64,000 nt of DNA, taken from contig AP028876.1 of the NCBI GenBank assembly GCA_036323355.1, positions 2,108,001 through 2,172,000 of the forward strand, given 5' to 3'. The position numbers and the translations under genes are program-made. Origin of the DNA: Gottschalkiaceae bacterium SANA (GTDB lineage Bacteria > Bacillota > Clostridia > Tissierellales > GPF-1). Shown here in pieces: positions 1 to 64,000 of the stretch. The notes under the pieces are model-generated. The model ran no database searches. It was not told the DNA's origin and was given only the letters and a program-made list of their open reading frames with translations. Position 1 is the stretch's first letter, and each line of letters opens with the position of its first letter.

Positions 1-208
<208 letters not shown>

Positions 209-321
209 AATATTTCCACCCCTAAGGGTGCTTTTACCAACCAAGCATTACTGCTTGATTTAGCGTATTTCTTGTTACTTCTTCATTGACCAAAAGGTCA
301 AATTCGAGGCTGTCATGTTCA

Positions 322-335
322 GTTTTCAAAGATCA
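322..335 (-). promoter_or_regulatory. boxA-like element in rrn leader
   Basis: The minus strand reads TGATCTTTGAAAAC here, close to the boxA antitermination element and to the 'CTTTGAAAACTGAAC' stretch common in Firmicute rRNA leaders. It lies between the promoter-proximal start region and the 16S gene, where a NusB/NusE antitermination site is expected. The assignment rests on sequence similarity and position only. Confidence 0.55.
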
Positions 336-359
336 TTTCGCCGCCTTGGCGACTTGACT

Positions 360-388
360 AGTGTAACATATCTGGAAGATACTGTCAA
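360..388 (-). promoter_or_regulatory. rrn promoter P3 (proximal)
   Basis: On the minus strand TTGACA (383-388) is followed after exactly 17 bases by TACACT (360-365). It is the promoter closest to the 16S gene and one of three tandem sigma-A type promoters, all with a perfect -35 box. Confidence 0.8.
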
Positions 389-447
389 CCGTCTTTTTTT
401 ATTTCTTTTTGTTTACGTCTTGCGTTTCCGCTTTTGACGACTTATTC

Positions 448-476
448 ATTCTAGCATCTGACGTTTAATTTGTCAA
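448..476 (-). promoter_or_regulatory. rrn promoter P2 (middle)
   Basis: On the minus strand TTGACA (471-476), 17-base spacer, TAGAAT (448-453). Located 88 bases upstream of P3, pointing to the 16S gene. Confidence 0.8.
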
Positions 477-555
477 GCGCTTTTTTTTGCTCAATTCCGC
501 TTGTTGTCTGGATTAGAGCGTTTTTCTCTCGGCCGGTTTCCCTTACCGCTTATCT

Positions 556-584
556 ATAATACCAAGCCCTCAATAAAATGTCAA
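556..584 (-). promoter_or_regulatory. rrn promoter P1 (distal)
   Basis: On the minus strand TTGACA (579-584), 17-base spacer, TATTAT (556-561). The most distal of the three tandem promoters. The rest of 210-687 shows no coding potential and is taken up by the leader and these promoters. Confidence 0.8.
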
Positions 585-682
585 CAGGTAAATTTAATGT
601 TTTATTTTTCAGACAAATCAAATATTCCCACAATGTTGAAAACCCGCCTAGATCTGTGCTAAGACAAATCCTGTAAACGTTG

Positions 683-703
683 AAAAAGAGGGCTTTCGCC
701 CTC
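683..703 (-). terminator. Intrinsic terminator after pckA
   Basis: Minus-strand hairpin GAGGGC-GAAA-GCCCTC (688-703) followed by a T run; it sits 10 bases past the PEP carboxykinase stop and separates that gene from the rrn promoters. Confidence 0.85.
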
Positions 704-713
704 CTTTAACTCT

Positions 714-2372
714 TTATTCCCAGATCAATTGGTTTACGACCTCTTGCAGCAGTTTTGTTGCTTCTGGACGAATTCGGTCGAATCCACCCCGCTCAACGGC
801 CTTTCTTTCGATATAATCGATGCGCGCTTTCATGCGTGATCGCAACAATTCCTTGTAAGACTCATCCATTAACTTGGGTTCAAAGCCTTCTATAGGAAGA
901 ATATCGAAATGTTCGAAGGGTCCCCAAGGAATAAAATCTGCACGTTTCTCAAGTACACGCTCTAAAATATCCAGAGTCATATTCTTATTTACATCCATCC
1001 CTAAGAAGTTTCCGGTATTTAAGATATAGCAATCTACTCCATCTTCAAACAATTTCTTAAAGGCATCGTAGTCCCGCCCCAATGGATAAGTTCGAAAAGG
1101 ATTGGCATAAGGTTCAATCACCAAGGCATTGGGATCTACATCGGCAGCCAATCGTTCAGCCGAAGTTCTTTTGGTGGCAAGGGTCGCACCCATGGCGGAA
1201 GCCAATGCCGGGTTCTTTACCTTAAGAATAGGAGGCAATGCATCGTCCTTCATCAACCAAACAATCGCATTGACAGGTTCTTCAAATTTATTCACACGAT
1301 TCGGCGACCATAACTTCGACTTCAAAGCCCGCCCGTTCGTATTTCGAATGTCTTCCATTACAGGAACAATCTTTCCCTCATCTGTAATCGTTGCGCCACA
1401 GTTCTGCAAAGACAATAAGTAACGGTTGTCATCAGAGATTAAGGGATAGTCTGCCGTCTTGTCGAAATAAGAGGGTTCCATGGCAACTGCAGTACCATTG
1501 TCTACATTAATGATAAAAGCATCGTCATGTAAAACCGTAACGTCATACTTTCCTGCGTGGGGCGCATGAGTTAATGTGGATTTTCCTGAACCGGAAAGTC
1601 CAAAGAAGCCAATAACGAATTTTTCCTCTTGTGCAAGATTGTATCGTTTCAAGCCGCCATGGCAAGCTGCAAATCCATTTCGATTGGCAATGCCCCAGGC
1701 AAGTGTGAGGGTTCCCTTCTTAAATTCTCCAAAATACCGCATACCTAAAATCGCCGCCGTATTGTGTTCCGTATCAAAGAATGTCAATCCCAAAGGAAAA
1801 TCAGGATGGGTCCAATCCGGATCTGCAAAGACCAAAATGTCACCCTCTCCCTTAAAAGGAACGGATCGTTCATAGCGTTCTGCATGACCATTTTTCACGC
1901 ATTGAAAATTAAGTAACCAATTATATACGGTGTTTTCATACCCTTCCGGAATCAAGAGGTGTGCTTTCACGGCAAAGTCTTCATCTAAACCCACATAAGA
2001 TTCCGCATGATACATCTTGCGCGAATGGCTTCCATATACAGCTTCTCGAAGCAAAGCTTCATACTCACCGAGATGAACCCGTGGTTCTCCTACGATTCTT
2101 CTGGCTGCAGCACAACGGCCCCTTACAGCACCATCATTGAACAACAAGACTTGTGCCTCTTCGGGTAAGCCATAAGTCTCCGGCTTGTAGATCGGTAAAT
2201 CCATGACAATGGCACCCGGTGAACGCTTGGCCATCTCATAGGCATCCGCTACCTCGTGAACCACTTGAACATTGTTGCCAAAGAAGGCAGTTTCAATGGT
2301 TGTACGAATGGATGAAAACATTTGGTTGTCCGCATGGATATCCTTCGCACGATGTTGAAATGTAGTCGACAT
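714..2372 (-). CDS. pckA: Phosphoenolpyruvate carboxykinase (ATP-type family)
   Basis: Catalyses the reversible decarboxylation/phosphorylation between oxaloacetate and phosphoenolpyruvate with a nucleoside triphosphate; cytoplasmic, anaplerotic or gluconeogenic. A P-loop [11 protein letters not shown] lies near residues 254-264, followed by a second acidic kinase motif LHDDAF about 20 residues later, and the C-terminal half has conserved stretches such as LNTGNF. The P-loop carries Ser where classic enzymes have GTGKTTL, so this is a divergent branch of the ATP-type family. A longer frame would start with TTG at 2420, but ATG at 2372 is preceded by GGGGGA 7 bases upstream and is chosen (552 residues). 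Monocistronic, with its own terminator. The nucleotide used cannot be read from the sequence. Confidence 0.85.
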   Translation of the reverse strand: MSTTFQHRAKDIHADNQMFSSIRTTIETAFFGNNVQVVHEVADAYEMAKRSPGAIVMDLPIYKPETYGLPEEAQVLLFNDGAVRGRCAAARRIVGEPRVHLGEYEALLREAVYGSHSRKMYHAESYVGLDEDFAVKAHLLIPEGYENTVYNWLLNFQCVKNGHAERYERSVPFKGEGDILVFADPDWTHPDFPLGLTFFDTEHNTAAILGMRYFGEFKKGTLTLAWGIANRNGFAACHGGLKRYNLAQEEKFVIGFFGLSGSGKSTLTHAPHAGKYDVTVLHDDAFIINVDNGTAVAMEPSYFDKTADYPLISDDNRYLLSLQNCGATITDEGKIVPVMEDIRNTNGRALKSKLWSPNRVNKFEEPVNAIVWLMKDDALPPILKVKNPALASAMGATLATKRTSAERLAADVDPNALVIEPYANPFRTYPLGRDYDAFKKLFEDGVDCYILNTGNFLGMDVNKNMTLDILERVLEKRADFIPWGPFEHFDILPIEGFEPKLMDESYKELLRSRMKARIDYIERKAVERGGFDRIRPEATKLLQEVVNQLIWE

Positions 2373-2597
2373 AACAATCCCCCAATCTTTTCTTATAGTT
2401 TTCCAATTTAAGTATAACAATTTTAAGATCTTTTAAGCCGCCAAACTCTTTACATTCCAATTGCGATTCTGTAATATTTAGGTAGAAACTATTCTAGTAA
2501 TCTGTTAGATCATCCAGTAAATGGGTAATTTCAGATTAAGGGTGTTAATTGTCATAGATTTGAAACCTTACAAATTTATACGATTATCCACTAAGAC

Positions 2598-2627
2598 TTG
2601 GCAGAAATGCCAAAAACATGCTATAAT
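2598..2627 (+). promoter_or_regulatory. Promoter of prepilin gene with palindromic -35
   Basis: TTGGCA (2598-2603), 18-base spacer, TATAAT (2622-2627), 40 bases before the prepilin start. The -35 box is half of a perfect inverted repeat TTGGCA-GAAA-TGCCAA (2598-2613), so a repressor or a hairpin could act here. The remainder of 2373-2597 is AT-rich and shows nothing else. Confidence 0.6.
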
Positions 2628-2666
2628 AACTTTAGAAAAAACTAATCAAAAAATGGAGGTAACAAC

Positions 2667-3098
2667 ATGTTTCAAAAACTAACAAAAAAATTGAAGAACA
2701 GAAAAGGCTTTACATTGATCGAGCTAATCGTTGTATTGGCTATCTTGGGTATTATCTTGGCAATCGCCGTTCCTAACTATTTGGGTGTACAAGCAGCCGC
2801 AGCCGCTGATGCTGATAGAAACTCAGGTGATCTAGTTGTGAAGTCAGTTAAACTTTGGTATGCAGCTGAAAATGTGACAACTGATGGTTTCACAATTGCA
2901 GCACCCGCAGCGAATGCAACCGACTATACATTCACAAAAGTTGACGCTGCCGACGTTCTTCCGAGTGCTGCTCAAATAACAGCCTTGAATAACTATCTTG
3001 AAGAATGGCCAACAAGCGCATCAAGTACAACTGCATTAGTTATAACTGTCACATCTCAAACGGAAATCACTAGCAATTGGGCTGCTTTTGGTAACTAA
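2667..3098 (+). CDS. Type IV prepilin-like protein
   Basis: A 143-residue secreted pilin-type protein. It starts with a short basic leader and the class III prepilin cleavage motif (RKGFTLIELIVVLAILGII, residues about 12-30), with the Glu at position +5 of the mature protein and one N-terminal hydrophobic helix; the rest is a small Ala/Thr-rich globular domain without cysteines. GGAGG stands 9 bases before the ATG and a TATAAT promoter lies just upstream. No prepilin peptidase, PilB/PilC/PilT or other pilin gene is in the window, so it is an orphan whose assembly machinery must be encoded elsewhere. It could be a major pilin or a type II secretion pseudopilin; lack of a Lys-rich tail leaves this open. 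Confidence 0.88.
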   Translation: MFQKLTKKLKNRKGFTLIELIVVLAILGIILAIAVPNYLGVQAAAAADADRNSGDLVVKSVKLWYAAENVTTDGFTIAAPAANATDYTFTKVDAADVLPSAAQITALNNYLEEWPTSASSTTALVITVTSQTEITSNWAAFGN

Positions 3099-3144
3099 GA
3101 TAATCTGAACGATTTATAAATAAAAATTAATAGTTTATATAGTT

Positions 3145-3191
3145 AAGCACCTAAAAAATGAAATTTACAAATTCACTTTTTAGGTGCTTTT
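3145..3191. terminator. Bidirectional terminator between prepilin and amidohydrolase
   Basis: Arms AAGCACCTAAAAAATGAA (3145-3162) and TTCACTTTTTAGGTGCTT with one mismatch, followed by TTTT on the plus strand and rich in A on the other side. The last bases overlap the stop codon of the converging amidohydrolase gene. Confidence 0.8.
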
Positions 3192-4519
3192 CATTGAATT
3201 AATACTTTATTCCATCTCATATTCTCTTTTACATGGAACTCAACTACCGGCGCATCAGAGCCTGCGAGGACTTCAATGCCTCGGTCTTGCATTCCCTTCC
3301 AATTATAAGAAGTGGATGCTTTTTCTTTGCCCACTCGACTCTCTAAGATCTCACTATCATCCCTAATAAAGATGGGTTGGGCATAAACCACAATGTTTAA
3401 GCTTGCTATTCTGTTCAATTGATCCTCGGATGTTATCTGACAATGTACGATCCCATGTCTCGCGTTCGTTCGCGGGTATTTTTTTTGTGTTAATTCTATG
3501 GCATCCATAGCTTGATCGATGGCTGCATCGCCAATGGCATGCATAATCACATCCATCCCCTGGCCATTGGCCAAATCCACCAGTTCCTGCAAATCCAAAT
3601 CACTGTAGATTCTGATTCCTCGATTGCCTGGGTCATCATGGTAGTCTTCCCGCATATAGGCCGTTCTGGCACCCAATGAGCCATCAAGCAAGAGCTTCAA
3701 GGGACCAATCTTGAAATTTTGTGTTCCCTGGCCCATTCGGTATCCCTTAGCCAAGAAACCTTCCAATTCTTCTTTGGTCTGCAGCAAACACTGCTGAACT
3801 ACCTTGACCTTTAGTTTCCCTTCATTGTCTAACTCCGTATAGGCTCGAATCACCTTTTCATAGTCTCGGTCCGAAAGGGCAGTAAAATCATCGGTATGAA
3901 CCTCTGAGATTCCGTGATACCTAAGATCTTCAATGGCATCAAGGAGCATGACTTTAATGGTTGGCACATCAGGTGATGGAATCAGGGCATAGAGTTCATT
4001 GAGCCCCGCTTCGATAATGGTTCCCGTTTCCCAATCGATATCAGGATGTTGATTCCCATCTAAGAGTTTCATAGTCGCATCGTTAGCAATGGCTACATGA
4101 CCGCAGGTGCGTGTGAAGATAATGGGGATCTCCTTCGATACCTTGTTAAGGTCCTCTTTGGTGGGGAATCGTTGATCGGTGAATTCATTTTGATTCCAAC
4201 CGCGTCCAAGCAGGAAATCTCCCGTAAAAGTCTTCAATCGTTCCTTCCCTGCCTCTATGCAATCCTCTACGCTTTTTGTTCTATGCAAAGATACCATGCT
4301 TTTTACATTGGCATAGTTTAAGAGATGCATGTGGGTGTCCCATAGTGGTGGCAATTCAAGGTAGTCCTGGGCCAGATCCAAAGAATCATCTTCATTTCTT
4401 AAGGCGAAAATCGTTTTCTCGTCATCCATTACGCGAATGGTGGATTTTGGATTTTTGAGAAGGACATCAAATAATTGCTGTTCTTCATCTGTGAATTTAA
4501 AGGGTGTCGCTGAAAACAT
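3191..4519 (-). CDS. YtcJ-like metal-dependent amidohydrolase, C-terminally truncated
   Basis: Member of the amidohydrolase 3 (YtcJ-like) branch, cytoplasmic metal hydrolases of unknown substrate. The metal ligands expected of the barrel are present: DTHMH near residue 62, conserved HAIGD and IVHCQ segments, and the GSDAP Asp near residue 423. The protein then stops after about 20 residues (442 in total), whereas family members usually run about 500-540 residues and finish with a beta-strand domain that closes the barrel. The N-terminus is also atypical, with no clear 'GGKTVLPGFID' stretch but LPPLWDTHMH. The stop lies inside the terminator hairpin of the neighbouring prepilin. GGAGG precedes the ATG. 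Probably a decaying or already inactive gene, though a shortened functional form is not excluded. Confidence 0.75.
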   Translation of the reverse strand: MFSATPFKFTDEEQQLFDVLLKNPKSTIRVMDDEKTIFALRNEDDSLDLAQDYLELPPLWDTHMHLLNYANVKSMVSLHRTKSVEDCIEAGKERLKTFTGDFLLGRGWNQNEFTDQRFPTKEDLNKVSKEIPIIFTRTCGHVAIANDATMKLLDGNQHPDIDWETGTIIEAGLNELYALIPSPDVPTIKVMLLDAIEDLRYHGISEVHTDDFTALSDRDYEKVIRAYTELDNEGKLKVKVVQQCLLQTKEELEGFLAKGYRMGQGTQNFKIGPLKLLLDGSLGARTAYMREDYHDDPGNRGIRIYSDLDLQELVDLANGQGMDVIMHAIGDAAIDQAMDAIELTQKKYPRTNARHGIVHCQITSEDQLNRIASLNIVVYAQPIFIRDDSEILESRVGKEKASTSYNWKGMQDRGIEVLAGSDAPVVEFHVKENMRWNKVLIQ

Positions 4520-4583
4520 ATCATTGGCCTCCAGTGTTTTTCTTTATTATAACTGAAAAGCTTTGGTATTTTCATACAATAAA

Positions 4584-4611
4584 AAAAGAAAATGGAAGAA
4601 GCTCCATTTTC
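4584..4611 (-). terminator. Terminator after DUF134 gene
   Basis: Minus-strand stem GAAAATGGA/TCCATTTTC (4588-4596 with 4603-4611) followed by a T run; 16 bases past the DUF134 stop. Confidence 0.8.
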
Positions 4612-4626
4612 CTTTGCCTATTTTAC

Positions 4627-5019
4627 CTACTTCTGTTCTTGTTCACGACGTCCATATGGACATTGCTCTGCCTTTTCTTCCAGAGTTCGAGCTTTGGCAC
4701 ATCGTCGCCCACACCCGCGTAAATCTTCAGGAGTCGCATAAGATCCCCCTTCAAATTGAATGGCATAGCCCTGGGTAATCGCCATCGCAATGGCTTTTCG
4801 AGCCTTATCCAAGATCAGTTGAAAAGTCTGCCTCGACACTTGCATGCGCTCCGCGCATTCAACCTGAGACAATCCTTCCACATCCTTTAAACGCATGGCC
4901 TCCAATTCATCAATTGCTAAAACCATGACTTTGTTGCTTTTACACGAAACACCTGCAGGCTTATAGCGTTCATAAGGCGGCAATTGTTCAACTCGTCTGC
5001 ATTTCACTGGTCTAGCCAT
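4627..5019 (-). CDS. DUF134 family helix-turn-helix protein
   Basis: A 130-residue DUF134 protein. Recognisable are the N-terminal MARPVKCRRV start, the central sigma-like helix-turn-helix with MRLKDVEGLSQVECAERM and SRQTFQLILDKARKA, and Cys residues near the N-terminus, in the middle and at the C-terminus (CGRRCA, CPYG), which could bind a metal or cluster. The family is a predicted DNA-binding regulator and is commonly next to mrp/NifX-type genes in anaerobes, as here (71 bases downstream of mrp). GGAG precedes the ATG by 7 bases. The regulated target is not known. Confidence 0.88.
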   Translation of the reverse strand: MARPVKCRRVEQLPPYERYKPAGVSCKSNKVMVLAIDELEAMRLKDVEGLSQVECAERMQVSRQTFQLILDKARKAIAMAITQGYAIQFEGGSYATPEDLRGCGRRCAKARTLEEKAEQCPYGRREQEQK

Positions 5020-5090
5020 CGCTTAACTCCATTTCAACCATCGTTAATTTCATGCAATCTTTATTTCATTCTAACACAACATTTTCTTAC

Positions 5091-5930
5091 TTATAAAATA
5101 ATTTGATCCAAGTCTTTCAAAATTTCATCAACCATTGGTTTTGCATATTTTTCCAAAACGGGGTCGTTATCAGAAAAGCCATTTTGCGTCGCTTGCATAA
5201 CATCCATGGTCATTGGCAATGCACCCAAAAGGTTCAACTGCAAATCATCACGGAATCGATCTGTTTTTGCATCATACATGCGAATCTCTTTGCCACAATC
5301 CGGGCATTCGATGTAACTCATGTTTTCTACAACACCAATAACACGTTTATGCATGCGTCTTACCATATGAACCGCTTTTGCTACGATCATGGAAACCATA
5401 TCTTGAGGAACAGATACCATAACCACACCACTCATAGGAATATTTTGCATGGCTGTAATGGCAACGTCACCCGTTCCTGGTGGCATATCCACTACTAAAT
5501 AATCCAATTCGCCCCAAACAACATCTGTCCAGAATTGTTTTACTACATTGCCCAAAATAGGACCACGCCAGATTACCGGTTGGTCTTCGTCTTCCATCAA
5601 AAGATTCAAAGACATGACCTTAATTCCTTTGGCATTCTCGACTGGAAATAACCCTTCTGTTGTTTGAACTGGAGATTGACCTTGCACCTGCATAAGTCTA
5701 GGAATACTAGGACCTGTAATATCCGCATCCATCACACCAACAGAATAGCCTCTTTGCTTCAACTCATTAGCAACCAAGGTTGCAACAGTTGATTTTCCAA
5801 CGCCGCCTTTTCCGCTCATCACGCCAATCACGTGTTTGATTTGATTGTTTGCGTTAAACTCTACTTGGCACGCTTCTTTTTCCTCCGTACCACATTGTCC
5901 ATTCGTTGGACAAGAATTGCAATCGCTCAT
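5091..5930 (-). CDS. mrp: Mrp/NBP35-type Fe-S cluster carrier ATPase
   Basis: P-loop ATPase of the Mrp/ApbC/NBP35 group that binds and transfers Fe-S clusters in the cytoplasm. It has an N-terminal Cys-rich head (CNSCPTNGQC, residues about 4-13), the deviant Walker A GKGGVGKSTV near residue 41, the switch DMPPGTGD, and the C-terminal CPDC cluster ligand motif near residue 210. The N-terminal four-cysteine head resembles archaeal/eukaryotic Nbp35. ATG at 5930 is chosen over an upstream in-frame start because AAGGAAGGTG lies 6-8 bases before it (280 residues). Precedes the DUF134 gene on the same strand, the usual pairing. Confidence 0.92.
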   Translation of the reverse strand: MSDCNSCPTNGQCGTEEKEACQVEFNANNQIKHVIGVMSGKGGVGKSTVATLVANELKQRGYSVGVMDADITGPSIPRLMQVQGQSPVQTTEGLFPVENAKGIKVMSLNLLMEDEDQPVIWRGPILGNVVKQFWTDVVWGELDYLVVDMPPGTGDVAITAMQNIPMSGVVMVSVPQDMVSMIVAKAVHMVRRMHKRVIGVVENMSYIECPDCGKEIRMYDAKTDRFRDDLQLNLLGALPMTMDVMQATQNGFSDNDPVLEKYAKPMVDEILKDLDQIIL

Positions 5931-6042
5931 AAAATACACCTTCCTTAGGTAAATTGGCATATGCCATTTATAATGATACGCTTATGAAAGTGCTGTGTCA
6001 ACCATTAGAAGAGCAATTCCTAGTATTTTTATAGGGTATCCC

Positions 6043-6702
6043 TTAATTATTGCTATGCTGGTCCAATTCTCCGGTTACATGATAAATAATCCAATGACAC
6101 ACATTGCTTGCGTGATCCGCCATTCGCTCCAAATACTTGGTGATAAAAATCAAATTAATTCCCTGATTCACATGATTAGAATTTTCCTTCATTTTCTCGC
6201 CCAGTTCCACAACAATTTCATCAAAGGCTCGATCGATTACATCATCGAAGGCAATAACACTTTGGGCCAAAGCAACATCTTTTGTTATATAAGCATGAAT
6301 CATATCAGAAACCATGGCCTTAATCTCTTCTGCCATTTGCGGAATATGAACAATAGGCTTCATATATGGCTCGTCCGCCAATCTGATGGTGTATTGGGCG
6401 ATATCAGAGCAGTGATCTGCAATTCGCTCCAAGTCTGTAATAATCTTCAACACGGAGGCAATGGTTCTCAAGTCTCTTGCCAAGGGTTGCTCTTTCGCAA
6501 TTAAGGCAATGCATTCCTTCTCCAAGTGTTCCTCTAAAGTATCGACCTGATCATCCCGCTTGATAATTTGAGCTGCCAACTCTTTGTCCTGATTTTGAAG
6601 GGCGATAATCATATCTTGAATCTGTTCTTCAATCAAGGCACCCATTTGCAAAAGTTCCCGATGCATTTGCGCCAAGGACTGATCGAAACGCCTTCTTGTC
6701 AT
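6043..6702 (-). CDS. phoU: Phosphate signalling protein PhoU
   Basis: A 219-residue all-helical protein with the PhoU three-helix-bundle repeats and their conserved acidic metal-binding signatures (DLERIADHCSDIA near residue 93, YLERMADHASNV near residue 193). PhoU couples the Pst transporter to the PhoR kinase and restrains phosphate uptake. Last gene of the pstSCAB-phoU cluster, 13 bases after pstB; GGGAGG precedes the ATG by 8 bases. Confidence 0.96.
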   Translation of the reverse strand: MTRRRFDQSLAQMHRELLQMGALIEEQIQDMIIALQNQDKELAAQIIKRDDQVDTLEEHLEKECIALIAKEQPLARDLRTIASVLKIITDLERIADHCSDIAQYTIRLADEPYMKPIVHIPQMAEEIKAMVSDMIHAYITKDVALAQSVIAFDDVIDRAFDEIVVELGEKMKENSNHVNQGINLIFITKYLERMADHASNVCHWIIYHVTGELDQHSNN

Positions 6703-6715
6703 CTACTTGTCCTCC

Positions 6716-7474
6716 CTATCCGAATCGTCCAGTAATATAGTCTTCCGTTCGTTTATCCTGCGGATTGTTGAATATTTTTCCCGTTTCATCCATCTCAACC
6801 ATTTCGCCCAGTAAAAAGAATCCCGTTCGATCTGATATTCGGGCTGCCTGTTGCATATTATGAGTAACAATGGCAATGGTATAGGTCTCCTTCAATTCAG
6901 CAATCAATTCCTCTATTTTCAAGGTAGAGATTGGATCCAATGCCGACGTGGGTTCATCCATTAAAAGAATCTCTGGTTCAACCGCCAAGGCGCGTGCAAT
7001 GCAAAGACGTTGCTGCTGGCCACCAGACATACTTAAGGCATTTTTTTTCAAGCGATCCTTCACTTCGTCCCATATGGCAGCCCCTTGCAGACTTTTTTCT
7101 ACAATCTCATCCAAGTGTGACTTCCGGCGTATACCATGGGTTCTGGGTCCGTATGCAATATTATCGTAAATACTCATGGGAAATGGATTGGGCTGTTGAA
7201 AGACCATTCCCACTCTTTTTCTCAATTCAATCACATCGGTATTCTTTCCATACACATCAAATCCGTCGATTGCAACTTTTCCTTTGATTGTTACACCCGG
7301 AATCAGATCATTCATACGGTTAATGGTTTTAAGCAGGGTTGATTTTCCACAACCGGATGGACCAATAAAGGCCGTCACCTTCTTCTCTGGAATCAACATC
7401 TGAATTTCTTTTAGCGCCTGAAAGTCTCCATAATATAAATCAAGATCAGTAATTTCAATCTTTGTCTTTTCCAT
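6716..7474 (-). CDS. pstB: Phosphate ABC transporter ATPase PstB
   Basis: ATPase subunit of the high-affinity phosphate importer, on the inner face of the membrane. Walker [11 protein letters not shown] near residue 38, Q-loop [21 protein letters not shown] signature [17 protein letters not shown], Walker [14 protein letters not shown] and the His switch ([13 protein letters not shown]) are all intact. Length 252 is normal. It follows pstA by 7 bases and is cotranscribed. Confidence 0.97.
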
Positions 7475-7481
7475 CGTTACT

Positions 7482-8297
7482 CTATCCTTTCTTCAATCGC
7501 TGTGCAGCCGTTTTCGCCAGTAGATTCATACATGCTACCAGAAAAATTAAAATCGTTGCCGTCGCATAAGCATCCTCAAAGGATAAACCTTCTTTGGCCA
7601 GCATATAGAGATGCACCGATAAGGTTCGCCCCGAATCCATGATCGACCCAGGTGCTTTCGGCACCGTTCCCGCAGTCAAATATACAGCCGCCGTCTCTCC
7701 GACAATTCGTCCCATGCCCAGAATCACTGCCGCCAGAATTCCTGGAATCGCACTGGGAAGCACGATGCGTACAATCGTCCGGATCTTAGTTGCCCCCAAA
7801 CCAAGACTCGCCTCTCGAAAAGAGCGCGGAACCGCCTTCAAGGCTTCTTCCGTTGTTCGAATCACAGTGGGTAGCACCATAATGGTTAATGTGAGTGCTC
7901 CAGAAAGTATAGAGAACTTTAATCCCAGCTTGGTCACAAAGAATATCATGCCAAATAAGCCATAAATAATGGATGGAATTCCCGCCAAACTTTCCGTTGC
8001 AAAGCGAATTAACCGAACCACTCGACCAGGCCTCGCATATTCCACCATATAGATCGCCGCCATAATTCCAATCGGCGTTGCCAGGGCCAATGAGGCAAGA
8101 ATCGCCCAAAAGGTTGTCACGATCATCGGCCAAATGCCGCCCTCCTTGGCATCACCAAAGATAAATTGAAAGTCAATTCTTCCAATTCCTTTTTCTACAA
8201 CATAGTAAAGAATCCAGACCAAGGCCGCAACTGTTAAAAACGCAGATGCATACACCAAGCCTTGTAAAACTATATACTTCAGTTTTTTTTCTTTCAC
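7482..8297 (-). CDS. pstA: Phosphate ABC transporter permease PstA
   Basis: Membrane permease of the Pst importer, six predicted helices with the ABC permease EAA-type loop ([17 protein letters not shown]) near residue 165. GTG start at 8297 overlaps the pstC stop as GTGA, a sign of translational coupling. 271 residues, close to the family length. Confidence 0.95.
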
Positions 8298-9286
8298 AAT
8301 TCATCCCCCGCCTGATGTGTAATGCGGTTCAAGGCAAAATTTAATGCCATAATAAATACAAAAAGAATAACCCCTGTCGCAAACAAAGCTTCTTGATGCA
8401 AGCCAAATGCATAGCCCATCTCCATGGCAATATTTGCAGTCATGGTTCGGATTCGATCCGTCAAAGCCCCAGGGATCATGGGTGTGTTTCCAGCCACCAG
8501 GATGACAGCCATGGTTTCGCCAATCGCCCGACCGATCCCTAACACCACGGCTGCCAAAATCCCTGATTTTGCCGCAGGAAGTTTCACTCGAAAAATCGTC
8601 TCAATTTTGGATGCGCCAAGCGCCAAAGAACCCTGTCCATAGGCTTTGGGCACAGCCCTCAATGCCGCTTCTGAAACATTAACAATAGTCGGTAAGATCA
8701 TAATCATCAAGATAACAATGGCAGCCAAAAGACTATTTCCCCCTCCACCCCATAACTTGTCAATCAAGGGAACCAAAACAACCAAGCCCCAAAAGCCGTA
8801 AACAACCGAAGGGATCCCGGCAAGCAATTCAATTGCTGGGCGAATGAGTTTCGATATAAAATCAGGCGCGATTTCCGCCATAAAAATTGCCGTAAAAATA
8901 CCCATGGGGACACCAATCAGAATGGCACCACCGGTCGCTGCCAAGGAGCCAATAATCATGGGGAAAATGCCATAGATATCCGCTGATGGCTTCCACTTTT
9001 GACCAAACACAAAATCGAAAACCCCAATCTTTGCAATTGCGGGCACCCCGCTCACAAAGATAAAAATGGTGATTGCAACCACTGCAGCAAGAGCTACCAT
9101 TGCAGAAAGAAAAAACAACCTGCGGAAAAAATTCTCCGCTTTCATCCGCTTTTGATGCTGCCCTTTAAAATCACTTGCTTCTCTCACAGAACTCGCTTCC
9201 TCAACATGATTGGTCAGCTCTGCTTTATTCATCTCTTTCTTTCTTTTACCTTTACCTTTTTGACGGCCCTTCATAGTCACTTCCAT
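8294..9286 (-). CDS. pstC: Phosphate ABC transporter permease PstC
   Basis: Second permease of the Pst importer with six helices and the EAA-type loop (AYGQGSLALGASKIETI). It carries an unusually long, highly charged cytoplasmic N-terminus of about 55 residues (many Lys/Arg, then Glu-rich) before the first helix. AAGGAG lies 6 bases before the ATG at 9286, so the long start is supported. Ends in a 4-base overlap with pstA. Confidence 0.95.
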   Translation of the reverse strand: MEVTMKGRQKGKGKRKKEMNKAELTNHVEEASSVREASDFKGQHQKRMKAENFFRRLFFLSAMVALAAVVAITIFIFVSGVPAIAKIGVFDFVFGQKWKPSADIYGIFPMIIGSLAATGGAILIGVPMGIFTAIFMAEIAPDFISKLIRPAIELLAGIPSVVYGFWGLVVLVPLIDKLWGGGGNSLLAAIVILMIMILPTIVNVSEAALRAVPKAYGQGSLALGASKIETIFRVKLPAAKSGILAAVVLGIGRAIGETMAVILVAGNTPMIPGALTDRIRTMTANIAMEMGYAFGLHQEALFATGVILFVFIMALNFALNRITHQAGDEL

Positions 9287-9366
9287 GCATTCTCCTTACA
9301 TACGCGAGGAAACGCCACCCCATTCATGCGAAGCGACGTCCCTCCTTGAGGGTGTAACTCTTGCTT

Positions 9367-10227
9367 CTATTCGCCAACAACTGGAATGTAATGTTCCGCT
9401 ACAATCTTTTGCCCCTCTGGACTCATGACGAAATCCAAGTATGCTCGAGCCAATTCACTCGTTTCCCCTTTTGTTGCCATATTCAGTGGTCGAGATACGC
9501 CATATACATTTGACTTAATATTTTCCACTGTCGCTTGAGCACCATCAACGAGTAGTGCTTTTACGGTTTCATCAACAATACCCAATGAAATGTAACCGAT
9601 CGCCTGAGACTTGCTTGCGATATTCGCCTTTACTGCGCCGTTGCCTTCAGCAATCAATGCATTTTCAACAACCATGGATCCTTGGTCACCATCCAGTTTC
9701 AAGATCTCTTCAAATGCGCCACGGGTACCGGATCCATCTTCGCGACTAACTACCAAGATTTCTTCATCGGCTCCGCCAACTTCTGACCAGTTTGTTATTT
9801 GACCCATAAAAATCTTTTGAATCTCTTCTTTCGTCAAATCCGAAATGTCATTGCTTGGATGAACAACAAGAGCGATTCCATCAAATGCGATTGCAATGGG
9901 CTCCAGTCCCCAATCCAATTCTTTTTGCTTCAACTGGCGAGAAGCCATTCCAATTTCGCATCCACCCTCATTTAGCATTTTCATGCCAGCCGAAGATCCA
10001 ATACCTTGAACATCCACTCTCGTTTCTGGATACCTCGCTTCAAAAGCATCTGCCAAGGCTTGTGCTGGTGGAGCAACCGTCGTTGATCCCGCTATTGATA
10101 GCGTTCCTGTAAGTGTAGTCTCCGATTCCGCTGGCTTTGAAGTTTCCGATGCTTCTTTTGCCCCGCATCCCGCAAACACCAAAGCCGCCATAACGATTAT
10201 CAATAACATGCTTAAACCTTTTTTCAT
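9367..10227 (-). CDS. pstS: Phosphate-binding lipoprotein PstS
   Basis: Extracytoplasmic phosphate receptor for the Pst importer. A lipoprotein signal (MKKGLSM... lipobox VFAGC, Cys near residue 22) is followed by a Ser/Glu/Thr-rich linker and the PBP domain with phosphate-binding stretches AGSTTVAP and SREDGSGTRGAFEE. ATG at 10227 has GGAGG 9 bases upstream and is preferred to an in-frame start at 10278. First gene of the pst operon, just downstream of a Pho box. The 80 bases to pstC hold a small CCCTC/GAGGG inverted repeat but no terminator. Confidence 0.96.
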   Translation of the reverse strand: MKKGLSMLLIIVMAALVFAGCGAKEASETSKPAESETTLTGTLSIAGSTTVAPPAQALADAFEARYPETRVDVQGIGSSAGMKMLNEGGCEIGMASRQLKQKELDWGLEPIAIAFDGIALVVHPSNDISDLTKEEIQKIFMGQITNWSEVGGADEEILVVSREDGSGTRGAFEEILKLDGDQGSMVVENALIAEGNGAVKANIASKSQAIGYISLGIVDETVKALLVDGAQATVENIKSNVYGVSRPLNMATKGETSELARAYLDFVMSPEGQKIVAEHYIPVVGE

Positions 10228-10297
10228 TTTAATTTCCTCCTCATATTCTGATCCATGCCTTTGTGTTTTCTTCAACATCCTTACTCTACCAAAGCTT

Positions 10298-10336
10298 CGT
10301 TAAGAGAAAATCATCTCCGTGTTAAGTCCATGTAAA
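10298..10336 (-). promoter_or_regulatory. Pho box upstream of pstS
   Basis: The minus strand reads TTTACA-N5-TTAACA (10331-10336 and 10320-10325), then TTAACG at 10298-10303, exactly 22 bases on. These are hexamers on one face of the helix with the 11-base period of Gram-positive PhoP boxes (TTAACA-N5 direct repeats). It lies about 70-110 bases before pstS, next to the terminator of phoR. A weak -10 (TAGAGT) follows. Confidence 0.75.
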
Positions 10337-10365
10337 GAAAAAAAGGAAGCCAAATGGCTTCCTTT
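10337..10365 (-). terminator. Terminator after phoR
   Basis: Perfect stem AAAGGAAGCC/GGCTTCCTTT (10342-10351 with 10356-10365), loop of 4, followed by a T-rich tract on the minus strand; it isolates phoBR from the pst operon. Confidence 0.88.
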
Positions 10366-10387
10366 GCGTAACGATGAATATTCACCT

Positions 10388-12139
10388 CTATATTTCTTTA
10401 ATTGGCAGTTCGATTGTAAAACAAGATCCTTCCCCTTCTTTTGAATCAACAGACACATGACCACCGTAGAGAAGAACGATATTCTTGACAATAGACAAAC
10501 CAAGACCAGTTCCACCCCGTTTTCGTGATCGACCCTTGTCCACCCGGTAAAATCGTTCAAAAATTCGTGCCTGATGTTCCTGACCAAAGCCAATGCCCGT
10601 GTCTGTTACCTGAATAATCACCTTCGTGAAATCGGCCCTAACGAGTAAAGCGACCTTGCCTTCGTCGGTATAGGTAATTGCATTGTCCAACAAATTAATT
10701 AATACCTGTTTGATCCGATCTCGGTTGCCAAAATATGCAAGGGGTTCTCCCTTCCACTGATAATCAAGAGTAATTCCTTTTTCTTGACTCGCCGGCTGCA
10801 ATAGATAAATTGCCTCTTGGCACAAGTCGTTAAGAGAGAAACTTTGCTGACCTGTATCTTGCGCCATAGTTTCGATTTCAGAAAGAGACAAAATATCTTG
10901 TACCAAGATATACAAACGTTCCGATTCTTGATCAATAATATGAAGAAAACGATCCACTTTTTCTGGTTCTTGAATCGCTCCCGTGCGAATCGTTTCAATG
11001 AAGCCGCGAATGGAAGTGATTGGCGTTTTTAATTCATGGCTGACATTCGCGATAAAATCACTTCTCATTTCTTCCAATTTTCGAATGGAAGTAATATCCT
11101 GAACAACAAACAAGACGCCATACAAATCCTCATTTTCATCCAAATAGATGGGATTTGCAAAGAATCGAAGAACCTGTCCCTGCCGAAATTCTCCCTCCTC
11201 TTCCATTTGAATCGACTCACCGCTTTCAACCACTTGCAGAATCATTCGATTCATTGTGTTGGAGCGAAGGACTTGATAAACGGAGTCCTCTACTTCAAGA
11301 TGCTGATTTAACATTTGATTCAAACTTTGATTTTGAAAAAGTACCATTCCGTTTGGATCCACAGCCAATAATCCGTTCACCATAGCGTTCAAACTGGCCT
11401 CTAATTTTGCGTTTTGTCCATGCAATTCTTCCACCGTGGCCTGAAGTTCTGTCGACATTCGATTGAAAGCCTTAATGAAATCTCGCATCTCGTCGTCACT
11501 TTCAATGAGGATCGTGCGACCATAGTTCCCAGCCGAAATTTCTTCAGCTGAATCTGTCAAAGCATGTATGGTTTTTTGATATTGCCGAAACACCACAAGA
11601 GCCAAGAGGGTTACCACCAAAGCACTAAGTAAGATTGCAAAACCCGTATTTCTCCAAACCCGTTCATTCATGCTTCTAAATTCCTTCAAGGGAATCGCAA
11701 GACGCATAATCTTATTTTCGCCCTCTTCCTTAAAAGGAATCGCAACATAATAGAAATCAACTTCTAATGTTTCACTATATCTGCTGGCTTTTCCAATCTC
11801 GGAACGCAAAGCCTGTTGAATCTCTGGTCGAAACAAGTGATTTTCCATCTCCATCGGATTATATTGCGAATCTGCAACCACAATACCAGCTGAATTAATC
11901 ATCGTAATTCGTAGGTCAAGCAGTTCCCCCTGAGTTTCCACAAATTCCTGCGCATCCACCGGTGAAGTTCCTGCTCTTTGCGTTAAATAGAGCTCATTGA
12001 TCACGGTGTTTTGTCGAATCATTTGATTAAATAACTCTTCTTTAAAATAGTCGTCTCCAATTTTCAATGAAAAAAAGCCAGTCAAAAACAAGGAAATGAT
12101 TAAAACAGTCAAATAAATATATAAATATTTTTTCTTCAT
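10388..12139 (-). CDS. phoR: Phosphate-regulon type sensor histidine kinase
   Basis: Membrane kinase that senses phosphate status and phosphorylates its regulator. Order: helix at about 5-25, extracellular domain, second helix at about 170-192, HAMP (DEMRDFIKAFNRMS), PAS domain at about 250-345, HisKA with SHELKTPITS (His near 367), HATPase_c with NLLDNAITYT and GGTGLGLSIV. 583 residues, typical for PhoR/ResE-like kinases. The ATG overlaps the regulator's stop (ATGA), so the two are coupled. The Pho assignment comes from the adjacent pst genes and Pho box. Confidence 0.9.
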   Translation of the reverse strand: MKKKYLYIYLTVLIISLFLTGFFSLKIGDDYFKEELFNQMIRQNTVINELYLTQRAGTSPVDAQEFVETQGELLDLRITMINSAGIVVADSQYNPMEMENHLFRPEIQQALRSEIGKASRYSETLEVDFYYVAIPFKEEGENKIMRLAIPLKEFRSMNERVWRNTGFAILLSALVVTLLALVVFRQYQKTIHALTDSAEEISAGNYGRTILIESDDEMRDFIKAFNRMSTELQATVEELHGQNAKLEASLNAMVNGLLAVDPNGMVLFQNQSLNQMLNQHLEVEDSVYQVLRSNTMNRMILQVVESGESIQMEEEGEFRQGQVLRFFANPIYLDENEDLYGVLFVVQDITSIRKLEEMRSDFIANVSHELKTPITSIRGFIETIRTGAIQEPEKVDRFLHIIDQESERLYILVQDILSLSEIETMAQDTGQQSFSLNDLCQEAIYLLQPASQEKGITLDYQWKGEPLAYFGNRDRIKQVLINLLDNAITYTDEGKVALLVRADFTKVIIQVTDTGIGFGQEHQARIFERFYRVDKGRSRKRGGTGLGLSIVKNIVLLYGGHVSVDSKEGEGSCFTIELPIKEI

Positions 12140-12834
12140 TTTCCCATTTCCCGAAATTTATATCCCAACCCACGAACCGTTAAAATGTACGCAGGGTTTT
12201 TATCGTCATCTTCAATCTTCTTTCGAAGCTGACGAATATGCACATCCACCGTTCGTGTTTCTCCAACAAAATCATAGCCCCATATTTTTTGCAAAAGAAG
12301 GTCCCGCGAAAAGACACGCCCCGGTTTACTCGATAACAAAGCAATCAATTCAAACTCCTTTAAGGAAAGTGCCACTTCTTGCTTGTTTTTCATCAGGGTT
12401 CGATTGGCGCGATTGATTTCAAGGTCCCAAAGCCGCGAGATCTCTCCATTTTCTTCTTTCACGCTATTTCGCCTTAAAGCCGCTTTCACCCTTGCTAAAA
12501 ATTCGCGTACACGAAAGGGCTTTCCAATATAATCGTCCGCACCCATCTCCAATCCCAAAACAGCATCGATTTCTTCATTCCTGGCCGTCAACATCAAAAC
12601 CGGGAGATTCACCGTTCTTGGGTTTTTCCGAATGGTCCTAAGAACCTCTAGCCCATCCATTTGAGGGAGCATATAATCCAGTACCACTAAGGCAACTTGA
12701 TCATTTAGTTGTATAAGGGCTTCCTCCCCGGTTTCCGCTTCCACCACCTCATAGCCCGCGCTTTCTAAATTCACGCGAAGAAGTTCGCGAATATGTTCTT
12801 CATCATCTACAATAAGAATCTTTTCTTTCGCCAT
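12136..12834 (-). CDS. phoB: OmpR/PhoB-family response regulator
   Basis: DNA-binding regulator (PhoP/PhoB type). Receiver domain with the phospho-acceptor in VLDYMLPQMDG near residue 53, conserved acidic DDEEH pair and Lys of GKPF; C-terminal winged helix with TRTVDVHIRQLRKKIE. GGAGG precedes the ATG. First gene of the two-gene phoB-phoR unit. Confidence 0.93.
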   Translation of the reverse strand: MAKEKILIVDDEEHIRELLRVNLESAGYEVVEAETGEEALIQLNDQVALVVLDYMLPQMDGLEVLRTIRKNPRTVNLPVLMLTARNEEIDAVLGLEMGADDYIGKPFRVREFLARVKAALRRNSVKEENGEISRLWDLEINRANRTLMKNKQEVALSLKEFELIALLSSKPGRVFSRDLLLQKIWGYDFVGETRTVDVHIRQLRKKIEDDDKNPAYILTVRGLGYKFREMGK

Positions 12835-12922
12835 TGATTCCTCCTGTTTTTTGGTTTTATCATCAATTAATTATAGCATACGGCTACTTTTTTCCATGCT
12901 TTCTAAAAAAACTTTACAAGAA

Positions 12923-12948
12923 AATAACGCAGAGAACTCTGCGTTATT
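12923..12948 (-). terminator. Terminator at the end of the zinc-type binding protein gene
   Basis: Perfect inverted repeat AATAACGCAGAG / CTCTGCGTTATT around a 2-base centre; it overlaps the stop codon region of the metal-binding lipoprotein and is followed by TTTTCTT on the minus strand. Confidence 0.85.
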
Positions 12949-13852
12949 CCATGCTCTTCAGCAATTCTTCTCCAATTTCCTTCATCCCGCTCAAATAGTC
13001 TTCTTTTAGAATAGAGAGAGAGACCAAGTCACCATTCAATTCTTCTGCAATGGTTTTCGCTTGATTTTCATCAAACTCTTCTTGATAAAATACCGTTCGA
13101 ATGTCCTTTGCCTTGGCCTCGTCAATGACTTCAATTAAATGAGAAGGCGTTGCGCTCTTCCCATCCTCTTCAATCACCATCATTTCCAATCCATACTCAT
13201 CGGCAAAATAACCAAGGGATGGATGAAACAATAAAAAATGGTGCCTGGGTGCTTTTGAAAATCTAGCTTTCAAATCCTGATCCAATTCTTCCAGGCTGGC
13301 TAAGTAGGCCTCAGAGCGATTATGATAACTCTCTTTTTCATCCGGGTTGATGATACTTAGCTCTTCGGTGATTTGTTGAATCATAAGCTTGGTTCTGGGA
13401 ATTGATAGCCAAATGTGAGGATCGCGGCCTGCATGATCATGATCTTCGACTTCTTCGACTTCTTCGTTTCCATGTCCATGGTCCATCATCATGCGATCCG
13501 GATAGACTTCCGATACCGCTTGATCCAATCGAATGACCCGTTGGTCTCCTTCGGGGTAAAGGCGAGTCAAAAATCCATCTGTTTCCGCGCCAACACCAAC
13601 CGCAAAATATCGATCCATCTTTTCCAAGACCAGCAATTGTCTGGTTGTTGGCTCATAATTGGCCGGACTATTTCCTGGTGGGATCATCACCTGAACCTGT
13701 ACCGAATCCCCACCTATGGTTTCCACCCATTCTTTCATGGGAGAAATGCCAACAACTATCAACTTTTTATTTTGATCAATCGCTTCTTCTGACGCGCATC
13801 CTGAAAGCAATACACCAGCGATAAGAATCAGTACGACCCAAATTTTCTTCAT
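12944..13852 (-). CDS. Zinc/manganese-type ABC transporter substrate-binding lipoprotein
   Basis: Cluster A-I (ZnuA/AdcA-like) metal receptor anchored outside the membrane. Lipobox LLSGC with Cys near residue 19; a His/Asp/Glu-rich loop with DHGHG and DHDHAG at about 125-145, typical of zinc-binding members; HIWLS with a metal-ligand His; and a second ligand region FHPSLGYFADEYG. GGAGG before the ATG. No ABC permease or ATPase lies beside it, so it must use a transporter encoded elsewhere or serve as a metal chaperone. A Zn specificity is inferred from the His-rich loop only. Confidence 0.88.
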   Translation of the reverse strand: MKKIWVVLILIAGVLLSGCASEEAIDQNKKLIVVGISPMKEWVETIGGDSVQVQVMIPPGNSPANYEPTTRQLLVLEKMDRYFAVGVGAETDGFLTRLYPEGDQRVIRLDQAVSEVYPDRMMMDHGHGNEEVEEVEDHDHAGRDPHIWLSIPRTKLMIQQITEELSIINPDEKESYHNRSEAYLASLEELDQDLKARFSKAPRHHFLLFHPSLGYFADEYGLEMMVIEEDGKSATPSHLIEVIDEAKAKDIRTVFYQEEFDENQAKTIAEELNGDLVSLSILKEDYLSGMKEIGEELLKSME

Positions 13853-13901
13853 TTTGTCTACCTCCTTGTTGTATTTTGTATCATACCACGAAAAAAGGAC
13901 T

Positions 13902-14192
13902 CTAAACTGAGTCCTCTTGTCTTTTTAAAACTGTTGTATATCCTTGTCCATATTTCAGACATCTGCTTACTCGACTGATTGTCGTCGAAGAAGCCCCTGT
14001 ATCATTTTCCACTTCATGGAATGTTGCTCCATCATATAATAACTTTGCTATTTCAAACCGTTGAGCCATGGCCATTAATTCATTGATTGTACAAACATCA
14101 TCAAAAAACGCATGACACTCTTCCAGGTTCTTCAATTTAAGAATGGCGGAAAATAAAATTTCCTTTTGTTCTTTTGTCAAAGTCTGATGCAC
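13902..14192 (-). CDS. YerC/YecD-type TrpR-related DNA-binding protein
   Basis: A 96-residue TrpR-fold protein of the YerC/YecD family. The helix-turn-helix reads EVENDTGASSTTISRVSRCL at about 60-80, and the N-terminal helices match family members. In other Firmicutes these are small repressors of unclear ligand. Starts with GTG at 14192 with GGGAGG about 8 bases upstream. Located 31 bases downstream of the GH13 gene, so it may be cotranscribed with it. Confidence 0.85.
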   Translation of the reverse strand: MHQTLTKEQKEILFSAILKLKNLEECHAFFDDVCTINELMAMAQRFEIAKLLYDGATFHEVENDTGASSTTISRVSRCLKYGQGYTTVLKRQEDSV

Positions 14193-14223
14193 AATACATC
14201 CCTCCCTATACTGCTATTTTACT

Positions 14224-15513
14224 TTACTGCAATGGGGTTGTAAAGTCCTTCTTGACGATGAAACGAATCGGTTCCGCCTGTAGACTCAGTGTGCCCTTTA
14301 CAAGTTCAATCGCTTGATTCGTATACAGATCTTCAAGGTGTCCAGAAACCGGGTACGGCAAGGTGATTTTTCCTATCTTTTGCTCCAGATTAAAAACACC
14401 AATTTCGATTTTCTCTTCTGATTCTTTCATCAAAACACAAATACCTTGAATATCCACCGAAACAAACCGAATGGCACCTGCTAACGAATTGCTTTCAATC
14501 ATTGTCAATTTCTTAAACCAAGCCTCGCCCTCATCCCAAACCCGTTCCCATGGAATGGGGTCTCGATCAAAGAGTGTCGGTTGATGGGTGGCGCCTCTTT
14601 CTTCACCAGCATAAATCAAGGAGTCTCCTGGAAGCATCCAATGAAAAGCCAGCCAATTCTTCCTCCGATTTAAATCTGGTAACAAATATGCCGCGCGAGG
14701 CTGATCATGGTTTTCTAAAAACCGAAGTTTCCTTGCTCCAGTCGGATTTTTAGCCCCCTGACGACTTAGTGCATCTAGGTAGGTTGACAAATCGTTCTTC
14801 CCATTAAAATATCCCTCAAAGGCATGGTGAATATCATAGTCATACGTGATATCAAAAGCCTGATAGAGTTCCGCGTCTGATGCAGCATAAAACCCTCGGT
14901 TCCGCACCTCTTGCAGAAAATGAGCATGCACCGATTCGGCCAGCCAAAGGGTCCCCTTTTCAACCCGATCGACTTGCTCTTTCGCTTTTAACCAAAAAGA
15001 AACCGGCACAAGGCTCGCCACATCACATCGAAATCCGTCAACACCCATCTTTCTCCAGTAACAAAGGATGTCTATCAATTCTTCCTGCAAGTCAAGATTC
15101 TGAAAATCCAGATCAATAATATCCGACCAGTCCGCAATTTTATTTCCAAATCGATTCTCTGGAGTTCGATAATAGTACTCGGGATGATTATGTGTGAAAA
15201 TCGCATCATGAGACGTATGATTATAGACCACATCAATCATGCACTTCATACCCTCACTGTGAATCGCAGCCAATAAGACTTGGAAATCATCCAAGCTTCC
15301 AAGTTCTGGATTAATTTTTCGATAATCGCTGATGCTGTAAGGCGAACCCAAGATCCCTTTACGATTCACTTTCCCGATTGGATGAATAGGCATCAACCAG
15401 ACAACATCAACGCCTAGTTCTTTAATTCGTTCTAGATCTGGAATCAGCGCCTCAAAATTTCCCTCTTTTGAATGATTGCGCACAAAGACTTCATAAATAA
15501 TTGTTTTATCCAT
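14224..15513 (-). CDS. GH13 family alpha-glycosidase (cytoplasmic)
   Basis: Alpha-amylase superfamily enzyme acting on alpha-glucans or alpha-glucosides inside the cell (no signal peptide). The four GH13 regions are visible: DVVYNHTS near residue 95, DGFRCDVA (nucleophile Asp) near 180, WLAES (acid Glu) near 212, and FLENHDQPR (stabilising Asp) near 280. A C-terminal beta domain follows. ATG at 15513 has GGAGG 6 bases upstream; the GTG one codon earlier is less likely. 429 residues, shorter than most amylases, like oligosaccharide-acting members. A LacI/CcpA-like palindrome lies about 110 bases upstream. Confidence 0.88.
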   Translation of the reverse strand: MDKTIIYEVFVRNHSKEGNFEALIPDLERIKELGVDVVWLMPIHPIGKVNRKGILGSPYSISDYRKINPELGSLDDFQVLLAAIHSEGMKCMIDVVYNHTSHDAIFTHNHPEYYYRTPENRFGNKIADWSDIIDLDFQNLDLQEELIDILCYWRKMGVDGFRCDVASLVPVSFWLKAKEQVDRVEKGTLWLAESVHAHFLQEVRNRGFYAASDAELYQAFDITYDYDIHHAFEGYFNGKNDLSTYLDALSRQGAKNPTGARKLRFLENHDQPRAAYLLPDLNRRKNWLAFHWMLPGDSLIYAGEERGATHQPTLFDRDPIPWERVWDEGEAWFKKLTMIESNSLAGAIRFVSVDIQGICVLMKESEEKIEIGVFNLEQKIGKITLPYPVSGHLEDLYTNQAIELVKGTLSLQAEPIRFIVKKDFTTPLQ

Positions 15514-15621
15514 CACCCACCTCCAAATTCATCCTAGCAGAAATTCCAAATCAACGCAATCGGTTGCATTCGTTTTATCTACAAATTTATTCAACTCACC
15601 AAACATTATTGCCTATTCACG

Positions 15622-15635
15622 GGAAAACGCTTCCA
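15622..15635. promoter_or_regulatory. cre-like / LacI-family operator candidate
   Basis: GGAAAACGCTTCCA matches the catabolite-responsive element consensus (TGAAANCGNTTTCA type, central CG) at nearly all positions. It lies in the intergenic region between the divergent GH13 gene and the PsiE-like gene, so CcpA or another LacI-family repressor could control either. Confidence 0.5.
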
Positions 15636-15686
15636 TTTTTTTCATGCTCATGATATGATTAAAAAAATAAATTTAGGAGGCTCCGA

Positions 15687-16316
15687 TTGAAACAAAAACT
15701 ACGACATCAAATTGCTAAAATTGCAAGTTATACAGAAATTTTTGTTGCCGGTATTACCCTGATTGCGATCGTCCTCTATGCCGTTATGCTTTTATGTGAG
15801 TTGCCCGCCTTTAGTTTGACCTTAAGTGGCGCATCGACACAACTGCCTTTAGATAAGTTCTTAGGTGAGATCCTCCAAGTGGTCATCGCTATCGAATTTG
15901 TCAAAATGCTTGCTAAGCATACACCTGAATCAGTTATCGAGGTCCTTCTCTTTGCCATTGCCCGAAAACTAATTGTCGACCATACCATCGACGCGCTGCA
16001 ATTGCTGATAGGCGTAGCTGCCATCGCCATTCTTTTCGCCATTCGAAAGTACTTGAACGTAACCGCAAGAGAAAGTGAAGACGGTATGCTAATTAGCGGT
16101 GGATCGTCATTAAAACATGCCTTTGATGTTTGTAATGGGGATCTGAATATTGATGAATCCATTCATGGAGACACCCTTGCTGGTATGATTCATAATTACG
16201 CAAAAGATCACGGAGATAAAATTACTGTCGGATACACAGTTAAAGTTGGAGATGTCCACTTTGAAGTCTATTCAATGGACAGTGGATTAATCAAATTGGT
16301 TCAAATCATTAAATAA
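15687..16316 (+). CDS. PsiE-like membrane protein with C-terminal CorC/HlyC-type domain
   Basis: A 209-residue membrane protein. Residues about 1-125 hold four hydrophobic segments resembling the PsiE (phosphate-starvation-inducible E) family, including a conserved ARKLIVDH stretch. Residues about 150-209 (DTLAGMIHNYAKDHGDKI, then a Val-rich FEVYSMDSGLIKLVQI end) resemble the CorC_HlyC transporter-associated domain, a small cytoplasmic module found at the ends of CorC-type and some cation/antiporter proteins. The start is TTG at 15687 with AGGAGG 6 bases before; no better ATG exists. It stands alone between two terminated units. The function is unknown; control or formation of an ion pathway is only an inference. 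Confidence 0.7.
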   Translation: MKQKLRHQIAKIASYTEIFVAGITLIAIVLYAVMLLCELPAFSLTLSGASTQLPLDKFLGEILQVVIAIEFVKMLAKHTPESVIEVLLFAIARKLIVDHTIDALQLLIGVAAIAILFAIRKYLNVTARESEDGMLISGGSSLKHAFDVCNGDLNIDESIHGDTLAGMIHNYAKDHGDKITVGYTVKVGDVHFEVYSMDSGLIKLVQIIK

Positions 16317-16331
16317 ATTAGCACTATATAC

Positions 16332-16363
16332 AAAAAAAGATCTCCAAAAGGAGATCTTTTTTT
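16332..16363. terminator. Bidirectional terminator
   Basis: Stem AAAGATCTCC/GGAGATCTTT extended by A and T runs on both sides, between the converging PsiE-like gene and pfkA. Confidence 0.9.
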
Positions 16364-16377
16364 CTTTTACGTATCCC

Positions 16378-17493
16378 TTACTCGTCACCAAATCCAATGC
16401 CAATTCGACGAGCCGTTTTAAGCAAATCACTATCCAAGGCGACACCTTTTCGATTTGAACTAGGTGCACCAATCGCTGTATCCTTGCCTGCAACTTCATC
16501 CAAATCCACTGTTGTCAATTTATTGTCTTTCATGGCAACCATCACGTTAAAGGTTCCCTGCATGGCCAATTCAACAGCTGTTGAACCATATAAAGTTGAC
16601 AAAACTCTATCATATGCCGTTGGCGATCCACCACGCTGCATATATCCCAATACCGTTGCACGAGTCTCCATGCCAGTTCGTTTTTCAATCTCTTCAGCAA
16701 CCTGATTGCCAACTCCGCCCAATCGGATTTGATCGGGACTGTCTTCAACAATTTTTTTCACGTAAACATCTCCACCAATTGGCTTTGCGCCCTCGGCTAC
16801 AACCACGATCGAGAAGTTACGTCCACGGCTTCTTCGCTTGTTAATTTTTTCAACAACTTTTTCTATATCGTATGGAATCTCGGGAATCAAGATTACATCT
16901 GCACCGCCGGCAACGCCAGATTCCAAAGCAATAAATCCAGAATCACGTCCCATAACTTCCAAAATCAATACACGGTCATGAGATGCAGCTGTTGTATGAA
17001 GCTTATCAATAGCTTCTGTTGCAGTTGTTACTGCTGAATTAAAACCAAATGTAATGTCAGTTCCAACAATATCATTGTCAATTGTTTTTGGAACACCAAT
17101 TACATTGATTCCCTTCAAGCCATAATCGCGAGCCGATTTCAAAGAACCGTCCCCACCAATTACGATCAAACAATCAATTCCCATTTCTTTCATTCGATCT
17201 GCACATTCTTCTGACTTGTCCACATAAATAATGCTTCCGTCTTCTTGCTTCTCTGGAATAGCAAATGTATTTGTTTTGTTGGACGCACCCAAAATCGTCC
17301 CACCACGATGAATCAACCCTGATGTATTGTCACGATTTAAGTTCATTACATCGCCTTCCAGCAATCCTTTGTATCCGTCTCGAAATCCTACAACTTCGAT
17401 TCCATTATTCAACGCCGTTTTCATAATTCCGCGAAGAACAACATTCAGCCCCGGGCAATCCCCGCCGGCCGTTAACACCCCAATTTTTTTCAT
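16378..17493 (-). CDS. pfkA: 6-phosphofructokinase
   Basis: Phosphorylates fructose 6-phosphate to the 1,6-bisphosphate in glycolysis. GGDCPGLN at the N-terminus, the phosphate-donor loop VIGGDGSLKSA near residue 100, PKTIDND active-site loop and EVMGRDSGFIALE substrate stretch are present. Gly after GGD (GGDG rather than GGDD) indicates ATP, while the Lys of PKTIDND is shared with PPi-type and 'group III' enzymes, so the donor should be regarded as probably ATP. ATG at 17493 is chosen (371 residues) with AGGGG about 10 bases before; a GTG lies three codons upstream. Confidence 0.93.
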   Translation of the reverse strand: MKKIGVLTAGGDCPGLNVVLRGIMKTALNNGIEVVGFRDGYKGLLEGDVMNLNRDNTSGLIHRGGTILGASNKTNTFAIPEKQEDGSIIYVDKSEECADRMKEMGIDCLIVIGGDGSLKSARDYGLKGINVIGVPKTIDNDIVGTDITFGFNSAVTTATEAIDKLHTTAASHDRVLILEVMGRDSGFIALESGVAGGADVILIPEIPYDIEKVVEKINKRRSRGRNFSIVVVAEGAKPIGGDVYVKKIVEDSPDQIRLGGVGNQVAEEIEKRTGMETRATVLGYMQRGGSPTAYDRVLSTLYGSTAVELAMQGTFNVMVAMKDNKLTTVDLDEVAGKDTAIGAPSSNRKGVALDSDLLKTARRIGIGFGDE

Positions 17494-17559
17494 TATATAC
17501 ACACCCCTCTAAACTTTTACAATGGTATTTTATCATATGTTGAATGCCGCTTACAAGCG

Positions 17560-19800
17560 CTATTCAACGCTTTCATAAATTGTAACATCCTTTGGCAAAA
17601 ATTCAATCCCTTCCTGCTCAATTGCATGCAAGAATCGTTGGATTTTCGGCTCAATAGGTCTATCTTTCTTTGTCTCTAAAATCCCTCTCAGATCAATTGC
17701 ATCAAAGACATGATCAAAAACCAAACTCAATGGAATTTCCTCCAGCGTAACAAAAGGATAAACAAGACGGATGCCCATCGCTTTCAGCCGCGTGAACTTT
17801 TCCTTCTCTAGCCGCAAAAGTCTTCGAACCTCCAGCTGTTTAATACGAAATCCGACCATTCGATTTTCCAACATTTCCTTTGGTACCTTTTCTGTCAACC
17901 ATTCGACAAACTGATCTTGGATCATGATCGACTCGTCAATATCAATCAAAAGATAAGCCTCTTTCTTCTGATTAAATAAGTAGGCTCGCTGATCAACTAT
18001 GGCATCGAATACCCGTTCCACATAGGCCCATAATACGCCTGCTTTTGAGAGCATTTGACTTTGCCATTCAACCGACTTTCCCTCCATCCCTTCAATATGC
18101 CAGTTACTCTCAAGCTGCAACACATGGCTGTGGTTACAACAAGTTTTCCACCGCAACTCAAGAAAGGAAAAATCATTCTGAACACATTCCGAAAGCGCAA
18201 TTTGTACTTGTGAAGACGATTGCGATTCCCTTGCAAATTCTTCTGGATAATAATACGCGCTCTTTCCTCGCTGTTTTGCTTCATACATGGCCAAATCCGC
18301 TCGATGCAATAGACCCTCTACCGTATCTTCATGTTGCGGGTACGATACAATTCCAACACTTACACCTAACTGTACTTCTACATTTTTAACAAGATACGGT
18401 TGATTTGCTGCTTCAATCAAGCGTTCTGTCAATTGCTTTGCGTGCTCAGGCGATTGAAGATTCGACATCAATAAAACAAATTCATCGCCTCCATAGCGAG
18501 CGGCACAGTCACTGCTCCTAACCACTTTCTGCAGACGAGTTGAGAATGCTTCTAAGACCCGATCTCCTGCTTCATGACCCAAGGTATCATTGACTGCTTT
18601 AAAGCCATTCAAATCCATATACAACAAGCCAAGAGACTGTTTTTCTACTTTAGCTTCCGCCAGCGCTTCACTAAAATATTCAAGAAAATAATTGCGATTA
18701 TATAATCGAGTCAAGCTATCGCGGTAGGCAAGAAAATAGATCTCCTTTTCTTTTCTCTTAATCGCAGACATGTCACGTACAATGGCAATATACTTTGATG
18801 AACCCTGAACCAACATGGCATGAATTGATAATGATACCGGTAATACACGGCCGTTATTTTGGCGAGCCCAAAGCTCTCCTTCCCATTGTTTTTTCTCAAG
18901 TAGACTTTCTAAAATTTCATTATAATCCCATTCACTGTGACGGCCGGATTGAAATAGGGACGCATTTTTTCCAATCATTTCAACTTCAAGATAACCAAAG
19001 AGCCGGCGCATGGCCGCATTGACCCATTCGATCCTACCTTGCTTGTCTACGATCAGCACGCCTTCCTTGTTATTTTCCAAGACATTGGCAAAAAGTTGCA
19101 ATCGCTCTTCGTATTGCCTCTTTTCTGTTACGTCCCGATAAGACAAATAAGCACCAAAATATTTGTCTCGCATAAGTAAAGGAACACCATTGATTTCGAC
19201 GCTAATCTTTTTTCCACTTTTTGTCAATCGCTCTACTGAAGCTCTGGTTACCTGCCCGGCCTTGACTTGATCGGAATAGCCATGTTCCAACTCGGTCAAG
19301 TGAAACAGTTCGCATGGTTCTTTGCCAATGCACTCCGCCTGAGAATATCCAAAAATCTCTTCAAATCGCGAATTGACTCGAATGACACGAAAGGCATGAT
19401 CCAAGACCAGAACACCTTCGACCTGTGCTTCCATATACCGCATGGCGTCCCCTTGCGCATAGGCTTGAAGTCCGTGTTGGTATATCGTGGATACCAACAC
19501 CTGCTTTTCTTCAATAATAAGCGGGTAACTATGAACTTCCACCTCTTCAACACTGCCATTTTTCTTTCGATGAGGGAAATGAAAGTAATTTCGTTTTTCC
19601 TCTTTCGCACGCTTCATTTCATCACTCACCTGATGATCGTGCAACTGATTAATATCCTGGATCCGCAAGGCTGTCAACTCGTCCCATGAGTACCCATAAA
19701 ATTTAACCGCTTCCTGATTTCCATCCAGAATCCGCCCCGTATCGGGATCAATTAACAGCATGATCACAGGATAAGAACGAAAAAGCTGATGATAATTCAT
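17560..19800 (-). CDS. PAS-PAS-PAS-GGDEF protein with degenerate EAL domain
   Basis: A soluble c-di-GMP signalling protein of 746 residues. Three PAS domains occupy about 1-100, 115-235 and 240-355 (the FGYSQAECIGKE and FGYLEVEMIGKN stretches are typical). A diguanylate cyclase domain at about 360-530 has the intact YGGDEF active site near residue 435. The last 200 residues look like an EAL phosphodiesterase fold: the segment FRIKQLEVRRLLR and LVFDHVFDAIDLR align with its later strands, but the EAL/LLRW start is replaced by QLESNW and the DDFGTG motif is missing, so it cannot be a catalytic EAL. Start: ATG at 19800 with GGGAGG just before; an in-frame longer start overlaps plsY and is not needed. 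It follows plsY by 47 bases. Confidence 0.88.
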   Translation of the reverse strand: MNYHQLFRSYPVIMLLIDPDTGRILDGNQEAVKFYGYSWDELTALRIQDINQLHDHQVSDEMKRAKEEKRNYFHFPHRKKNGSVEEVEVHSYPLIIEEKQVLVSTIYQHGLQAYAQGDAMRYMEAQVEGVLVLDHAFRVIRVNSRFEEIFGYSQAECIGKEPCELFHLTELEHGYSDQVKAGQVTRASVERLTKSGKKISVEINGVPLLMRDKYFGAYLSYRDVTEKRQYEERLQLFANVLENNKEGVLIVDKQGRIEWVNAAMRRLFGYLEVEMIGKNASLFQSGRHSEWDYNEILESLLEKKQWEGELWARQNNGRVLPVSLSIHAMLVQGSSKYIAIVRDMSAIKRKEKEIYFLAYRDSLTRLYNRNYFLEYFSEALAEAKVEKQSLGLLYMDLNGFKAVNDTLGHEAGDRVLEAFSTRLQKVVRSSDCAARYGGDEFVLLMSNLQSPEHAKQLTERLIEAANQPYLVKNVEVQLGVSVGIVSYPQHEDTVEGLLHRADLAMYEAKQRGKSAYYYPEEFARESQSSSQVQIALSECVQNDFSFLELRWKTCCNHSHVLQLESNWHIEGMEGKSVEWQSQMLSKAGVLWAYVERVFDAIVDQRAYLFNQKKEAYLLIDIDESIMIQDQFVEWLTEKVPKEMLENRMVGFRIKQLEVRRLLRLEKEKFTRLKAMGIRLVYPFVTLEEIPLSLVFDHVFDAIDLRGILETKKDRPIEPKIQRFLHAIEQEGIEFLPKDVTIYESVE

Positions 19801-19847
19801 ACTCCCTCCCCATATAGTCGTTTTTCTGTTTCCGCAAAAATGCTTTG

Positions 19848-20459
19848 TCATGATGAACGACGAAGTACGGATCGAAGTCCTCTTTCCTCTCCTCGCAGTA
19901 TTTTCCCAATATTTTTCCGATGAAGAAAGATCGACAAGCCAATCAAACCCACCGCAATTCCAATAGGGAGAACATGCATGGTTAAATAAATGGAAAAACC
20001 CAAAAAGACAAGCAACATGGCATAGGTTCCAAATACAATATAATCCGTTGCAACGGTTACAAGTATAATCGCTAAAACACCAACAATGGCCATGCGCCAG
20101 TCGATCATTGCCATCACGCCAACCAAAGATGCCGTTCCTTTTCCACCTCGAAAACGCATAAAAAACGGAAAATCATGGCCCAAAACCACACCACTACCCG
20201 CCATATATTTCCAATGTAAGTCAGCATGACTTAAATCAAAGAGCGCACCAATTATTAAAATTGCTATAACTGCTTTAAGAATGTCGATCAAGGCGACAGA
20301 TACTCCAACTTTCCATCCAAATGTCATAGTTGCATTAGAGGCGCCTGCATTCTTGCTTCCGACTGTCCTAATATCCATTTTTTTCAACTTCCCAATCAAA
20401 TAAGCGGCTTGAATGCATCCAAAGCCATATCCAATCAAAGGAATTAACCAATTTTCCAT
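19848..20459 (-). CDS. plsY: Glycerol-3-phosphate acyltransferase PlsY
   Basis: Membrane enzyme transferring an acyl group from acyl-phosphate to glycerol 3-phosphate, first step of phospholipid synthesis. The three PlsY motifs are seen: GSKNAGASNA, GHDFPFFMRFRGGKG, and the later conserved loop, on a frame of about six membrane helices. Of two adjacent ATGs, the second (20459) is 7 bases from GGAGG and is preferred (203 residues). Confidence 0.93.
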   Translation of the reverse strand: MENWLIPLIGYGFGCIQAAYLIGKLKKMDIRTVGSKNAGASNATMTFGWKVGVSVALIDILKAVIAILIIGALFDLSHADLHWKYMAGSGVVLGHDFPFFMRFRGGKGTASLVGVMAMIDWRMAIVGVLAIILVTVATDYIVFGTYAMLLVFLGFSIYLTMHVLPIGIAVGLIGLSIFLHRKNIGKILRGEERGLRSVLRRSS

Positions 20460-20555
20460 CATATCCCCTCCTATATCCATTATACCCTCTTTCTAATTGA
20501 AAATTAAGGAAGTTATCAAAATGTGGTATAATAATCCAAATTGAAAGGAGTCATT

Positions 20556-21230
20556 ATGATCACAATCCACTATGAAGATTCTCATTTACTCATTGTAGAA
20601 AAGCCACCCGGCATGCCCGTACAATCAGACCCTACCGGCGACCCGGATCTATTAACAATATTATCGGATCAAATTCATCACCCGCTCTGGCTGGTTCATC
20701 GTTTGGACCGTCCCGTTGGCGGTTTGATCGTATATGCAAAAACCAAAGAGGCTTGTTCTCGTTTATCCACGGCCTGGCAAGAAAAGCGCATTCAAAAATC
20801 CTATACCGCTGTTGTTTGCGGAAGACCGGAAAAAGAAGAAGCAGAGTGCAAGCACTATATCCGAAAATGCAAAACGATCAATCGCTCAAAAATAGAAGCG
20901 ACTCGAGTCGCCTATGCCAAGCGAGCGGTTCTGCGTTACCGTGTACTTGATCAAACCCATTCTGATGAATTTGGTCCCCTTGCTCTTCTTGGCATCGATC
21001 TGGAAACCGGACGCCATCATCAAATTCGTGTTCAACTATCTCATATCGGATTACCCATTTGGGGCGATACCAAGTACAACAAAACTTTTACAAAAAGAAA
21101 AGTTTGGAGTCAAATCGCCTTATGGTCAACCCGGCTTCAATTTGAGCACCCCATGACAAAAGAATCTATCAAAATCTCACTATCACCAAACGTTGAACCC
21201 TATACTTTTTTTCAAGGAGATCATCAATGA
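20556..21230 (+). CDS. RluA-family pseudouridine synthase
   Basis: RNA pseudouridine synthase. The catalytic HRLDRPVGG motif (Asp) is near residue 50, followed by Lys/Arg-rich RNA-binding stretches and the conserved ETGRHHQIRVQLSHIG and GDTKY blocks. No S4 domain: at 224 residues it is a short, catalytic-domain-only form resembling RluA/TruC/YqcB types, so the target base cannot be assigned. AAAGGAG is 6 bases before ATG 20556. Its stop overlaps the next gene by 4 bases (ATGA). Confidence 0.9.
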   Translation: MITIHYEDSHLLIVEKPPGMPVQSDPTGDPDLLTILSDQIHHPLWLVHRLDRPVGGLIVYAKTKEACSRLSTAWQEKRIQKSYTAVVCGRPEKEEAECKHYIRKCKTINRSKIEATRVAYAKRAVLRYRVLDQTHSDEFGPLALLGIDLETGRHHQIRVQLSHIGLPIWGDTKYNKTFTKRKVWSQIALWSTRLQFEHPMTKESIKISLSPNVEPYTFFQGDHQ

Positions 21231-21874
21231 AGAAAATATTCATTTCAGGACTTTTTTCTTTGCTACCCATCGGACTCACCATTTTTTTAATCCAGATTGT
21301 TTTTCATTGGGTCGACTCCTTTGGCAGCCCGGTAGTCAGACAATTTACCGATCTCAAAATACCCGGCCTCGGCTTTTTGCTCACCCTCGGTCTTATCTTT
21401 TTTGCAGGTCTCTTTATGCAAGTTTTCCTGGGAAAAAAACTATTGTCTTTACTGGACTCGCTTATTGAACGAATACCGCTAATCAATCATCTTTATCATG
21501 GCATCAAGGGGGTGACTGATTCTTTTAGCCAGGTACCTGATCGTGAATTTTCCATGGTTGTTTTGGTCAAATACCCAACACCGGAGTTTGAGAGCATCGG
21601 TCTCATCACCAACGAATCCGTGTTCATTGGCGGCAATAAAAAAGTTGCCGTTTTTATTCCGACAACTCCAAACCCAACCAATGGCTTTCTTGTACTGGCC
21701 AAAGAAGAGGATCTAACCCCCCTTGATATCCCGGTTGACGAAGCACTCAAATCGGTTATATCCATGGGAAGCGTATGGCCAAAAAAGTATCAAATTGATT
21801 CTAACAGCATTGAATCCAATGGGCGACCAGTCACTCAAAACAAAGACAATCCGATTGGCTCTGATCAACCATAA
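21227..21874 (+). CDS. DUF502 family membrane protein
   Basis: A 215-residue DUF502 protein. Two hydrophobic hairpins at about 5-28 and 48-70 are followed by the family's conserved RIPLINHLYHGIKGVTDS stretch and a cytoplasmic beta-rich domain (VVLVKYPTPEFESIGLIT, VFIPTTPNPTNGFL). Function unknown; plant homologues (COV1) are membrane proteins of trafficking. Translationally coupled to the pseudouridine synthase. Confidence 0.9.
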   Translation: MKKIFISGLFSLLPIGLTIFLIQIVFHWVDSFGSPVVRQFTDLKIPGLGFLLTLGLIFFAGLFMQVFLGKKLLSLLDSLIERIPLINHLYHGIKGVTDSFSQVPDREFSMVVLVKYPTPEFESIGLITNESVFIGGNKKVAVFIPTTPNPTNGFLVLAKEEDLTPLDIPVDEALKSVISMGSVWPKKYQIDSNSIESNGRPVTQNKDNPIGSDQP

Positions 21875-21890
21875 TCGATAAGTTACTTTC

Positions 21891-21932
21891 AATCAAGGTG
21901 GTATAAGCAAATTTGCTTATACCACCTTGATT
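21891..21932. terminator. Bidirectional terminator: perfect 42-bp palindrome
   Basis: Bases 21891-21911 and 21912-21932 are exact reverse complements (21 bp per arm with no loop bases). It lies between the converging DUF502 and 2H phosphoesterase genes and encodes the last five residues (EIKVV) and stop of the latter. As RNA it folds to a long hairpin from either strand. Confidence 0.85.
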
Positions 21933-22456
21933 TCTTCTACCCGATTAATCCCCTGGTCACTAAAAAACACTTCTATCAATGCAATCCGCTCAACCCTTCC
22001 ATAAATTGGTTGGAATCCCTGAATTGCATTTGCAAATACATCCATAACCTTTTGAGCTGGTAGCGAAATCGCTAAGGAACAATGGGGCATCCATTTTTCT
22101 TTTTTATAGTATTGATCAGCCTTATCTGAAAAAACCTGCAAAGCCTGATATAACTTCTCATGAACGTGAAGAAAATGTTTAGACGGCAGCGGTGTAAGAA
22201 ATACTGTATTGGTCATTGGAAAAACGCCAACACTATCGAATTGAATCGAAAAAGGCTCCACCGTTCCAACAAACTCTCGGAATGCATCCAAAAACATGGT
22301 TCGCTCCACCCCTTGAAACAAAGCCAAGGAAATATGCGGCCGATTGCCTTGAATTCGAATCATTGAATCATCAAGATTATTATCTTTCAGATTCGTCCAA
22401 GATTTTAAAATTTGCATTTCTGTTTTCTGATCAAATAATGCGATAATCGCAAACAT
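21917..22456 (-). CDS. 2'-5' RNA ligase family (2H phosphoesterase) protein
   Basis: Cytoplasmic 2H-superfamily protein with the two hallmark HxS/T motifs, PHISLAL near residue 41 and PHCSLAI near residue 125, on about 179 residues. Members act as RNA 2',3'-cyclic phosphodiesterases or 2'-5' ligases (LigT/ThpR); the true substrate is unknown. Of two tandem ATGs the second at 22456 is better spaced from AGGAGG. Confidence 0.85.
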   Translation of the reverse strand: MFAIIALFDQKTEMQILKSWTNLKDNNLDDSMIRIQGNRPHISLALFQGVERTMFLDAFREFVGTVEPFSIQFDSVGVFPMTNTVFLTPLPSKHFLHVHEKLYQALQVFSDKADQYYKKEKWMPHCSLAISLPAQKVMDVFANAIQGFQPIYGRVERIALIEVFFSDQGINRVEEIKVV

Positions 22457-22528
22457 CATTTCCTCCTACTTGTTCATCATTTTTTCTATTTATTTGCTAG
22501 TCTTTAAAATTTTCGACCATTCTTCCTT

Positions 22529-23560
22529 CTATCTATCAATTACCGCGCTGCCAACTACTTCATCTCTCCGATAGAACACAATAATCTGACCGGGCGCTGG
22601 TGCTCGGGCTGAAACACCTAAAATAGCAATATCCGCTTCTACCTTTGCTACCGGATAGGTATGCCCCCATTGACACAACTTCACGTCCAATGGATCCTTG
22701 CCCTCTACAGGAACCAACCATTGCAGGTCATGAAATCGAATCTGCTCTGTTAATAAGTCTGTTTCTGACCCCAGCCATAGGGTGTTATTTAATGCATCCA
22801 TTCTAGTGACGACAAGGCCATTTCCTTTGGTCCATTGCTGCAAACCTTTCTTTTGGCCAATGGTATAACGTGCCAAGCCTTGATGGCGTCCCACAATCTT
22901 GCCGTTTTGATGGCATACCGGGCCCGGTTGCATGGTTGACGGCGCAAATTTTGACAAATAGCTAAGATGATCCCCTTTTTCGATAAAACAAATGCCCGTA
23001 CTATCCTTCTTTTCAAAAACCGGAATGCCCTTGTCCATGGCCAATTTTCGAACATCCTCTTTTGACTGAAACTCCCCCAAAGGAAAAATCAATCGCGACA
23101 ATTGTGCTTGTGTCAAACGGCTTAAAACATAGCCTTGATCCTTTCGACTATTGCTTGCTTGAAGCAAATGAACCAACGCAGTATTCGAATCGCGTTTTAA
23201 ACGCGCGTAATGCCCTGTTGCAAAATAATCTGCCCCCTGATTGATAGACCAATCCATTAATAATCCATATTTGATTTTTGGGTTGCAGTACAAACAGGGA
23301 TTAGGGGTTTGTCCCTTTCTATACGCCTCTAAAAAAGGGGCCACGACTTTTGATTCAAAGGCTTTGCTTAGATCGATAACATGATGCTGAATCCCAAAAA
23401 AATCTGCAACTTCTTTCGCACTTTCAATGGTTTCTTCAAAGCCAACCGGCCGCAATTTCATGGTTACAGCCTCTACCTGATAGCCTGCGTCTATTAAAAT
23501 GCTTGTTGCCACAGCGCTATCCACTCCGCCACTTAAGGCAATCATTACTTTCTTTCCCAT
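22529..23560 (-). CDS. mnmA: tRNA-specific 2-thiouridylase MnmA
   Basis: Thiolates the wobble uridine (U34) of Lys/Glu/Gln tRNAs. PP-loop SGGVDSA near residue 10, the first catalytic Cys in NPCLYCNP near 90, second Cys in STGICFIE near 190, and a C-terminal barrel with APAPGQ. 343 residues, normal length. AAGGAG before the ATG. No IscS-like desulfurase neighbours it. Confidence 0.95.
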   Translation of the reverse strand: MGKKVMIALSGGVDSAVATSILIDAGYQVEAVTMKLRPVGFEETIESAKEVADFFGIQHHVIDLSKAFESKVVAPFLEAYRKGQTPNPCLYCNPKIKYGLLMDWSINQGADYFATGHYARLKRDSNTALVHLLQASNSRKDQGYVLSRLTQAQLSRLIFPLGEFQSKEDVRKLAMDKGIPVFEKKDSTGICFIEKGDHLSYLSKFAPSTMQPGPVCHQNGKIVGRHQGLARYTIGQKKGLQQWTKGNGLVVTRMDALNNTLWLGSETDLLTEQIRFHDLQWLVPVEGKDPLDVKLCQWGHTYPVAKVEADIAILGVSARAPAPGQIIVFYRRDEVVGSAVIDR

Positions 23561-23620
23561 AGGTGCTCCTTTTCATTCTTCTATCTTTATTATACTATAA
23601 AACAAAAAGGGAGGCGCACA

Positions 23621-23857
23621 TTGAATAAGGAATGGAAACTCACAAAGGAACAAAGAAAATCAGCGATTGAAGCGGTGCAAGCCTATTTTTCCAACGAAAG
23701 ACAGGAAGACATCGGCGACCTAGCCGCACTTCTTTTAATTGATCAAATCCTTCCCATTCTTGCGGGATCATTTTATAATCAAGGCGTAAATGACAGCGTC
23801 GAACGTGCACAGAATCATATCGAAGAATTATATGCATTGGAGATCCCACTTCCATAG
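23621..23857 (+). CDS. DUF2164 family small protein
   Basis: A 78-residue protein with the DUF2164 features: an acidic-basic N-terminal helix, ending in the conserved QEDIGDLAALLLIDQ region and a GxFYNQGV motif followed by an acidic helix. Begins with TTG at 23621 preceded by GGGAGG. Function unknown. Divergent from mnmA. Confidence 0.85.
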   Translation: MNKEWKLTKEQRKSAIEAVQAYFSNERQEDIGDLAALLLIDQILPILAGSFYNQGVNDSVERAQNHIEELYALEIPLP

Positions 23858-23878
23858 GGTCTCTATTTTTTTATTTTA

Positions 23879-23907
23879 TTGTATAATTATTATTAATGCC
23901 TTATAAT
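23879..23907 (+). promoter_or_regulatory. Promoter of larA-aminotransferase operon
   Basis: TTGTAT (23879-23884), 17-base spacer, TATAAT (23902-23907), 29 bases before the larA start. Confidence 0.7.
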
Positions 23908-23935
23908 ATTCCATAATAGAATTGGAGGCGATCAA

Positions 23936-25216
23936 ATGAACTTTAAATGCGGTCAATCAGAACTTTCATTCCCACTTAATCAATGGAAAGAAGTTTCTAT
24001 TTTAGAAGCAAGCCAGACCGATCAGCAAAGCGAAGAATCCCATATTATAGAGGCTTTGAAACACCCCATCAGCTCGAAACCTTTGTCCGAATTGATTGGT
24101 CCAGATGAAACGGTATGCATTGTAGTTTCTGATATCACACGGGCCTATCAACGCATGTGGGTCTACCTTCCCCACCTGATACAGGAATTGGAAAAAGCTA
24201 ATGTCCCAGACGAAAATATCTTCTTTCTCTCGGCCAACGGCACGCACCGTCAACAAAGCCAAGCAGAGCACCGAAAAATACTAGGTGATGCCCTATACGA
24301 TCGATTCTCGATTTATGAACATTTTGGAGCAGACTTAACATCGGTCACTTCTGTTGGTGTCACCCAATATGGAAATGAAATCAAACTCAATACCCGTGCC
24401 TTGCAAGCGGATCACATTATCCTCACTGGCGCTATCGTTTTTCACGATCTTGCTGGCTTTGGAGGCGGAAGAAAGTCCCTTCTTCCAGGTATTGCAGCAT
24501 CAGAAAGCATTCAGCGCAACCATCGTCTCGCTTTAGTTGGCGACAAGGGCGATCTCCACCCAGATATGGGAAGTGGAAAGATGGACAAGAATCCATTGAA
24601 CCGCGAAATGCAGGAAGTAGCTGACTGGATCAAGCCTAGCTTCATTTTAAATGTAGCCATTGGCGGAAACGGAAAAATCAGTCAAGCCTTCGCAGGACAC
24701 TATCGTGCTGCCCACCAAGCAGGTCAAGACTTTGTACGAAATCAAGATGGGAAATGGATTGACAAGCAAGGCGATCTAGTCATTGGATCAGCCGGTGGAC
24801 ACCCAAAAGATATCAATTTTTATCAAGCAACCAAGGCCATCAGCAATATGGTTGGGGCAGTTAAACCCGGAGGAACCTTACTTTTGTTCGCTGAGTGCGC
24901 AGAAGGGATCGGATATCAGGAAATGGCGGATATTTTGTTATCACCCAAAGATATTCCAAGCCTTGCAAAAATGTTATTGAAGCAGTTTTCTGTTGCCCGA
25001 TATATTGGATTTTGGATGAGAACCGTCACAAAACGCATGGAAGTCCTTTTGGTTTCCAATTTGCCCAGCGAACCCTTGGCAACAATCGGCATTCGCAATT
25101 TTACCGATGCAGACTCCGCATATGCCTACCTAGAAGGAAAATCCGACATTGAACATGTCATTGCAATCCCAAAAGCCGGACAAGTCTATGCCCAATGGAA
25201 GGAAAATAATCAATGA
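23936..25216 (+). CDS. larA: LarA-family nickel-dependent hydroxyacid racemase
   Basis: Member of the LarA (lactate racemase-like) family, which uses the nickel-pincer nucleotide cofactor to racemise or epimerise alpha-hydroxy acids. Conserved ligand positions are visible: His in NGTHRQQ near residue 105, FHDLAGFGGGRKSLLPG with His and the cofactor-bearing Lys near 170-185, and RNHRL near 200. C-terminal region KPGGTLLLFAECAEG follows. The family covers lactate, malate and other substrates, so the substrate cannot be named. No larB/larC/larE cofactor genes are here, so the cofactor must be made from elsewhere. GGAGG precedes the ATG; the stop overlaps the next gene's ATG (ATGA). Confidence 0.88.
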   Translation: MNFKCGQSELSFPLNQWKEVSILEASQTDQQSEESHIIEALKHPISSKPLSELIGPDETVCIVVSDITRAYQRMWVYLPHLIQELEKANVPDENIFFLSANGTHRQQSQAEHRKILGDALYDRFSIYEHFGADLTSVTSVGVTQYGNEIKLNTRALQADHIILTGAIVFHDLAGFGGGRKSLLPGIAASESIQRNHRLALVGDKGDLHPDMGSGKMDKNPLNREMQEVADWIKPSFILNVAIGGNGKISQAFAGHYRAAHQAGQDFVRNQDGKWIDKQGDLVIGSAGGHPKDINFYQATKAISNMVGAVKPGGTLLLFAECAEGIGYQEMADILLSPKDIPSLAKMLLKQFSVARYIGFWMRTVTKRMEVLLVSNLPSEPLATIGIRNFTDADSAYAYLEGKSDIEHVIAIPKAGQVYAQWKENNQ

Positions 25217-26361
25217 TTAAACTTGCAAAGCAATATGAAAACGCTGAATCTACGGCCTTGGGAAAAGCAGCTACACTCATCGGTAACCTAGATGCAGTTA
25301 TTAACCTAAGTATTGGAGATCCTGATCAAATCACTCATGAAAACGTGATTATAGCTGCCATGGAGGATGCAAAAATCGGCCATACCAAATACACCCACGC
25401 CTTAGGTGATCTAGACGTGCGAAACGCCCTTCAAAATCACTTTCAGGAAGAGTATGCCTTGTCAATTCCAACTGATGAAATGATTATGGTTGTTGGCGCA
25501 GGTCATGGTATGTATTTAGGATTGAAAGCCATTTTAAATCCTGGAGATGAGGTATTGGTTCCCGATCCTCACTACCCTCCTTATCTACAGCAAGTCCTAT
25601 TGAATCAAGGGATTCCAATTTCAGTTCCTACCCTGGAAAAAGATAATTTTCACTTATCTGTTGAATCACTGGAAACCGCAATCACACCAAAAACACGGGC
25701 CTTAATGTTAAATAATCCCAACAACCCAACGGGAGCTTCTCTTTCAAAGGAAGAGCTATCTGCGATTCTTGCTTTTGCAAAAGCCAACGATCTGATTATT
25801 TTATCGGATGAGGTCTATCGTGGATTCAGTTTTGATAAGGACTTTACACCGCTTTATCAAATCGAAGGGGCAAGAGAACGGACTATCGTACTCGGCAGTT
25901 TTTCAAAAGACTACGCTATGACAGGCTGGAGAATTGGGTATGCCTTTGGTCCCAAACATGTGATTAGCTGCATGCGTGAATTGAATGAAGGAATCTGTTT
26001 TACGGCTCCTTCCATCTCGCAGCGAGCTGCCCTACATGCCCTGAATCATCACAATGAAATTCTAGAAGGCCTAAGAAACGAATACAAAGCTCGTGTCGAT
26101 TATGTCTACAATCGCATTCAAACCATACCCGGCATCAGCATGCATAAGCCAGAGGCAACCTTCTATCTTTTCATCAGCATCAAAGAAACAGGCCTTACAT
26201 CAGAAGCCTTCTGTGACAAAGCCATGGAAGAAGCACAAGTTCTCTTGTTGCCTGGGACCGCCTTCGGGGCCTGTGGAGAAGGATATGTCCGCATTGCCTG
26301 CACGGTTGATATTCCAAACTTAAAAGAAGCCTTTGATCGGCTTCAAACACTAACTTATTAA
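25213..26361 (+). CDS. PLP-dependent aminotransferase, class I/II
   Basis: Fold-type I aminotransferase of 382 residues. Conserved substrate/cofactor motifs include NNPNNPTGAS, SDEVYRGFSF, the PLP-binding Lys in GSFSKDYAMTGWRIGY near residue 235, and RIACT near the C-terminus (substrate carboxylate Arg). Related to aspartate/aromatic and PatA-type enzymes; amino-donor specificity cannot be told. Translationally coupled to larA, which suggests the two act on the same carbon skeleton, hydroxy acid and amino acid sides of one 2-oxo acid. Confidence 0.88.
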   Translation: MIKLAKQYENAESTALGKAATLIGNLDAVINLSIGDPDQITHENVIIAAMEDAKIGHTKYTHALGDLDVRNALQNHFQEEYALSIPTDEMIMVVGAGHGMYLGLKAILNPGDEVLVPDPHYPPYLQQVLLNQGIPISVPTLEKDNFHLSVESLETAITPKTRALMLNNPNNPTGASLSKEELSAILAFAKANDLIILSDEVYRGFSFDKDFTPLYQIEGARERTIVLGSFSKDYAMTGWRIGYAFGPKHVISCMRELNEGICFTAPSISQRAALHALNHHNEILEGLRNEYKARVDYVYNRIQTIPGISMHKPEATFYLFISIKETGLTSEAFCDKAMEEAQVLLLPGTAFGACGEGYVRIACTVDIPNLKEAFDRLQTLTY

Positions 26362-26377
26362 AGACCTTGCCATGCAT

Positions 26378-26423
26378 AAAGCACGCAATGAATCATTTAC
26401 TCAAGTGATTCATTGCGTGCTTT
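26378..26423. terminator. Bidirectional terminator after aminotransferase
   Basis: Perfect 18-bp arms AAAGCACGCAATGAATCA (26378-26395) and TGATTCATTGCGTGCTTT (26406-26423) flanked by T. The converging Dph6-like gene's stop lies in its loop, so its last residues are encoded in the arm. Confidence 0.9.
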
Positions 26424-27071
26424 TATTTTCAGATCAAGTTGTCGATAAGAAGCGATGGCGATGGCTTCTCCAACCTCCACTTCAATGGGATGCAAGAAAT
26501 TCGGTCCATCCAAAACCACCGTATGGAATTCACCATTTTCTCCACAAGCATCCACCCCCATGGCTTCAAACTCTTCAATTAATTCTTCTGTGAATATTTT
26601 TCCTAAATATCGCTCCGGCACCTTTCTGGTATCAATTGTAACAATGCGGGCAATAAATCCCTCACGAATAAACTCTCGGATTAAGTCACGTCTTGCTTCC
26701 TGCCACAAAGGAAGCCTTGCTTGCAGATTTTCCATTTGGCACACCCGTTCCACCCATCCTCGATGCGCGTCGAGATCGATATCACCAAAAATGCCAACCC
26801 GAATACCTTGAGCCTGTTTTTCATGCAAATATCCAAGAAACTCGGTCTCATAATCGCCCCATGTTGCCTTTCGAAACTCCCAGGTTTTACCCAGCGCATC
26901 GGCCTGCGCCCGGAGCAATTCCAGCCTCAATCCATGACTTCTGGACCGTTCCCCACCTTCTTCAATCATCGTAAACAAATATGGAATTTTAATGCCCATT
27001 TTTTCGGCCCGAAAAAGAGCCAAGCAACCATCCTTCCCCCCACTCCAAGAAGAAAATCCAATTTTCTGCAT
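26397..27071 (-). CDS. Dph6-like (diphthine-ammonia ligase family) ATP-binding protein
   Basis: PP-loop ATPase of the DUF71/Dph6 family. SSWSGGKDGCLALF at residues about 7-20 is the ATP-binding PP-loop, followed by GDIDLDAHRGW and GENGEFHTVVLDGPNF, the characteristic motif of the family. Diphthamide does not occur in bacterial EF-G, so bacterial copies have a different, unestablished amidation or tRNA/cofactor role. 224 residues; GGAGGG before the ATG. Confidence 0.87.
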   Translation of the reverse strand: MQKIGFSSWSGGKDGCLALFRAEKMGIKIPYLFTMIEEGGERSRSHGLRLELLRAQADALGKTWEFRKATWGDYETEFLGYLHEKQAQGIRVGIFGDIDLDAHRGWVERVCQMENLQARLPLWQEARRDLIREFIREGFIARIVTIDTRKVPERYLGKIFTEELIEEFEAMGVDACGENGEFHTVVLDGPNFLHPIEVEVGEAIAIASYRQLDLKIKARNESLE

Positions 27072-27337
27072 CCAACACCCTCCACTTCTATACCAAGATA
27101 ATATAGTTCTAATTTCATTATACTTGTCTTACAGAATCAGAACAACGAGTAAAGCGGTAAGTTCCGTCGCAAAACTTTCTTGACAATCCCAAACAAGCAA
27201 GTAAGAGCAAGCAGCAAAATATGATGGATATAATGGAAAACACGACTTTGCCTCACAAGATAGAATTAGAAAATTCATCATATTTTCCATTTTAGCTTCC
27301 TGTATACTAAAGATACAAACAGCAGGGAGGATCCTTA

Positions 27338-28174
27338 ATGAACCGTAAAACCGTACTTCAAATACAAAAAATATTGAAAACAATTGAGACTAATCTGCAA
27401 GAACCCCTAGATCGAAGAAAACTAATCGAAATGACCTATCTTTCGTCGGCCGCATTTTATCCCTTATTTCGAAATTTAATCGGTACAAGTGTTAAAGACT
27501 ATATCCAAAGGAGACGTCTCTCGGCATCCTGCAAGGACCTTGTTGACTCGAATAAAAGTATCCTAACCATTGCCCTTCAATATCAATATGAAAGCTATGA
27601 GAGCTATTCACGTGCCTTCAAACGACTAACAGGTCTAAGCCCAAGACAATATCGCAAGACAGGCGTGTTAACAGCACCCTATGGTCCCGTGACAATCATG
27701 GCATCATACTCAAAAGGAGATCTCGAAATGAAAAGACGAATGAATCAAAAACAAATCATGAATGCTCTTCGATCCCACTCTGGTATTTTATTGGACATCG
27801 ATATCGATGAATTTGAAGCAGTCAATCAAAAATATGGACGCGACACTGGCGACTACATTCTGTCAGAAATTCCAAAACGTATAAACCAAGTGCTCGTTTC
27901 TTTCTCAATTAGAGGAGAAGCCATCCGAATCCACAACGATGAGTTCCTTGTTGTCCTTCCTGATTCAGTAGAAGATCATGACTCGATTACTGAAGCATTT
28001 CTGTCTCAAATTCGATTTCCTTATCAATTTCGCAGTGAAATGATCTGTATAACCGTCAGCATCGGGCTTACACCATACTCCATGAAGCAGGATTGGACCG
28101 AATCGATGGAACGAGTTGAAACTGCCATGAAATCGGCTAAGACAAATGGTAAAAACCAAACCTATAAATCATAA
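27338..28174 (+). CDS. AraC-type regulator fused to a degenerate GGDEF domain
   Basis: A 278-residue protein with an unusual order. Residues about 1-105 form an AraC/XylS double helix-turn-helix (FYPLFRNLIGTSVKDYIQRR, then SYSRAFKRLTGLSPRQYRKT). After a short linker, residues about 135-275 follow a GGDEF fold: LLDIDIDEFEAVNQKYGRDT matches the metal-binding DLDxFKxxNDxxGH segment and SIGLTPYS its last strand, but the active site reads HNDEF instead of GGDEF near residue 200. A nucleotide-sensing or dimerising role is inferred. GGGAGGATCCTTAATG gives a clear start. The 27072-27337 stretch before it carries a TATACT -10 at 27303 but no clear -35. Confidence 0.8.
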   Translation: MNRKTVLQIQKILKTIETNLQEPLDRRKLIEMTYLSSAAFYPLFRNLIGTSVKDYIQRRRLSASCKDLVDSNKSILTIALQYQYESYESYSRAFKRLTGLSPRQYRKTGVLTAPYGPVTIMASYSKGDLEMKRRMNQKQIMNALRSHSGILLDIDIDEFEAVNQKYGRDTGDYILSEIPKRINQVLVSFSIRGEAIRIHNDEFLVVLPDSVEDHDSITEAFLSQIRFPYQFRSEMICITVSIGLTPYSMKQDWTESMERVETAMKSAKTNGKNQTYKS

Positions 28175-28199
28175 AAAGCATGCCCAGGGCATGCTTTTT
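28173..28199 (+). terminator. Terminator after AraC-GGDEF gene
   Basis: Perfect 13-bp arms AAAAAGCATGCCC / GGGCATGCTTTTT with a one-base loop. The following 28200-28364 holds nothing recognisable. Confidence 0.88.
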
Positions 28200-28364
28200 C
28201 CTATTTAGACTCACATAGTGTTTGATTAAAATACAAGATCGCTTGCCCTAACTCCTCTTTCTACAGAAAAGTGTATCAAAGAATATCTGTATTCGCCATA
28301 TGTCTGGCAAAGTTTTACAAAATACGCCTTTGAATTCACATTCTTGGTACAAGAATCAGTCCAT

Positions 28365-28389
28365 AAAAAAACGAGGGAAAATCCCCCGT
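28365..28389 (-). terminator. Terminator after small acidic ORF
   Basis: Minus-strand stem ACGGGGGA/TCCCTCGT (one mismatch) around TTT, followed by a T run; it starts 2 bases past the small protein stop. Confidence 0.75.
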
Positions 28390-28390
28390 C

Positions 28391-28588
28391 TTAAAATAGA
28401 TCCTTTAATTTGTCTGCTGCGCTGCCCAAATCCAAACCACCTTCGCCACCCAGAACTTTTTCGACTTGACTTTGAATCGGCTCAGGGAGTTTATCTCCCA
28501 AATATGATTTGAGTACCTCAACTACTTTCTCTGCAAGTTTTTCATCCAAATTTGTTTCATCCATCAATTTTTTTACAATTTCTTTCAT
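28391..28588 (-). CDS. Small acidic helical protein (65 aa), unknown
   Basis: Not recognised as a named family. 65 residues, mostly two predicted helices rich in Lys/Glu/Leu, then a Gly-rich turn (GGEGGLDLGS) and a short last helix (ADKLKDLF). ATG at 28588 has GGGAG about 9 bases before it and a terminator directly after the stop, both arguing that this is real and that the much longer frame reaching 28870 is not. It lies 64 bases downstream of the DUF89 gene on the same strand. Confidence 0.65.
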   Translation of the reverse strand: MKEIVKKLMDETNLDEKLAEKVVEVLKSYLGDKLPEPIQSQVEKVLGGEGGLDLGSAADKLKDLF

Positions 28589-28652
28589 TATTATCTCCCT
28601 TAATTTGAAGTATTGTTCGTATTTATAATACCCAAATTTTAGAAAACAACAA

Positions 28653-29516
28653 CTACTCTTTAATAAAAATGCCTTGGAATTGTTTCGTTTGAAATCGATC
28701 AATAAAGAGCTGGCACTTACACAAAAATAGAAAATAAATATTCCGACCCGTTTCAGACAAAGATTCAAAATTGCCTTGTCCCTTGGACAGAATAAAATCC
28801 GCCGAATCAATCGCCTCTTGCGCTTCTTGGCTGATAACACCCAATTGCGTCCCGGGAATTTTAGTCCCATTTCCCATTACTGGCACGATCTTGGTCAAAC
28901 CGACTTCCTCAGCATCCTCCATCAAGGCATCATTTAAAGCAACATCACCGCGAACAATCACCTGAATGTTAACCTCGGGGTACAATTGCTGAATGGTTTG
29001 AATCAAAATCTTATCAAAAACAATCTCTCCCGCATTGTCTGTCAAATAAACCAACTTATGACCCAGTTCAAGTTCTTGACGAAAATCTTTCACGGTCTGT
29101 GCATCAAGATTTTGATCACCCGCTCGTTCAATCAAGCTCTCTAGCTTTTCTTCGTCGACTGTATCCATAGCGCCAAAATCGATCAAATTGCCAATCATAG
29201 CAAATTGCAAGGCGCTCATCAGTTGATCATCAGACTCTTGAATCCGTTTTACAATTTCCATTTCCTTCAACATTAGAAATTGATTATAATGCCGTTTTTG
29301 CCTATAAAAAGGATCTCCAATATCAAACTTATTCTCTAAAATCGCGTTAATCTTTGAATAAAGTAAGGGTGCTGTATCCGACTCATGAGCCACGGAAATC
29401 TCCCCATACACCTCTTTCATAAAGTGCAACAAACCGTCTTCACTTTGATCATAATTCAAATAATTCTGTTCCGCTTTTCCCAACATACAATTTATGCAAG
29501 TTAAATTCGCCTTCAT
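28653..29516 (-). CDS. DUF89 (ARMT1-like) damage-control phosphatase family protein
   Basis: DUF89 protein, a family with metal-dependent phosphatase activity on phosphorylated metabolites. Residues CINCML near the N-terminus, DNAGEIVFDK near residue 160 and the conserved SKGQGNFESLSE block near residue 255 are typical. Cys-containing N-terminus is a feature of one DUF89 group. ATG at 29516 is chosen for GGGGGAG upstream (287 residues). Separated by 30 bases from the upstream flavin reductase gene, so probably one unit. Confidence 0.85.
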   Translation of the reverse strand: MKANLTCINCMLGKAEQNYLNYDQSEDGLLHFMKEVYGEISVAHESDTAPLLYSKINAILENKFDIGDPFYRQKRHYNQFLMLKEMEIVKRIQESDDQLMSALQFAMIGNLIDFGAMDTVDEEKLESLIERAGDQNLDAQTVKDFRQELELGHKLVYLTDNAGEIVFDKILIQTIQQLYPEVNIQVIVRGDVALNDALMEDAEEVGLTKIVPVMGNGTKIPGTQLGVISQEAQEAIDSADFILSKGQGNFESLSETGRNIYFLFLCKCQLFIDRFQTKQFQGIFIKE

Positions 29517-29546
29517 TGAATACTCCCCCACTCTTATCATCAAGTC

Positions 29547-30278
29547 TTACTTCTTTTTCATTTTACCCGCCAAAAATTGGTAAAAAATATGGCCAACTTT
29601 TTTCTTTATCCACGACAATTGGTTTTCATAGAAATAATCACGCTGATCCCAGCCTTCATGTTCCCAATAAGGTCGATCTTGCAATAAAACTTGCAAAGCC
29701 AACACCTTCTGTACCTGGAAATCCATAACCCGCTTCCAGTTGGGGCGATCCAACTCCTTTGGAGATTCCAACAACATACAAAAACGATCAATCTTTTTTT
29801 CCAAAACAGCCTGTTCAACTCCAGCGAGCTTCACCGCTAAACGCCCTGCAGGAATTGCGCCCCATTGAATCGTAATATCCTTTAAATACTTTAGCGTTTC
29901 CTTAGCGCCCGATGCATTTGTAGTTACGGTGGAAAAAATCGGTTTTCCTACCAAAATCGGACGATGATAATGCGAGCATGTGCGATCAATCATGGTTTTC
30001 AAAACGCCAGAAACCTGTCGTAAATAGACCGGAGAAGACAAAATAATTCCATCAGCTCCCTTTAATTTTTGCTCAACCTCAAAAAAAGAATCCTGAATCA
30101 CACAAGTTCCTCTCATGATACAAACCTCGCACCCCCGACAGGGCTGAAGTTCATATTCAGAAAGATGTAGCCACTCGGTTTCAATTCCGTGACTAATCAG
30201 CTCTGTTTCTATTCGCTTAAGCACCGAAAATGTTGTCTTTTTCCGGTAGGAACTATTAATTAATAATACTTTCTTCAC
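29547..30278 (-). CDS. NADPH-dependent FMN reductase / iron-sulfur flavoprotein-like
   Basis: Flavodoxin-fold oxidoreductase. The N-terminal VLLINSSYRKKTTFSVL matches the phosphate loop for FMN, and SSPVYLRQVSGVLKTMIDR the ring-binding segment. A cysteine motif CRGCEVCIMRGTC at about 48-60 resembles the compact cluster motif of iron-sulfur flavoproteins. A basic C-terminal helix of about 60 residues is extra. GTG start at 30278 with AAAGGAG upstream. Redox partner unknown. Confidence 0.83.
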   Translation of the reverse strand: MKKVLLINSSYRKKTTFSVLKRIETELISHGIETEWLHLSEYELQPCRGCEVCIMRGTCVIQDSFFEVEQKLKGADGIILSSPVYLRQVSGVLKTMIDRTCSHYHRPILVGKPIFSTVTTNASGAKETLKYLKDITIQWGAIPAGRLAVKLAGVEQAVLEKKIDRFCMLLESPKELDRPNWKRVMDFQVQKVLALQVLLQDRPYWEHEGWDQRDYFYENQLSWIKKKVGHIFYQFLAGKMKKK

Positions 30279-30331
30279 AGGCTGCTCCTTTCGACAAAAT
30301 CATTTCCATTCTATCAGATATCATAAAAAAA

Positions 30332-30355
30332 AGAAGCACTCTTTCGAATGCTTCT
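30332..30355 (-). terminator. Terminator after GAF-GGDEF unit
   Basis: Minus-strand stem AGAAGCA/TGCTTCT followed by a T run. It lies past the mini-ORF at 30362-30448 and before the flavin reductase gene. Confidence 0.7.
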
Positions 30356-30361
30356 AACAAA

Positions 30362-30448
30362 TCAGCGACCAAATCCCCAGTCCAAGGTCCCTAGACCCAA
30401 ATCTAGAAGTAAATAATAGATAGTTATTCGGTCTTGATTCAGTTCAAT
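30362..30448 (-). other. Candidate mini-ORF with non-ATG start (25-28 aa)
   Basis: An open stretch that encodes ...YYLLLDLGLGTLDWGFGR and ends at TGA, between the GAF-GGDEF stop and its terminator. The hydrophobic, Gly/Leu/Trp-rich end looks like a translated small peptide rather than random sequence, but no ATG/GTG/TTG is in frame; a CTG at 30442 has GAGG about 7 bases upstream, and an ATT lies two codons before. It is a possibility only; a noncoding DNA repeat (TTTGGGTCTAGGGACC / TTGGACTGGGGATTTGG) explains the Gly/Leu pattern equally well. Confidence 0.3.
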
Positions 30449-30458
30449 ACCTCACCCA

Positions 30459-31805
30459 TTATGCGATGACAACACGATTTCGACCAGACTCTTTTGCTCG
30501 ATAGAGTGCATCATCAACCTTCTGGATAAATTCTGACTCCGATTCCACGTTAAGGGCTTGCAGATTGCCACAACCAATACTTACAGATACTTGAATGGAT
30601 GCGCCATTTACCATCATTACATGTTCTGCGATTCGTATGCGTAGACGCTCTGCGATTTGTTCAGCGGCTATAGCCTCTGTATTTGGCAATGCCAAGAAAA
30701 ATTCTTCTCCACCATACCGAATCATAATATCAGACTTACGTAACTCTTCCCTTGCAATTTCAGTCATTTGTCTGAGAACACCATCTCCAACCAAATGCCC
30801 ATACGTATCGTTCACACGTTTAAAATGATCAACGTCAATCATTAAGGCACTGAATGGCATATCCATTTGCCTTGCCCGTTGATATTCATTCCTATATATC
30901 TGCAAACCTGCTCGTCGATTATAGAAATTCGTTAGCGAATCTCGTTCAGCAATGCGTTGCAATTCTTCATGTTCAAGTGCATTGTTCAAAGACAAAGCCA
31001 AACTATGGGAAAAAATATCAATCTGCTTCATTAATTCCGATGAAAAGGTTTCTGCCGTTGCCAAGATAATAATGCCCATTACCTTATCCTTGTAAACAAT
31101 GGGTACAAGCAACACTTGTCGGGGTTGATATTCCATCAAAACACTTCTTACATTCAAATCCTTTGGATAAGTGATCATCTCATAACGTTTATTCTTTACA
31201 ACTTGATGCAAGAAATGATTACTCTGAAATGATTCAGTATCCTCAATTCCATGACTGGCAATCGTCTGACACTGATCCCCATCTACCAATAATATAGCAC
31301 CTGCACTCGCATCCCCGTGTTTCATTAAAACTTCAAGCGCGTTATCTGCCAAAACGTCCAATTCCAATTGACTTGAAAGGATTTCCGTATAACTGCGAAT
31401 TGCATCCTGCGTCTTCAGCACAGCTGCAAAGGCTTCGATCAACTCATTAAACGCTAAACCACAAGTACCAAAAAGATCGTCGGATTCTACTGGAATCTGG
31501 CAAGTTTCAATGGTACAATCACCAATTTCACCCCCTCGTGAAATCGCTAAAACATTTTCTTTCGCATGATTCATCTTCATCGTAAAAAGCTTCAGCTTTT
31601 CACCTACTGTGAGCCTCGCCAAGAAAATATTCACCAGGCCAACAAGAATCCCCGCTGCAACACAGGACATAAAAAAGACCGGTGACATTGCAATTGTGAC
31701 TGAAACACCAAGCGCCCATGCAAAAAATGGGAACAACAAACCAATTAAAATTCCAAATCCAATCATCCAAGTCGCTAAAATAATAAACACATTCTTTTGA
31801 TCCAT
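30459..31805 (-). CDS. Membrane GAF-GGDEF diguanylate cyclase
   Basis: Makes cyclic di-GMP. Two N-terminal helices (about 7-27 and 33-62), a linker of about 80 residues, a GAF domain at about 145-280 (YTEILSSQLELDVLADNALEV start) and a GGDEF domain at about 290-448 with RYGGEEFFLALPNT near residue 362; GGEEF is an accepted active variant. Ends with the usual ALYRAKESGRNRV. ATG at 31805 with GGAGA. 448 residues. Confidence 0.9.
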   Translation of the reverse strand: MDQKNVFIILATWMIGFGILIGLLFPFFAWALGVSVTIAMSPVFFMSCVAAGILVGLVNIFLARLTVGEKLKLFTMKMNHAKENVLAISRGGEIGDCTIETCQIPVESDDLFGTCGLAFNELIEAFAAVLKTQDAIRSYTEILSSQLELDVLADNALEVLMKHGDASAGAILLVDGDQCQTIASHGIEDTESFQSNHFLHQVVKNKRYEMITYPKDLNVRSVLMEYQPRQVLLVPIVYKDKVMGIIILATAETFSSELMKQIDIFSHSLALSLNNALEHEELQRIAERDSLTNFYNRRAGLQIYRNEYQRARQMDMPFSALMIDVDHFKRVNDTYGHLVGDGVLRQMTEIAREELRKSDIMIRYGGEEFFLALPNTEAIAAEQIAERLRIRIAEHVMMVNGASIQVSVSIGCGNLQALNVESESEFIQKVDDALYRAKESGRNRVVIA

Positions 31806-31890
31806 ACCTGTCTCCTCATTCTTTTACTCTAGCACAATTATACACCCTAAATTATCCAATTGTTGTATAATTTTGTACATATTTCCGAGT

Positions 31891-32733
31891 TTAAACGCCT
31901 AGACAAGCCATAACAAGATCTTCGACTTCCTTCCACTGATTGTCGAAATTTTCAATCACAGCAATCTCAATATCCAATTGATCCATCACCTTGAACTCAA
32001 GGTCTTTTCTCTCCTGAATAAACTGAAAGACCCCGTCAACTCCTTTTGCATTTGTATCTTTTCCATATGGAGAGTCCTCTACATACTCCGCGACTTGATC
32101 AATCCAATCTTTCCACTTTTCCGGTTCTGGAGAACGCCGTTGGTCGGCAACACGCTGAATCGTTTTTCTTACACTTGGTTGAGTCAAATAGATCAACATG
32201 GGATTCAATCCCTTTACGGTTTGAATCAAAGCTTGCATATATGCAATAATTTCTGGTTCACTTCGATCATGCGCCCGCAATAGTTCGCTAATATGATTCT
32301 GTAAATACGCACATTCAAAAATTGTGATCGTATCTGGGTCTGCCTCCTGTCCAAATCGCTTCCATCTTGCAAAATGTAAGGCTTGAAATTCTTCGAATGG
32401 GATCCGTTGATCATAGACTTCATGTTGCTCAAAATACGTCATCCACTCCTCGCCCTCGTGCGAAAGGTCCAACATGGTATAGGCGATTACTGCATGATCA
32501 TCTTCCAAGGAATAGTTACCATCCAGGCACCCCTGAAAAAGTGGAAGCTTTCGAATTTCCTCAAACTTCTGTAGAGGGATCACCGACATCCATGCAAGAT
32601 CAACAGGATGCAAGTCACCCTCCAAAAATAATTGAACGGGATAACCGCAACTTTCCAAATAAGTCTTCACCTTTGTGGCCATGGTCGTTTTTCCTGAACC
32701 AGGAATTCCTTCAATGAGTATTAGTCGATTCAT
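31891..32733 (-). CDS. P-loop kinase-like protein, unknown
   Basis: Walker A GIPGSGKTTM at residues 9-18 and a helical C-terminal half of 280 residues in all. The layout resembles small-molecule kinases and AAA-type NTPases, but no family name can be assigned. GGGAG precedes the ATG, which lies 17 bases downstream of the Ca2+ ATPase stop, suggesting one operon. Confidence 0.7.
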   Translation of the reverse strand: MNRLILIEGIPGSGKTTMATKVKTYLESCGYPVQLFLEGDLHPVDLAWMSVIPLQKFEEIRKLPLFQGCLDGNYSLEDDHAVIAYTMLDLSHEGEEWMTYFEQHEVYDQRIPFEEFQALHFARWKRFGQEADPDTITIFECAYLQNHISELLRAHDRSEPEIIAYMQALIQTVKGLNPMLIYLTQPSVRKTIQRVADQRRSPEPEKWKDWIDQVAEYVEDSPYGKDTNAKGVDGVFQFIQERKDLEFKVMDQLDIEIAVIENFDNQWKEVEDLVMACLGV

Positions 32734-32749
32734 AGCAATCTCCCTTCAT

Positions 32750-35392
32750 CTACGCTCGCCGAAACAATTTCTTTCCAATGACTTGTATCTCGTGCACAGC
32801 CACCGGCAACAACGAAACGGCAACAACAATTCCCCATTCCTGAAGGCTTAAAGGACTGGTGTGAAAAGCCTCCATAAAGAATGGTACTTCCGTAACCAAA
32901 ACTTGAGCACCAATTCCAATAAAAATCGCAAGTACCATCAAACGATTCTGGTACAACTTTGACCCAAACACAGAAACCTCATGATCCCGCATATTCATAG
33001 CATGCATCAACTGCGACAGAGCCAGAATAGAAAAAGCAAGGGTTTGCGCCTTCATTAAATAAGCTTCATTAGACAAAATATCCGTCATTTTTTGAATCTC
33101 AAAAACCTTCAATGATGGGGAAGCTCCTTTTGCTACCAGATAAAAGGCACTCAAGGTCCCCAGGGCAATCAAACACCCGTAAAGGGCAATATTAAATCCA
33201 CCTCCATCTGCGAATAAGCTCGCTTTTGGATCCCTTGGTGGTTTCTTCATCAATCCCCGTGGTTTCCCATCGGTTCCCAAAGCCAAGGCGGGCAAGGTAT
33301 CGGTCACCAGATTTACCCAAAGAATATGCACGGCCAATAATGGTGCCGGAAGCCCCAAGACAATGGCGGTAAACATGGCCACAACTTCGCCCAGATTCGA
33401 AGACAGCAAGAATAACACGGTCTTTCGAATATTATGGTATATGCCACGACCTTCTTCCACAGCTTTTTCAATGGTGGTGAAGTTATCATCTGTCAAGATC
33501 ATATCCGAAGCATTTTTCGCTACATCGGTTCCAGTAATACCCATGGCAACACCGATATCTGCAGTTTTCAATGAAGGCGCATCGTTTACACCGTCTCCCG
33601 TCATAGATACAATCTTACCCGAAGCCCGGAAGGCTTCCACAATACGTACCTTGTGTTCTGGAGAAACACGAGCAAAAACGCGAACGGATTCCACGCGGAT
33701 TTGCAGTTCTTCTGCCTCCATCCCCTCAAGCTCTTGTCCCGTCATGCATTGTTCTTCTCGGTCCGCAATTCCCAATTCTCTGGCGATTGCAAGAGCTGTA
33801 TCTCGATGATCACCAGTAATCATAACCGTAGCAACGCCCGCTTTTCGCAAGCGTTCTACTGCTGGTTTTGCCTCTTGCCGAGGTGGGTCCATCATGCCGA
33901 CGAGACCCACAAAGATCAAAGACTCTTCCTCCACATTATTTTCATTCCGCTTGGCCAAGGCCAATACCCGTAAGGCTTGCTTCGACATTTGACTTGCAGC
34001 ATCTAAAACTAACACTTTATCTTCTTCCGAGATAAGTCTTTGTTCTCCGCTGTTTTCAATCGATGTGCAGCGTTCTAGCAAAACATCGACAGCCCCTTTC
34101 GTATAGGCGATAAAAGCAGACCCTGTTTGATGCACGGTCGTCATTAATTTTCGATCAGAATCAAAGGGTCGCTCATTCACCCTCGGATATTCCTTTTCCA
34201 ATTCCGCCTTTTCAACATCCACCAACAATCCCATATCAACCAAAGCCAATTCAGTTGGATCTCCAATTCGATGATCCCCCTCCACACTGGCATCGCAACA
34301 CAAAACCATTCCGCGTATCAAATCTTCATTGGTATCCATTTTCGCTTCACTCATGGGGATTAGTTCTTGATTCTGATAGATCGTTCGAATAGACATCACA
34401 TTTTGTGTAAGCGTTCCCGTTTTATCCGTACAGACAACACTAACAGCACCTAGGGTTTCAACTGCCGGCAAACGTCGAACAATCGAGTTTTCCTTGACCA
34501 TTTTTTGTACGCCTATTGCCAGAACAATTGTAACAACCGCTGGCAATCCTTCTGGTACTGCAGCCACTGCCAAGGAAATCGCCGTCATCAGCATTTCTAC
34601 CATATCTCGTTTTTGTAGATATGCGATTCCAAACAGCAGCAAACAAACAATGATCGTACCAATCCCCAAAATCTTACCTAAATCAGCCAGACGTTTCTGG
34701 AGGGGAGTTAATTCCTCTTCTTTAGATTCAAGCATGGTTGAGATCTTGCCAATCTCAGTTCTTTTTCCTGTTCCGGCAACGACGCCCGCACCGCGTCCAT
34801 AAGTCACGATAGTAGACATGAATCCCATATTAATTCGATCACCCAGAGCTGCCTCTTCCGAAATTTCTGCCATTGCATCTTTCTGCACCGCAACTGATTC
34901 ACCCGTTAAGGCCGATTCTTCCACCGATAAATCAGCAGTTTCCACTAATCGAAGATCCGCAGGGATAATTCGTCCGGCTTCCAATTCAACCCAATCTCCA
35001 ACAACCAATTCGGCAGATGCAATTTCTTCCACAAGGCCATCTCTACGAACCAAGGCGGTTGGACTGGACATTTTCTGTAGTGCCGACAGAGCACGTTCCG
35101 CTTTTCCTTGCTGAACCAATCCCACGGTTAAATTAATCAAGATGACACAGGCAATAATTACAACATCGCTATATTCCTGTAAAATTGTAGACACGATCAT
35201 TGCAACCAATAGGATTATAGTCATGGGTTCCCTTAATTGTTCAAACACCCTCTGCCCTAATGTTGGCGGTTTTACCGCCTTCAATTCATTGCGGCCATCC
35301 CTCTCCAATCGTTTTTTTACTTCGTCTTTACTTAATCCATCTCGACTTGTATTCCACTTCTTTATAATTTCATCGATCATTTGATTGTCCAT
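32750..35392 (-). CDS. P-type calcium-transporting ATPase
   Basis: Cytoplasmic-membrane P2A ATPase that pumps Ca2+ (or Mn2+). TGES actuator motif (ALTGESVAV near 165), phosphorylation site CTDKTGTLTQN near 315, hinge TGDGVNDAPSLK near 610, and VPEGLPAVV in helix M4, whose Glu is a Ca2+ ligand. Start ATG at 35392 is supported by AAGGAGAGG 8 bases upstream, and gives 880 residues; a GTG lies further up at 35428. The last part has the six C-terminal helices. Confidence 0.94.
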   Translation of the reverse strand: MDNQMIDEIIKKWNTSRDGLSKDEVKKRLERDGRNELKAVKPPTLGQRVFEQLREPMTIILLVAMIVSTILQEYSDVVIIACVILINLTVGLVQQGKAERALSALQKMSSPTALVRRDGLVEEIASAELVVGDWVELEAGRIIPADLRLVETADLSVEESALTGESVAVQKDAMAEISEEAALGDRINMGFMSTIVTYGRGAGVVAGTGKRTEIGKISTMLESKEEELTPLQKRLADLGKILGIGTIIVCLLLFGIAYLQKRDMVEMLMTAISLAVAAVPEGLPAVVTIVLAIGVQKMVKENSIVRRLPAVETLGAVSVVCTDKTGTLTQNVMSIRTIYQNQELIPMSEAKMDTNEDLIRGMVLCCDASVEGDHRIGDPTELALVDMGLLVDVEKAELEKEYPRVNERPFDSDRKLMTTVHQTGSAFIAYTKGAVDVLLERCTSIENSGEQRLISEEDKVLVLDAASQMSKQALRVLALAKRNENNVEEESLIFVGLVGMMDPPRQEAKPAVERLRKAGVATVMITGDHRDTALAIARELGIADREEQCMTGQELEGMEAEELQIRVESVRVFARVSPEHKVRIVEAFRASGKIVSMTGDGVNDAPSLKTADIGVAMGITGTDVAKNASDMILTDDNFTTIEKAVEEGRGIYHNIRKTVLFLLSSNLGEVVAMFTAIVLGLPAPLLAVHILWVNLVTDTLPALALGTDGKPRGLMKKPPRDPKASLFADGGGFNIALYGCLIALGTLSAFYLVAKGASPSLKVFEIQKMTDILSNEAYLMKAQTLAFSILALSQLMHAMNMRDHEVSVFGSKLYQNRLMVLAIFIGIGAQVLVTEVPFFMEAFHTSPLSLQEWGIVVAVSLLPVAVHEIQVIGKKLFRRA

Positions 35393-35460
35393 TTTATTGT
35401 CCTCTCCTTTGTCATAGCTCTTTGTCACTTAAATTGTCATGCTCTTATTATACCAAAAAG

Positions 35461-35482
35461 ACAGACGCTTAAGCGCCTGTCC
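35461..35482 (-). terminator. Terminator after MFS gene
   Basis: Minus-strand GACAGGCGCTT/AAGCGTCTGTC palindrome followed by a T run; 12 bases past the MFS stop. Confidence 0.82.
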
Positions 35483-35493
35483 TCCATTTCATT

Positions 35494-36729
35494 TTATGCA
35501 GATTTTTCATCTGTCCCCACGTCATCGATTTCAACCTTCGATGCGACGAACACATTAACCAGTGAAAGAGAAGCGGCCAGGAAAAAAATATACTGCGGCC
35601 CCCATAGATCCCAGACGATTCCTCCTGCAATCGCGCAGGTAATTGATACGACATGGTCCATGCTCAATCCCAAAGAAAGGGTAGGCACGATGTCGGCCGT
35701 GTCCACTACAATTGACCTCAGATAAATGGTTCGAATCATCCCCATTTGATTGGACATCTTGTCTAAAATAAAGATAACATAGGCAATCATGACCGGAATT
35801 CCAAAGGCGGTAAATCGACCACTGGCAAATCCAGCACTTAAAAAACCATAAACAACATAGACACCGATAAAAGAAAATGCATCGGCATACAATAACTTTT
35901 TAATGCCAAATCGATCAATCCATCGTCCAAGGGCAGGAAGAAAGAAAATTCCGATCAGTGCGCCTAGAATAGCCAGCACAGCCAAGGTATCAGCCTTCTT
36001 CTGTAGCAAATCAATCAGCACCCATGGACCATACACAAGCATAATCTGTTTCTGAACACCCCACATGACGACAAGAATGTAATAATATTTGTACTCTTTT
36101 CGAAAAACAAAATTAATCTTTTTATTACTCTTAATCGGCTCGTCCAAATGTCGTTCCAAGACAAAATAAAGGAGAAAACCCAAAAAGAAAATAATAGCCG
36201 AAACCAAGAAAATCCATTTTACCTTTGTTGTAAAACTAAAAAATCCCAATCTGAATCCCGCAAAGGTAAGGATCGCGGCGATCATAGTAAAAGCCGTCTG
36301 CGTTCCCTTATATTGTCCCATACGTTTTCCGTAATTCTTACCTTCAATCAACGACATGCCAATGGCATCTCGAACGGGCATTAAAATATGGGTACCCGCT
36401 GAATTGATAAAGATAAAAATAAGCATCACTGCATAGGGCGGGGTTGCAAGGCCCAAAACACCTATCCCAATCAAGGCTAACAATTGCGCTGCCATGGCAA
36501 TTCTCAAATCAGAAAATGCGGACAATGAGGCAACGAAAAAGATCACCAATACCCCAGGTAGTTCCCTTGGAAATTCAATCAATCCCCGTTGATACGCCGT
36601 TACCTGATACGCATCCTTAAAATAATTCGACAGAACGCCACCGCTCAATCCCTGAGCCAGAGCCGTTAACGCCAGAATTCCAAAATACACTTTCTGCGCG
36701 TCGCTTAAACTTCCCCAACGTTCCTTCAT
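35494..36729 (-). CDS. MFS transporter
   Basis: About 12 hydrophobic segments over 411 residues with MFS-type signature loops (GRWIDRFGIKKLLYAD in the mid-loop region). Substrate unknown. GGGGAAC before the ATG. Lies between terminators on both sides, so monocistronic. Confidence 0.85.
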   Translation of the reverse strand: MKERWGSLSDAQKVYFGILALTALAQGLSGGVLSNYFKDAYQVTAYQRGLIEFPRELPGVLVIFFVASLSAFSDLRIAMAAQLLALIGIGVLGLATPPYAVMLIFIFINSAGTHILMPVRDAIGMSLIEGKNYGKRMGQYKGTQTAFTMIAAILTFAGFRLGFFSFTTKVKWIFLVSAIIFFLGFLLYFVLERHLDEPIKSNKKINFVFRKEYKYYYILVVMWGVQKQIMLVYGPWVLIDLLQKKADTLAVLAILGALIGIFFLPALGRWIDRFGIKKLLYADAFSFIGVYVVYGFLSAGFASGRFTAFGIPVMIAYVIFILDKMSNQMGMIRTIYLRSIVVDTADIVPTLSLGLSMDHVVSITCAIAGGIVWDLWGPQYIFFLAASLSLVNVFVASKVEIDDVGTDEKSA

Positions 36730-36802
36730 AATAGAAGTTCCCCACTTTCTTACTCTAATACACTAAAGGGTATCCGTCTTCCCTAGATTTGTCAATTGAA
36801 AA

Positions 36803-36822
36803 AGACCCCCTTGCGGGAATCT
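36803..36822 (-). terminator. Terminator after namA
   Basis: Minus-strand stem AGATTCCC/GGGGGTCT with U-G wobbles, followed by TTTTTC. Confidence 0.7.
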
Positions 36823-36840
36823 TCTTCTGTTTATTTTTTA

Positions 36841-37860
36841 CTATTTACTTCTTTCATATTGTTCCGGCCACGGTACATCAATACCCAGTTTCTGGGATGC
36901 ATGCAAAGGCCAATACGGATTTCTTAGCAACTCGCGACCAACAAAAACAAAATCTGCCCGCTCGTTTCGAATTATTTCTTCCGCCATTTTTGACTTTGTA
37001 ATGAGACCCCCGGCAATCACAGGCAATCTCGTATTTTTCTTAATCGTTTCGGCAAAGGTCAATTGATACCCAGGATAAAGGGGAATCGTAGCACTTACAA
37101 CACCGCCCGAACTCACATGAATCAAGTCGACACCACCCTCCTTAACCCGATTAATTATATTCACAAGGTCCTTCGGGTGGTTTCCTTCTAACCGATATTC
37201 TTCTGCAGATACCCGCAGAGAGACAGGCTTATTCTTGTCCCAAACTTCACCCACCGCAGCCAAGACCTGCCGCAAGAACTTGGTTCGGTTTTCCAAGTTT
37301 CCTCCATAGGAATCAGTTCGTTGATTCGTCAGCGGCGACAAGAACTGATTGATCAAATAGCCATGTGCCGCATGTATTTCAATGCCGTCAAATCCCGCTT
37401 CCAACGCCCTCTTTGCGCCATATTGAAACGCCTCAACCACTTCGTTGATCTGTTCTTGGGTCATTGCGGTTGGAGTTTGATAGTCATCGCTAAAAGCAAT
37501 AGCAGCAGGTGCAAGTATTGGCTCATCTTCTACCTTACTTTTTCTCCCCGCATGAGCCAATTGCAAAATCACTTGGCTGCCATTGATGTGTATCAAGTCC
37601 ACCAGCTGTTTTAACCCCGCAACCTGTTCATCCGACCAAATCCCCAAATCCTTGGTGGAAATCCTTCCCCGTGGCTCAACAGCCGTCGCTTCGAGAATAA
37701 TTAGACCTACACCCCCAATTGCCCGGGTTGAATAATGGACAAGATGCCAATCGTTTACTTGACCATCATGATCCGCGCTATACATGCACATAGGTGGCAT
37801 GACGATTCGATTCTTACTTGTCAAACTTTTTATCTTGATTCCACTGAATAACCCTGACAT
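36841..37860 (-). CDS. namA: Old yellow enzyme (NamA/YqjM-like NADPH dehydrogenase)
   Basis: FMN-dependent ene-reductase. PPMCMYSADHDGQVNDWH near residue 25 contains the conserved Cys of YqjM-type enzymes; HAAHGYLINQFLSP near residue 165 holds the His pair that binds the substrate oxygen, followed by TNQRTDSYGG. 339 residues, like the B. subtilis enzyme. ATG at 37860 has GGAGGAGG. Follows the VOC gene by 11 bases, one operon. Confidence 0.92.
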   Translation of the reverse strand: MSGLFSGIKIKSLTSKNRIVMPPMCMYSADHDGQVNDWHLVHYSTRAIGGVGLIILEATAVEPRGRISTKDLGIWSDEQVAGLKQLVDLIHINGSQVILQLAHAGRKSKVEDEPILAPAAIAFSDDYQTPTAMTQEQINEVVEAFQYGAKRALEAGFDGIEIHAAHGYLINQFLSPLTNQRTDSYGGNLENRTKFLRQVLAAVGEVWDKNKPVSLRVSAEEYRLEGNHPKDLVNIINRVKEGGVDLIHVSSGGVVSATIPLYPGYQLTFAETIKKNTRLPVIAGGLITKSKMAEEIIRNERADFVFVGRELLRNPYWPLHASQKLGIDVPWPEQYERSK

Positions 37861-37871
37861 CTGCCTCCTCC

Positions 37872-38282
37872 TTAGTCTTGCGCTTTTGCATAATCCAAAC
37901 TCCATGGAATGCCGAATCTGTCGACGACCGAAGCATAAATTGAATTCCAGAAAGTCTCGGCCAGCTCCATTTCAACGACGCCGCCTTCCTTTAATACATC
38001 ATAAACTCGTTTTTGCTCCTCTGCAGAGTCAAAATTGATATTCAAGGCTACTCGGCTCCCTTCAGCTACCGTTCCACCTTCAAAAGTATCCGACAAATAA
38101 AGTATCGCATCACCAATTTGCAACTGGGCATGCATAATTTTCTCTTCATATCCAGGGCTTGTCCCCAAATCCGGCGCATCCTTAAATCGCTGCAGATATG
38201 CAATTTCGCCTTTGAAAAGGTCTTTGTACAGATTTAATGCTTCCTCGCAATTGCCCGCAAAACTCAAATAGGGAATAAACAT
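37872..38282 (-). CDS. VOC/PhnB-like protein
   Basis: A glyoxalase/bleomycin-resistance fold protein of the PhnB (YjdN) type: PYLSFAGNCEEALNLYKDLF start, HAQLQIGDAILYLSDTF in the middle and FGIPWSLDYA end. 136 residues with ATG at 38282 (GGAGG upstream); a start at 38312 is less supported. Substrate unknown. First gene of the operon with the old yellow enzyme. Confidence 0.87.
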   Translation of the reverse strand: MFIPYLSFAGNCEEALNLYKDLFKGEIAYLQRFKDAPDLGTSPGYEEKIMHAQLQIGDAILYLSDTFEGGTVAEGSRVALNINFDSAEEQKRVYDVLKEGGVVEMELAETFWNSIYASVVDRFGIPWSLDYAKAQD

Positions 38283-38344
38283 ATTAATTACCTCCTTTTT
38301 TCGGTAATTCATATTTACCCCCTTTTGACTCTTATTTCCACAAT

Positions 38345-39424
38345 TTATTTTTCTGTACCTGTAAGAATCTCATGGATCTTCCATCCGACAGCACCCATGC
38401 AAAATCCCTGATTGCCCAACAAAACAACTTCAATTTCTTTCTCTGGATAGAAATACGTTCGAGCACTAACTCCAAATTCTTCTCCCGTATGTCCCATCCG
38501 AACAAGCAAGCCATCTTTTAACAGAAACCAATTGGCAAAGCCATACATCCAATGATAACCTCGAAAGCCATCTGACTTCTGATCAACCACCTGTGGCCTC
38601 ATAAACAACTCTGTCATCATCTCGCTCATCAGCTCACCATTTCGAAGCCCGCGATTAAAACGAATCAGATCGTCCACAGTTGAAGTAGCCCCCCCATCAG
38701 CTGAAGGAATCGGCGTCATGGTATAGATATTTTTCTTCCAAGCAAGAATCTGCCCCTTGTCATCTTCTTCAGGTTCATATCCATCAGCTACGCCAACAAT
38801 TACATCCTCATTGTCAAAAAATCCTGTATTCTCCAAATGAAGCGCATTGAAAATACGTTCTTGAATAGCCTGTCGATAATCATTCCCTGTCACTTTCTCA
38901 ATCACCATACCCAATAAAATATATCCAGCACCGCAATATTGAAATTTCTCTCCAGGAGAAAAGTTTGGAGGTTAATTCTTGAACATGTCAAAATAGTCTT
39001 CCAGTTCCCTCATCTGATAGATAGGTTTTTCCTTCCACAGGGCAAACCAATCTTCATCACTGGCATTCATCTCATCAAAATAATCCCCAATCCCAGAGGT
39101 ATGAGTCAATAATTGTTCAATTGATACACCCTTGGCAATCGCTGTTTCCGTTAAATTAAGAATCTCTACAACAGAGTCACTTAAGGCCAATTTCCCCTCA
39201 TCGATCAATTGGCCAATCACTACCGCTGTAAAGATTTTCGAGAGCGAAGCAATGCGAAATTTCGTCTGGCGGTTGGGCACGATTTTCCAAGTCCGATTGG
39301 CATAACCAAATGCACCCTCATACAAATCCTGATCCCTTTGCTTAATCAAAACAAAGCCCGATAAAGCTTCCTTCGAAGCCAGTTCTTTTAAATAAGCTTC
39401 TACGTTTTCCTTCATGGCTTTCAT
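38345..39424 (-). pseudogene. Serine hydrolase (beta-lactamase/DUF302-type class C fold) interrupted by an in-frame stop
   Basis: Two pieces of one penicillin-binding-protein/beta-lactamase-like gene, separated only by a TAA at about 38972. Both pieces and the codons between are in the same frame: upstream ends ...YFDMFKN, then stop, then PPNFSPGEKFQYCGAGY. The catalytic SxxK (IASLSKIF) is in the first piece, an HTG triad motif (RMGHTGEEFG) in the second; the usual YxN is YCG, so that motif is damaged too. Upstream start ATG at 39424 or 39415 (SD GGGAAGGGG). A nonsense mutation or sequencing error is the cause; the YCG argues for real decay. Confidence 0.8.
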
Positions 39425-39607
39425 CCCCTTCCCTTGTATATGCATATTCTCTTTCTCTTACGCTATCATATAGATGAATTCATAGTCCTTATTTTACCAT
39501 ACGAGTATGCCCTCTCAAAGTCTCCCCCAAAACTTTCGAATCTTGCCATTCTATGATATACTTATGTGATTTATAAACGATTAAATTAATGAAGAAAGGG
39601 AAAATAT

Positions 39608-40810
39608 ATGAATACTTTTCGGTCCTTTGGCCTGAACGAAACCATCTTGCAAAAGCTGGATGAACAACATATCCAAGAACCAACCCCCATACAATCCCTC
39701 ACCATTGCCGAAATTCTTGCCGGCAAAGACTTGATGGCAGAGGCGCAAACCGGTACGGGGAAAACCCTGGCCTTTTTGCTTCCCATGTTTCAAAAATTCG
39801 ATCCAACTTCGAATGAAATTCAGGGTTTGATCCTTGCTCCAACTCGAGAATTAGCCATTCAAATTACTGAAGAGGCAAAAAAATTGGCAAACGATACAGA
39901 GATTCAAATCCTTGCCATCTATGGTGGCCAAGACATTCAAAAGCAATTAAAGCGATTGAAGCGCTCTGTTAGCTTTGTCATTGCAACCCCCGGCCGATTG
40001 TTGGATCACCTCGCTCGCCAAACCATTGACTTAACTCATTTGAAAACACTGGTGCTTGACGAAGCGGACCAAATGCTTTTTATAGGATTCCAAAATGAAA
40101 TTGAGATGATTCTAAAACGCACGAATAAAGACAAGCAATTGCTTTGTTTCTCAGCAACGCTGGACTCCAAGGTGAAAAAAATCGCCTACAAGTTCATGAA
40201 AGATCCACTTGAGATTGCGGCAAAAAAGGAAACCATCACCCTTGAATCAATTGAACAAAAAGTAGTGAATGCATCTGACCGATGGAAACAAGCGGCACTC
40301 TTCCAAGAACTTGATCGAACCAATCCATTTTTAGGGATTATCTTCTGTCGAACCAAGCGGCGAGCCGACAATCTTGAAGCAGCCATGTCCTTGCACCGAT
40401 ACTCATGCAACAAGCTCCATGGCAGCATGACTCAGGCTGCAAGACAACGCGTAATGAAGGGTTTTAGAGAAGCCCGTTATCAATACTTAATCGCTACCGA
40501 TGTTGCAGCAAGAGGCTTGGATATCTCCGGAGTTTCTCATATCTATAATTACGATATTCCTGAAACGCCTGAATCCTATATCCATCGAATCGGACGAACA
40601 GGCCGCATGGGCGAAGAGGGTTGCGCGATCACCTTTGTCGCACCTCGAGACCAACGTTTGCTGGGTGAAATTGAAAAAGAGATTCAAATGGAAATTCCGC
40701 AATCCGATTATAACCATCCCAACGAACCCAAGTCCAAAGAACACCATCACAAGAAACCCGTACAAAAAAAGACAGATGCCAAGCAAAACAAAAAAAAGAA
40801 ATATCGATAA
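39608..40810 (+). CDS. DEAD-box RNA helicase
   Basis: RNA-dependent ATPase unwinding short duplexes, e.g. in ribosome assembly or cold growth. Q motif FGLNETILQKL...PTPIQ, AQTGTGKT (motif I) near residue 47, PTRELA, TPGRLLD, DEADQ (II), SATL (III), TDVAARGLDI and HRIGRTGRMG. A short basic tail of about 40 residues (HHHKKPVQKKTDAK) follows. 400 residues. AAAGGG before the ATG. Confidence 0.93.
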   Translation: MNTFRSFGLNETILQKLDEQHIQEPTPIQSLTIAEILAGKDLMAEAQTGTGKTLAFLLPMFQKFDPTSNEIQGLILAPTRELAIQITEEAKKLANDTEIQILAIYGGQDIQKQLKRLKRSVSFVIATPGRLLDHLARQTIDLTHLKTLVLDEADQMLFIGFQNEIEMILKRTNKDKQLLCFSATLDSKVKKIAYKFMKDPLEIAAKKETITLESIEQKVVNASDRWKQAALFQELDRTNPFLGIIFCRTKRRADNLEAAMSLHRYSCNKLHGSMTQAARQRVMKGFREARYQYLIATDVAARGLDISGVSHIYNYDIPETPESYIHRIGRTGRMGEEGCAITFVAPRDQRLLGEIEKEIQMEIPQSDYNHPNEPKSKEHHHKKPVQKKTDAKQNKKKKYR

Positions 40811-40884
40811 AATACATCTAAAATATAATCATACTTTCCAAAAAAGTGATATGCTAAATATAGAACGATTAAAGGAGGATTTGA

Positions 40885-41880
40885 ATGATAAAAATTATGG
40901 CAGATTCAACCTGCGATCTCTCTCAAGAAGTGATTGAGAAATATAAGATCAGCATAGCTCCCTTAACCATCACAATTAATGGTAAAGATTATCTCGATCG
41001 AGTTGAAATTCAACCTGATGAATTCTATAAAATTCTTGGCGCCATTGACGTCTTGCCAACTACCGCTATGCCGAGTCCCCAGAAATTCATGAATCTTATG
41101 GATCAAGCTATTGAGGAAGGTCATACAGAAATCTTATGCATTTGCATGTCTAGCGGAACCAGTGGTTCCTATCAGTCTGCAAAGGTTGCCGAAGAATACT
41201 TCTTAGAGACATATACCGATCCTAAATACCGTATTCACGTTGTTGACTCAACATGTATGAGCCACGGCAGCGGCTATCTAATTTTAAAGAGTGCCATTTT
41301 ACGAGAACATGGCGCCACTTTTGATGAATTAGTTAGCTTTAATGAACACTATAAGAGAAATGTAAAGCACTTCCTTTCTGTCGATGATCTCGATAATCTG
41401 ATTAAGAGCGGTCGCTTAACCAACGTCAGCGCCATGATCGGCAAGGTTTTAAAAGTAAAACCAATTATGTCTATGCGCGACAAAAAGGGTGCCATTGTAG
41501 CAAAATTGAGAGGCCGAAAAAAAGTCTTACAACATTATGTCTCAGAATTTAATAAACGGGTGGATCTTGATCTAACCGATTTTATCATCGTTGGCTATAC
41601 ATCGGATCGATTGGTTGCGGAGAGTCTTGAAATTAAACTTCGAAACGAAACCACATTCACTGGCGATATCTACATTATGCAGATGGGCACAGCGGTCGGT
41701 ACCCATGTTGGATTGGGCGGCTTATCCATGTACTTCATTGAAAAACGACATCTACCAGATGGTTTGTTATTAAATGAAATGAATCAAATGATGGAAGCCA
41801 ATAAAAAATTAATGAAATTCATGAGTAAAAAAGAACTGTTGAAACGATTTGATTTCTATCGAACTAAAATGAAAAAATAG
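40885..41880 (+). CDS. DegV-family fatty-acid-binding protein
   Basis: DegV family: DSTCDLSQEVIEKYKI at the N-terminus, TTAMPSP and SSGTSGSYQSA for the lipid head group, VDSTCMSHGSG and later DNLIKSGRLTNVSAMIG. Family members bind fatty acids, some as FakB that present them to the FakA kinase. A roughly 45-residue C-terminal extension rich in Met and Lys is extra. AAAGGAGG before the ATG. Confidence 0.9.
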   Translation: MIKIMADSTCDLSQEVIEKYKISIAPLTITINGKDYLDRVEIQPDEFYKILGAIDVLPTTAMPSPQKFMNLMDQAIEEGHTEILCICMSSGTSGSYQSAKVAEEYFLETYTDPKYRIHVVDSTCMSHGSGYLILKSAILREHGATFDELVSFNEHYKRNVKHFLSVDDLDNLIKSGRLTNVSAMIGKVLKVKPIMSMRDKKGAIVAKLRGRKKVLQHYVSEFNKRVDLDLTDFIIVGYTSDRLVAESLEIKLRNETTFTGDIYIMQMGTAVGTHVGLGGLSMYFIEKRHLPDGLLLNEMNQMMEANKKLMKFMSKKELLKRFDFYRTKMKK

Positions 41881-41911
41881 AAAAATAGCCTCTCATAGAG
41901 AGGCTATTTTT
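41881..41911. terminator. Bidirectional terminator between degV and metH
   Basis: Perfect arms AAAAATAGCCTCTC (41881-41894) and GAGAGGCTATTTTT (41898-41911), ending in a T run; it serves DegV and, from the other strand, metH. Confidence 0.9.
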
Positions 41912-41932
41912 CTATCGTTTTCACCTATTTCC

Positions 41933-44332
41933 TTACTGCAACACCTGATCTGCAACAAGGACAGAAGCCCGCGCATCTCTGCAATAAAAATCCGCTCCAA
42001 TCTGCTTGGCATATTCCTCCGTTAAGACAGCACCACCAACCATAATCTTCACATCATTAAATTCCTCTCGAATTGCTTGAATAATTTCCTCCATGCCAAC
42101 TACCGTTGTCGTCATCAAGGCGCTGAGTCCCACCAATTGAATCTGCTGATTTCGAATAGCAGTAAGAATCGCATCGCCACCCACATCTTTCCCCAAGTCA
42201 ACGACACGGTATCCATAGCTTTCTAACATAATTTTGACTAAATTCTTGCCAATATCATGGATGTCGCCTTTCACGGTTGCCAGAGCAACCGTTCCCTTAG
42301 GTTCAAGAGATCCATGGTCTTTCGCCAATTTTTCCTTAACCAGCTCAAAGGCACCTTTTACAGTTTCCGCCGCTCGGATTAATTGCGGTAAGAAAATCTC
42401 TTGTCTTTCATATTGCAAGCCAATGGTGTCGAGTGCTGGAATCAACACTTTGTCCACTACAGCAAGAGCCGCTTTCTGCTCAAGATATTCACGAATTATT
42501 TCTTCGACCTCTTGCTCATCACCTTGAAGCAATCGAGCCACTAAACTGTTATCCTGATTCTTTAATTCAGCTGGTTTCCCCTGAGAATCCGGCTTCTTTT
42601 TCCGTTCATTGTAAGCAATATACTCAACTGCACCAGGATCCTGATTATTCAATACCTGGAAGGCTTGAATCGTATCCACAATCCCTTCCGCACCTGGATT
42701 AATGATGGCTGTATCCAAACCAGCTCCCAATGCGAGGGTAAAGAAAACCTGATTGATCAGCGGGCGATATGGTAATCCATAGGAAACATTACTGACACCC
42801 AAAGTGGTTTTCACCGCATATCTTTCTTTTAAAATTCGAATGGTCTTAAGTGTTTCCATGACTTCTTCTTGTTGTGCTGATGCAGTCAACACCAAAGCAT
42901 CAATCAATAATCGTTCTTCAGGAATACCGTGTTTTTTCGCATTCTTAATCAGTTTTTCCGCAATTGCAATGCGTTCCTCAGCTGTATGCGGAATCCCCTT
43001 TTCATCGAGACAAAGACATACTGCATAGGCGCCATATTTTTTAATCAGTGGAAACAATTCATCCATGGAAGATTGTTTGCCATTGATTGAGTTCACAATG
43101 GCAATTCCTGCATATCTGCGAAGCGCCGCCTCCAACACCGATGCCTTAACTGAATCAAATTGCAAAGGCGTATCCAGTAGTCCTGAAAAAGAATCTACCA
43201 ATTGAATCATCACCTCTTCCTCATCGATTTGCGGCAAAGAAGTATTAATATCCAAGACTTGCGCCCCATGATGAATCTGCTCAAAGGCAACCTTAGTCGC
43301 AAACTGAAAGTCCCCTTGCTTAAAAGCTTCTTTCAACCGCTTGTTTCCTGATGGATTAATTCGTTCACCGATTAAAACAAACCCATCATCCAGATCAAGA
43401 GACATCGTTGATGAACAGAGAAAATTACCACTTTGCCGCTTTTCTTTAATCGGTTGATAACGATCTTGTTTCTCCACAAGTTTTTGAATATATTCTGGGG
43501 TCGTTCCGCAACATCCACCGACAAGAGCAACCCCCGCTTCCATAAAGGATGTAACGGCCATGGCATACTTCCCAGCATTCAAGGAAAACTGCGTTTCTCC
43601 ATCTATGCAAACCGGTAAACCGGCGTTAGCCTGAACAATCACTGGAGTCTTTGAAACCGCTATAATCCGATTCACGATCTCCATCATCTCCACTGGACCT
43701 AACGAACAGTTGACACCTAAAACATCCACTTGCAAACCCTCAAGAATCCTCACCATCGTTTCCGGATCGGTTCCAGTCAAGGTCCTCTCGTCTTCAGTGA
43801 AACTCATGGTAGCAAAGATCGGGAGCGTTGAGTTTTCTTTCACAGCCAAAATTGCCGCCCGCATTTCAGAAATATCGGTCATAGTTTCGATCAATACCGC
43901 ATCAATCCGCATGGGATCAAGGCAAATAACCTGCTCTTTGAAAATCTCGTAGGCTGTATCAAAATCTAGCGAACCAATGGGTTTCATCATTGCTCCGATG
44001 GGTCCAATATTATAAACAACATGAACGTCTCCACCGGCTTTACTCACAGCTGCATGCGCGACATCCACTGCTGCATTTATAATTCGCTGTAAAGGATACC
44101 GGGATTTCTCTAATTTCAACCGATTGGCACCAAAGGTATTAGTCGTTATAAAATTTGCTCCTGCCCGAATAAATGCTTCATGAATTCCTTGAATCACTTG
44201 AGGATGGTCAATATTCAATTCTTCTGGTACAGCCGGCACGGCAATATCAGCCGCCTGAATCATGGTTCCCATTGCACCGTCAAAAAAGAAAATTTCTTGA
44301 CCCAGTTGTTCTTTCCACGCTATGCTCATCAT
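41933..44332 (-). CDS. metH: Cobalamin-dependent methionine synthase (three-module, no activation domain)
   Basis: Transfers the methyl group of methyl-tetrahydrofolate via cobalamin to homocysteine. The N-terminal homocysteine domain (GVNCSLGP and VGGCCGTTPEY hold the zinc cysteines), pterin-binding domain starting near FVLIGERINPSGNKR, and C-terminal cobalamin domain with DIHDIGKNLVKIML (axial His) are present, in 799 residues. The AdoMet-binding reactivation module is absent and supplied by the separate neighbouring gene. AAGGATGG before the ATG. Third gene of the S-box operon; ends at a terminator. Confidence 0.93.
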   Translation of the reverse strand: MMSIAWKEQLGQEIFFFDGAMGTMIQAADIAVPAVPEELNIDHPQVIQGIHEAFIRAGANFITTNTFGANRLKLEKSRYPLQRIINAAVDVAHAAVSKAGGDVHVVYNIGPIGAMMKPIGSLDFDTAYEIFKEQVICLDPMRIDAVLIETMTDISEMRAAILAVKENSTLPIFATMSFTEDERTLTGTDPETMVRILEGLQVDVLGVNCSLGPVEMMEIVNRIIAVSKTPVIVQANAGLPVCIDGETQFSLNAGKYAMAVTSFMEAGVALVGGCCGTTPEYIQKLVEKQDRYQPIKEKRQSGNFLCSSTMSLDLDDGFVLIGERINPSGNKRLKEAFKQGDFQFATKVAFEQIHHGAQVLDINTSLPQIDEEEVMIQLVDSFSGLLDTPLQFDSVKASVLEAALRRYAGIAIVNSINGKQSSMDELFPLIKKYGAYAVCLCLDEKGIPHTAEERIAIAEKLIKNAKKHGIPEERLLIDALVLTASAQQEEVMETLKTIRILKERYAVKTTLGVSNVSYGLPYRPLINQVFFTLALGAGLDTAIINPGAEGIVDTIQAFQVLNNQDPGAVEYIAYNERKKKPDSQGKPAELKNQDNSLVARLLQGDEQEVEEIIREYLEQKAALAVVDKVLIPALDTIGLQYERQEIFLPQLIRAAETVKGAFELVKEKLAKDHGSLEPKGTVALATVKGDIHDIGKNLVKIMLESYGYRVVDLGKDVGGDAILTAIRNQQIQLVGLSALMTTTVVGMEEIIQAIREEFNDVKIMVGGAVLTEEYAKQIGADFYCRDARASVLVADQVLQ

Positions 44333-44342
44333 CTCACCATCC

Positions 44343-45011
44343 TTATTTTTTCCAATTGCATGTCTCTTTCAGCTTGCACACTTCACAGCTTTTATTGCCA
44401 CATGGCATCTTATCTTTCTTTTCCTTATTTTTATCGCACTTCTCTTCCACACCAATGATTGCGATTACCGATTTGCTTGGTACCATCATCATTGAAGAGG
44501 TTACGGTGATCCCCAAAGTCCGATCCCACCTTAAACTCCGAATCATATCTTGATGAACAGCTAAAGGAAAATCTCCATATCCCGGACTAAACCGAAAGGT
44601 CAATTGCTCAGACTCTGAAATCAGTTTTTTTATTTCCTCTTGGCATTGATCAGCAGCTCCTTCTACATAGGTGGACAAACAGCTGTCAAGAATCATGGCG
44701 TCCGTCATGGAAATCGCCTGCATGCGCATGAGCATCCGCTCAGCTTCTACCCCAAGGGTTGCTGCCATTAAAAATACACGCGAAGCATCTTGCAAATGCT
44801 TTGCAATTGATTCCCCTTGCAGACAAAAAGGCAATCCTCTCAAAGTAACTCTATTCTTTGACCATTCATGACGTTCGAAGGATTGAAAATCCCACCGAGG
44901 ATCAATTGTATCCTCAACGATTTGCATCACCTCTTGAACCCGCTTTCTGGTTTGCTGATCCACTTGATTGTTTTGATATCCAAGATACCGTATCACTTCT
45001 TCAATCCGCAT
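44343..45011 (-). CDS. Free-standing methionine synthase activation-domain protein with Cys-rich tail
   Basis: Counterpart of the MetH C-terminal reactivation domain, RFSPGYGDFPLAVHQ (AdoMet-binding type motif) near residue 142, then ITVTSSMMMVPSKSVIAIIG. 222 residues. Its last 30 residues end with CGNKSCEVCKLKETC, four closely spaced cysteines not part of the E. coli domain, which could ligate an iron-sulfur cluster used to hand electrons to oxidised cobalamin; this is inference. Between metF and metH with gaps of 10-11 bases, cotranscribed. Confidence 0.88.
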   Translation of the reverse strand: MRIEEVIRYLGYQNNQVDQQTRKRVQEVMQIVEDTIDPRWDFQSFERHEWSKNRVTLRGLPFCLQGESIAKHLQDASRVFLMAATLGVEAERMLMRMQAISMTDAMILDSCLSTYVEGAADQCQEEIKKLISESEQLTFRFSPGYGDFPLAVHQDMIRSLRWDRTLGITVTSSMMMVPSKSVIAIIGVEEKCDKNKEKKDKMPCGNKSCEVCKLKETCNWKK

Positions 45012-45022
45012 TCTGCTTTCTC

Positions 45023-45907
45023 CTAACCATTCAAGGTTGATCGTACATGATTGATACTTCTCATAATTCGTTTAGTCACTTCTGGCTTGTTCATGGTATA
45101 GATATGTATGCCGTCCACACCACTCGACAAGAGGTCAATTATCTGATCAACCGCATAAGCGATTCCTGCTTCTTGCAAGGCCTTGGGGCTATGTTCGTAT
45201 CGCTCCAAAATTCGCAAAAATTTAGGCGGAAGATTACAGCCTGAAATTTCTTGAATTCGCTTGATCTGCCGTATGTTGACGAAGGGGAAAATTCCTGCAA
45301 TGACAGGAGTCCGAATATCTAAGAGTTCTAACTTTTCTTGAAACTGAAAGAACATCTCATTATCAAAAAACAATTGCGTCACCAAAAAGTCCAATCCCTC
45401 ATCGGTCTTTTGCTTTAAAAACTTAATATCATCCAACTTATTCTTTGACTCGATATGCCCTTCCGGATAGCATGCACCACCTATTGACCAATCTCCATCT
45501 GCGTGAATTTCACGAATTAATTCACTTGCATAATGATATTGCGGTGAAAAATCAGGCTTATTCAAATAAGATTCTGGCAGATCCCCCCGCATGGCCAAGA
45601 GATTCTCAATTTGATTCTCCCTCAATTCATGCAAGACACGTTTGATCTGATCCTGAGTTGAAGTCACACAGGTCAAATGCGCCAAGGTTTCGATTCCAAA
45701 CTCATTCTTAATCTTAGATGCGATTTCAACCGTATGATTCTGCGTCGAACCTGCAGCACCATATGTGACAGAAATGAAATCTGGATGCAAATCCTTTAAC
45801 CCACTTATCGTATCATGAATGGTTTCAATCGGATAATCCCGCTTTGGTGGAAAGACCTCAAAAGACACCGTTGGTTTTCTTTCCAGTAACATATCCCGTA
45901 TTTTCAT
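45023..45907 (-). CDS. metF: Methylenetetrahydrofolate reductase MetF
   Basis: Reduces methylene-THF to methyl-THF, giving the methyl donor for MetH. SFEVFPPKRD at the start, TYGAAGSTQNHT, HLTCVT, AMRGD, and GACYPEGHIES all match the family; 294 residues, typical. GGGGGGAAACAATG start. First gene of the riboswitch operon. Confidence 0.95.
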   Translation of the reverse strand: MKIRDMLLERKPTVSFEVFPPKRDYPIETIHDTISGLKDLHPDFISVTYGAAGSTQNHTVEIASKIKNEFGIETLAHLTCVTSTQDQIKRVLHELRENQIENLLAMRGDLPESYLNKPDFSPQYHYASELIREIHADGDWSIGGACYPEGHIESKNKLDDIKFLKQKTDEGLDFLVTQLFFDNEMFFQFQEKLELLDIRTPVIAGIFPFVNIRQIKRIQEISGCNLPPKFLRILERYEHSPKALQEAGIAYAVDQIIDLLSSGVDGIHIYTMNKPEVTKRIMRSINHVRSTLNG

Positions 45908-45921
45908 TGTTTCCCCCCATT

Positions 45922-45950
45922 AAAAAAACTCTATCGATTAAGATAGAGTT
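45922..45950 (-). terminator. Riboswitch terminator before metF
   Basis: Minus-strand stem AACTCTATC/GATAGAGTT (45927-45935 with 45942-45950), loop of 6, followed by TTTTT. It lies just after the S-box, as expected for a transcription attenuator that is relieved when SAM is scarce. Confidence 0.9.
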
Positions 45951-45964
45951 GTGTTTTCACAAAG

Positions 45965-46062
45965 CTCTTATCTCCCGGGATCTCCCGTTGGATTTAGCAC
46001 CACACCATATAGATAGGTTGCTGGACTTCATCGGGCCAATTCCCTCCGTCACTCTTGATAAG
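45965..46062 (-). promoter_or_regulatory. SAM-I riboswitch (S-box)
   Basis: The minus strand reads CTTATCAAGAG at the 5' edge, then GTGACGGAGGGA, GGCCCGATGAAGTC, CAGCAACC, GGTGCTAAATCC and GGGAGA, closing with GATAAGAG. These are the conserved S-box core segments and the P1 stem pairs the ends (CTTATC/GATAAG). With SAM bound, transcription stops at the following hairpin. Confidence 0.95.
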
Positions 46063-46081
46063 AATATATTGAATTGTTCCT

Positions 46082-46110
46082 ATACTATATCGATTTGTGT
46101 TTCCTGTCAA
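46082..46110 (-). promoter_or_regulatory. Promoter of metF operon
   Basis: Minus strand: TTGACA (46105-46110), 17-base spacer, TAGTAT (46082-46087), 20 bases before the S-box. The remaining 46111-46246 stretch shows no gene. Confidence 0.7.
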
Positions 46111-46250
46111 GACAAATTGACAGAATATATTTCTTTTTCTTAATTTTTCTCATTTCTTATGCCTTTACCTTCCCGCAAGTCAATCATCTAGTAAACCCAA
46201 TCCTGTCAATTTTGAAGGTTGGTACTCGACATGTTCAAAAGATGGCAAAA

Positions 46251-46281
46251 AAAAAGAAGGTCCTTTTGCTACCTTCTTTTT
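46251..46281 (-). terminator. Terminator after PTS operon
   Basis: Minus-strand stem AAAAAGAAGGT/ACCTTCTTTTT with a 9-base loop and T run, 8 bases past the RarA-like gene stop. Confidence 0.85.
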
Positions 46282-46288
46282 GATGTGC

Positions 46289-46897
46289 CTAGTATTGTGT
46301 GTTGCTGTATTTAAAGGCCGTCTCTACATTGTTTTCTGGATTATACGTCTCTAATATTTTTCTGTATCGCTCTTTATAGTCATTTTCCACTTTCAATTCT
46401 GGAATCACAATCGTTCCCTCATTAAAGAAATGCATAGACCCTCTACCCATAGCGGCACCTCTTTTGGTATGTTTGTCCAGGGCCACATCAATTACCGTTG
46501 GCACTCTTCCCATCGCAAAGCCCTTGATAATAATATTTTTCAAAAGGTCAGTTGAGCGATCTTTGGTGCTTTCACATAGAATTCTTATGGCATGAATAAA
46601 GAAAATAGGTTGATCTCCATCATCATACGGAAAGTTCTTGCGCATTTCATTCAAATTTTGAATCTGTCCAGCTACGGACAGATCTCCAAACCCAATATCC
46701 TCTACAGATATAGCCAATAATCGTCTCCAAAGCTTGTCTAGCAAGATCGGTGAAGTGATGTATAATTCGTAAGCACATTCACACGCCTCTTCTAGCTTTG
46801 CACGACGAATTGATTTTTGTAGGGTTGAAATAATTTCATCGGATTGAAATCCGTTTTTTGTTGTTAATTCTGACCAAAAATTGTACGAAAATGCCAT
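46289..46897 (-). CDS. RarA/MgsA C-terminal-domain-only protein in PTS operon
   Basis: A 202-residue protein resembling only the C-terminal MgsA/RarA region (PF12002-type), which in full-length proteins follows an AAA+ ATPase. Conserved segments: STLQKSIRRAKLEEA, LWRRLLAISVEDIGFGD, and AMGRGSMHFFNEGTIVIP. No Walker motifs. Tail ends NPENNVETAFKYSN. It is the last gene of the PTS operon. GGAGG before the ATG. Its link to a sugar uptake unit is unexplained; a role as oligomerising or DNA-contact module without ATPase is possible. Confidence 0.75.
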   Translation of the reverse strand: MAFSYNFWSELTTKNGFQSDEIISTLQKSIRRAKLEEACECAYELYITSPILLDKLWRRLLAISVEDIGFGDLSVAGQIQNLNEMRKNFPYDDGDQPIFFIHAIRILCESTKDRSTDLLKNIIIKGFAMGRVPTVIDVALDKHTKRGAAMGRGSMHFFNEGTIVIPELKVENDYKERYRKILETYNPENNVETAFKYSNTQY

Positions 46898-46909
46898 CTG
46901 GTGTCCTCC

Positions 46910-47245
46910 TTAAGCCTGCTTTAATTTCTGCATCATTTCTGCTAATTCGGTGGTTAAAAAGCGAATAGTTTCCACACTCATCAATTGATCTTCAGCGTGA
47001 ACCATCAATAAACTCACCTGCGGTGTTCTTGTTTCCATCTCGGTTGTAAGCACTTTACTATGCACTCGATGGGCATGAATATAATTTTCTTCCGCTTCTT
47101 TGCGCTGCTTTTCATAATCATGCTGGTTTCCTTTTTTCAATGATTCATAGGCAAGAATGTACTTTGACTTTGCCATTCCCGCATACGAAATGATTTCCAT
47201 AGAAACCTCTGCCAACTTTTCAATATCTACCATATCCATCACCAT
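46910..47245 (-). CDS. PTS lactose/cellobiose-family IIA
   Basis: Phosphocarrier of the Lac-family PTS: phosphorylated by HPr on the His in LLMVHAEDQLM near residue 80 and passes the group to IIB. Three-helix pattern over 111 residues. Several in-frame ATG/GTG codons are clustered at the start; the upstream SD is weak, so the exact start is unsure. Six bases downstream of IIB. Confidence 0.9.
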   Translation of the reverse strand: MVMDMVDIEKLAEVSMEIISYAGMAKSKYILAYESLKKGNQHDYEKQRKEAEENYIHAHRVHSKVLTTEMETRTPQVSLLMVHAEDQLMSVETIRFLTTELAEMMQKLKQA

Positions 47246-47251
47246 TCTTCT

Positions 47252-47545
47252 CTATTTAATAAGTGCAATTGCTTGTTCCAACGCTTTTTTACCATCTGCC
47301 AAGGCATACACTCTTGTATCCACACTCGCTGTAGGAATGCCTAAAATTTTCTTTACATTCTCAAGCGCATAGATAATTTGGGGTCCTAAAAGACAAACAT
47401 CCCATTTCCCGATTTCTTCATCCAGCCCACTATTGGGACGGGCTTCAATCACAACATCCATTTCAGCTTCTTCAGCTGCAATTCTCATTTTCTTCATTAA
47501 AATGGAACTAGACATACCGCCATTGCATACAATTAACACTTTCAT
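47252..47545 (-). CDS. PTS lactose/cellobiose-family IIB
   Basis: IIB of the Lac family with the phosphorylated Cys in VLIVCNGGMSSS near residue 7. 97 residues. AGGAGA upstream. The substrate is a beta-glucoside, chitobiose or lactose-type sugar, undecided. Confidence 0.92.
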   Translation of the reverse strand: MKVLIVCNGGMSSSILMKKMRIAAEEAEMDVVIEARPNSGLDEEIGKWDVCLLGPQIIYALENVKKILGIPTASVDTRVYALADGKKALEQAIALIK

Positions 47546-47577
47546 TTTACGACCTCTCCTATATGGTTCTATTGAAT

Positions 47578-49491
47578 TTATATCGAGACATAAGACAATA
47601 CAGATAAAAAATCGTCTGCATGATCACACTGTATGAGCTGATCGAACACCTTTTTATTGGGTGTGATTTTCTTGAAAAGCTGAAACAGTTCTTGAATTTC
47701 TTCATCAACTATCGCTTGACTTGCAAGTAAGAAAATTAACTTAATTTCTTTATCTTTGTACTTAATCGGAGTCTTTAAAATCGCCACACTCACAACACTT
47801 TTCCGTGCAAATGTTGAAAGTGGATGCGGAACCATAAAATGATTGGATAAAAAGGTTGGATAATTCACTTCTCGTTCAATTACATCTTGTGCAAACCGCT
47901 CGGCTGATTCAATATATTCGCCTTCGTACAACTCCATCGACATTTGATGGATCACATCTTCAAAGGTACTTTCTTTCTCATATACATGTATCAGTTTCGG
48001 ATCAAATTTCCGATCAATTAATCGTTCGACTTTCCCTTTATATCGCGAATGCGTCAAAGCCTCGTAAATTTTAATCCGATCTGATTCCTTTGGCAAACTG
48101 TCAATTACATAAACAGGTTTGCTTTCAATCTTCAGAATATCTGTCATCGAAATAATTAAGTCTACCTCGATCCTTTCCAAAAAGCTTTCCAACTGATGAA
48201 CTGGGATCACATCGACAATCTGAATTTGGTTTGGAAAATTGTTGAGAATCCACTGTTTTGTGAAATTCACCATCCCAGCCAAATTGCTGCTGACAAGAAG
48301 CACTCGTATACTTTTAAAAATATTTTCGAAATAAAACTCAATGTACAATGCGATATAAGAAAGCTCCGAGTCAATCAAATACTTCTTTTTATATCGATAG
48401 ACAATTGGAACCAACAGCATTGCAATCTCATAGGCATAGGCATATTTTTCACGAATAATATCTCTTGCTATATTCTCATACTCATAGCCTTCTTCTAGTC
48501 GTCGCAACATAAAATCGGTATGAACCGCCAAGTTATGATAAACGTCCTCACAATTGGTCAGATCAAAGCCGTATTTGCGCTGCACTTCCTCACAAAAATC
48601 ACTCATAATCACTTGATGCTGGGCACTGATATCCTCTTCCGAGTGATCAAATAACTTCAATGTCCACATAAAACTATCCAGAAATCCAATATCATTTTCA
48701 TAGATATAAGCAAAATCATCGACAATCTCTGATAAAGTCGTAATGGTTTTTTTTGATGACTTCTGATTGCTATGCACACCATCCAGTAAAAACCGATTTT
48801 CATTGCGTAACGAGGAATAGTACAAAGCCCATGAAAGCATAAAGAAAGAATCATCCGATAGAATAATATTATGTTCCTTAAATTTGCTTGCAATTGCCTT
48901 TTTTATTTTTTCATATTCTTCATCCCGATAATACCCATCTAAGAGTTTGGCTATTTCTGCCGTATAAGCGGTCGATTTTCTTACGGTTTCTTTCTCCAAA
49001 AATACAAGAAATGCTTTTCTAATTAATTCCTCATTCTTGGTTGTATAGACAGTATCATTTCGAATCGTAAAGACGTCAGCCCCTAGCTTAATTTGGAGCA
49101 TCGACTGCAGTTTTACCAGATCCTTATATACCGTTTGTGCAGAAACATACAGATCTTCTGCTATGCTTTCAATCTCTTGTTCCTGCGAAAACATCACTTT
49201 CCCCATGATCACTTTATACCGATTAGCTATATCATCCATGCTATGCTCGTCTTGAAATTTCAAAAGCAAGGAAGCAATGACTGGTACATTCGGACTTTCA
49301 ATAAAATATCCAATTTTATTTGATGATTGAACACTACAATTATAGGTTTTTAGATACTGATTAATCTTGCTGATATCATTACGGACAGTTCGATCAGAAA
49401 CGCCCAATCTAGAAGCTAAATTTGACCCGATAATACCAGAAGTATTTTTAATCAATATCTCTAAGATTTGAACTTGTCTCCCTGTCCGCAT
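47578..49491 (-). CDS. LicR/ManR-type PRD transcription activator
   Basis: Multi-domain PTS-controlled regulator of 637 residues: N-terminal HTH domain (NLASRLGVSDRTVRNDISKI), a second Mga-like HTH, two PRDs, a IIB-like and a IIA-like domain. The usual histidines are mostly missing: PRD1 has none, PRD2 keeps only LAVHTD, and the IIB-like domain has VSSNLAG without Cys, but the IIA-like His (MVPHPLS) near residue 550 is intact. Activates the operon it belongs to. GGAGA upstream. Lies between IIC and IIB. Confidence 0.85.
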   Translation of the reverse strand: MRTGRQVQILEILIKNTSGIIGSNLASRLGVSDRTVRNDISKINQYLKTYNCSVQSSNKIGYFIESPNVPVIASLLLKFQDEHSMDDIANRYKVIMGKVMFSQEQEIESIAEDLYVSAQTVYKDLVKLQSMLQIKLGADVFTIRNDTVYTTKNEELIRKAFLVFLEKETVRKSTAYTAEIAKLLDGYYRDEEYEKIKKAIASKFKEHNIILSDDSFFMLSWALYYSSLRNENRFLLDGVHSNQKSSKKTITTLSEIVDDFAYIYENDIGFLDSFMWTLKLFDHSEEDISAQHQVIMSDFCEEVQRKYGFDLTNCEDVYHNLAVHTDFMLRRLEEGYEYENIARDIIREKYAYAYEIAMLLVPIVYRYKKKYLIDSELSYIALYIEFYFENIFKSIRVLLVSSNLAGMVNFTKQWILNNFPNQIQIVDVIPVHQLESFLERIEVDLIISMTDILKIESKPVYVIDSLPKESDRIKIYEALTHSRYKGKVERLIDRKFDPKLIHVYEKESTFEDVIHQMSMELYEGEYIESAERFAQDVIEREVNYPTFLSNHFMVPHPLSTFARKSVVSVAILKTPIKYKDKEIKLIFLLASQAIVDEEIQELFQLFKKITPNKKVFDQLIQCDHADDFLSVLSYVSI

Positions 49492-49501
49492 TATATCTCC
49501 T

Positions 49502-50761
49502 CTATCGTGCTTCTTTTTTTAGTTCTTCCGCTTCCATCGCTTTAAAGAATGGGAAGTAGATCAAGGTCATCAAGGCTAAACATCCGAATACAAGAACGAC
49601 TGCTTTCCAGTCCATTGTCATCAAGAATGCCCCAACTCCAGGTGGCATAAAGCTAGGTGGTTCTGCAATCGGCATCCCCACCAGGCCGGAAGCCATGGAG
49701 AAATAACAGATCGTTGCAACCACAAGTGGACCAAATACGAACGGTATAAATAAAAACGGATTGAGAATAATGGGAGCGCCAAAGATTACGGGCTCGTTGA
49801 TCCCAAAGATGGAAGGCACGATGGCTGCTTTACCAATCGAGCTATAGTTCTTTGATTTAGAACGCATCATCAAAATGACAAGCCCAAGGGTAAGACCAGA
49901 ACCTGATACTTGCAAAAGAGCGTAGTAAAATCCAAATGTAAAGAAATGCGATACAGTTTCTCCTGCTGCGTATGCTGCCACATTGGCCGCTCCGTATGAT
50001 ACCGCAAATGGTACCCAAACAGCCGATGTAATTCCCGGTCCATGCAAGCCAAAGAACCAAAGCAATTGAGTTAAGAAGATAACGATCAAAATGGCTGGCA
50101 AGGTATCCATGGAACTAACTGCCGGCGCTAAGATTCCCATAAACCACTGTGGAAACACAGAACCCGAATTCGTTTGAATTGCCATGGAAATCACTGATGC
50201 GATACCAACATTCACAATCAAAGGAAGCAAAATACTAAAACTCTCCGCTACCATATCAGGCACACTATCAGGCAACTTAATCACCAACTTCTTTTGGATC
50301 ATAAAGCGTGTCACCTCAACCGTGAGAATGGCCGAAACAATGCTGGTAAAAAGGCCTTCTGCTCCTAGATAAGAAGTCCCCAATCCTCCATCTATCGGAA
50401 TCCCACTTAAGATCAAATGAACAACAATGGCACTTACGCCTATTAAAGATGATTTCAAGTTGTATCGTTTTGCTAGTGCATTCGCAATGAAAAACACAGC
50501 ATAAATTGAGATCAGTCCCGTTGTGAACTGATTGGCATAAGTAAGACCCGTCATATGCTGACCAATAAAATCAGAAATTGCTCCCGGACCAATTAAGTTC
50601 TTAATTGCAATTGGCAATAATGAAAATGAACCGATAATAATGAGCGGTATAATTGCAATCATACCTTCTTTAATTGCTTGCAAGTGTTTCTGCTGATCCA
50701 CTTTATTTGCAATTGGCATTAAAAATTTCTGCAAAACACTTTGTAATTTTGCGGTTCCCAT
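49502..50761 (-). CDS. PTS lactose/cellobiose-family IIC
   Basis: Membrane permease of the PTS with about 8-10 helices and the GINEPVIFGAPIILNP motif near residue 320 typical of the CelB/Lac IIC group. 419 residues, GGGAGGAAAG before ATG. First gene of the operon, read from the promoter at 50884. No phospho-beta-glucosidase follows. Confidence 0.92.
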   Translation of the reverse strand: MGTAKLQSVLQKFLMPIANKVDQQKHLQAIKEGMIAIIPLIIIGSFSLLPIAIKNLIGPGAISDFIGQHMTGLTYANQFTTGLISIYAVFFIANALAKRYNLKSSLIGVSAIVVHLILSGIPIDGGLGTSYLGAEGLFTSIVSAILTVEVTRFMIQKKLVIKLPDSVPDMVAESFSILLPLIVNVGIASVISMAIQTNSGSVFPQWFMGILAPAVSSMDTLPAILIVIFLTQLLWFFGLHGPGITSAVWVPFAVSYGAANVAAYAAGETVSHFFTFGFYYALLQVSGSGLTLGLVILMMRSKSKNYSSIGKAAIVPSIFGINEPVIFGAPIILNPFLFIPFVFGPLVVATICYFSMASGLVGMPIAEPPSFMPPGVGAFLMTMDWKAVVLVFGCLALMTLIYFPFFKAMEAEELKKEAR

Positions 50762-50854
50762 TTGCTTTCCTCCCTGTTTTAAAATGCTGGTGGAATTCTA
50801 ACGGCCGTCGTTTCCCCAATATCCTAGTTATCATTAATCCCTTAGGACTTCCTC

Positions 50855-50884
50855 ATTCTATTAAATTGAGCAGTACCCCGTCAA
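50855..50884 (-). promoter_or_regulatory. Promoter of PTS operon
   Basis: Minus strand: TTGACG (50879-50884), 18-base spacer, TAGAAT (50855-50860). Just downstream on the same strand lies TCCTA-N16-TAGGA, a possible activator or repressor site. Confidence 0.6.
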
Positions 50885-51028
50885 ATAAGCTTTTTCCGGC
50901 TCACTAGGAAATTGGCACAGCAAAAACTTTCTCTTGAAATTCTCTTCTTTCCACGATACACTAAGCCTCGTTATCAAACGTTCGGCCACCGTTTCTCCTA
51001 TCTGCATTCAACCATAATGGGGGATTTT

Positions 51029-51676
51029 ATGAGTAAAAATAACGTAAAAAAAATAATGATCGGATTCGTCGGGATCCTGATCATTGCATATTCTGTCGTC
51101 ATGCAAATTAAAGCGGGTTTCGGACTCGACTCTCTCAATGCCTTATATGGAAATCTTTCCATTGTGACGGGTCGAACCTTCGGCTTTTTTAGTATCTGTT
51201 TGGGTTTTATTTTCATTCTGATCAATCACTTTACTTCCAAGAAAAGATTCAATTGGACGGCATTGCTCGTCGCTTTTTTCATTGGGACCGGCGTGGATCA
51301 ATTCAATCAAATATTTGCTCACTCCATGAATTTTGAATCATGGTCAGCAAGAATTTCTTTGTTTCTTTATGCACTCATCCTCTATGGAATTGGCATCGCC
51401 TTATTGATCTACAGCGGTATGCCCTCACCACTCGAAGAACTTCAATTTGCCATGCAAAAATTAACTAATCAATCCGTCGCCCGTGCAAAATTTTACACCG
51501 ATCTCGCCCTCTTTAGCGGTGCGCTATTAACAAGCGTCCTAACGGGACTCGGACTGGGTCAAATCAATGTTGGAACGATAATCATTACCATCTTTATTGG
51601 CAAAATTATTGAAGTCTCTCTGCAGCTCATTTCGAAAATCGAAAAAAAAAATACGAGAGTTCAACCACAATCCTAA
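51029..51676 (+). CDS. YczE/YyaS/YitT-like membrane protein
   Basis: Five to six hydrophobic helices over 215 residues with IKAGFGLDSLNALYGNLSI near the start, the usual motif of the YczE-like group, and GLGLGQINVGTIIITIFIGK later. Function unknown; some relatives sit near surfactin or ion genes. ATG at 51029 is preceded by GGGGGA; the longer open frame from 50912 crosses the divergent promoter and is not used. Confidence 0.75.
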   Translation: MSKNNVKKIMIGFVGILIIAYSVVMQIKAGFGLDSLNALYGNLSIVTGRTFGFFSICLGFIFILINHFTSKKRFNWTALLVAFFIGTGVDQFNQIFAHSMNFESWSARISLFLYALILYGIGIALLIYSGMPSPLEELQFAMQKLTNQSVARAKFYTDLALFSGALLTSVLTGLGLGQINVGTIIITIFIGKIIEVSLQLISKIEKKNTRVQPQS

Positions 51677-51690
51677 GGGCAAATACAAAA

Positions 51691-51720
51691 AAAATGGAAT
51701 GGCTTTCACCATTCCATTTT
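51691..51720. terminator. Bidirectional terminator
   Basis: Perfect arms AAAATGGAATGG/CCATTCCATTTT around a 6-base loop, between the converging YczE-like and HlyD-like genes. Confidence 0.9.
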
Positions 51721-51724
51721 CTAT

Positions 51725-52960
51725 CTATTCAACGACAACCTTCATACCAATCTCTAAGTCATTTGACAAATTCTTCACCAGAATATCGCCTTCATCAAGA
51801 CCATCAGTCACCTCGTAATAATCTTCACCTTCAAGCCCGACTTTTATGGCTTTTTCTTCGAGCACGCCATTGACGACCTTCATGACAAAATATTGATTCT
51901 GTGATTGATACACGACATCTATCGGAATCCGTAACACATTGTCTAGTTTGGCAGGAACAAAGGTTACATCCGCTTCTTGCCCAATAATGGCTGATTCAAG
52001 ACCTTCCATTAATTGAATTTCTACCTCGACTCGACTTTGACGTATTCCCAATTCCGAGATCGTTTCTTTTGCTTTTGGATGAATTTGTGCAATTTCTCCG
52101 GTATAATCTCCCTCTCCAAAAGAGAGCGTTAAGGGAGTATCTTGACTAATCCAATGCAAATCATCTTCAAGTAAGTCAACAACCACCTTCATCTCACTAA
52201 AATCTGACAGTTCCATAATCGGTTCTCCTGGCATCACATAGGCGCCTTCATCAACCAATTTTTCTGTAATGACCCCGTCAAATGGTGCAACAATCACATA
52301 GTCTTCCAATTGTGCTTTTAGGGCATTTAATTGACTTTCAAACTGATCAATCTGCGCTTCAAATTGTCCTTCCACATTGTCACTGATCCCTTTTCTCGTA
52401 AGCAGTAATTGACTCTGCGCAATGGTCAGCTGTTGTCTAGCAACTTTCGCTTGATTGTCATAAACATCAAAACTTGCTTGGCTGATATAATCTCCAGCCA
52501 ATAACTCTTGTTGAATCACCAAATCTTTTTTTGCTTGTTCATAAATGATACTGGCTTGTTGAACCGCTGCCTGTGCTTGGCTAATCAAGGCTTGATCTTT
52601 CGGTGCCAAAGCCTCCAACAATTGTAGTTCAACACTCTTCAATTGTGCTTCAAGTCCCTCAATTTGAGAATCAAGCAATTTATGGTCCAACTCTGCAAGA
52701 ACATCATCTTTTAAGACTACATCACCAGTTCTCACCGCAACTCTTTCAATGGTATCTGCGGCACTTGCCTTCAGCATCACCCGATGACGACTGTCAATCG
52801 TTCCGGTTTCTTCAATAACCATCTCTACATTTCCACGATCTGCTGCGACTACTGTTACTGGTGTGCCCCCGTTCAAATAATAGAATCCACCAATTGCTCC
52901 AAGAACAACCATCACAAGTACCGCAATCCCTATCCATTTCTTCGTTAAATATTTTTTCAT
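51725..52960 (-). CDS. HlyD/MacA-like efflux adaptor
   Basis: Membrane fusion protein: one N-terminal helix (about 10-30), beta-barrel/lipoyl part (AADTIERVAVRTGDVV), long coiled coil at about 95-215 (QIEGLEAQLKSVELQLLEA), second lipoyl half and a C-terminal beta part. It links an FtsX-type permease to the outside. Of three adjacent starts, the ATG at 52960 is best spaced from AGAGG. About 411 residues. Downstream of the permease gene by 12 bases. Confidence 0.88.
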   Translation of the reverse strand: MKKYLTKKWIGIAVLVMVVLGAIGGFYYLNGGTPVTVVAADRGNVEMVIEETGTIDSRHRVMLKASAADTIERVAVRTGDVVLKDDVLAELDHKLLDSQIEGLEAQLKSVELQLLEALAPKDQALISQAQAAVQQASIIYEQAKKDLVIQQELLAGDYISQASFDVYDNQAKVARQQLTIAQSQLLLTRKGISDNVEGQFEAQIDQFESQLNALKAQLEDYVIVAPFDGVITEKLVDEGAYVMPGEPIMELSDFSEMKVVVDLLEDDLHWISQDTPLTLSFGEGDYTGEIAQIHPKAKETISELGIRQSRVEVEIQLMEGLESAIIGQEADVTFVPAKLDNVLRIPIDVVYQSQNQYFVMKVVNGVLEEKAIKVGLEGEDYYEVTDGLDEGDILVKNLSNDLEIGMKVVVE

Positions 52961-52972
52961 CATCACACCTCT

Positions 52973-55321
52973 TTATGTTATCCGATTTTTCAAAGCTTCA
53001 ATAAAGTCGAGTCGCTTAATCTTTCGATAGGTTGCCGCTTCGGCAATCCATACGAAAATGATGGTAAAGAATGCGGCCTGCACAAACATGGCGGGCTGCC
53101 AATCAATTCGAAGGGAATACAAGTCTGTAGAAAACTGTTTCATGACCGAATCCATCATGGCAATCGACAAGGGAATACCGGCAAGAATTCCAATGGTGCT
53201 TAACACCAGATTCTCCCGTAAAAGCATCCTGAAGATTTCTTGCTTTGAAAAGCCCATGATCTGCAAGGCTGAAAATTCCAGCCGTCTTTCATTGATGCTG
53301 AGAATCGTTGCATTATACACAATCGCAAAACCCAATACACCGCCAAACATCAGCATAACACCCAAAGAATAGATCATCAAATCCATAAATTCCAAAAAGA
53401 CATCTTGCATATCCTTCAAAGATTGAACCGATCCAACAAATCGGAAATCCTCCAATCCCGCTTTCACATCTGCCTTGGAATCGATATATACACCATTTGT
53501 ATATCCTGCATCCAAGAAAAATGCGCGCATGGTATCGATGTCCATATAGATGTTGGCACCTAGGTTCTGCTGAATCACTTGAGTTACCTTGATCTCTTGA
53601 TCCTCTCGATCTGGAATAAAGGTTTCGATCCACAAAGGATCGCCCCGCTCAATTGCTAGTACGTTTGCCAATCCTTCAGAAACAAAAACATCTCCTTCTT
53701 TGATTTCAATCGGATTTCCATCAAGATCTTCAAAATTAAAAAATCGAGAATTGGCTTGAATTCCGACAAAATTTACATCCTTTTCCTTCCATCGATAATG
53801 AACTGTAAAAGGGAATTCAATCTTTGCTTCCATATAGTCGATTGGCAACTCATCATGAATTGCTTGTATACCATCTTCAGAAATTGCTCGACTGAAATTC
53901 ACATTATAATCCATCGTTTGAAATTCTCCGTACATTTTTCCAAATAAGGAATCAAATGAATTCAATGAAATCAATGGAATGATAATGATGCAAAAGGTCA
54001 ATGCAATACCGGCTGAAATAAAGATGACTCGCTTTTTATTGCGTAATAAACTCCGCAAAACATTCTTATTGGTAAATGAAATATGCTTCCAAAAAAATGT
54101 CTTTTCCAAAATCGTCCGTTTCCCTTGTTTCGGAGCACTTGGCCGCATCGATTCCGCTGGTGAAATATTTAAAACACCTCGCGCACCGAGCAAACCTGCC
54201 ACAACCGAAAATGCAGACACCATGATTGCAGATAAAAACAAATATCGCCAATAAAAAGTAACTTTCATAACCGGAATCGAGAAAAAGGTGTTATACATCT
54301 CCGTGAAATAGGATGACATCACCGAGCCCATTAAAACACCTGCTACACCGCCGATCAGTCCAACAAAAACAGCTAGCGCCGTATAGTGCTTAATCATATC
54401 GATATTGCGATATCCCATGGATTTTAAAATTCCAATGGTAATCCGATCGCCTTTAACAAGTCGATTGATCATGACACCCATAATGGCAGCTGCAACACCA
54501 AGGAAGACCATGGGTATGACAGTTGAACTCTGTTCCACACCCTTGATTTCTTCCTGTACCATCCGGTTGGAAATTTGATCCTTTAACAGATAGAGTTTTT
54601 GTACGCCATAGGGCTCGAGTTGATCTTCTACCTCGTCTTTAATTTCATCTAAATCGACACCGGCCGAAACTTTAAAAACCGCCTCGTTATAGGTTTGACC
54701 CATGGCAAAGGCTTCTTGAGCAAAGGCTTCTGTGGTAAAGAGAATTCCAAATTTTTTATAATCCGGCAACATGGTTTGCTCATTTTCCATCAAATATATA
54801 TATTCCGGAGAGGATACAATCCCCCTTACTGTCAAATCGTAATCCCGACCCATGATATGGGGGGTGATGATATCTCCAATTTCTATCCCTCTTTCTCTGG
54901 CAAAGGTATCAATCACCAAAACATCTGTTTGCTTGTAGACTCTTGCAAGACCCTCCCTAGCAAACAATCGATTAATTGCCGGATCTGAAGGGGTTGCCCC
55001 AATAATGCGAACCTGCACCTTTTCTGCAGGATCACTTACCCGTAAAGGCGTATCATGAACAATCCGCCCCTGGACAGAGGTGATGCCCGGAATATCCTGT
55101 AGGTCGTTCAACTTGTTCTCCGGAAGTTCCGTTACCTGAGAAAAAATATCTGCCACCTGATAATCGTCATAATACAAATTCAATGAACTTCTCAAGTTTA
55201 AGGCAGCTGTACTCATGGCAACAAAAATTCCCAGTCCCAAAATAATAACCATGGCAACCGCGATAAACTGTCCCTTTGATTCTTTCAACAATCTGATTAA
55301 TCGCACATTGAGCTTCTTCAT
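52973..55321 (-). CDS. FtsX-family ABC transporter permease
   Basis: A 782-residue permease with two FtsX modules: helix 1 near residue 20, a large extracellular domain, three helices around 265-365 and a second set near 655-770. ATG at 55321 overlaps the ATPase stop (TAATG), so the pair is translationally coupled. MacB-like organisation with separate ATPase; substrate could be a peptide, lipid or antimicrobial. Confidence 0.9.
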   Translation of the reverse strand: MKKLNVRLIRLLKESKGQFIAVAMVIILGLGIFVAMSTAALNLRSSLNLYYDDYQVADIFSQVTELPENKLNDLQDIPGITSVQGRIVHDTPLRVSDPAEKVQVRIIGATPSDPAINRLFAREGLARVYKQTDVLVIDTFARERGIEIGDIITPHIMGRDYDLTVRGIVSSPEYIYLMENEQTMLPDYKKFGILFTTEAFAQEAFAMGQTYNEAVFKVSAGVDLDEIKDEVEDQLEPYGVQKLYLLKDQISNRMVQEEIKGVEQSSTVIPMVFLGVAAAIMGVMINRLVKGDRITIGILKSMGYRNIDMIKHYTALAVFVGLIGGVAGVLMGSVMSSYFTEMYNTFFSIPVMKVTFYWRYLFLSAIMVSAFSVVAGLLGARGVLNISPAESMRPSAPKQGKRTILEKTFFWKHISFTNKNVLRSLLRNKKRVIFISAGIALTFCIIIIPLISLNSFDSLFGKMYGEFQTMDYNVNFSRAISEDGIQAIHDELPIDYMEAKIEFPFTVHYRWKEKDVNFVGIQANSRFFNFEDLDGNPIEIKEGDVFVSEGLANVLAIERGDPLWIETFIPDREDQEIKVTQVIQQNLGANIYMDIDTMRAFFLDAGYTNGVYIDSKADVKAGLEDFRFVGSVQSLKDMQDVFLEFMDLMIYSLGVMLMFGGVLGFAIVYNATILSINERRLEFSALQIMGFSKQEIFRMLLRENLVLSTIGILAGIPLSIAMMDSVMKQFSTDLYSLRIDWQPAMFVQAAFFTIIFVWIAEAATYRKIKRLDFIEALKNRIT

Positions 55322-56022
55322 TACCACTCAATCCTTTCCGGTGAAACTGGATTTTCATTGATTGTATTCGATCGAATCTTGCCACTTCGCATCGAAATCA
55401 CGCGATCTGCCATTCCCGCAATGGATGCGTTGTGGGTAATCACGACAACAGTCTTGTGATATTCCTTGTTAATTCGGCTTAAAAGGGCTAAAATGCTCAC
55501 CCCGGTTTCAAAATCAAGAGCTCCCGTCGGTTCATCGCATAATAGAATCTTTGGGTTTTTTGCTACGGCTCGTGCAATTGCTACACGTTGCTGCTCACCA
55601 CCACTCATCTGCGATGGAAAGTGATCTTTTCGATCATCCAAACCAACATCCGACAAAATCCTGTCAATATCCAAGGGATCATCACAAATTTCTGTTGCCA
55701 ACTCTACATTTTCCTTGGCCGTTAGGCTCGCCATCAAATTATAGAATTGAAACACAAAACCAACTTGATGCCGTCTGTACATGGTCAAAGCTTTTTCATT
55801 GTAAACTGAAATATTTTCGCCAAAAAAAAGTACGTCTCCAGTCGATGGCGTGTCCATACCTCCAATGATATTAAGCAGTGTGCTCTTTCCCGATCCACTG
55901 GGACCCAATATCACTACAAATTCCCCGTCTTCAACATCAAAAGTCGCTTCCCGCAGGGCCTTGACTTCCACTTCCCCCATCTGATAGCTTTTCTTAACGC
56001 CCATTACTTCAATCGCTTTCAT
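55321..56022 (-). CDS. ABC transporter ATPase (LolD/MacB-type)
   Basis: Walker [13 protein letters not shown] near residue 38, Q-loop, signature [14 protein letters not shown], Walker [13 protein letters not shown] and VVITHN. 233 residues. GGGGGA upstream of the ATG. First gene of the ATPase-permease-adaptor operon. Confidence 0.95.
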
Positions 56023-56226
56023 CTTGGGTTTCCCCCTTTCGGTTTCAATAGGAACTGCTCTTTGTTTGTTGTTACATCATTCATTTTCCATTTTATCACA
56101 TTTAATAAGAGAACCCTACTCAAGATTAAATGGTCAAGATCCATTTTTCTAATAAACATTTTCAAATATCTGCTAAAGCTTTGTAAACATTCTTATTGAT
56201 ATATGGTTACCCAAAAATAACAAAAA

Positions 56227-56273
56227 AGCGTGCACACTTCCACCATCTAGGGATTGCATACACGCACTTATTC
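56227..56273 (-). terminator. Terminator after alpha/alpha-barrel protein gene
   Basis: Minus-strand stem GCGUGUAUGC/GUGUGCACGC (with G-U wobbles; 56256-56265 and 56228-56237) followed by a U run. The rest of 56023-56226 shows no clear gene or motif. Confidence 0.7.
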
Positions 56274-56332
56274 AACAATAATCAAAAAATCTTAAGAATT
56301 CAAAGTCAGTCGAGAGATAGTCAATCAAGAGA

Positions 56333-57256
56333 TTATTCAAATGTCTCTCCATATTGCTCCAAAACCCGTAGTGCTCGCAAGGTATTCCAGCGACTCGCTT
56401 TACCCGTTTGCTCCATATCAAAATGAACAAGGCCGGCATATTTTTGTTGCACAGGCCAATAGCCATCTTTGCGCTTCTTTTTCATCAATAGTTTCATACC
56501 GTCACTCATACGCGGATCGTATGGATAGTCGATAGACTGAAAATAATCTAGGGCGCGCAGGGCATCATACTTCCAGCGACCCGGGTAGGACAGCATGGTC
56601 ATATGATGATCAATCACCTTTCCGGTTCGATCGGAACGATATAATCGATGCATCAAAATAAATTCATGGGCACAAGTTATTGCTTGGTGAATCTCCTGCG
56701 ATCGATAAGAGTATCCGTTTTCAATATACTCCTTCAATCCCTCCAATACATTAATCGTTGTATGAAGGGAGCCATGGTCATGGTCCACTTCCCAGCGACA
56801 GTTCCAGCCTCCGTCGACAAATTGTTTGTCTAAAGTGTAGTCGATCATCTCATTAATTTTTTGATCTTTAATTCCTCCGTAGCAGCAAAGATTCAACAAC
56901 ATCCCACAAATACAAAGATCCTGATAGCGATCCTTGCTTTTAACAGGAAGTCGCCACAGGCGATCTAGAATCAGGGCTGAACTTTCAAGATAGGCTGGCA
57001 ATTGAGGCAAGATCCCCAAATTCTTCAAATCAAGCAAGGTATAAGTCGTCGAGATCCATTTGGGAGAATATGCGCCCTTTCCCCACATGGCGGTTTCCGT
57101 ATCACGTTTCGACAAAAACTGTGCTCCCCACCCAGACTGATGGATTTGATTCTGTAATTTAATCAGCACTTCCTCATCTGACTCAAGTAAATCACGATGA
57201 GTTTGAAAGACAATTGCAGGATCACCCTCAAGCAGCCACTCAATCAATGCATTCAT
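56333..57256 (-). CDS. Prenyltransferase/squalene-cyclase-fold-like protein, unknown
   Basis: A 307-residue protein whose repeated amphipathic helix pairs and DGGWNCRWEV, HGSLHTTINVLEGL motifs resemble the alpha/alpha-barrel of prenyltransferase/terpenoid-cyclase-like repeats. No DxDD-type or zinc motif is clear, so catalytic role is unknown. ATG at 57256 is preceded by GGAGG; the overlap of longer frame with cobO is not used. Same unit as cobO, with 19 bases between. Confidence 0.6.
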   Translation of the reverse strand: MNALIEWLLEGDPAIVFQTHRDLLESDEEVLIKLQNQIHQSGWGAQFLSKRDTETAMWGKGAYSPKWISTTYTLLDLKNLGILPQLPAYLESSALILDRLWRLPVKSKDRYQDLCICGMLLNLCCYGGIKDQKINEMIDYTLDKQFVDGGWNCRWEVDHDHGSLHTTINVLEGLKEYIENGYSYRSQEIHQAITCAHEFILMHRLYRSDRTGKVIDHHMTMLSYPGRWKYDALRALDYFQSIDYPYDPRMSDGMKLLMKKKRKDGYWPVQQKYAGLVHFDMEQTGKASRWNTLRALRVLEQYGETFE

Positions 57257-57275
57257 AGTAGAACCTCCTTTTTCC

Positions 57276-57794
57276 TTAAGACTCAATGCCCTTTCTAGCC
57301 ATAACCCCCTGCTGATAGTAGTGTTTCACTTCCTTCATTTCTGTCACCAAATCAGCCAGATCAAGTAAAGCTTCCGGGGCATATCGGCCTGTACAAACCA
57401 TCTCCATCTGCTCTGGGCGATTCTCAATAAGCTCGACCACATCTTCAACTGAGAATAATTTAAAGTAGATTGCAATATTCACCTCATCGAGAACAACAAG
57501 ATCATAATCACCGGAATCGATCACTTCTCGAATACGATCCAACCCCTGAAGTGCGGCATCAATGTCCGCTTGTGTGGGATCGTTTTCGATAAAACAATTC
57601 AGCCCAAATTGTTCCATCTCGAAGTTTGGTAGATACTCAATCGCTTTGGTTTCACTGTACTTCATTCCCTTAACAAATTGACCGAAAAACACCCGCTTGC
57701 CCGCACAGACAGCACGTAGCGATAAACCCAATGCCGCCGTTGTCTTGCCCTTTCCGTTTCCCGTATATACATGAAGATATCCCTTGAATTTCAT
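57276..57794 (-). CDS. cobO: Cob(I)yrinic acid a,c-diamide adenosyltransferase (CobO/BtuR)
   Basis: Adds the 5'-deoxyadenosyl group to cob(I)alamin precursors. P-loop TGNGKGKTTAALG near residue 10, DEVNIAIYF near residue 108, and CTGRYAPEALLDLADLV near 140 match the family. Start ATG at 57794 with GGAAGG, about 172 residues, normal. A TATAAT -10 lies near 57820. Confidence 0.93.
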   Translation of the reverse strand: MKFKGYLHVYTGNGKGKTTAALGLSLRAVCAGKRVFFGQFVKGMKYSETKAIEYLPNFEMEQFGLNCFIENDPTQADIDAALQGLDRIREVIDSGDYDLVVLDEVNIAIYFKLFSVEDVVELIENRPEQMEMVCTGRYAPEALLDLADLVTEMKEVKHYYQQGVMARKGIES

Positions 57795-57854
57795 ATAATA
57801 TCGCCTTCCTTTTCTTTTATTATAGTACAAAAGACCCCTTCAGGAAAATAATTC

Positions 57855-57909
57855 TTGACTTATAATGAACAAGTTCATATAATAAATATCATAAGATGAA
57901 CACGTTCAT
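57855..57909 (+). promoter_or_regulatory. Promoter and dual TetR operators of MATE-tetR operon
   Basis: TTGACT (57855-57860), 17-base spacer, TATAAT (57878-57883). Operator 1, ATGAACAAGTTCAT (57865-57878), fills the spacer; operator 2, ATGAACACGTTCAT (57896-57909), lies past the start point. Both are ATGAAC-N2-GTTCAT palindromes, centred 31 bases apart (about three turns). The adjacent TetR protein is the likely binder. Confidence 0.85.
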
Positions 57910-57940
57910 AAAATATCGCAGACCTGAAAGGATACCCACT

Positions 57941-59332
57941 ATGAATACAAACAATGATCGAAGCAAACTTCTGGGCCAAGCACCCGTTTCTAAAGTGATT
58001 ACAAAACTAGCCATTCCTGCAATTATTGGAATGTTGATTAATGCCGTTTATAATTTTGTCGATACCATGTTCGTCAGTTGGATTGGAACAGAAGCCATGT
58101 CTGCCGCCCAGGTTGGATTTCCCGTCTTTATGATTATCGTCGCATTTGGCCAACTCTTTGGAATCGGCGGCTCTTCCTACGTTTCAAGACTACTCGGCCA
58201 AGGCAACCATGAAAAAGCAAATCAAACTGCAACCGTTGTCTATGGAACAACCCTATTATCTGGTATCGCAATTGGCGCTTGCGGTCTTTTGTGCCTGCAT
58301 CCTTTATTGAACCTATTTGGTGCTTCTAGCGCCAATCTCGAATACGCGATCGCCTACACTTCAATCCTATTTATTGGTGCCATTTTTATTATGGGTAATA
58401 TGACCTTAAACAATCTCCTGCGTGCGGAAGGAAGTTCCCTTGTCTCTATGGTCGGATTGATCCTAGGAGCGGTGCTTAACATTATTCTTGATCCACTCTT
58501 TATATTTGTTTTTGATATGGGTGTTGGTGGCGCAGCCCTCGCGACCGTTCTTGCACAAGCTGTGACAACCCTCTTCTTACTCAATACCTATCGAAAGGGA
58601 AAAAGTGTTTTGCGGATCAGTCCTCGATTTTTCCGTCCAAGTAAAACCATTTATTGGGAAACTTTAAAGATTGGTGGTCCAACATTAATTCGACAACTTT
58701 TGGCTAGTTTTGCCATCGGGATTATGAATCGCGCAGCATCTGCTTATGGAACAGAAGCCGTAGCGGCAATCGGAATCGTCTCAAAAGTGTTCATGCTTGG
58801 ATTTTATGCATTGCTTGGCTACACCCAGGGTTTTCTTCCCGTTGCCGGTTTCAATTATGGTGCAGAGAAATATCAACGGGTACTCGATTCTGTACGTGTT
58901 GGAATACGTGTCAGCACCCTTTATTGTCTTGTGATATTTGCATCTTTTCTCCTCTTTGCAGAACCCTTGATCATGATTTTCAAACCAGACCCCATCGTCG
59001 CTGACCTTGCTGTTAAAGGGCTCAGAATCTGGGCTTTATCTTTTCCTGTGCTGGGATACTCAGTTATCGTAAATATGCTATTCCAGGCAATTGGAAAAGG
59101 TAAAGAAGCCGCCATCCTATCGGTCTCTCGTCAAGGTATTATCTTGATTCCATTGCTTCTTATTCTCCCTTCACTTTTTGGGCTTACTGGTGTTTTACTA
59201 GCCCAGCCCATAGCGGATGCATTGACCTTTTTGATCACGATCTACTTTGATTCAAAAGTGAAAAAGGAACTGCGGACTTCGCGGGACTTAACAGAGAGTG
59301 AAATTCATGGTTTAATGAAAGTAGCAAACTAA
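57941..59332 (+). CDS. MATE family efflux transporter
   Basis: Multidrug and toxin extrusion carrier in the cell membrane, 12 helices over 463 residues. Starts with KVITKLAIPAIIGMLINAVYN and contains the family's GxGxSSxxSR-type loop (GIGGSSYVSRLLGQG near 75) and LRAEG. ATG at 57941 with AAAGGA; the upstream ATG at 57896 lies inside operator 2. Controlled by the downstream TetR. Confidence 0.92.
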   Translation: MNTNNDRSKLLGQAPVSKVITKLAIPAIIGMLINAVYNFVDTMFVSWIGTEAMSAAQVGFPVFMIIVAFGQLFGIGGSSYVSRLLGQGNHEKANQTATVVYGTTLLSGIAIGACGLLCLHPLLNLFGASSANLEYAIAYTSILFIGAIFIMGNMTLNNLLRAEGSSLVSMVGLILGAVLNIILDPLFIFVFDMGVGGAALATVLAQAVTTLFLLNTYRKGKSVLRISPRFFRPSKTIYWETLKIGGPTLIRQLLASFAIGIMNRAASAYGTEAVAAIGIVSKVFMLGFYALLGYTQGFLPVAGFNYGAEKYQRVLDSVRVGIRVSTLYCLVIFASFLLFAEPLIMIFKPDPIVADLAVKGLRIWALSFPVLGYSVIVNMLFQAIGKGKEAAILSVSRQGIILIPLLLILPSLFGLTGVLLAQPIADALTFLITIYFDSKVKKELRTSRDLTESEIHGLMKVAN

Positions 59333-59351
59333 CTGATAAGGAGTGACCATC

Positions 59352-59954
59352 GTGCCAAAGATAATCAAAGATCTTCAATCTCGCATCGTAAAAACCGCAA
59401 TTCGCATTTTTCAAGAAGAAGGATTCTCTGCCATCGACATTCGAAGAATCGCAAAAGAGTCACAAATCGCTGTTGGCACCCTATATAATTATTTTCCCAA
59501 CAAAAAAGCCCTTCTCTATGAGGTCTTTCAAAATCTGTGGGCTGAATCAATCAAAAAGCTTGATCGATTGATTGAGGAATCAGAAGCCAGCGAGGCTCTC
59601 TTTACTGACTATGCAGTTGCTTTACATCACGAAATGTTGCAAAAAAAAGGCATCGGCAAGCACTTGTTTCGCATGGAATTGATCGAATCGAATGAAGATG
59701 ATATCGCCATGAAGCCCTTGTTTACTCATACACTCAACCAAGAAATTCAACAAGAACAGATGAAAAAAGTGATCTTAAAAAGCTACGGCCTCACCGAAGA
59801 ACGACTTACCACAAAAAACTTAAACCGACTAACCAAAACAGCCATCCTGTTGTTAATGATAGGAGGAACAAGCGATCAAGAGTATAGCCAGTTTTTATGT
59901 GATCTTTTCGGCTCCTATATTCGCGAATGTAAAACCCTTTCTCCATCAAATTGA
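59352..59954 (+). CDS. TetR/AcrR-family repressor
   Basis: N-terminal helix-turn-helix IDIRRIAKESQIAVGTLYNYF near residues 25-50, ending in the family's Tyr-Tyr-Phe stretch; C-terminal helical ligand domain. GTG at 59352 is 8 bases from AAGGAG; an overlapping GTG at 59343 is too close. 200 residues. Twenty bases past the MATE stop, so autoregulated with it. Confidence 0.9.
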   Translation: MPKIIKDLQSRIVKTAIRIFQEEGFSAIDIRRIAKESQIAVGTLYNYFPNKKALLYEVFQNLWAESIKKLDRLIEESEASEALFTDYAVALHHEMLQKKGIGKHLFRMELIESNEDDIAMKPLFTHTLNQEIQQEQMKKVILKSYGLTEERLTTKNLNRLTKTAILLLMIGGTSDQEYSQFLCDLFGSYIRECKTLSPSN

Positions 59955-59960
59955 AAAAAA

Positions 59961-60004
59961 AGGCATCCGTTCCTCCTCAATCACTCGAGTAGGGGCGGAT
60001 GCCT
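59961..60004 (-). terminator. Terminator after dbpA
   Basis: AGGCATCCG/CGGATGCCT arms followed on the minus strand by a T run; 11 bases past the helicase stop. Confidence 0.78.
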
Positions 60005-60015
60005 ATCTATTTCAT

Positions 60016-61482
60016 TTAATACCGCAAATCTCGTTCCAAATCCACCATGCTGACACGGCGAATTCGACCTTTAATCGGCTTTTTCTGTAACACTTGATAA
60101 ACCATTTCACCCTTGTCGTGAAGAATTTCTACAAAGGTCGAGATGTCCATAATATTAATGATGCCTATATCCTGCGCTGTCATCCCATCGATATTGCAAA
60201 GGGTACCTACAATATCAACCGCACGCATCTTTGTCTTCTTTCCGGCGTTGATATGCAACTTCACAATTCCCTCGTTAAGCTGCGCTCCCTTGCTTTCCTT
60301 TTCCTCGGGGATTTCACCTATCTTTTCTTCAAAGGCAAGTCGCGCTTCCTCAATCGCTTCAAAAGAAGGTCGCTCGACCTCTTCAATCTCTTTTCCTATA
60401 TATTCGTGAATCGCTTCAAGATATCGTTCTTCATAATGCGCAAAAAAGGTAACCGCTCTACCCGACTTTCCTTTTCTACCAGTTCGCCCAATGCGATGCA
60501 CGTAACGTTCCGGATCTTGTGGTACGTCGTAATTTACAACCAGAGATATATTATCCACATCGATTCCCCTTGCAGCAACATCCGTCGCAATCAAGTATCG
60601 ATAAAACCCTGATTTGAAATCATTCATGACTCGCAAACGGTCTCTTTGTTCCATTCCACCATGAATCTTGTCGCAGCTATAATTCAATTCGGAAAGCATT
60701 TCTTCCACTTCATCCACCTGAACTTGCGTGTTGCAGAAGATGATGCAGCTGTCTGGATTCTCAACAATAGAAATATCCTTCAACAACTGGAGCTTCCCTT
60801 TTTGGCTGGACTGAATTCGCACTTGTTCAATCCGATCTGTTGCTGAATTTTCTTCCTCAATTTCTACAATCATCGGATCTTTCATATAGGCTTGGCACAA
60901 AGATTCAATGCGGTCAGGCAAGGTTGCCGAAAAAAGCATGGTAACCCGGTCCTCTGGTACACTTGTGATAATCGCATCCAATTGATCGATAAAGCCCATA
61001 TTCAACATTTCATCAGCCTCGTCAATCACTAGGTATTTCACTTGCGACAAATCGAGGCTTCCTTTTTCAATATGGTCGATCACACGACCCGGTGTGCCCA
61101 CAACAATATGTGTTTTTTGTTTTAACTGACGTTCTTGAATGTGAAACGGCGATTTTCCATAGACTGCCGCAACCTTCAAGCGCTTAAAACGGCCCAAATT
61201 AAATAGATCTTCTTTCACTTGAATCGCCAATTCTCTTGTTGGGGCTAAAACAAGAGCCTGAGGCTTGTTCTCCTCCCAATCGATTAAATCACAAAGGGGA
61301 ATACCAAAAGCCGCTGTTTTCCCGCTGCCGGTTTGTGACTTTACAATAATATCTTTTTCTTCTAAAACCGTTGGTATCACTTTTTGTTGCACCTTGGTTG
61401 GATTTTTAAATTCCAATAATTCAATCGCCTTTTGCACAGGCGCACTTAATTTAAACTCACTAAATAACTTCATATTCATCAT
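60016..61482 (-). CDS. DbpA/YxiN-type DEAD-box RNA helicase
   Basis: Two RecA domains with SQTGSGKT (I) near residue 48, DEADEM, SATLPD, HRIGRTGRKG, and a C-terminal DbpA-type RNA-binding domain (VKLHINAGKKTKMRAVDIVG near 400) that in YxiN/DbpA recognises a 23S rRNA hairpin. 488 residues. The starts are ATGs at 61482, 61479 and 61473 with only a weak SD; the first is listed. Confidence 0.92.
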   Translation of the reverse strand: MMNMKLFSEFKLSAPVQKAIELLEFKNPTKVQQKVIPTVLEEKDIIVKSQTGSGKTAAFGIPLCDLIDWEENKPQALVLAPTRELAIQVKEDLFNLGRFKRLKVAAVYGKSPFHIQERQLKQKTHIVVGTPGRVIDHIEKGSLDLSQVKYLVIDEADEMLNMGFIDQLDAIITSVPEDRVTMLFSATLPDRIESLCQAYMKDPMIVEIEEENSATDRIEQVRIQSSQKGKLQLLKDISIVENPDSCIIFCNTQVQVDEVEEMLSELNYSCDKIHGGMEQRDRLRVMNDFKSGFYRYLIATDVAARGIDVDNISLVVNYDVPQDPERYVHRIGRTGRKGKSGRAVTFFAHYEERYLEAIHEYIGKEIEEVERPSFEAIEEARLAFEEKIGEIPEEKESKGAQLNEGIVKLHINAGKKTKMRAVDIVGTLCNIDGMTAQDIGIINIMDISTFVEILHDKGEMVYQVLQKKPIKGRIRRVSMVDLERDLRY

Positions 61483-61588
61483 TTCACTCTTATTCTCTCA
61501 TTTTATTTACGCTCTCAACTTCATAACTTTTCTAGTCTATCACACAGATACAAGTCCGTAAATGAAAGATATTGACAAAAAAATAAGA

Positions 61589-61604
61589 AAAGGCATCAGC
61601 CTTT
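61589..61604 (-). terminator. Terminator after small basic gene
   Basis: AAAGGC/GCCTTT short stem followed on the minus strand by TTTTCTTATTTTT; 30 bases past the stop. Confidence 0.6.
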
Positions 61605-61636
61605 CCTCATTACGTTTCCAATTAATCAATTACTTC

Positions 61637-61801
61637 TTATTTGTCACCAGCGCCACCACGTTTAATTGTTTTAAACGCTTTCGTGTTAGCTCCCACTTTG
61701 TTGTTTGATGTTTCATGGGAATAACCTTGTTTCGCACTCGCCATTTTCTTTTCTTCAATTAGTTTTTTCATGCGTTCCATCGTTGCTTTCTTATCAGCCA
61801 T
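61637..61801 (-). CDS. Small basic protein (54 aa), unknown
   Basis: Unrecognised. 54 residues, Lys-rich N-terminal helix (MADKKATMERMKKLIEEKKM) then a flexible Gly/Ser/Asn-rich part with a final KRGGAGDK. AAGGAG stands 6 bases before ATG 61801. Distinct terminator. Basic charge suggests nucleic-acid binding or a stress peptide; inference only. Confidence 0.6.
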   Translation of the reverse strand: MADKKATMERMKKLIEEKKMASAKQGYSHETSNNKVGANTKAFKTIKRGGAGDK

Positions 61802-61923
61802 TGAACTCTCCTTGGTCTTTATTTCATACACCATTTCACATTTGGTATCTGTATCCTTTTATTATACCACGAGAAATCAATTTTTGCTCTTTACTCTTCC
61901 TTCGTAAACAAAATCCATATGCC

Positions 61924-63021
61924 TTATGATGTCTTTTGTGTTTTTCTTTTCTTGGTTCGATACATAATCGTATCCGCTTTCTTTATCAATAATTCGGCGG
62001 AACAGCAATCTTCTGGATAGTTTGCATATCCAATGCTAACCCCTAAAAACGATATTTGATTTTCAAAAGTAGCATGAATTCGTTCTTCAAAATTTTCTAT
62101 AAATTCATCAACATTTTTTTCTTTATAAATACAAATAAACTCATCACCGGACATCCGATAAAATTGCCCCGATCCATGAATGGCAGCCATCGTTGCTTTC
62201 GAAAAGCTGTTTAGATATCGATCCCCTTCATCATGTCCAAATCGATCATTGATACTTTTAAAATCATCGAGATCCATATAGATCAGGTTGAATGACTCTC
62301 CCTGATTAATTAATTTATCCACATCCAGAAAAAGAGAAAGCCGATTGTTAGCTCCTGTCAGATTATCCGAATACGCCAGCTTTCTTAACGAGTTGATACT
62401 TTTTGAATCCTGAACAATGAGGTACAAGAGCCAATATAGCAAAACGATAATTGCAATCAATAAAAATACTGACACAAGCCCTAGTCGAGCTGACACGCTC
62501 TCGATCAAGCCAAAGCGTATCCACAAGACACAAAAGAATAGAATCCCACTTAATGCGATTAAAAGTCGCCCCAAGCGAACTGGAAGTCCCTGAAGAATGA
62601 AAATAAATTGACCCTTGATAAATTTAACAACGAAAAAGGTGCTGATTAAAAAAATGCCGGATTGCACAACGAACACCATGCCATTGTTGCGAACTCCGAG
62701 CAAACCCACAACGATGCATACGGCTATAGAATTAACCAACAGAGAATGCATATAGGAAAAAAGCATCACGGAAGCCATTCGATCCCATTTTTCTTCATAC
62801 AAAGACAAAAGAGGAATCAAAAACAAAAAGCCTCTAAATACGGCCAAGGTTTCTTGTCCCTTGATCCCCGACATCCAAATCCCAAGAAAGCGAATTCCGA
62901 TGACGCAAAGAAACAACCAGAAAATTGTTAAAGCATTTGAATATTTTTTGCGTGCACACAAATGTGTCGTAAATAAATTGATAAAAAGAATTTCAAAAGC
63001 AATTAAATTCACAGCTTCCAT
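61924..63021 (-). CDS. Membrane-bound GGDEF protein (SGDEF)
   Basis: N-terminal membrane part of about 195 residues with six to seven helices (resembling a 7TM receptor type), then GGDEF from about 215 with YMDLDDFKSINDRFGHDEGD and active-site stretch YRMSGDEFICIY near residue 290. SGDEF in place of GGDEF is tolerated in several active cyclases. 365 residues. AAGGAG upstream. A TTGACA/AATAAT promoter lies at 63052-63080. Confidence 0.88.
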   Translation of the reverse strand: MEAVNLIAFEILFINLFTTHLCARKKYSNALTIFWLFLCVIGIRFLGIWMSGIKGQETLAVFRGFLFLIPLLSLYEEKWDRMASVMLFSYMHSLLVNSIAVCIVVGLLGVRNNGMVFVVQSGIFLISTFFVVKFIKGQFIFILQGLPVRLGRLLIALSGILFFCVLWIRFGLIESVSARLGLVSVFLLIAIIVLLYWLLYLIVQDSKSINSLRKLAYSDNLTGANNRLSLFLDVDKLINQGESFNLIYMDLDDFKSINDRFGHDEGDRYLNSFSKATMAAIHGSGQFYRMSGDEFICIYKEKNVDEFIENFEERIHATFENQISFLGVSIGYANYPEDCCSAELLIKKADTIMYRTKKRKTQKTS

Positions 63022-63051
63022 CCACCATCCACTCCTTTTTCTGTTAATTTA

Positions 63052-63080
63052 ATTATTCTCCATAATTAAACAACTGTCAA
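63052..63080 (-). promoter_or_regulatory. Promoter of membrane GGDEF gene
   Basis: Minus strand: TTGACA (63075-63080), 17-base spacer, AATAAT (63052-63057), 30 bases upstream of the ATG. Confidence 0.6.
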
Positions 63081-63180
63081 AACATTTTTGCTATTTTACT
63101 TGCTTGACCAGTGATTTGTTTATATTTTTATAACAAATCGTACTTTCCTATCATTTTAGTTTTAAATAAACGGTCAAAAA

Positions 63181-63207
63181 AAAAGGGCCTCATATAGAAC
63201 CCTTTTT
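63181..63207. terminator. Terminator after aminotransferase
   Basis: AAAAGGG/CCCTTTT arms around a 12-base loop with A and T runs on both sides; works in the minus direction for the aminotransferase gene. Confidence 0.7.
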
Positions 63208-63231
63208 TTCCTACTCATTTTTTCTATTCAT

Positions 63232-64000
63232 TTATTGATATTCCTCATATAGTTTTCTAAATGAAGGCAATGATCTTTCTATTTGCTCTGGTTTTACACA
63301 ATAGGAGATCCGAATATGTCCTGGACAGCCAAAGTCATCCCCGGGAACCAATAACAAATCATATTTTTTTGCCTTCTCGCAGAATGCGTAAGCATCCGCT
63401 TCCAAGGATCGTGGGAATAAATAAAATGCACCTTCCGGTTTCACACACTGATAGCCAATCTCTTTTAAGGCCTTGTACAAGACATTGCGATTGTTTTCAT
63501 AAATGGAAATATCGGCAGTTTCCTCCACGCATTTAGCAACAACCTTTTGAAAAAAGCTTGGGGCACAAACGTAACTAAGTGCTCTTGCAGAACCAGCTAT
63601 AGCCGCAAAAATCTTTGGAAACTCAATCATTTCATTTGGTACAACAATATAACCAATGCGATCGCCCGGAAGAGAGAGGGACTTACTGTAAGAGTAGCAA
63701 ACAAAGGTATTGTTATAGTATTTCGGTAAATACGGCACCTTAATATCATCATAGACAATTTCTCGATAAGGTTCATCAGAAATCAAGAAAATCGGATGTC
63801 CGTATTCCGCAGATTTTTCTTCTAATCGTGCAACCAATTTTTGAATCGTCACTTCTGAATATACGGCTCCCGATGGATTATTGGGAGAATTCACAATAAT
63901 CGCCTTGGTCTTTTCATTAATCAACTTGTCAAACTCATCAAAGTTAATTTGAAAATTTTCAATGTTCGCAGGAACAACAATCAACTTTCCGCCAGCTGCT
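63232..64000 (-). CDS. PLP-dependent aminotransferase, N-terminus outside window (partial)
   Basis: Fold-type I (aspartate-aminotransferase-like) enzyme. The frame stays open to the window edge and the codons before the nominal start encode AAGGK, so the true start is further right. Visible: NSPNNPSGAVY near the start, SDEPYREIVYDD, the PLP Lys in SYSKSLSLPGDRIGY, and RISYCV at the C-terminus (Arg binds substrate carboxylate). About 255 of the expected 380-400 residues are present. Confidence 0.9.
   Translation of the reverse strand, partial: AAGGKLIVVPANIENFQINFDEFDKLINEKTKAIIVNSPNNPSGAVYSEVTIQKLVARLEEKSAEYGHPIFLISDEPYREIVYDDIKVPYLPKYYNNTFVCYSYSKSLSLPGDRIGYIVVPNEMIEFPKIFAAIAGSARALSYVCAPSFFQKVVAKCVEETADISIYENNRNVLYKALKEIGYQCVKPEGAFYLFPRSLEADAYAFCEKAKKYDLLLVPGDDFGCPGHIRISYCVKPEQIERSLPSFRKLYEEYQ

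Follow-up and report, generated by a model that had tools for sequence, protein, structure and literature searches.

The window analyzed here, a 64,000-nucleotide stretch of the Gottschalkiaceae bacterium SANA genome (contig AP028876.1), carries on its forward strand a gene for a 278-residue protein in which an N-terminal AraC-type helix-turn-helix (HTH) domain is followed by a degenerate GGDEF domain. The linker between the two domains contains a Shine-Dalgarno sequence and an in-frame start codon. The features of the locus, numbered from the first nucleotide of the window, are as follows.

27262-27337, plus strand: 5' region similar by pairwise alignment to that of the orthologue in genome L001; presumed to hold the gene's own promoter
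27324-27330, plus strand: Shine-Dalgarno sequence of the long product, AGGGAGG (duplex -10.9 kcal/mol)
27338-28174, plus strand: long product, AraC HTH plus degenerate GGDEF, 278 aa (open reading frame; Pfam HTH_18 and GGDEF; 12 further genomes)
27431-27658, plus strand: AraC-type HTH_18 DNA-binding domain, residues 32 to 107 (Pfam E value 7.6e-18)
27712-27719, plus strand: internal Shine-Dalgarno sequence AAAAGGAG, 8 nt ahead of an in-frame ATG (duplex -8.9 kcal/mol)
27728-27730, plus strand: internal start codon ATG, residue 131 (GTG in L016)
27728-28174, plus strand: predicted short product, the free degenerate GGDEF domain, 148 aa (short-form model)
27746-28159, plus strand: GGDEF-fold domain, residues 137 to 274 (Pfam E value 1.7e-22, profile positions 20 to 161)
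27794-27808, plus strand: DIDID segment, with D155 as the counterpart of the metal-binding Asp of cyclases (13 of 13 genes; alignment to solved cyclases)
27932-27946, plus strand: degenerate active-site motif HNDEF, residues 199 to 203 (intact GG in 0 of 13)
28173-28199, no strand assigned (listed on the minus strand): terminator-like stem-loop following the gene (1 detected, against an expectation of 0.9 from shuffled sequence)

Domain architecture and genomic setting

The HTH_18 and GGDEF matches both exceed their curated Pfam cut-offs; HTH_18 scores 65 bits against a cut-off of 33.6 and provides the double HTH of the AraC/XylS family. With E values up to 10 allowed, Pfam found nothing in the protein beyond HTH_18, HTH_AraC, and GGDEF: no GyrI-like or Cass2 domain, no MerR HTH or TipAS domain, and no GGDEF_2 ahead of the HTH. 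YesN-type AraC regulators have a GGDEF-like middle domain (GGDEF_2) that precedes the HTH; here the HTH comes first. The GGDEF match enters the profile at position 20, which makes the domain short at its N terminus. The original prediction, made by inspection of the sequence, was of an AraC-type HTH fused to a shortened GGDEF domain with the motif HNDEF and a retained LLDIDIDEF segment, and on each of these points the profile search and the structural model described below agree with it. It also named cupin-like sugar sensors as the usual partners of AraC-type HTH pairs, a statement that does not fit the relatives examined here, which have an N-terminal HTH and a C-terminal GyrI-like domain.

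The upstream neighbor, on the opposite strand, is a diphthamide-synthase-like gene. Downstream lie a short open reading frame (28391-28870, minus strand) and an ARMT1-like phosphatase gene. L001, which belongs to the same genus, has the same genes upstream of the regulator as the window, whereas the downstream gene is not shared, and in that genome a DUF2177 membrane protein gene is divergent to the orthologous regulator. A promoter scan of the region returned 4 sites where 3.2 were expected, and at 27262-27337 none lay on the plus strand; the 5' block at these positions, similar in the two genomes, is a candidate operator, and DUF2177 may be a former target. Positions 27132-27179 (minus strand) may hold a remnant of a DUF2177 C terminus, identical at 12 of 16 positions to the last 16 residues of the L001 copy, and gave no Pfam match. 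Open reading frames beside L011, L013, and L014, compared by eye, offered no conserved neighbor that would name a target; they are unlike one another and unlike those of L012, L015, and L016 of the same genus. Rfam found no riboswitch or other RNA at gathering score between 25000 and 31000. A GAF-GGDEF gene with the canonical motif RYGGEEF lies close by (30459-31805, minus strand) and likely encodes an active diguanylate cyclase.

Distribution, ancestry, and nucleotide pocket of the AraC-GGDEF proteins

The order HTH then GGDEF was found in 13 genomes, the window's and 12 others, so it is not an accident of sequencing or reading frame. Pfam was run on 3 of the 13 proteins, and the remainder were assigned by alignment and profile. 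Within the order, 8 of 249 genomes have such a gene: the window's, L001 (MAG GPF-1; 61% identical to the window protein), and six more. Outside the order it occurs in L055, L056, L057, L058, and L081. In a phylum sample of 398 genomes, 10 passed the E-value threshold, of which five (the window's own included) have AraC-GGDEF genes and the other five have AraC genes of other kinds. Identity to the window protein drops to 25% among the 12 aligned sequences, so features conserved across the group carry weight.

The genome's two best other AraC matches, L003 and L004, both carry a GyrI-like domain, and their likeness to the window protein extends beyond the HTH into the linker (query residues 9 to 137 and 8 to 141), which indicates that the GGDEF domain occupies the place of the GyrI-like domain. 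On a tree of the HTH domains, the AraC-GGDEF architecture needs two changes and the starred branches force one; a single change was seen in 8% of bootstrap trees. As judged from these sequences, the group may have arisen either once or twice. Other C-terminal arrangements were also encountered. In L017 and L018 the domain behind the AraC HTH is a nucleotidyltransferase (Polbeta), assigned by Pfam in L017 and by likeness in L018, and L059 and L063, from two genomes of one genus, are AraC frames of 140 to 156 aa that end after the HTH with similar odd C termini.

Residues 131 to 278 were modeled with a pLDDT of 86.9 and a pTM of 0.81, and the model takes the GGDEF fold. Compared with the best 50 solved entries, all GGDEF-containing proteins by title or sequence search, it gave Z scores of 16.3 to 20.1 over 133 to 144 residues, and the best match (Z 20.1) superposed with an rmsd of 1.7 over 140 residues. 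A first Foldseek search had given rmsd values of 10 to 36, which we set aside as support. A full-length model that drew on 8 sequences was of low quality (mean pLDDT 62, with HTH blocks at 43 to 60), and so the short-form model alone was relied on.

Pocket columns were assigned by alignment to solved cyclases. D155, N163, G171, D172, D201, and E202 are kept in 13 of 13 AraC-GGDEF genes, as is the DEF triad of the motif; K268 is kept in all 12 readable sequences, and K or R at 272 in 11 of 12. By the roles of these residues in PleD, D155 corresponds to the metal-binding Asp, N163 and D172 to the guanine contacts, and K268 to the phosphate Lys, with K/R272 on the phosphate side. The GG of the GG(D/E)EF motif is intact in 0 of 13 proteins. 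Its two positions read HN, HN, NA, NA, NN, NA, NV, NA, HG, QG, SA, AA, and AA across the group, the second Gly being gone in 11 of 13; L055 has HGDEF. An I-site RxxD ahead of the motif, read from the aligned strings at the usual spacing, was found in 0 of 13.

The guanine-nucleotide pocket thus seems to be under selection and the hairpin that permits catalysis seems not to be. Since the GG hairpin is lost and the pocket kept, the domain most likely binds GTP or a related nucleotide and does not synthesize c-di-GMP; this half of the protein is best read as a sensor that binds a guanine nucleotide and is catalytically impaired. The proposal that the domain is catalytically dead gains from the loss of GG in all 13 proteins and is likely, although a cyclase engineered to carry His at the first motif position is active (PMC3974145). 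As to the companion proposal of a c-di-GMP or GTP sensor, the conserved pocket is compatible with sensing of a guanine nucleotide, and c-di-GMP binding at the usual I-site finds no support.

A translation start signal in the linker

The original prediction had overlooked the start signal in the linker, which changes the likely way of working of the protein. We scored a signal when a Shine-Dalgarno duplex of -6.5 kcal/mol or stronger preceded an in-frame start codon in the linker. By this measure all 13 AraC-GGDEF genes carry it, as do 64 of the 69 other AraC relatives, for a total of 77 of 82. Its form varies: AAAGGAG-8-ATG in L001; AGGAGG-7-ATG in L011 and L013; GGAGG in L014, L055, L056, L058, and L081; GGGGGG in L012 and L015; AAAGGGG in L057; and GGAGG in L016, with GTG standing where the others have ATG. 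All 13 linker duplexes with the anti-Shine-Dalgarno sequence are at or below -8.1 kcal/mol.

Of the 69 other relatives, 66 have a GyrI-like match and likewise 66 a Cass2 match; Pfam gave no GyrI-like match in the remaining 3. Five of the 82 relatives lack the signal (L105, L050, L098, L062, and L053), three of them lacking the start codon as well, and ATG, GTG, or TTG stands at the linker position in 79 of 82. The AraC-nucleotidyltransferase genes L017 and L018 have no internal Shine-Dalgarno. L019 to L021 have a second linker type, with a different peptide, and still encode a Shine-Dalgarno. In 11 of 12 scanned genes with the site, the GyrI-like Pfam model begins 0 to 1 residues after the internal start, so in most of them the short form would comprise the entire domain; in L019 the model begins 19 residues past it. 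The internal duplex of the window gene (-8.9 kcal/mol) compares with -10.9 kcal/mol at the main start, and in L055 and L078 the internal signal is clearly the stronger, main starts having been chosen by best Shine-Dalgarno. With an internal signal near or above that of the main start, a comparable amount or an excess of short product is plausible.

Relatives were sought with the window protein, its alignments, and the AraC-GyrI paralogue L004, and up to 30 loci per search were taken, so the set leans to closer relatives. In 110 loci, 106 open reading frames passed the BLAST rule, of which 89 distinct ones were kept after 17 identical or contained frames were dropped. Seven were excluded before counting: the nucleotidyltransferase genes L017 and L018, the HTH-only frames in L059 and L063, two further AraC proteins (one in L042, one in L059), and Escherichia coli Rob. 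When they are restored, the signal is present in 78 of 89; Rob passes at -6.7 and the other six fail. In E. coli MG1655, the linker of rob (L110) carries this weaker Shine-Dalgarno, followed by an in-frame ATG where the HTH and GyrI domains meet.

Elsewhere in these genes, in-frame start codons reached the cut-off in 41 of 721 cases, and those of 178 neighboring open reading frames without an AraC match in 161 of 2,387. Per gene, such a site occurs somewhere in 86 of the 178 neighboring frames and outside the linker in 29 of the 82 relatives; an internal start with a Shine-Dalgarno is common per gene, and its fixed place alone is unusual. In the 13 AraC-GGDEF genes the mean duplex is -9.8 at the site against -1.1 elsewhere (sd 1.4), the strongest nonsite column reaching -6.3, and in the 77 genes, which were chosen for having the signal, it is -10.1 against -2.1 (sd 1.06).

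Four codons ahead of the start, the Gly codon that forms the Shine-Dalgarno is GGA in 61 of 73 genes, compared with 386 of 1,113 for the remaining Gly codons in these genes (Fisher test, 1.2e-16). Among 1,000 synonymously recoded sets of 47 representatives, none matched the observed strength; as strong a signal arose in 7 of 1,000 sets for the 13 AraC-GGDEF genes and in 16 of 1,000 for 10 representatives of these 13. The peptide K-G-G or K-G-D alone yields a null mean of -8.45 against the -9.80 observed in the 13 genes. Gene-by-gene synonymous tests on an earlier, smaller set, combined by Fisher's method, gave a nonsignificant P of 0.19 for 12 AraC-GGDEF genes and a weak result, P 0.026, for 45 others. 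Where Met is replaced at the start residue, the codon is TTG in 4 of 6 Leu and GTG in 2 of 3 Val; a start codon is thus kept in 6 of 9 replacements (P about 0.002 given the codon usage of these genes, with the L053 column set by hand). These P values are too small, because the genes are related to each other. The linker carries a conserved internal initiation signal whose strength modestly exceeds what the peptide and the codon usage would give. Since the protein sequence explains much of it, expression of the short form is inferred.

A predicted two-product regulator and its alternatives

Two alternatives would explain the linker without a second protein. The K-G-[GDE]-x-x-M peptide could be kept for the protein, as a joint in the structure or a relic of an old fusion, in which case the Shine-Dalgarno would be a by-product and only the full-length form made. 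The conserved linker residues (G127 is invariant in 12 of 12), the -8.45 that recoded linkers still average in the 13 genes, and the gene-by-gene P of 0.19 for AraC-GGDEF are consistent with such a joint, whereas the GGA bias (61/73 versus 386/1,113), the 0 of 1,000 recoded sets for 47 representatives, the start codon kept in 6 of 9 Met replacements, and the other peptide with which L019 to L021 encode the signal argue against it, and we regard it as doubtful, though with a real chance of being right. Shine-Dalgarno-like stretches slow ribosomes, and one placed at the domain boundary, as here, might let the HTH fold before the sensor while the second start goes unused; pausing has no need of a spaced start codon, yet one is present in 79 of 82 relatives, and this account seems to us highly improbable.

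The ligand and activity of the GGDEF half also admit other readings. It might sense c-di-GMP bound between two domains in the former active site and so pass the level of this messenger to transcription. With 33 GGDEF matches in the genome, the present one among them, and a single PilZ match, c-di-GMP signaling is likely in the organism, and degenerate GGDEF receptors of c-di-GMP are known (PMC5052742). PopA, the example given in that paper, relies on an intact I-site, however, and with RxxD in 0 of 13 proteins here we consider c-di-GMP sensing unlikely. That the domain retains weak cyclase activity or forms some other product, and is only recruited by the DNA-binding half, appears very unlikely: PMC3974145 reports that Ala, Met, or His at the first position can be active in one cyclase, and L055 retains the second Gly (HGDEF), but that Gly is lost in 11 of 13 proteins and the match to the GGDEF profile lacks its N-terminal end.

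Two-product regulators and degenerate GGDEF receptors are both already known. Some phosphodiesterases have a degenerate GGDEF domain that binds GTP, and the AraC-GGDEF proteins resemble these and PopA in having a degenerate-motif GGDEF fold that may serve as a nucleotide sensor. PopA differs in that it binds c-di-GMP via an intact I-site (PMC5052742), which is absent here, and in the AraC-GGDEF proteins the partner is a DNA-binding domain. In Streptomyces lividans, one gene of the MerR family is translated from two start codons into TipAL, an HTH plus a ligand-binding domain, and TipAS, the ligand-binding domain alone (PMC3048380 and PMC7762955), and the short form predominates (PMC7762955). 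The window gene has the corresponding feature, an internal initiation signal in frame at the boundary between its domains, and is predicted to give the sensor alone as well. The parallel is one of arrangement: TipA has a MerR-type HTH, the TipAS fold, and antibiotic ligands, whereas the protein described here has an AraC HTH and a GGDEF fold, and both TipA products have been reported whereas the AraC-GGDEF short product is predicted. AraC-GyrI proteins (Rob type, PF06445/PF14526) share the N-terminal AraC HTH and the linker Shine-Dalgarno and start codon, and differ in their C-terminal domain, which is GyrI-like where that of the window protein is GGDEF. RpnL/RpnS are genes within genes in which a separately translated C-terminal domain acts on the long protein (PMC10327210); that pair is a nuclease toxin and its antitoxin, while AraC-GGDEF is a transcription factor. 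Among the matches listed in searches of open-licence PubMed Central titles and abstract beginnings, neither an AraC-GGDEF protein nor an internal start in AraC-GyrI genes was found, and word searches of PMC11005335 and PMC13245402 gave no match to AraC, Rob, TipA, a DNA-binding domain, or a transcriptional regulator.

We propose that the gene encodes a one-component regulator as two nested proteins. In the long product, the AraC HTH would bind DNA and the GGDEF half would bind GTP or a related guanine nucleotide. Ribosomes would also initiate at the linker Shine-Dalgarno and ATG (GTG in one relative) and produce the sensor domain alone. This free sensor could take up ligand in competition with the long product or associate with that protein's sensor half, and would thereby set the strength of the regulator's response, as TipAS does beside TipAL. 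We think it more probable than not that the protein is such a two-product regulator, with a nucleotide-binding long form and a predicted free sensor domain modulating the response; the production of the short protein, its ligand, and its dampening or pairing role are each putative. For the broader proposition, that a large class of regulators, the AraC-GyrI and AraC-GGDEF genes found in the window's phylum (presumably Bacillota), consists of genes within genes in which the sensor was exchanged from GyrI to a degenerate GGDEF domain and the internal start kept, we find the case evenly balanced.

If it is correct, the AraC-GGDEF proteins would be the nucleotide-sensing members of that genes-within-genes class, and annotation would be overlooking a second protein in most genes of a regulator family that is widespread. 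Current models of the ligand response in this family would then omit a built-in competitor, and AraC-GGDEF proteins would link the level of a guanine nucleotide to transcription without a separate receptor.
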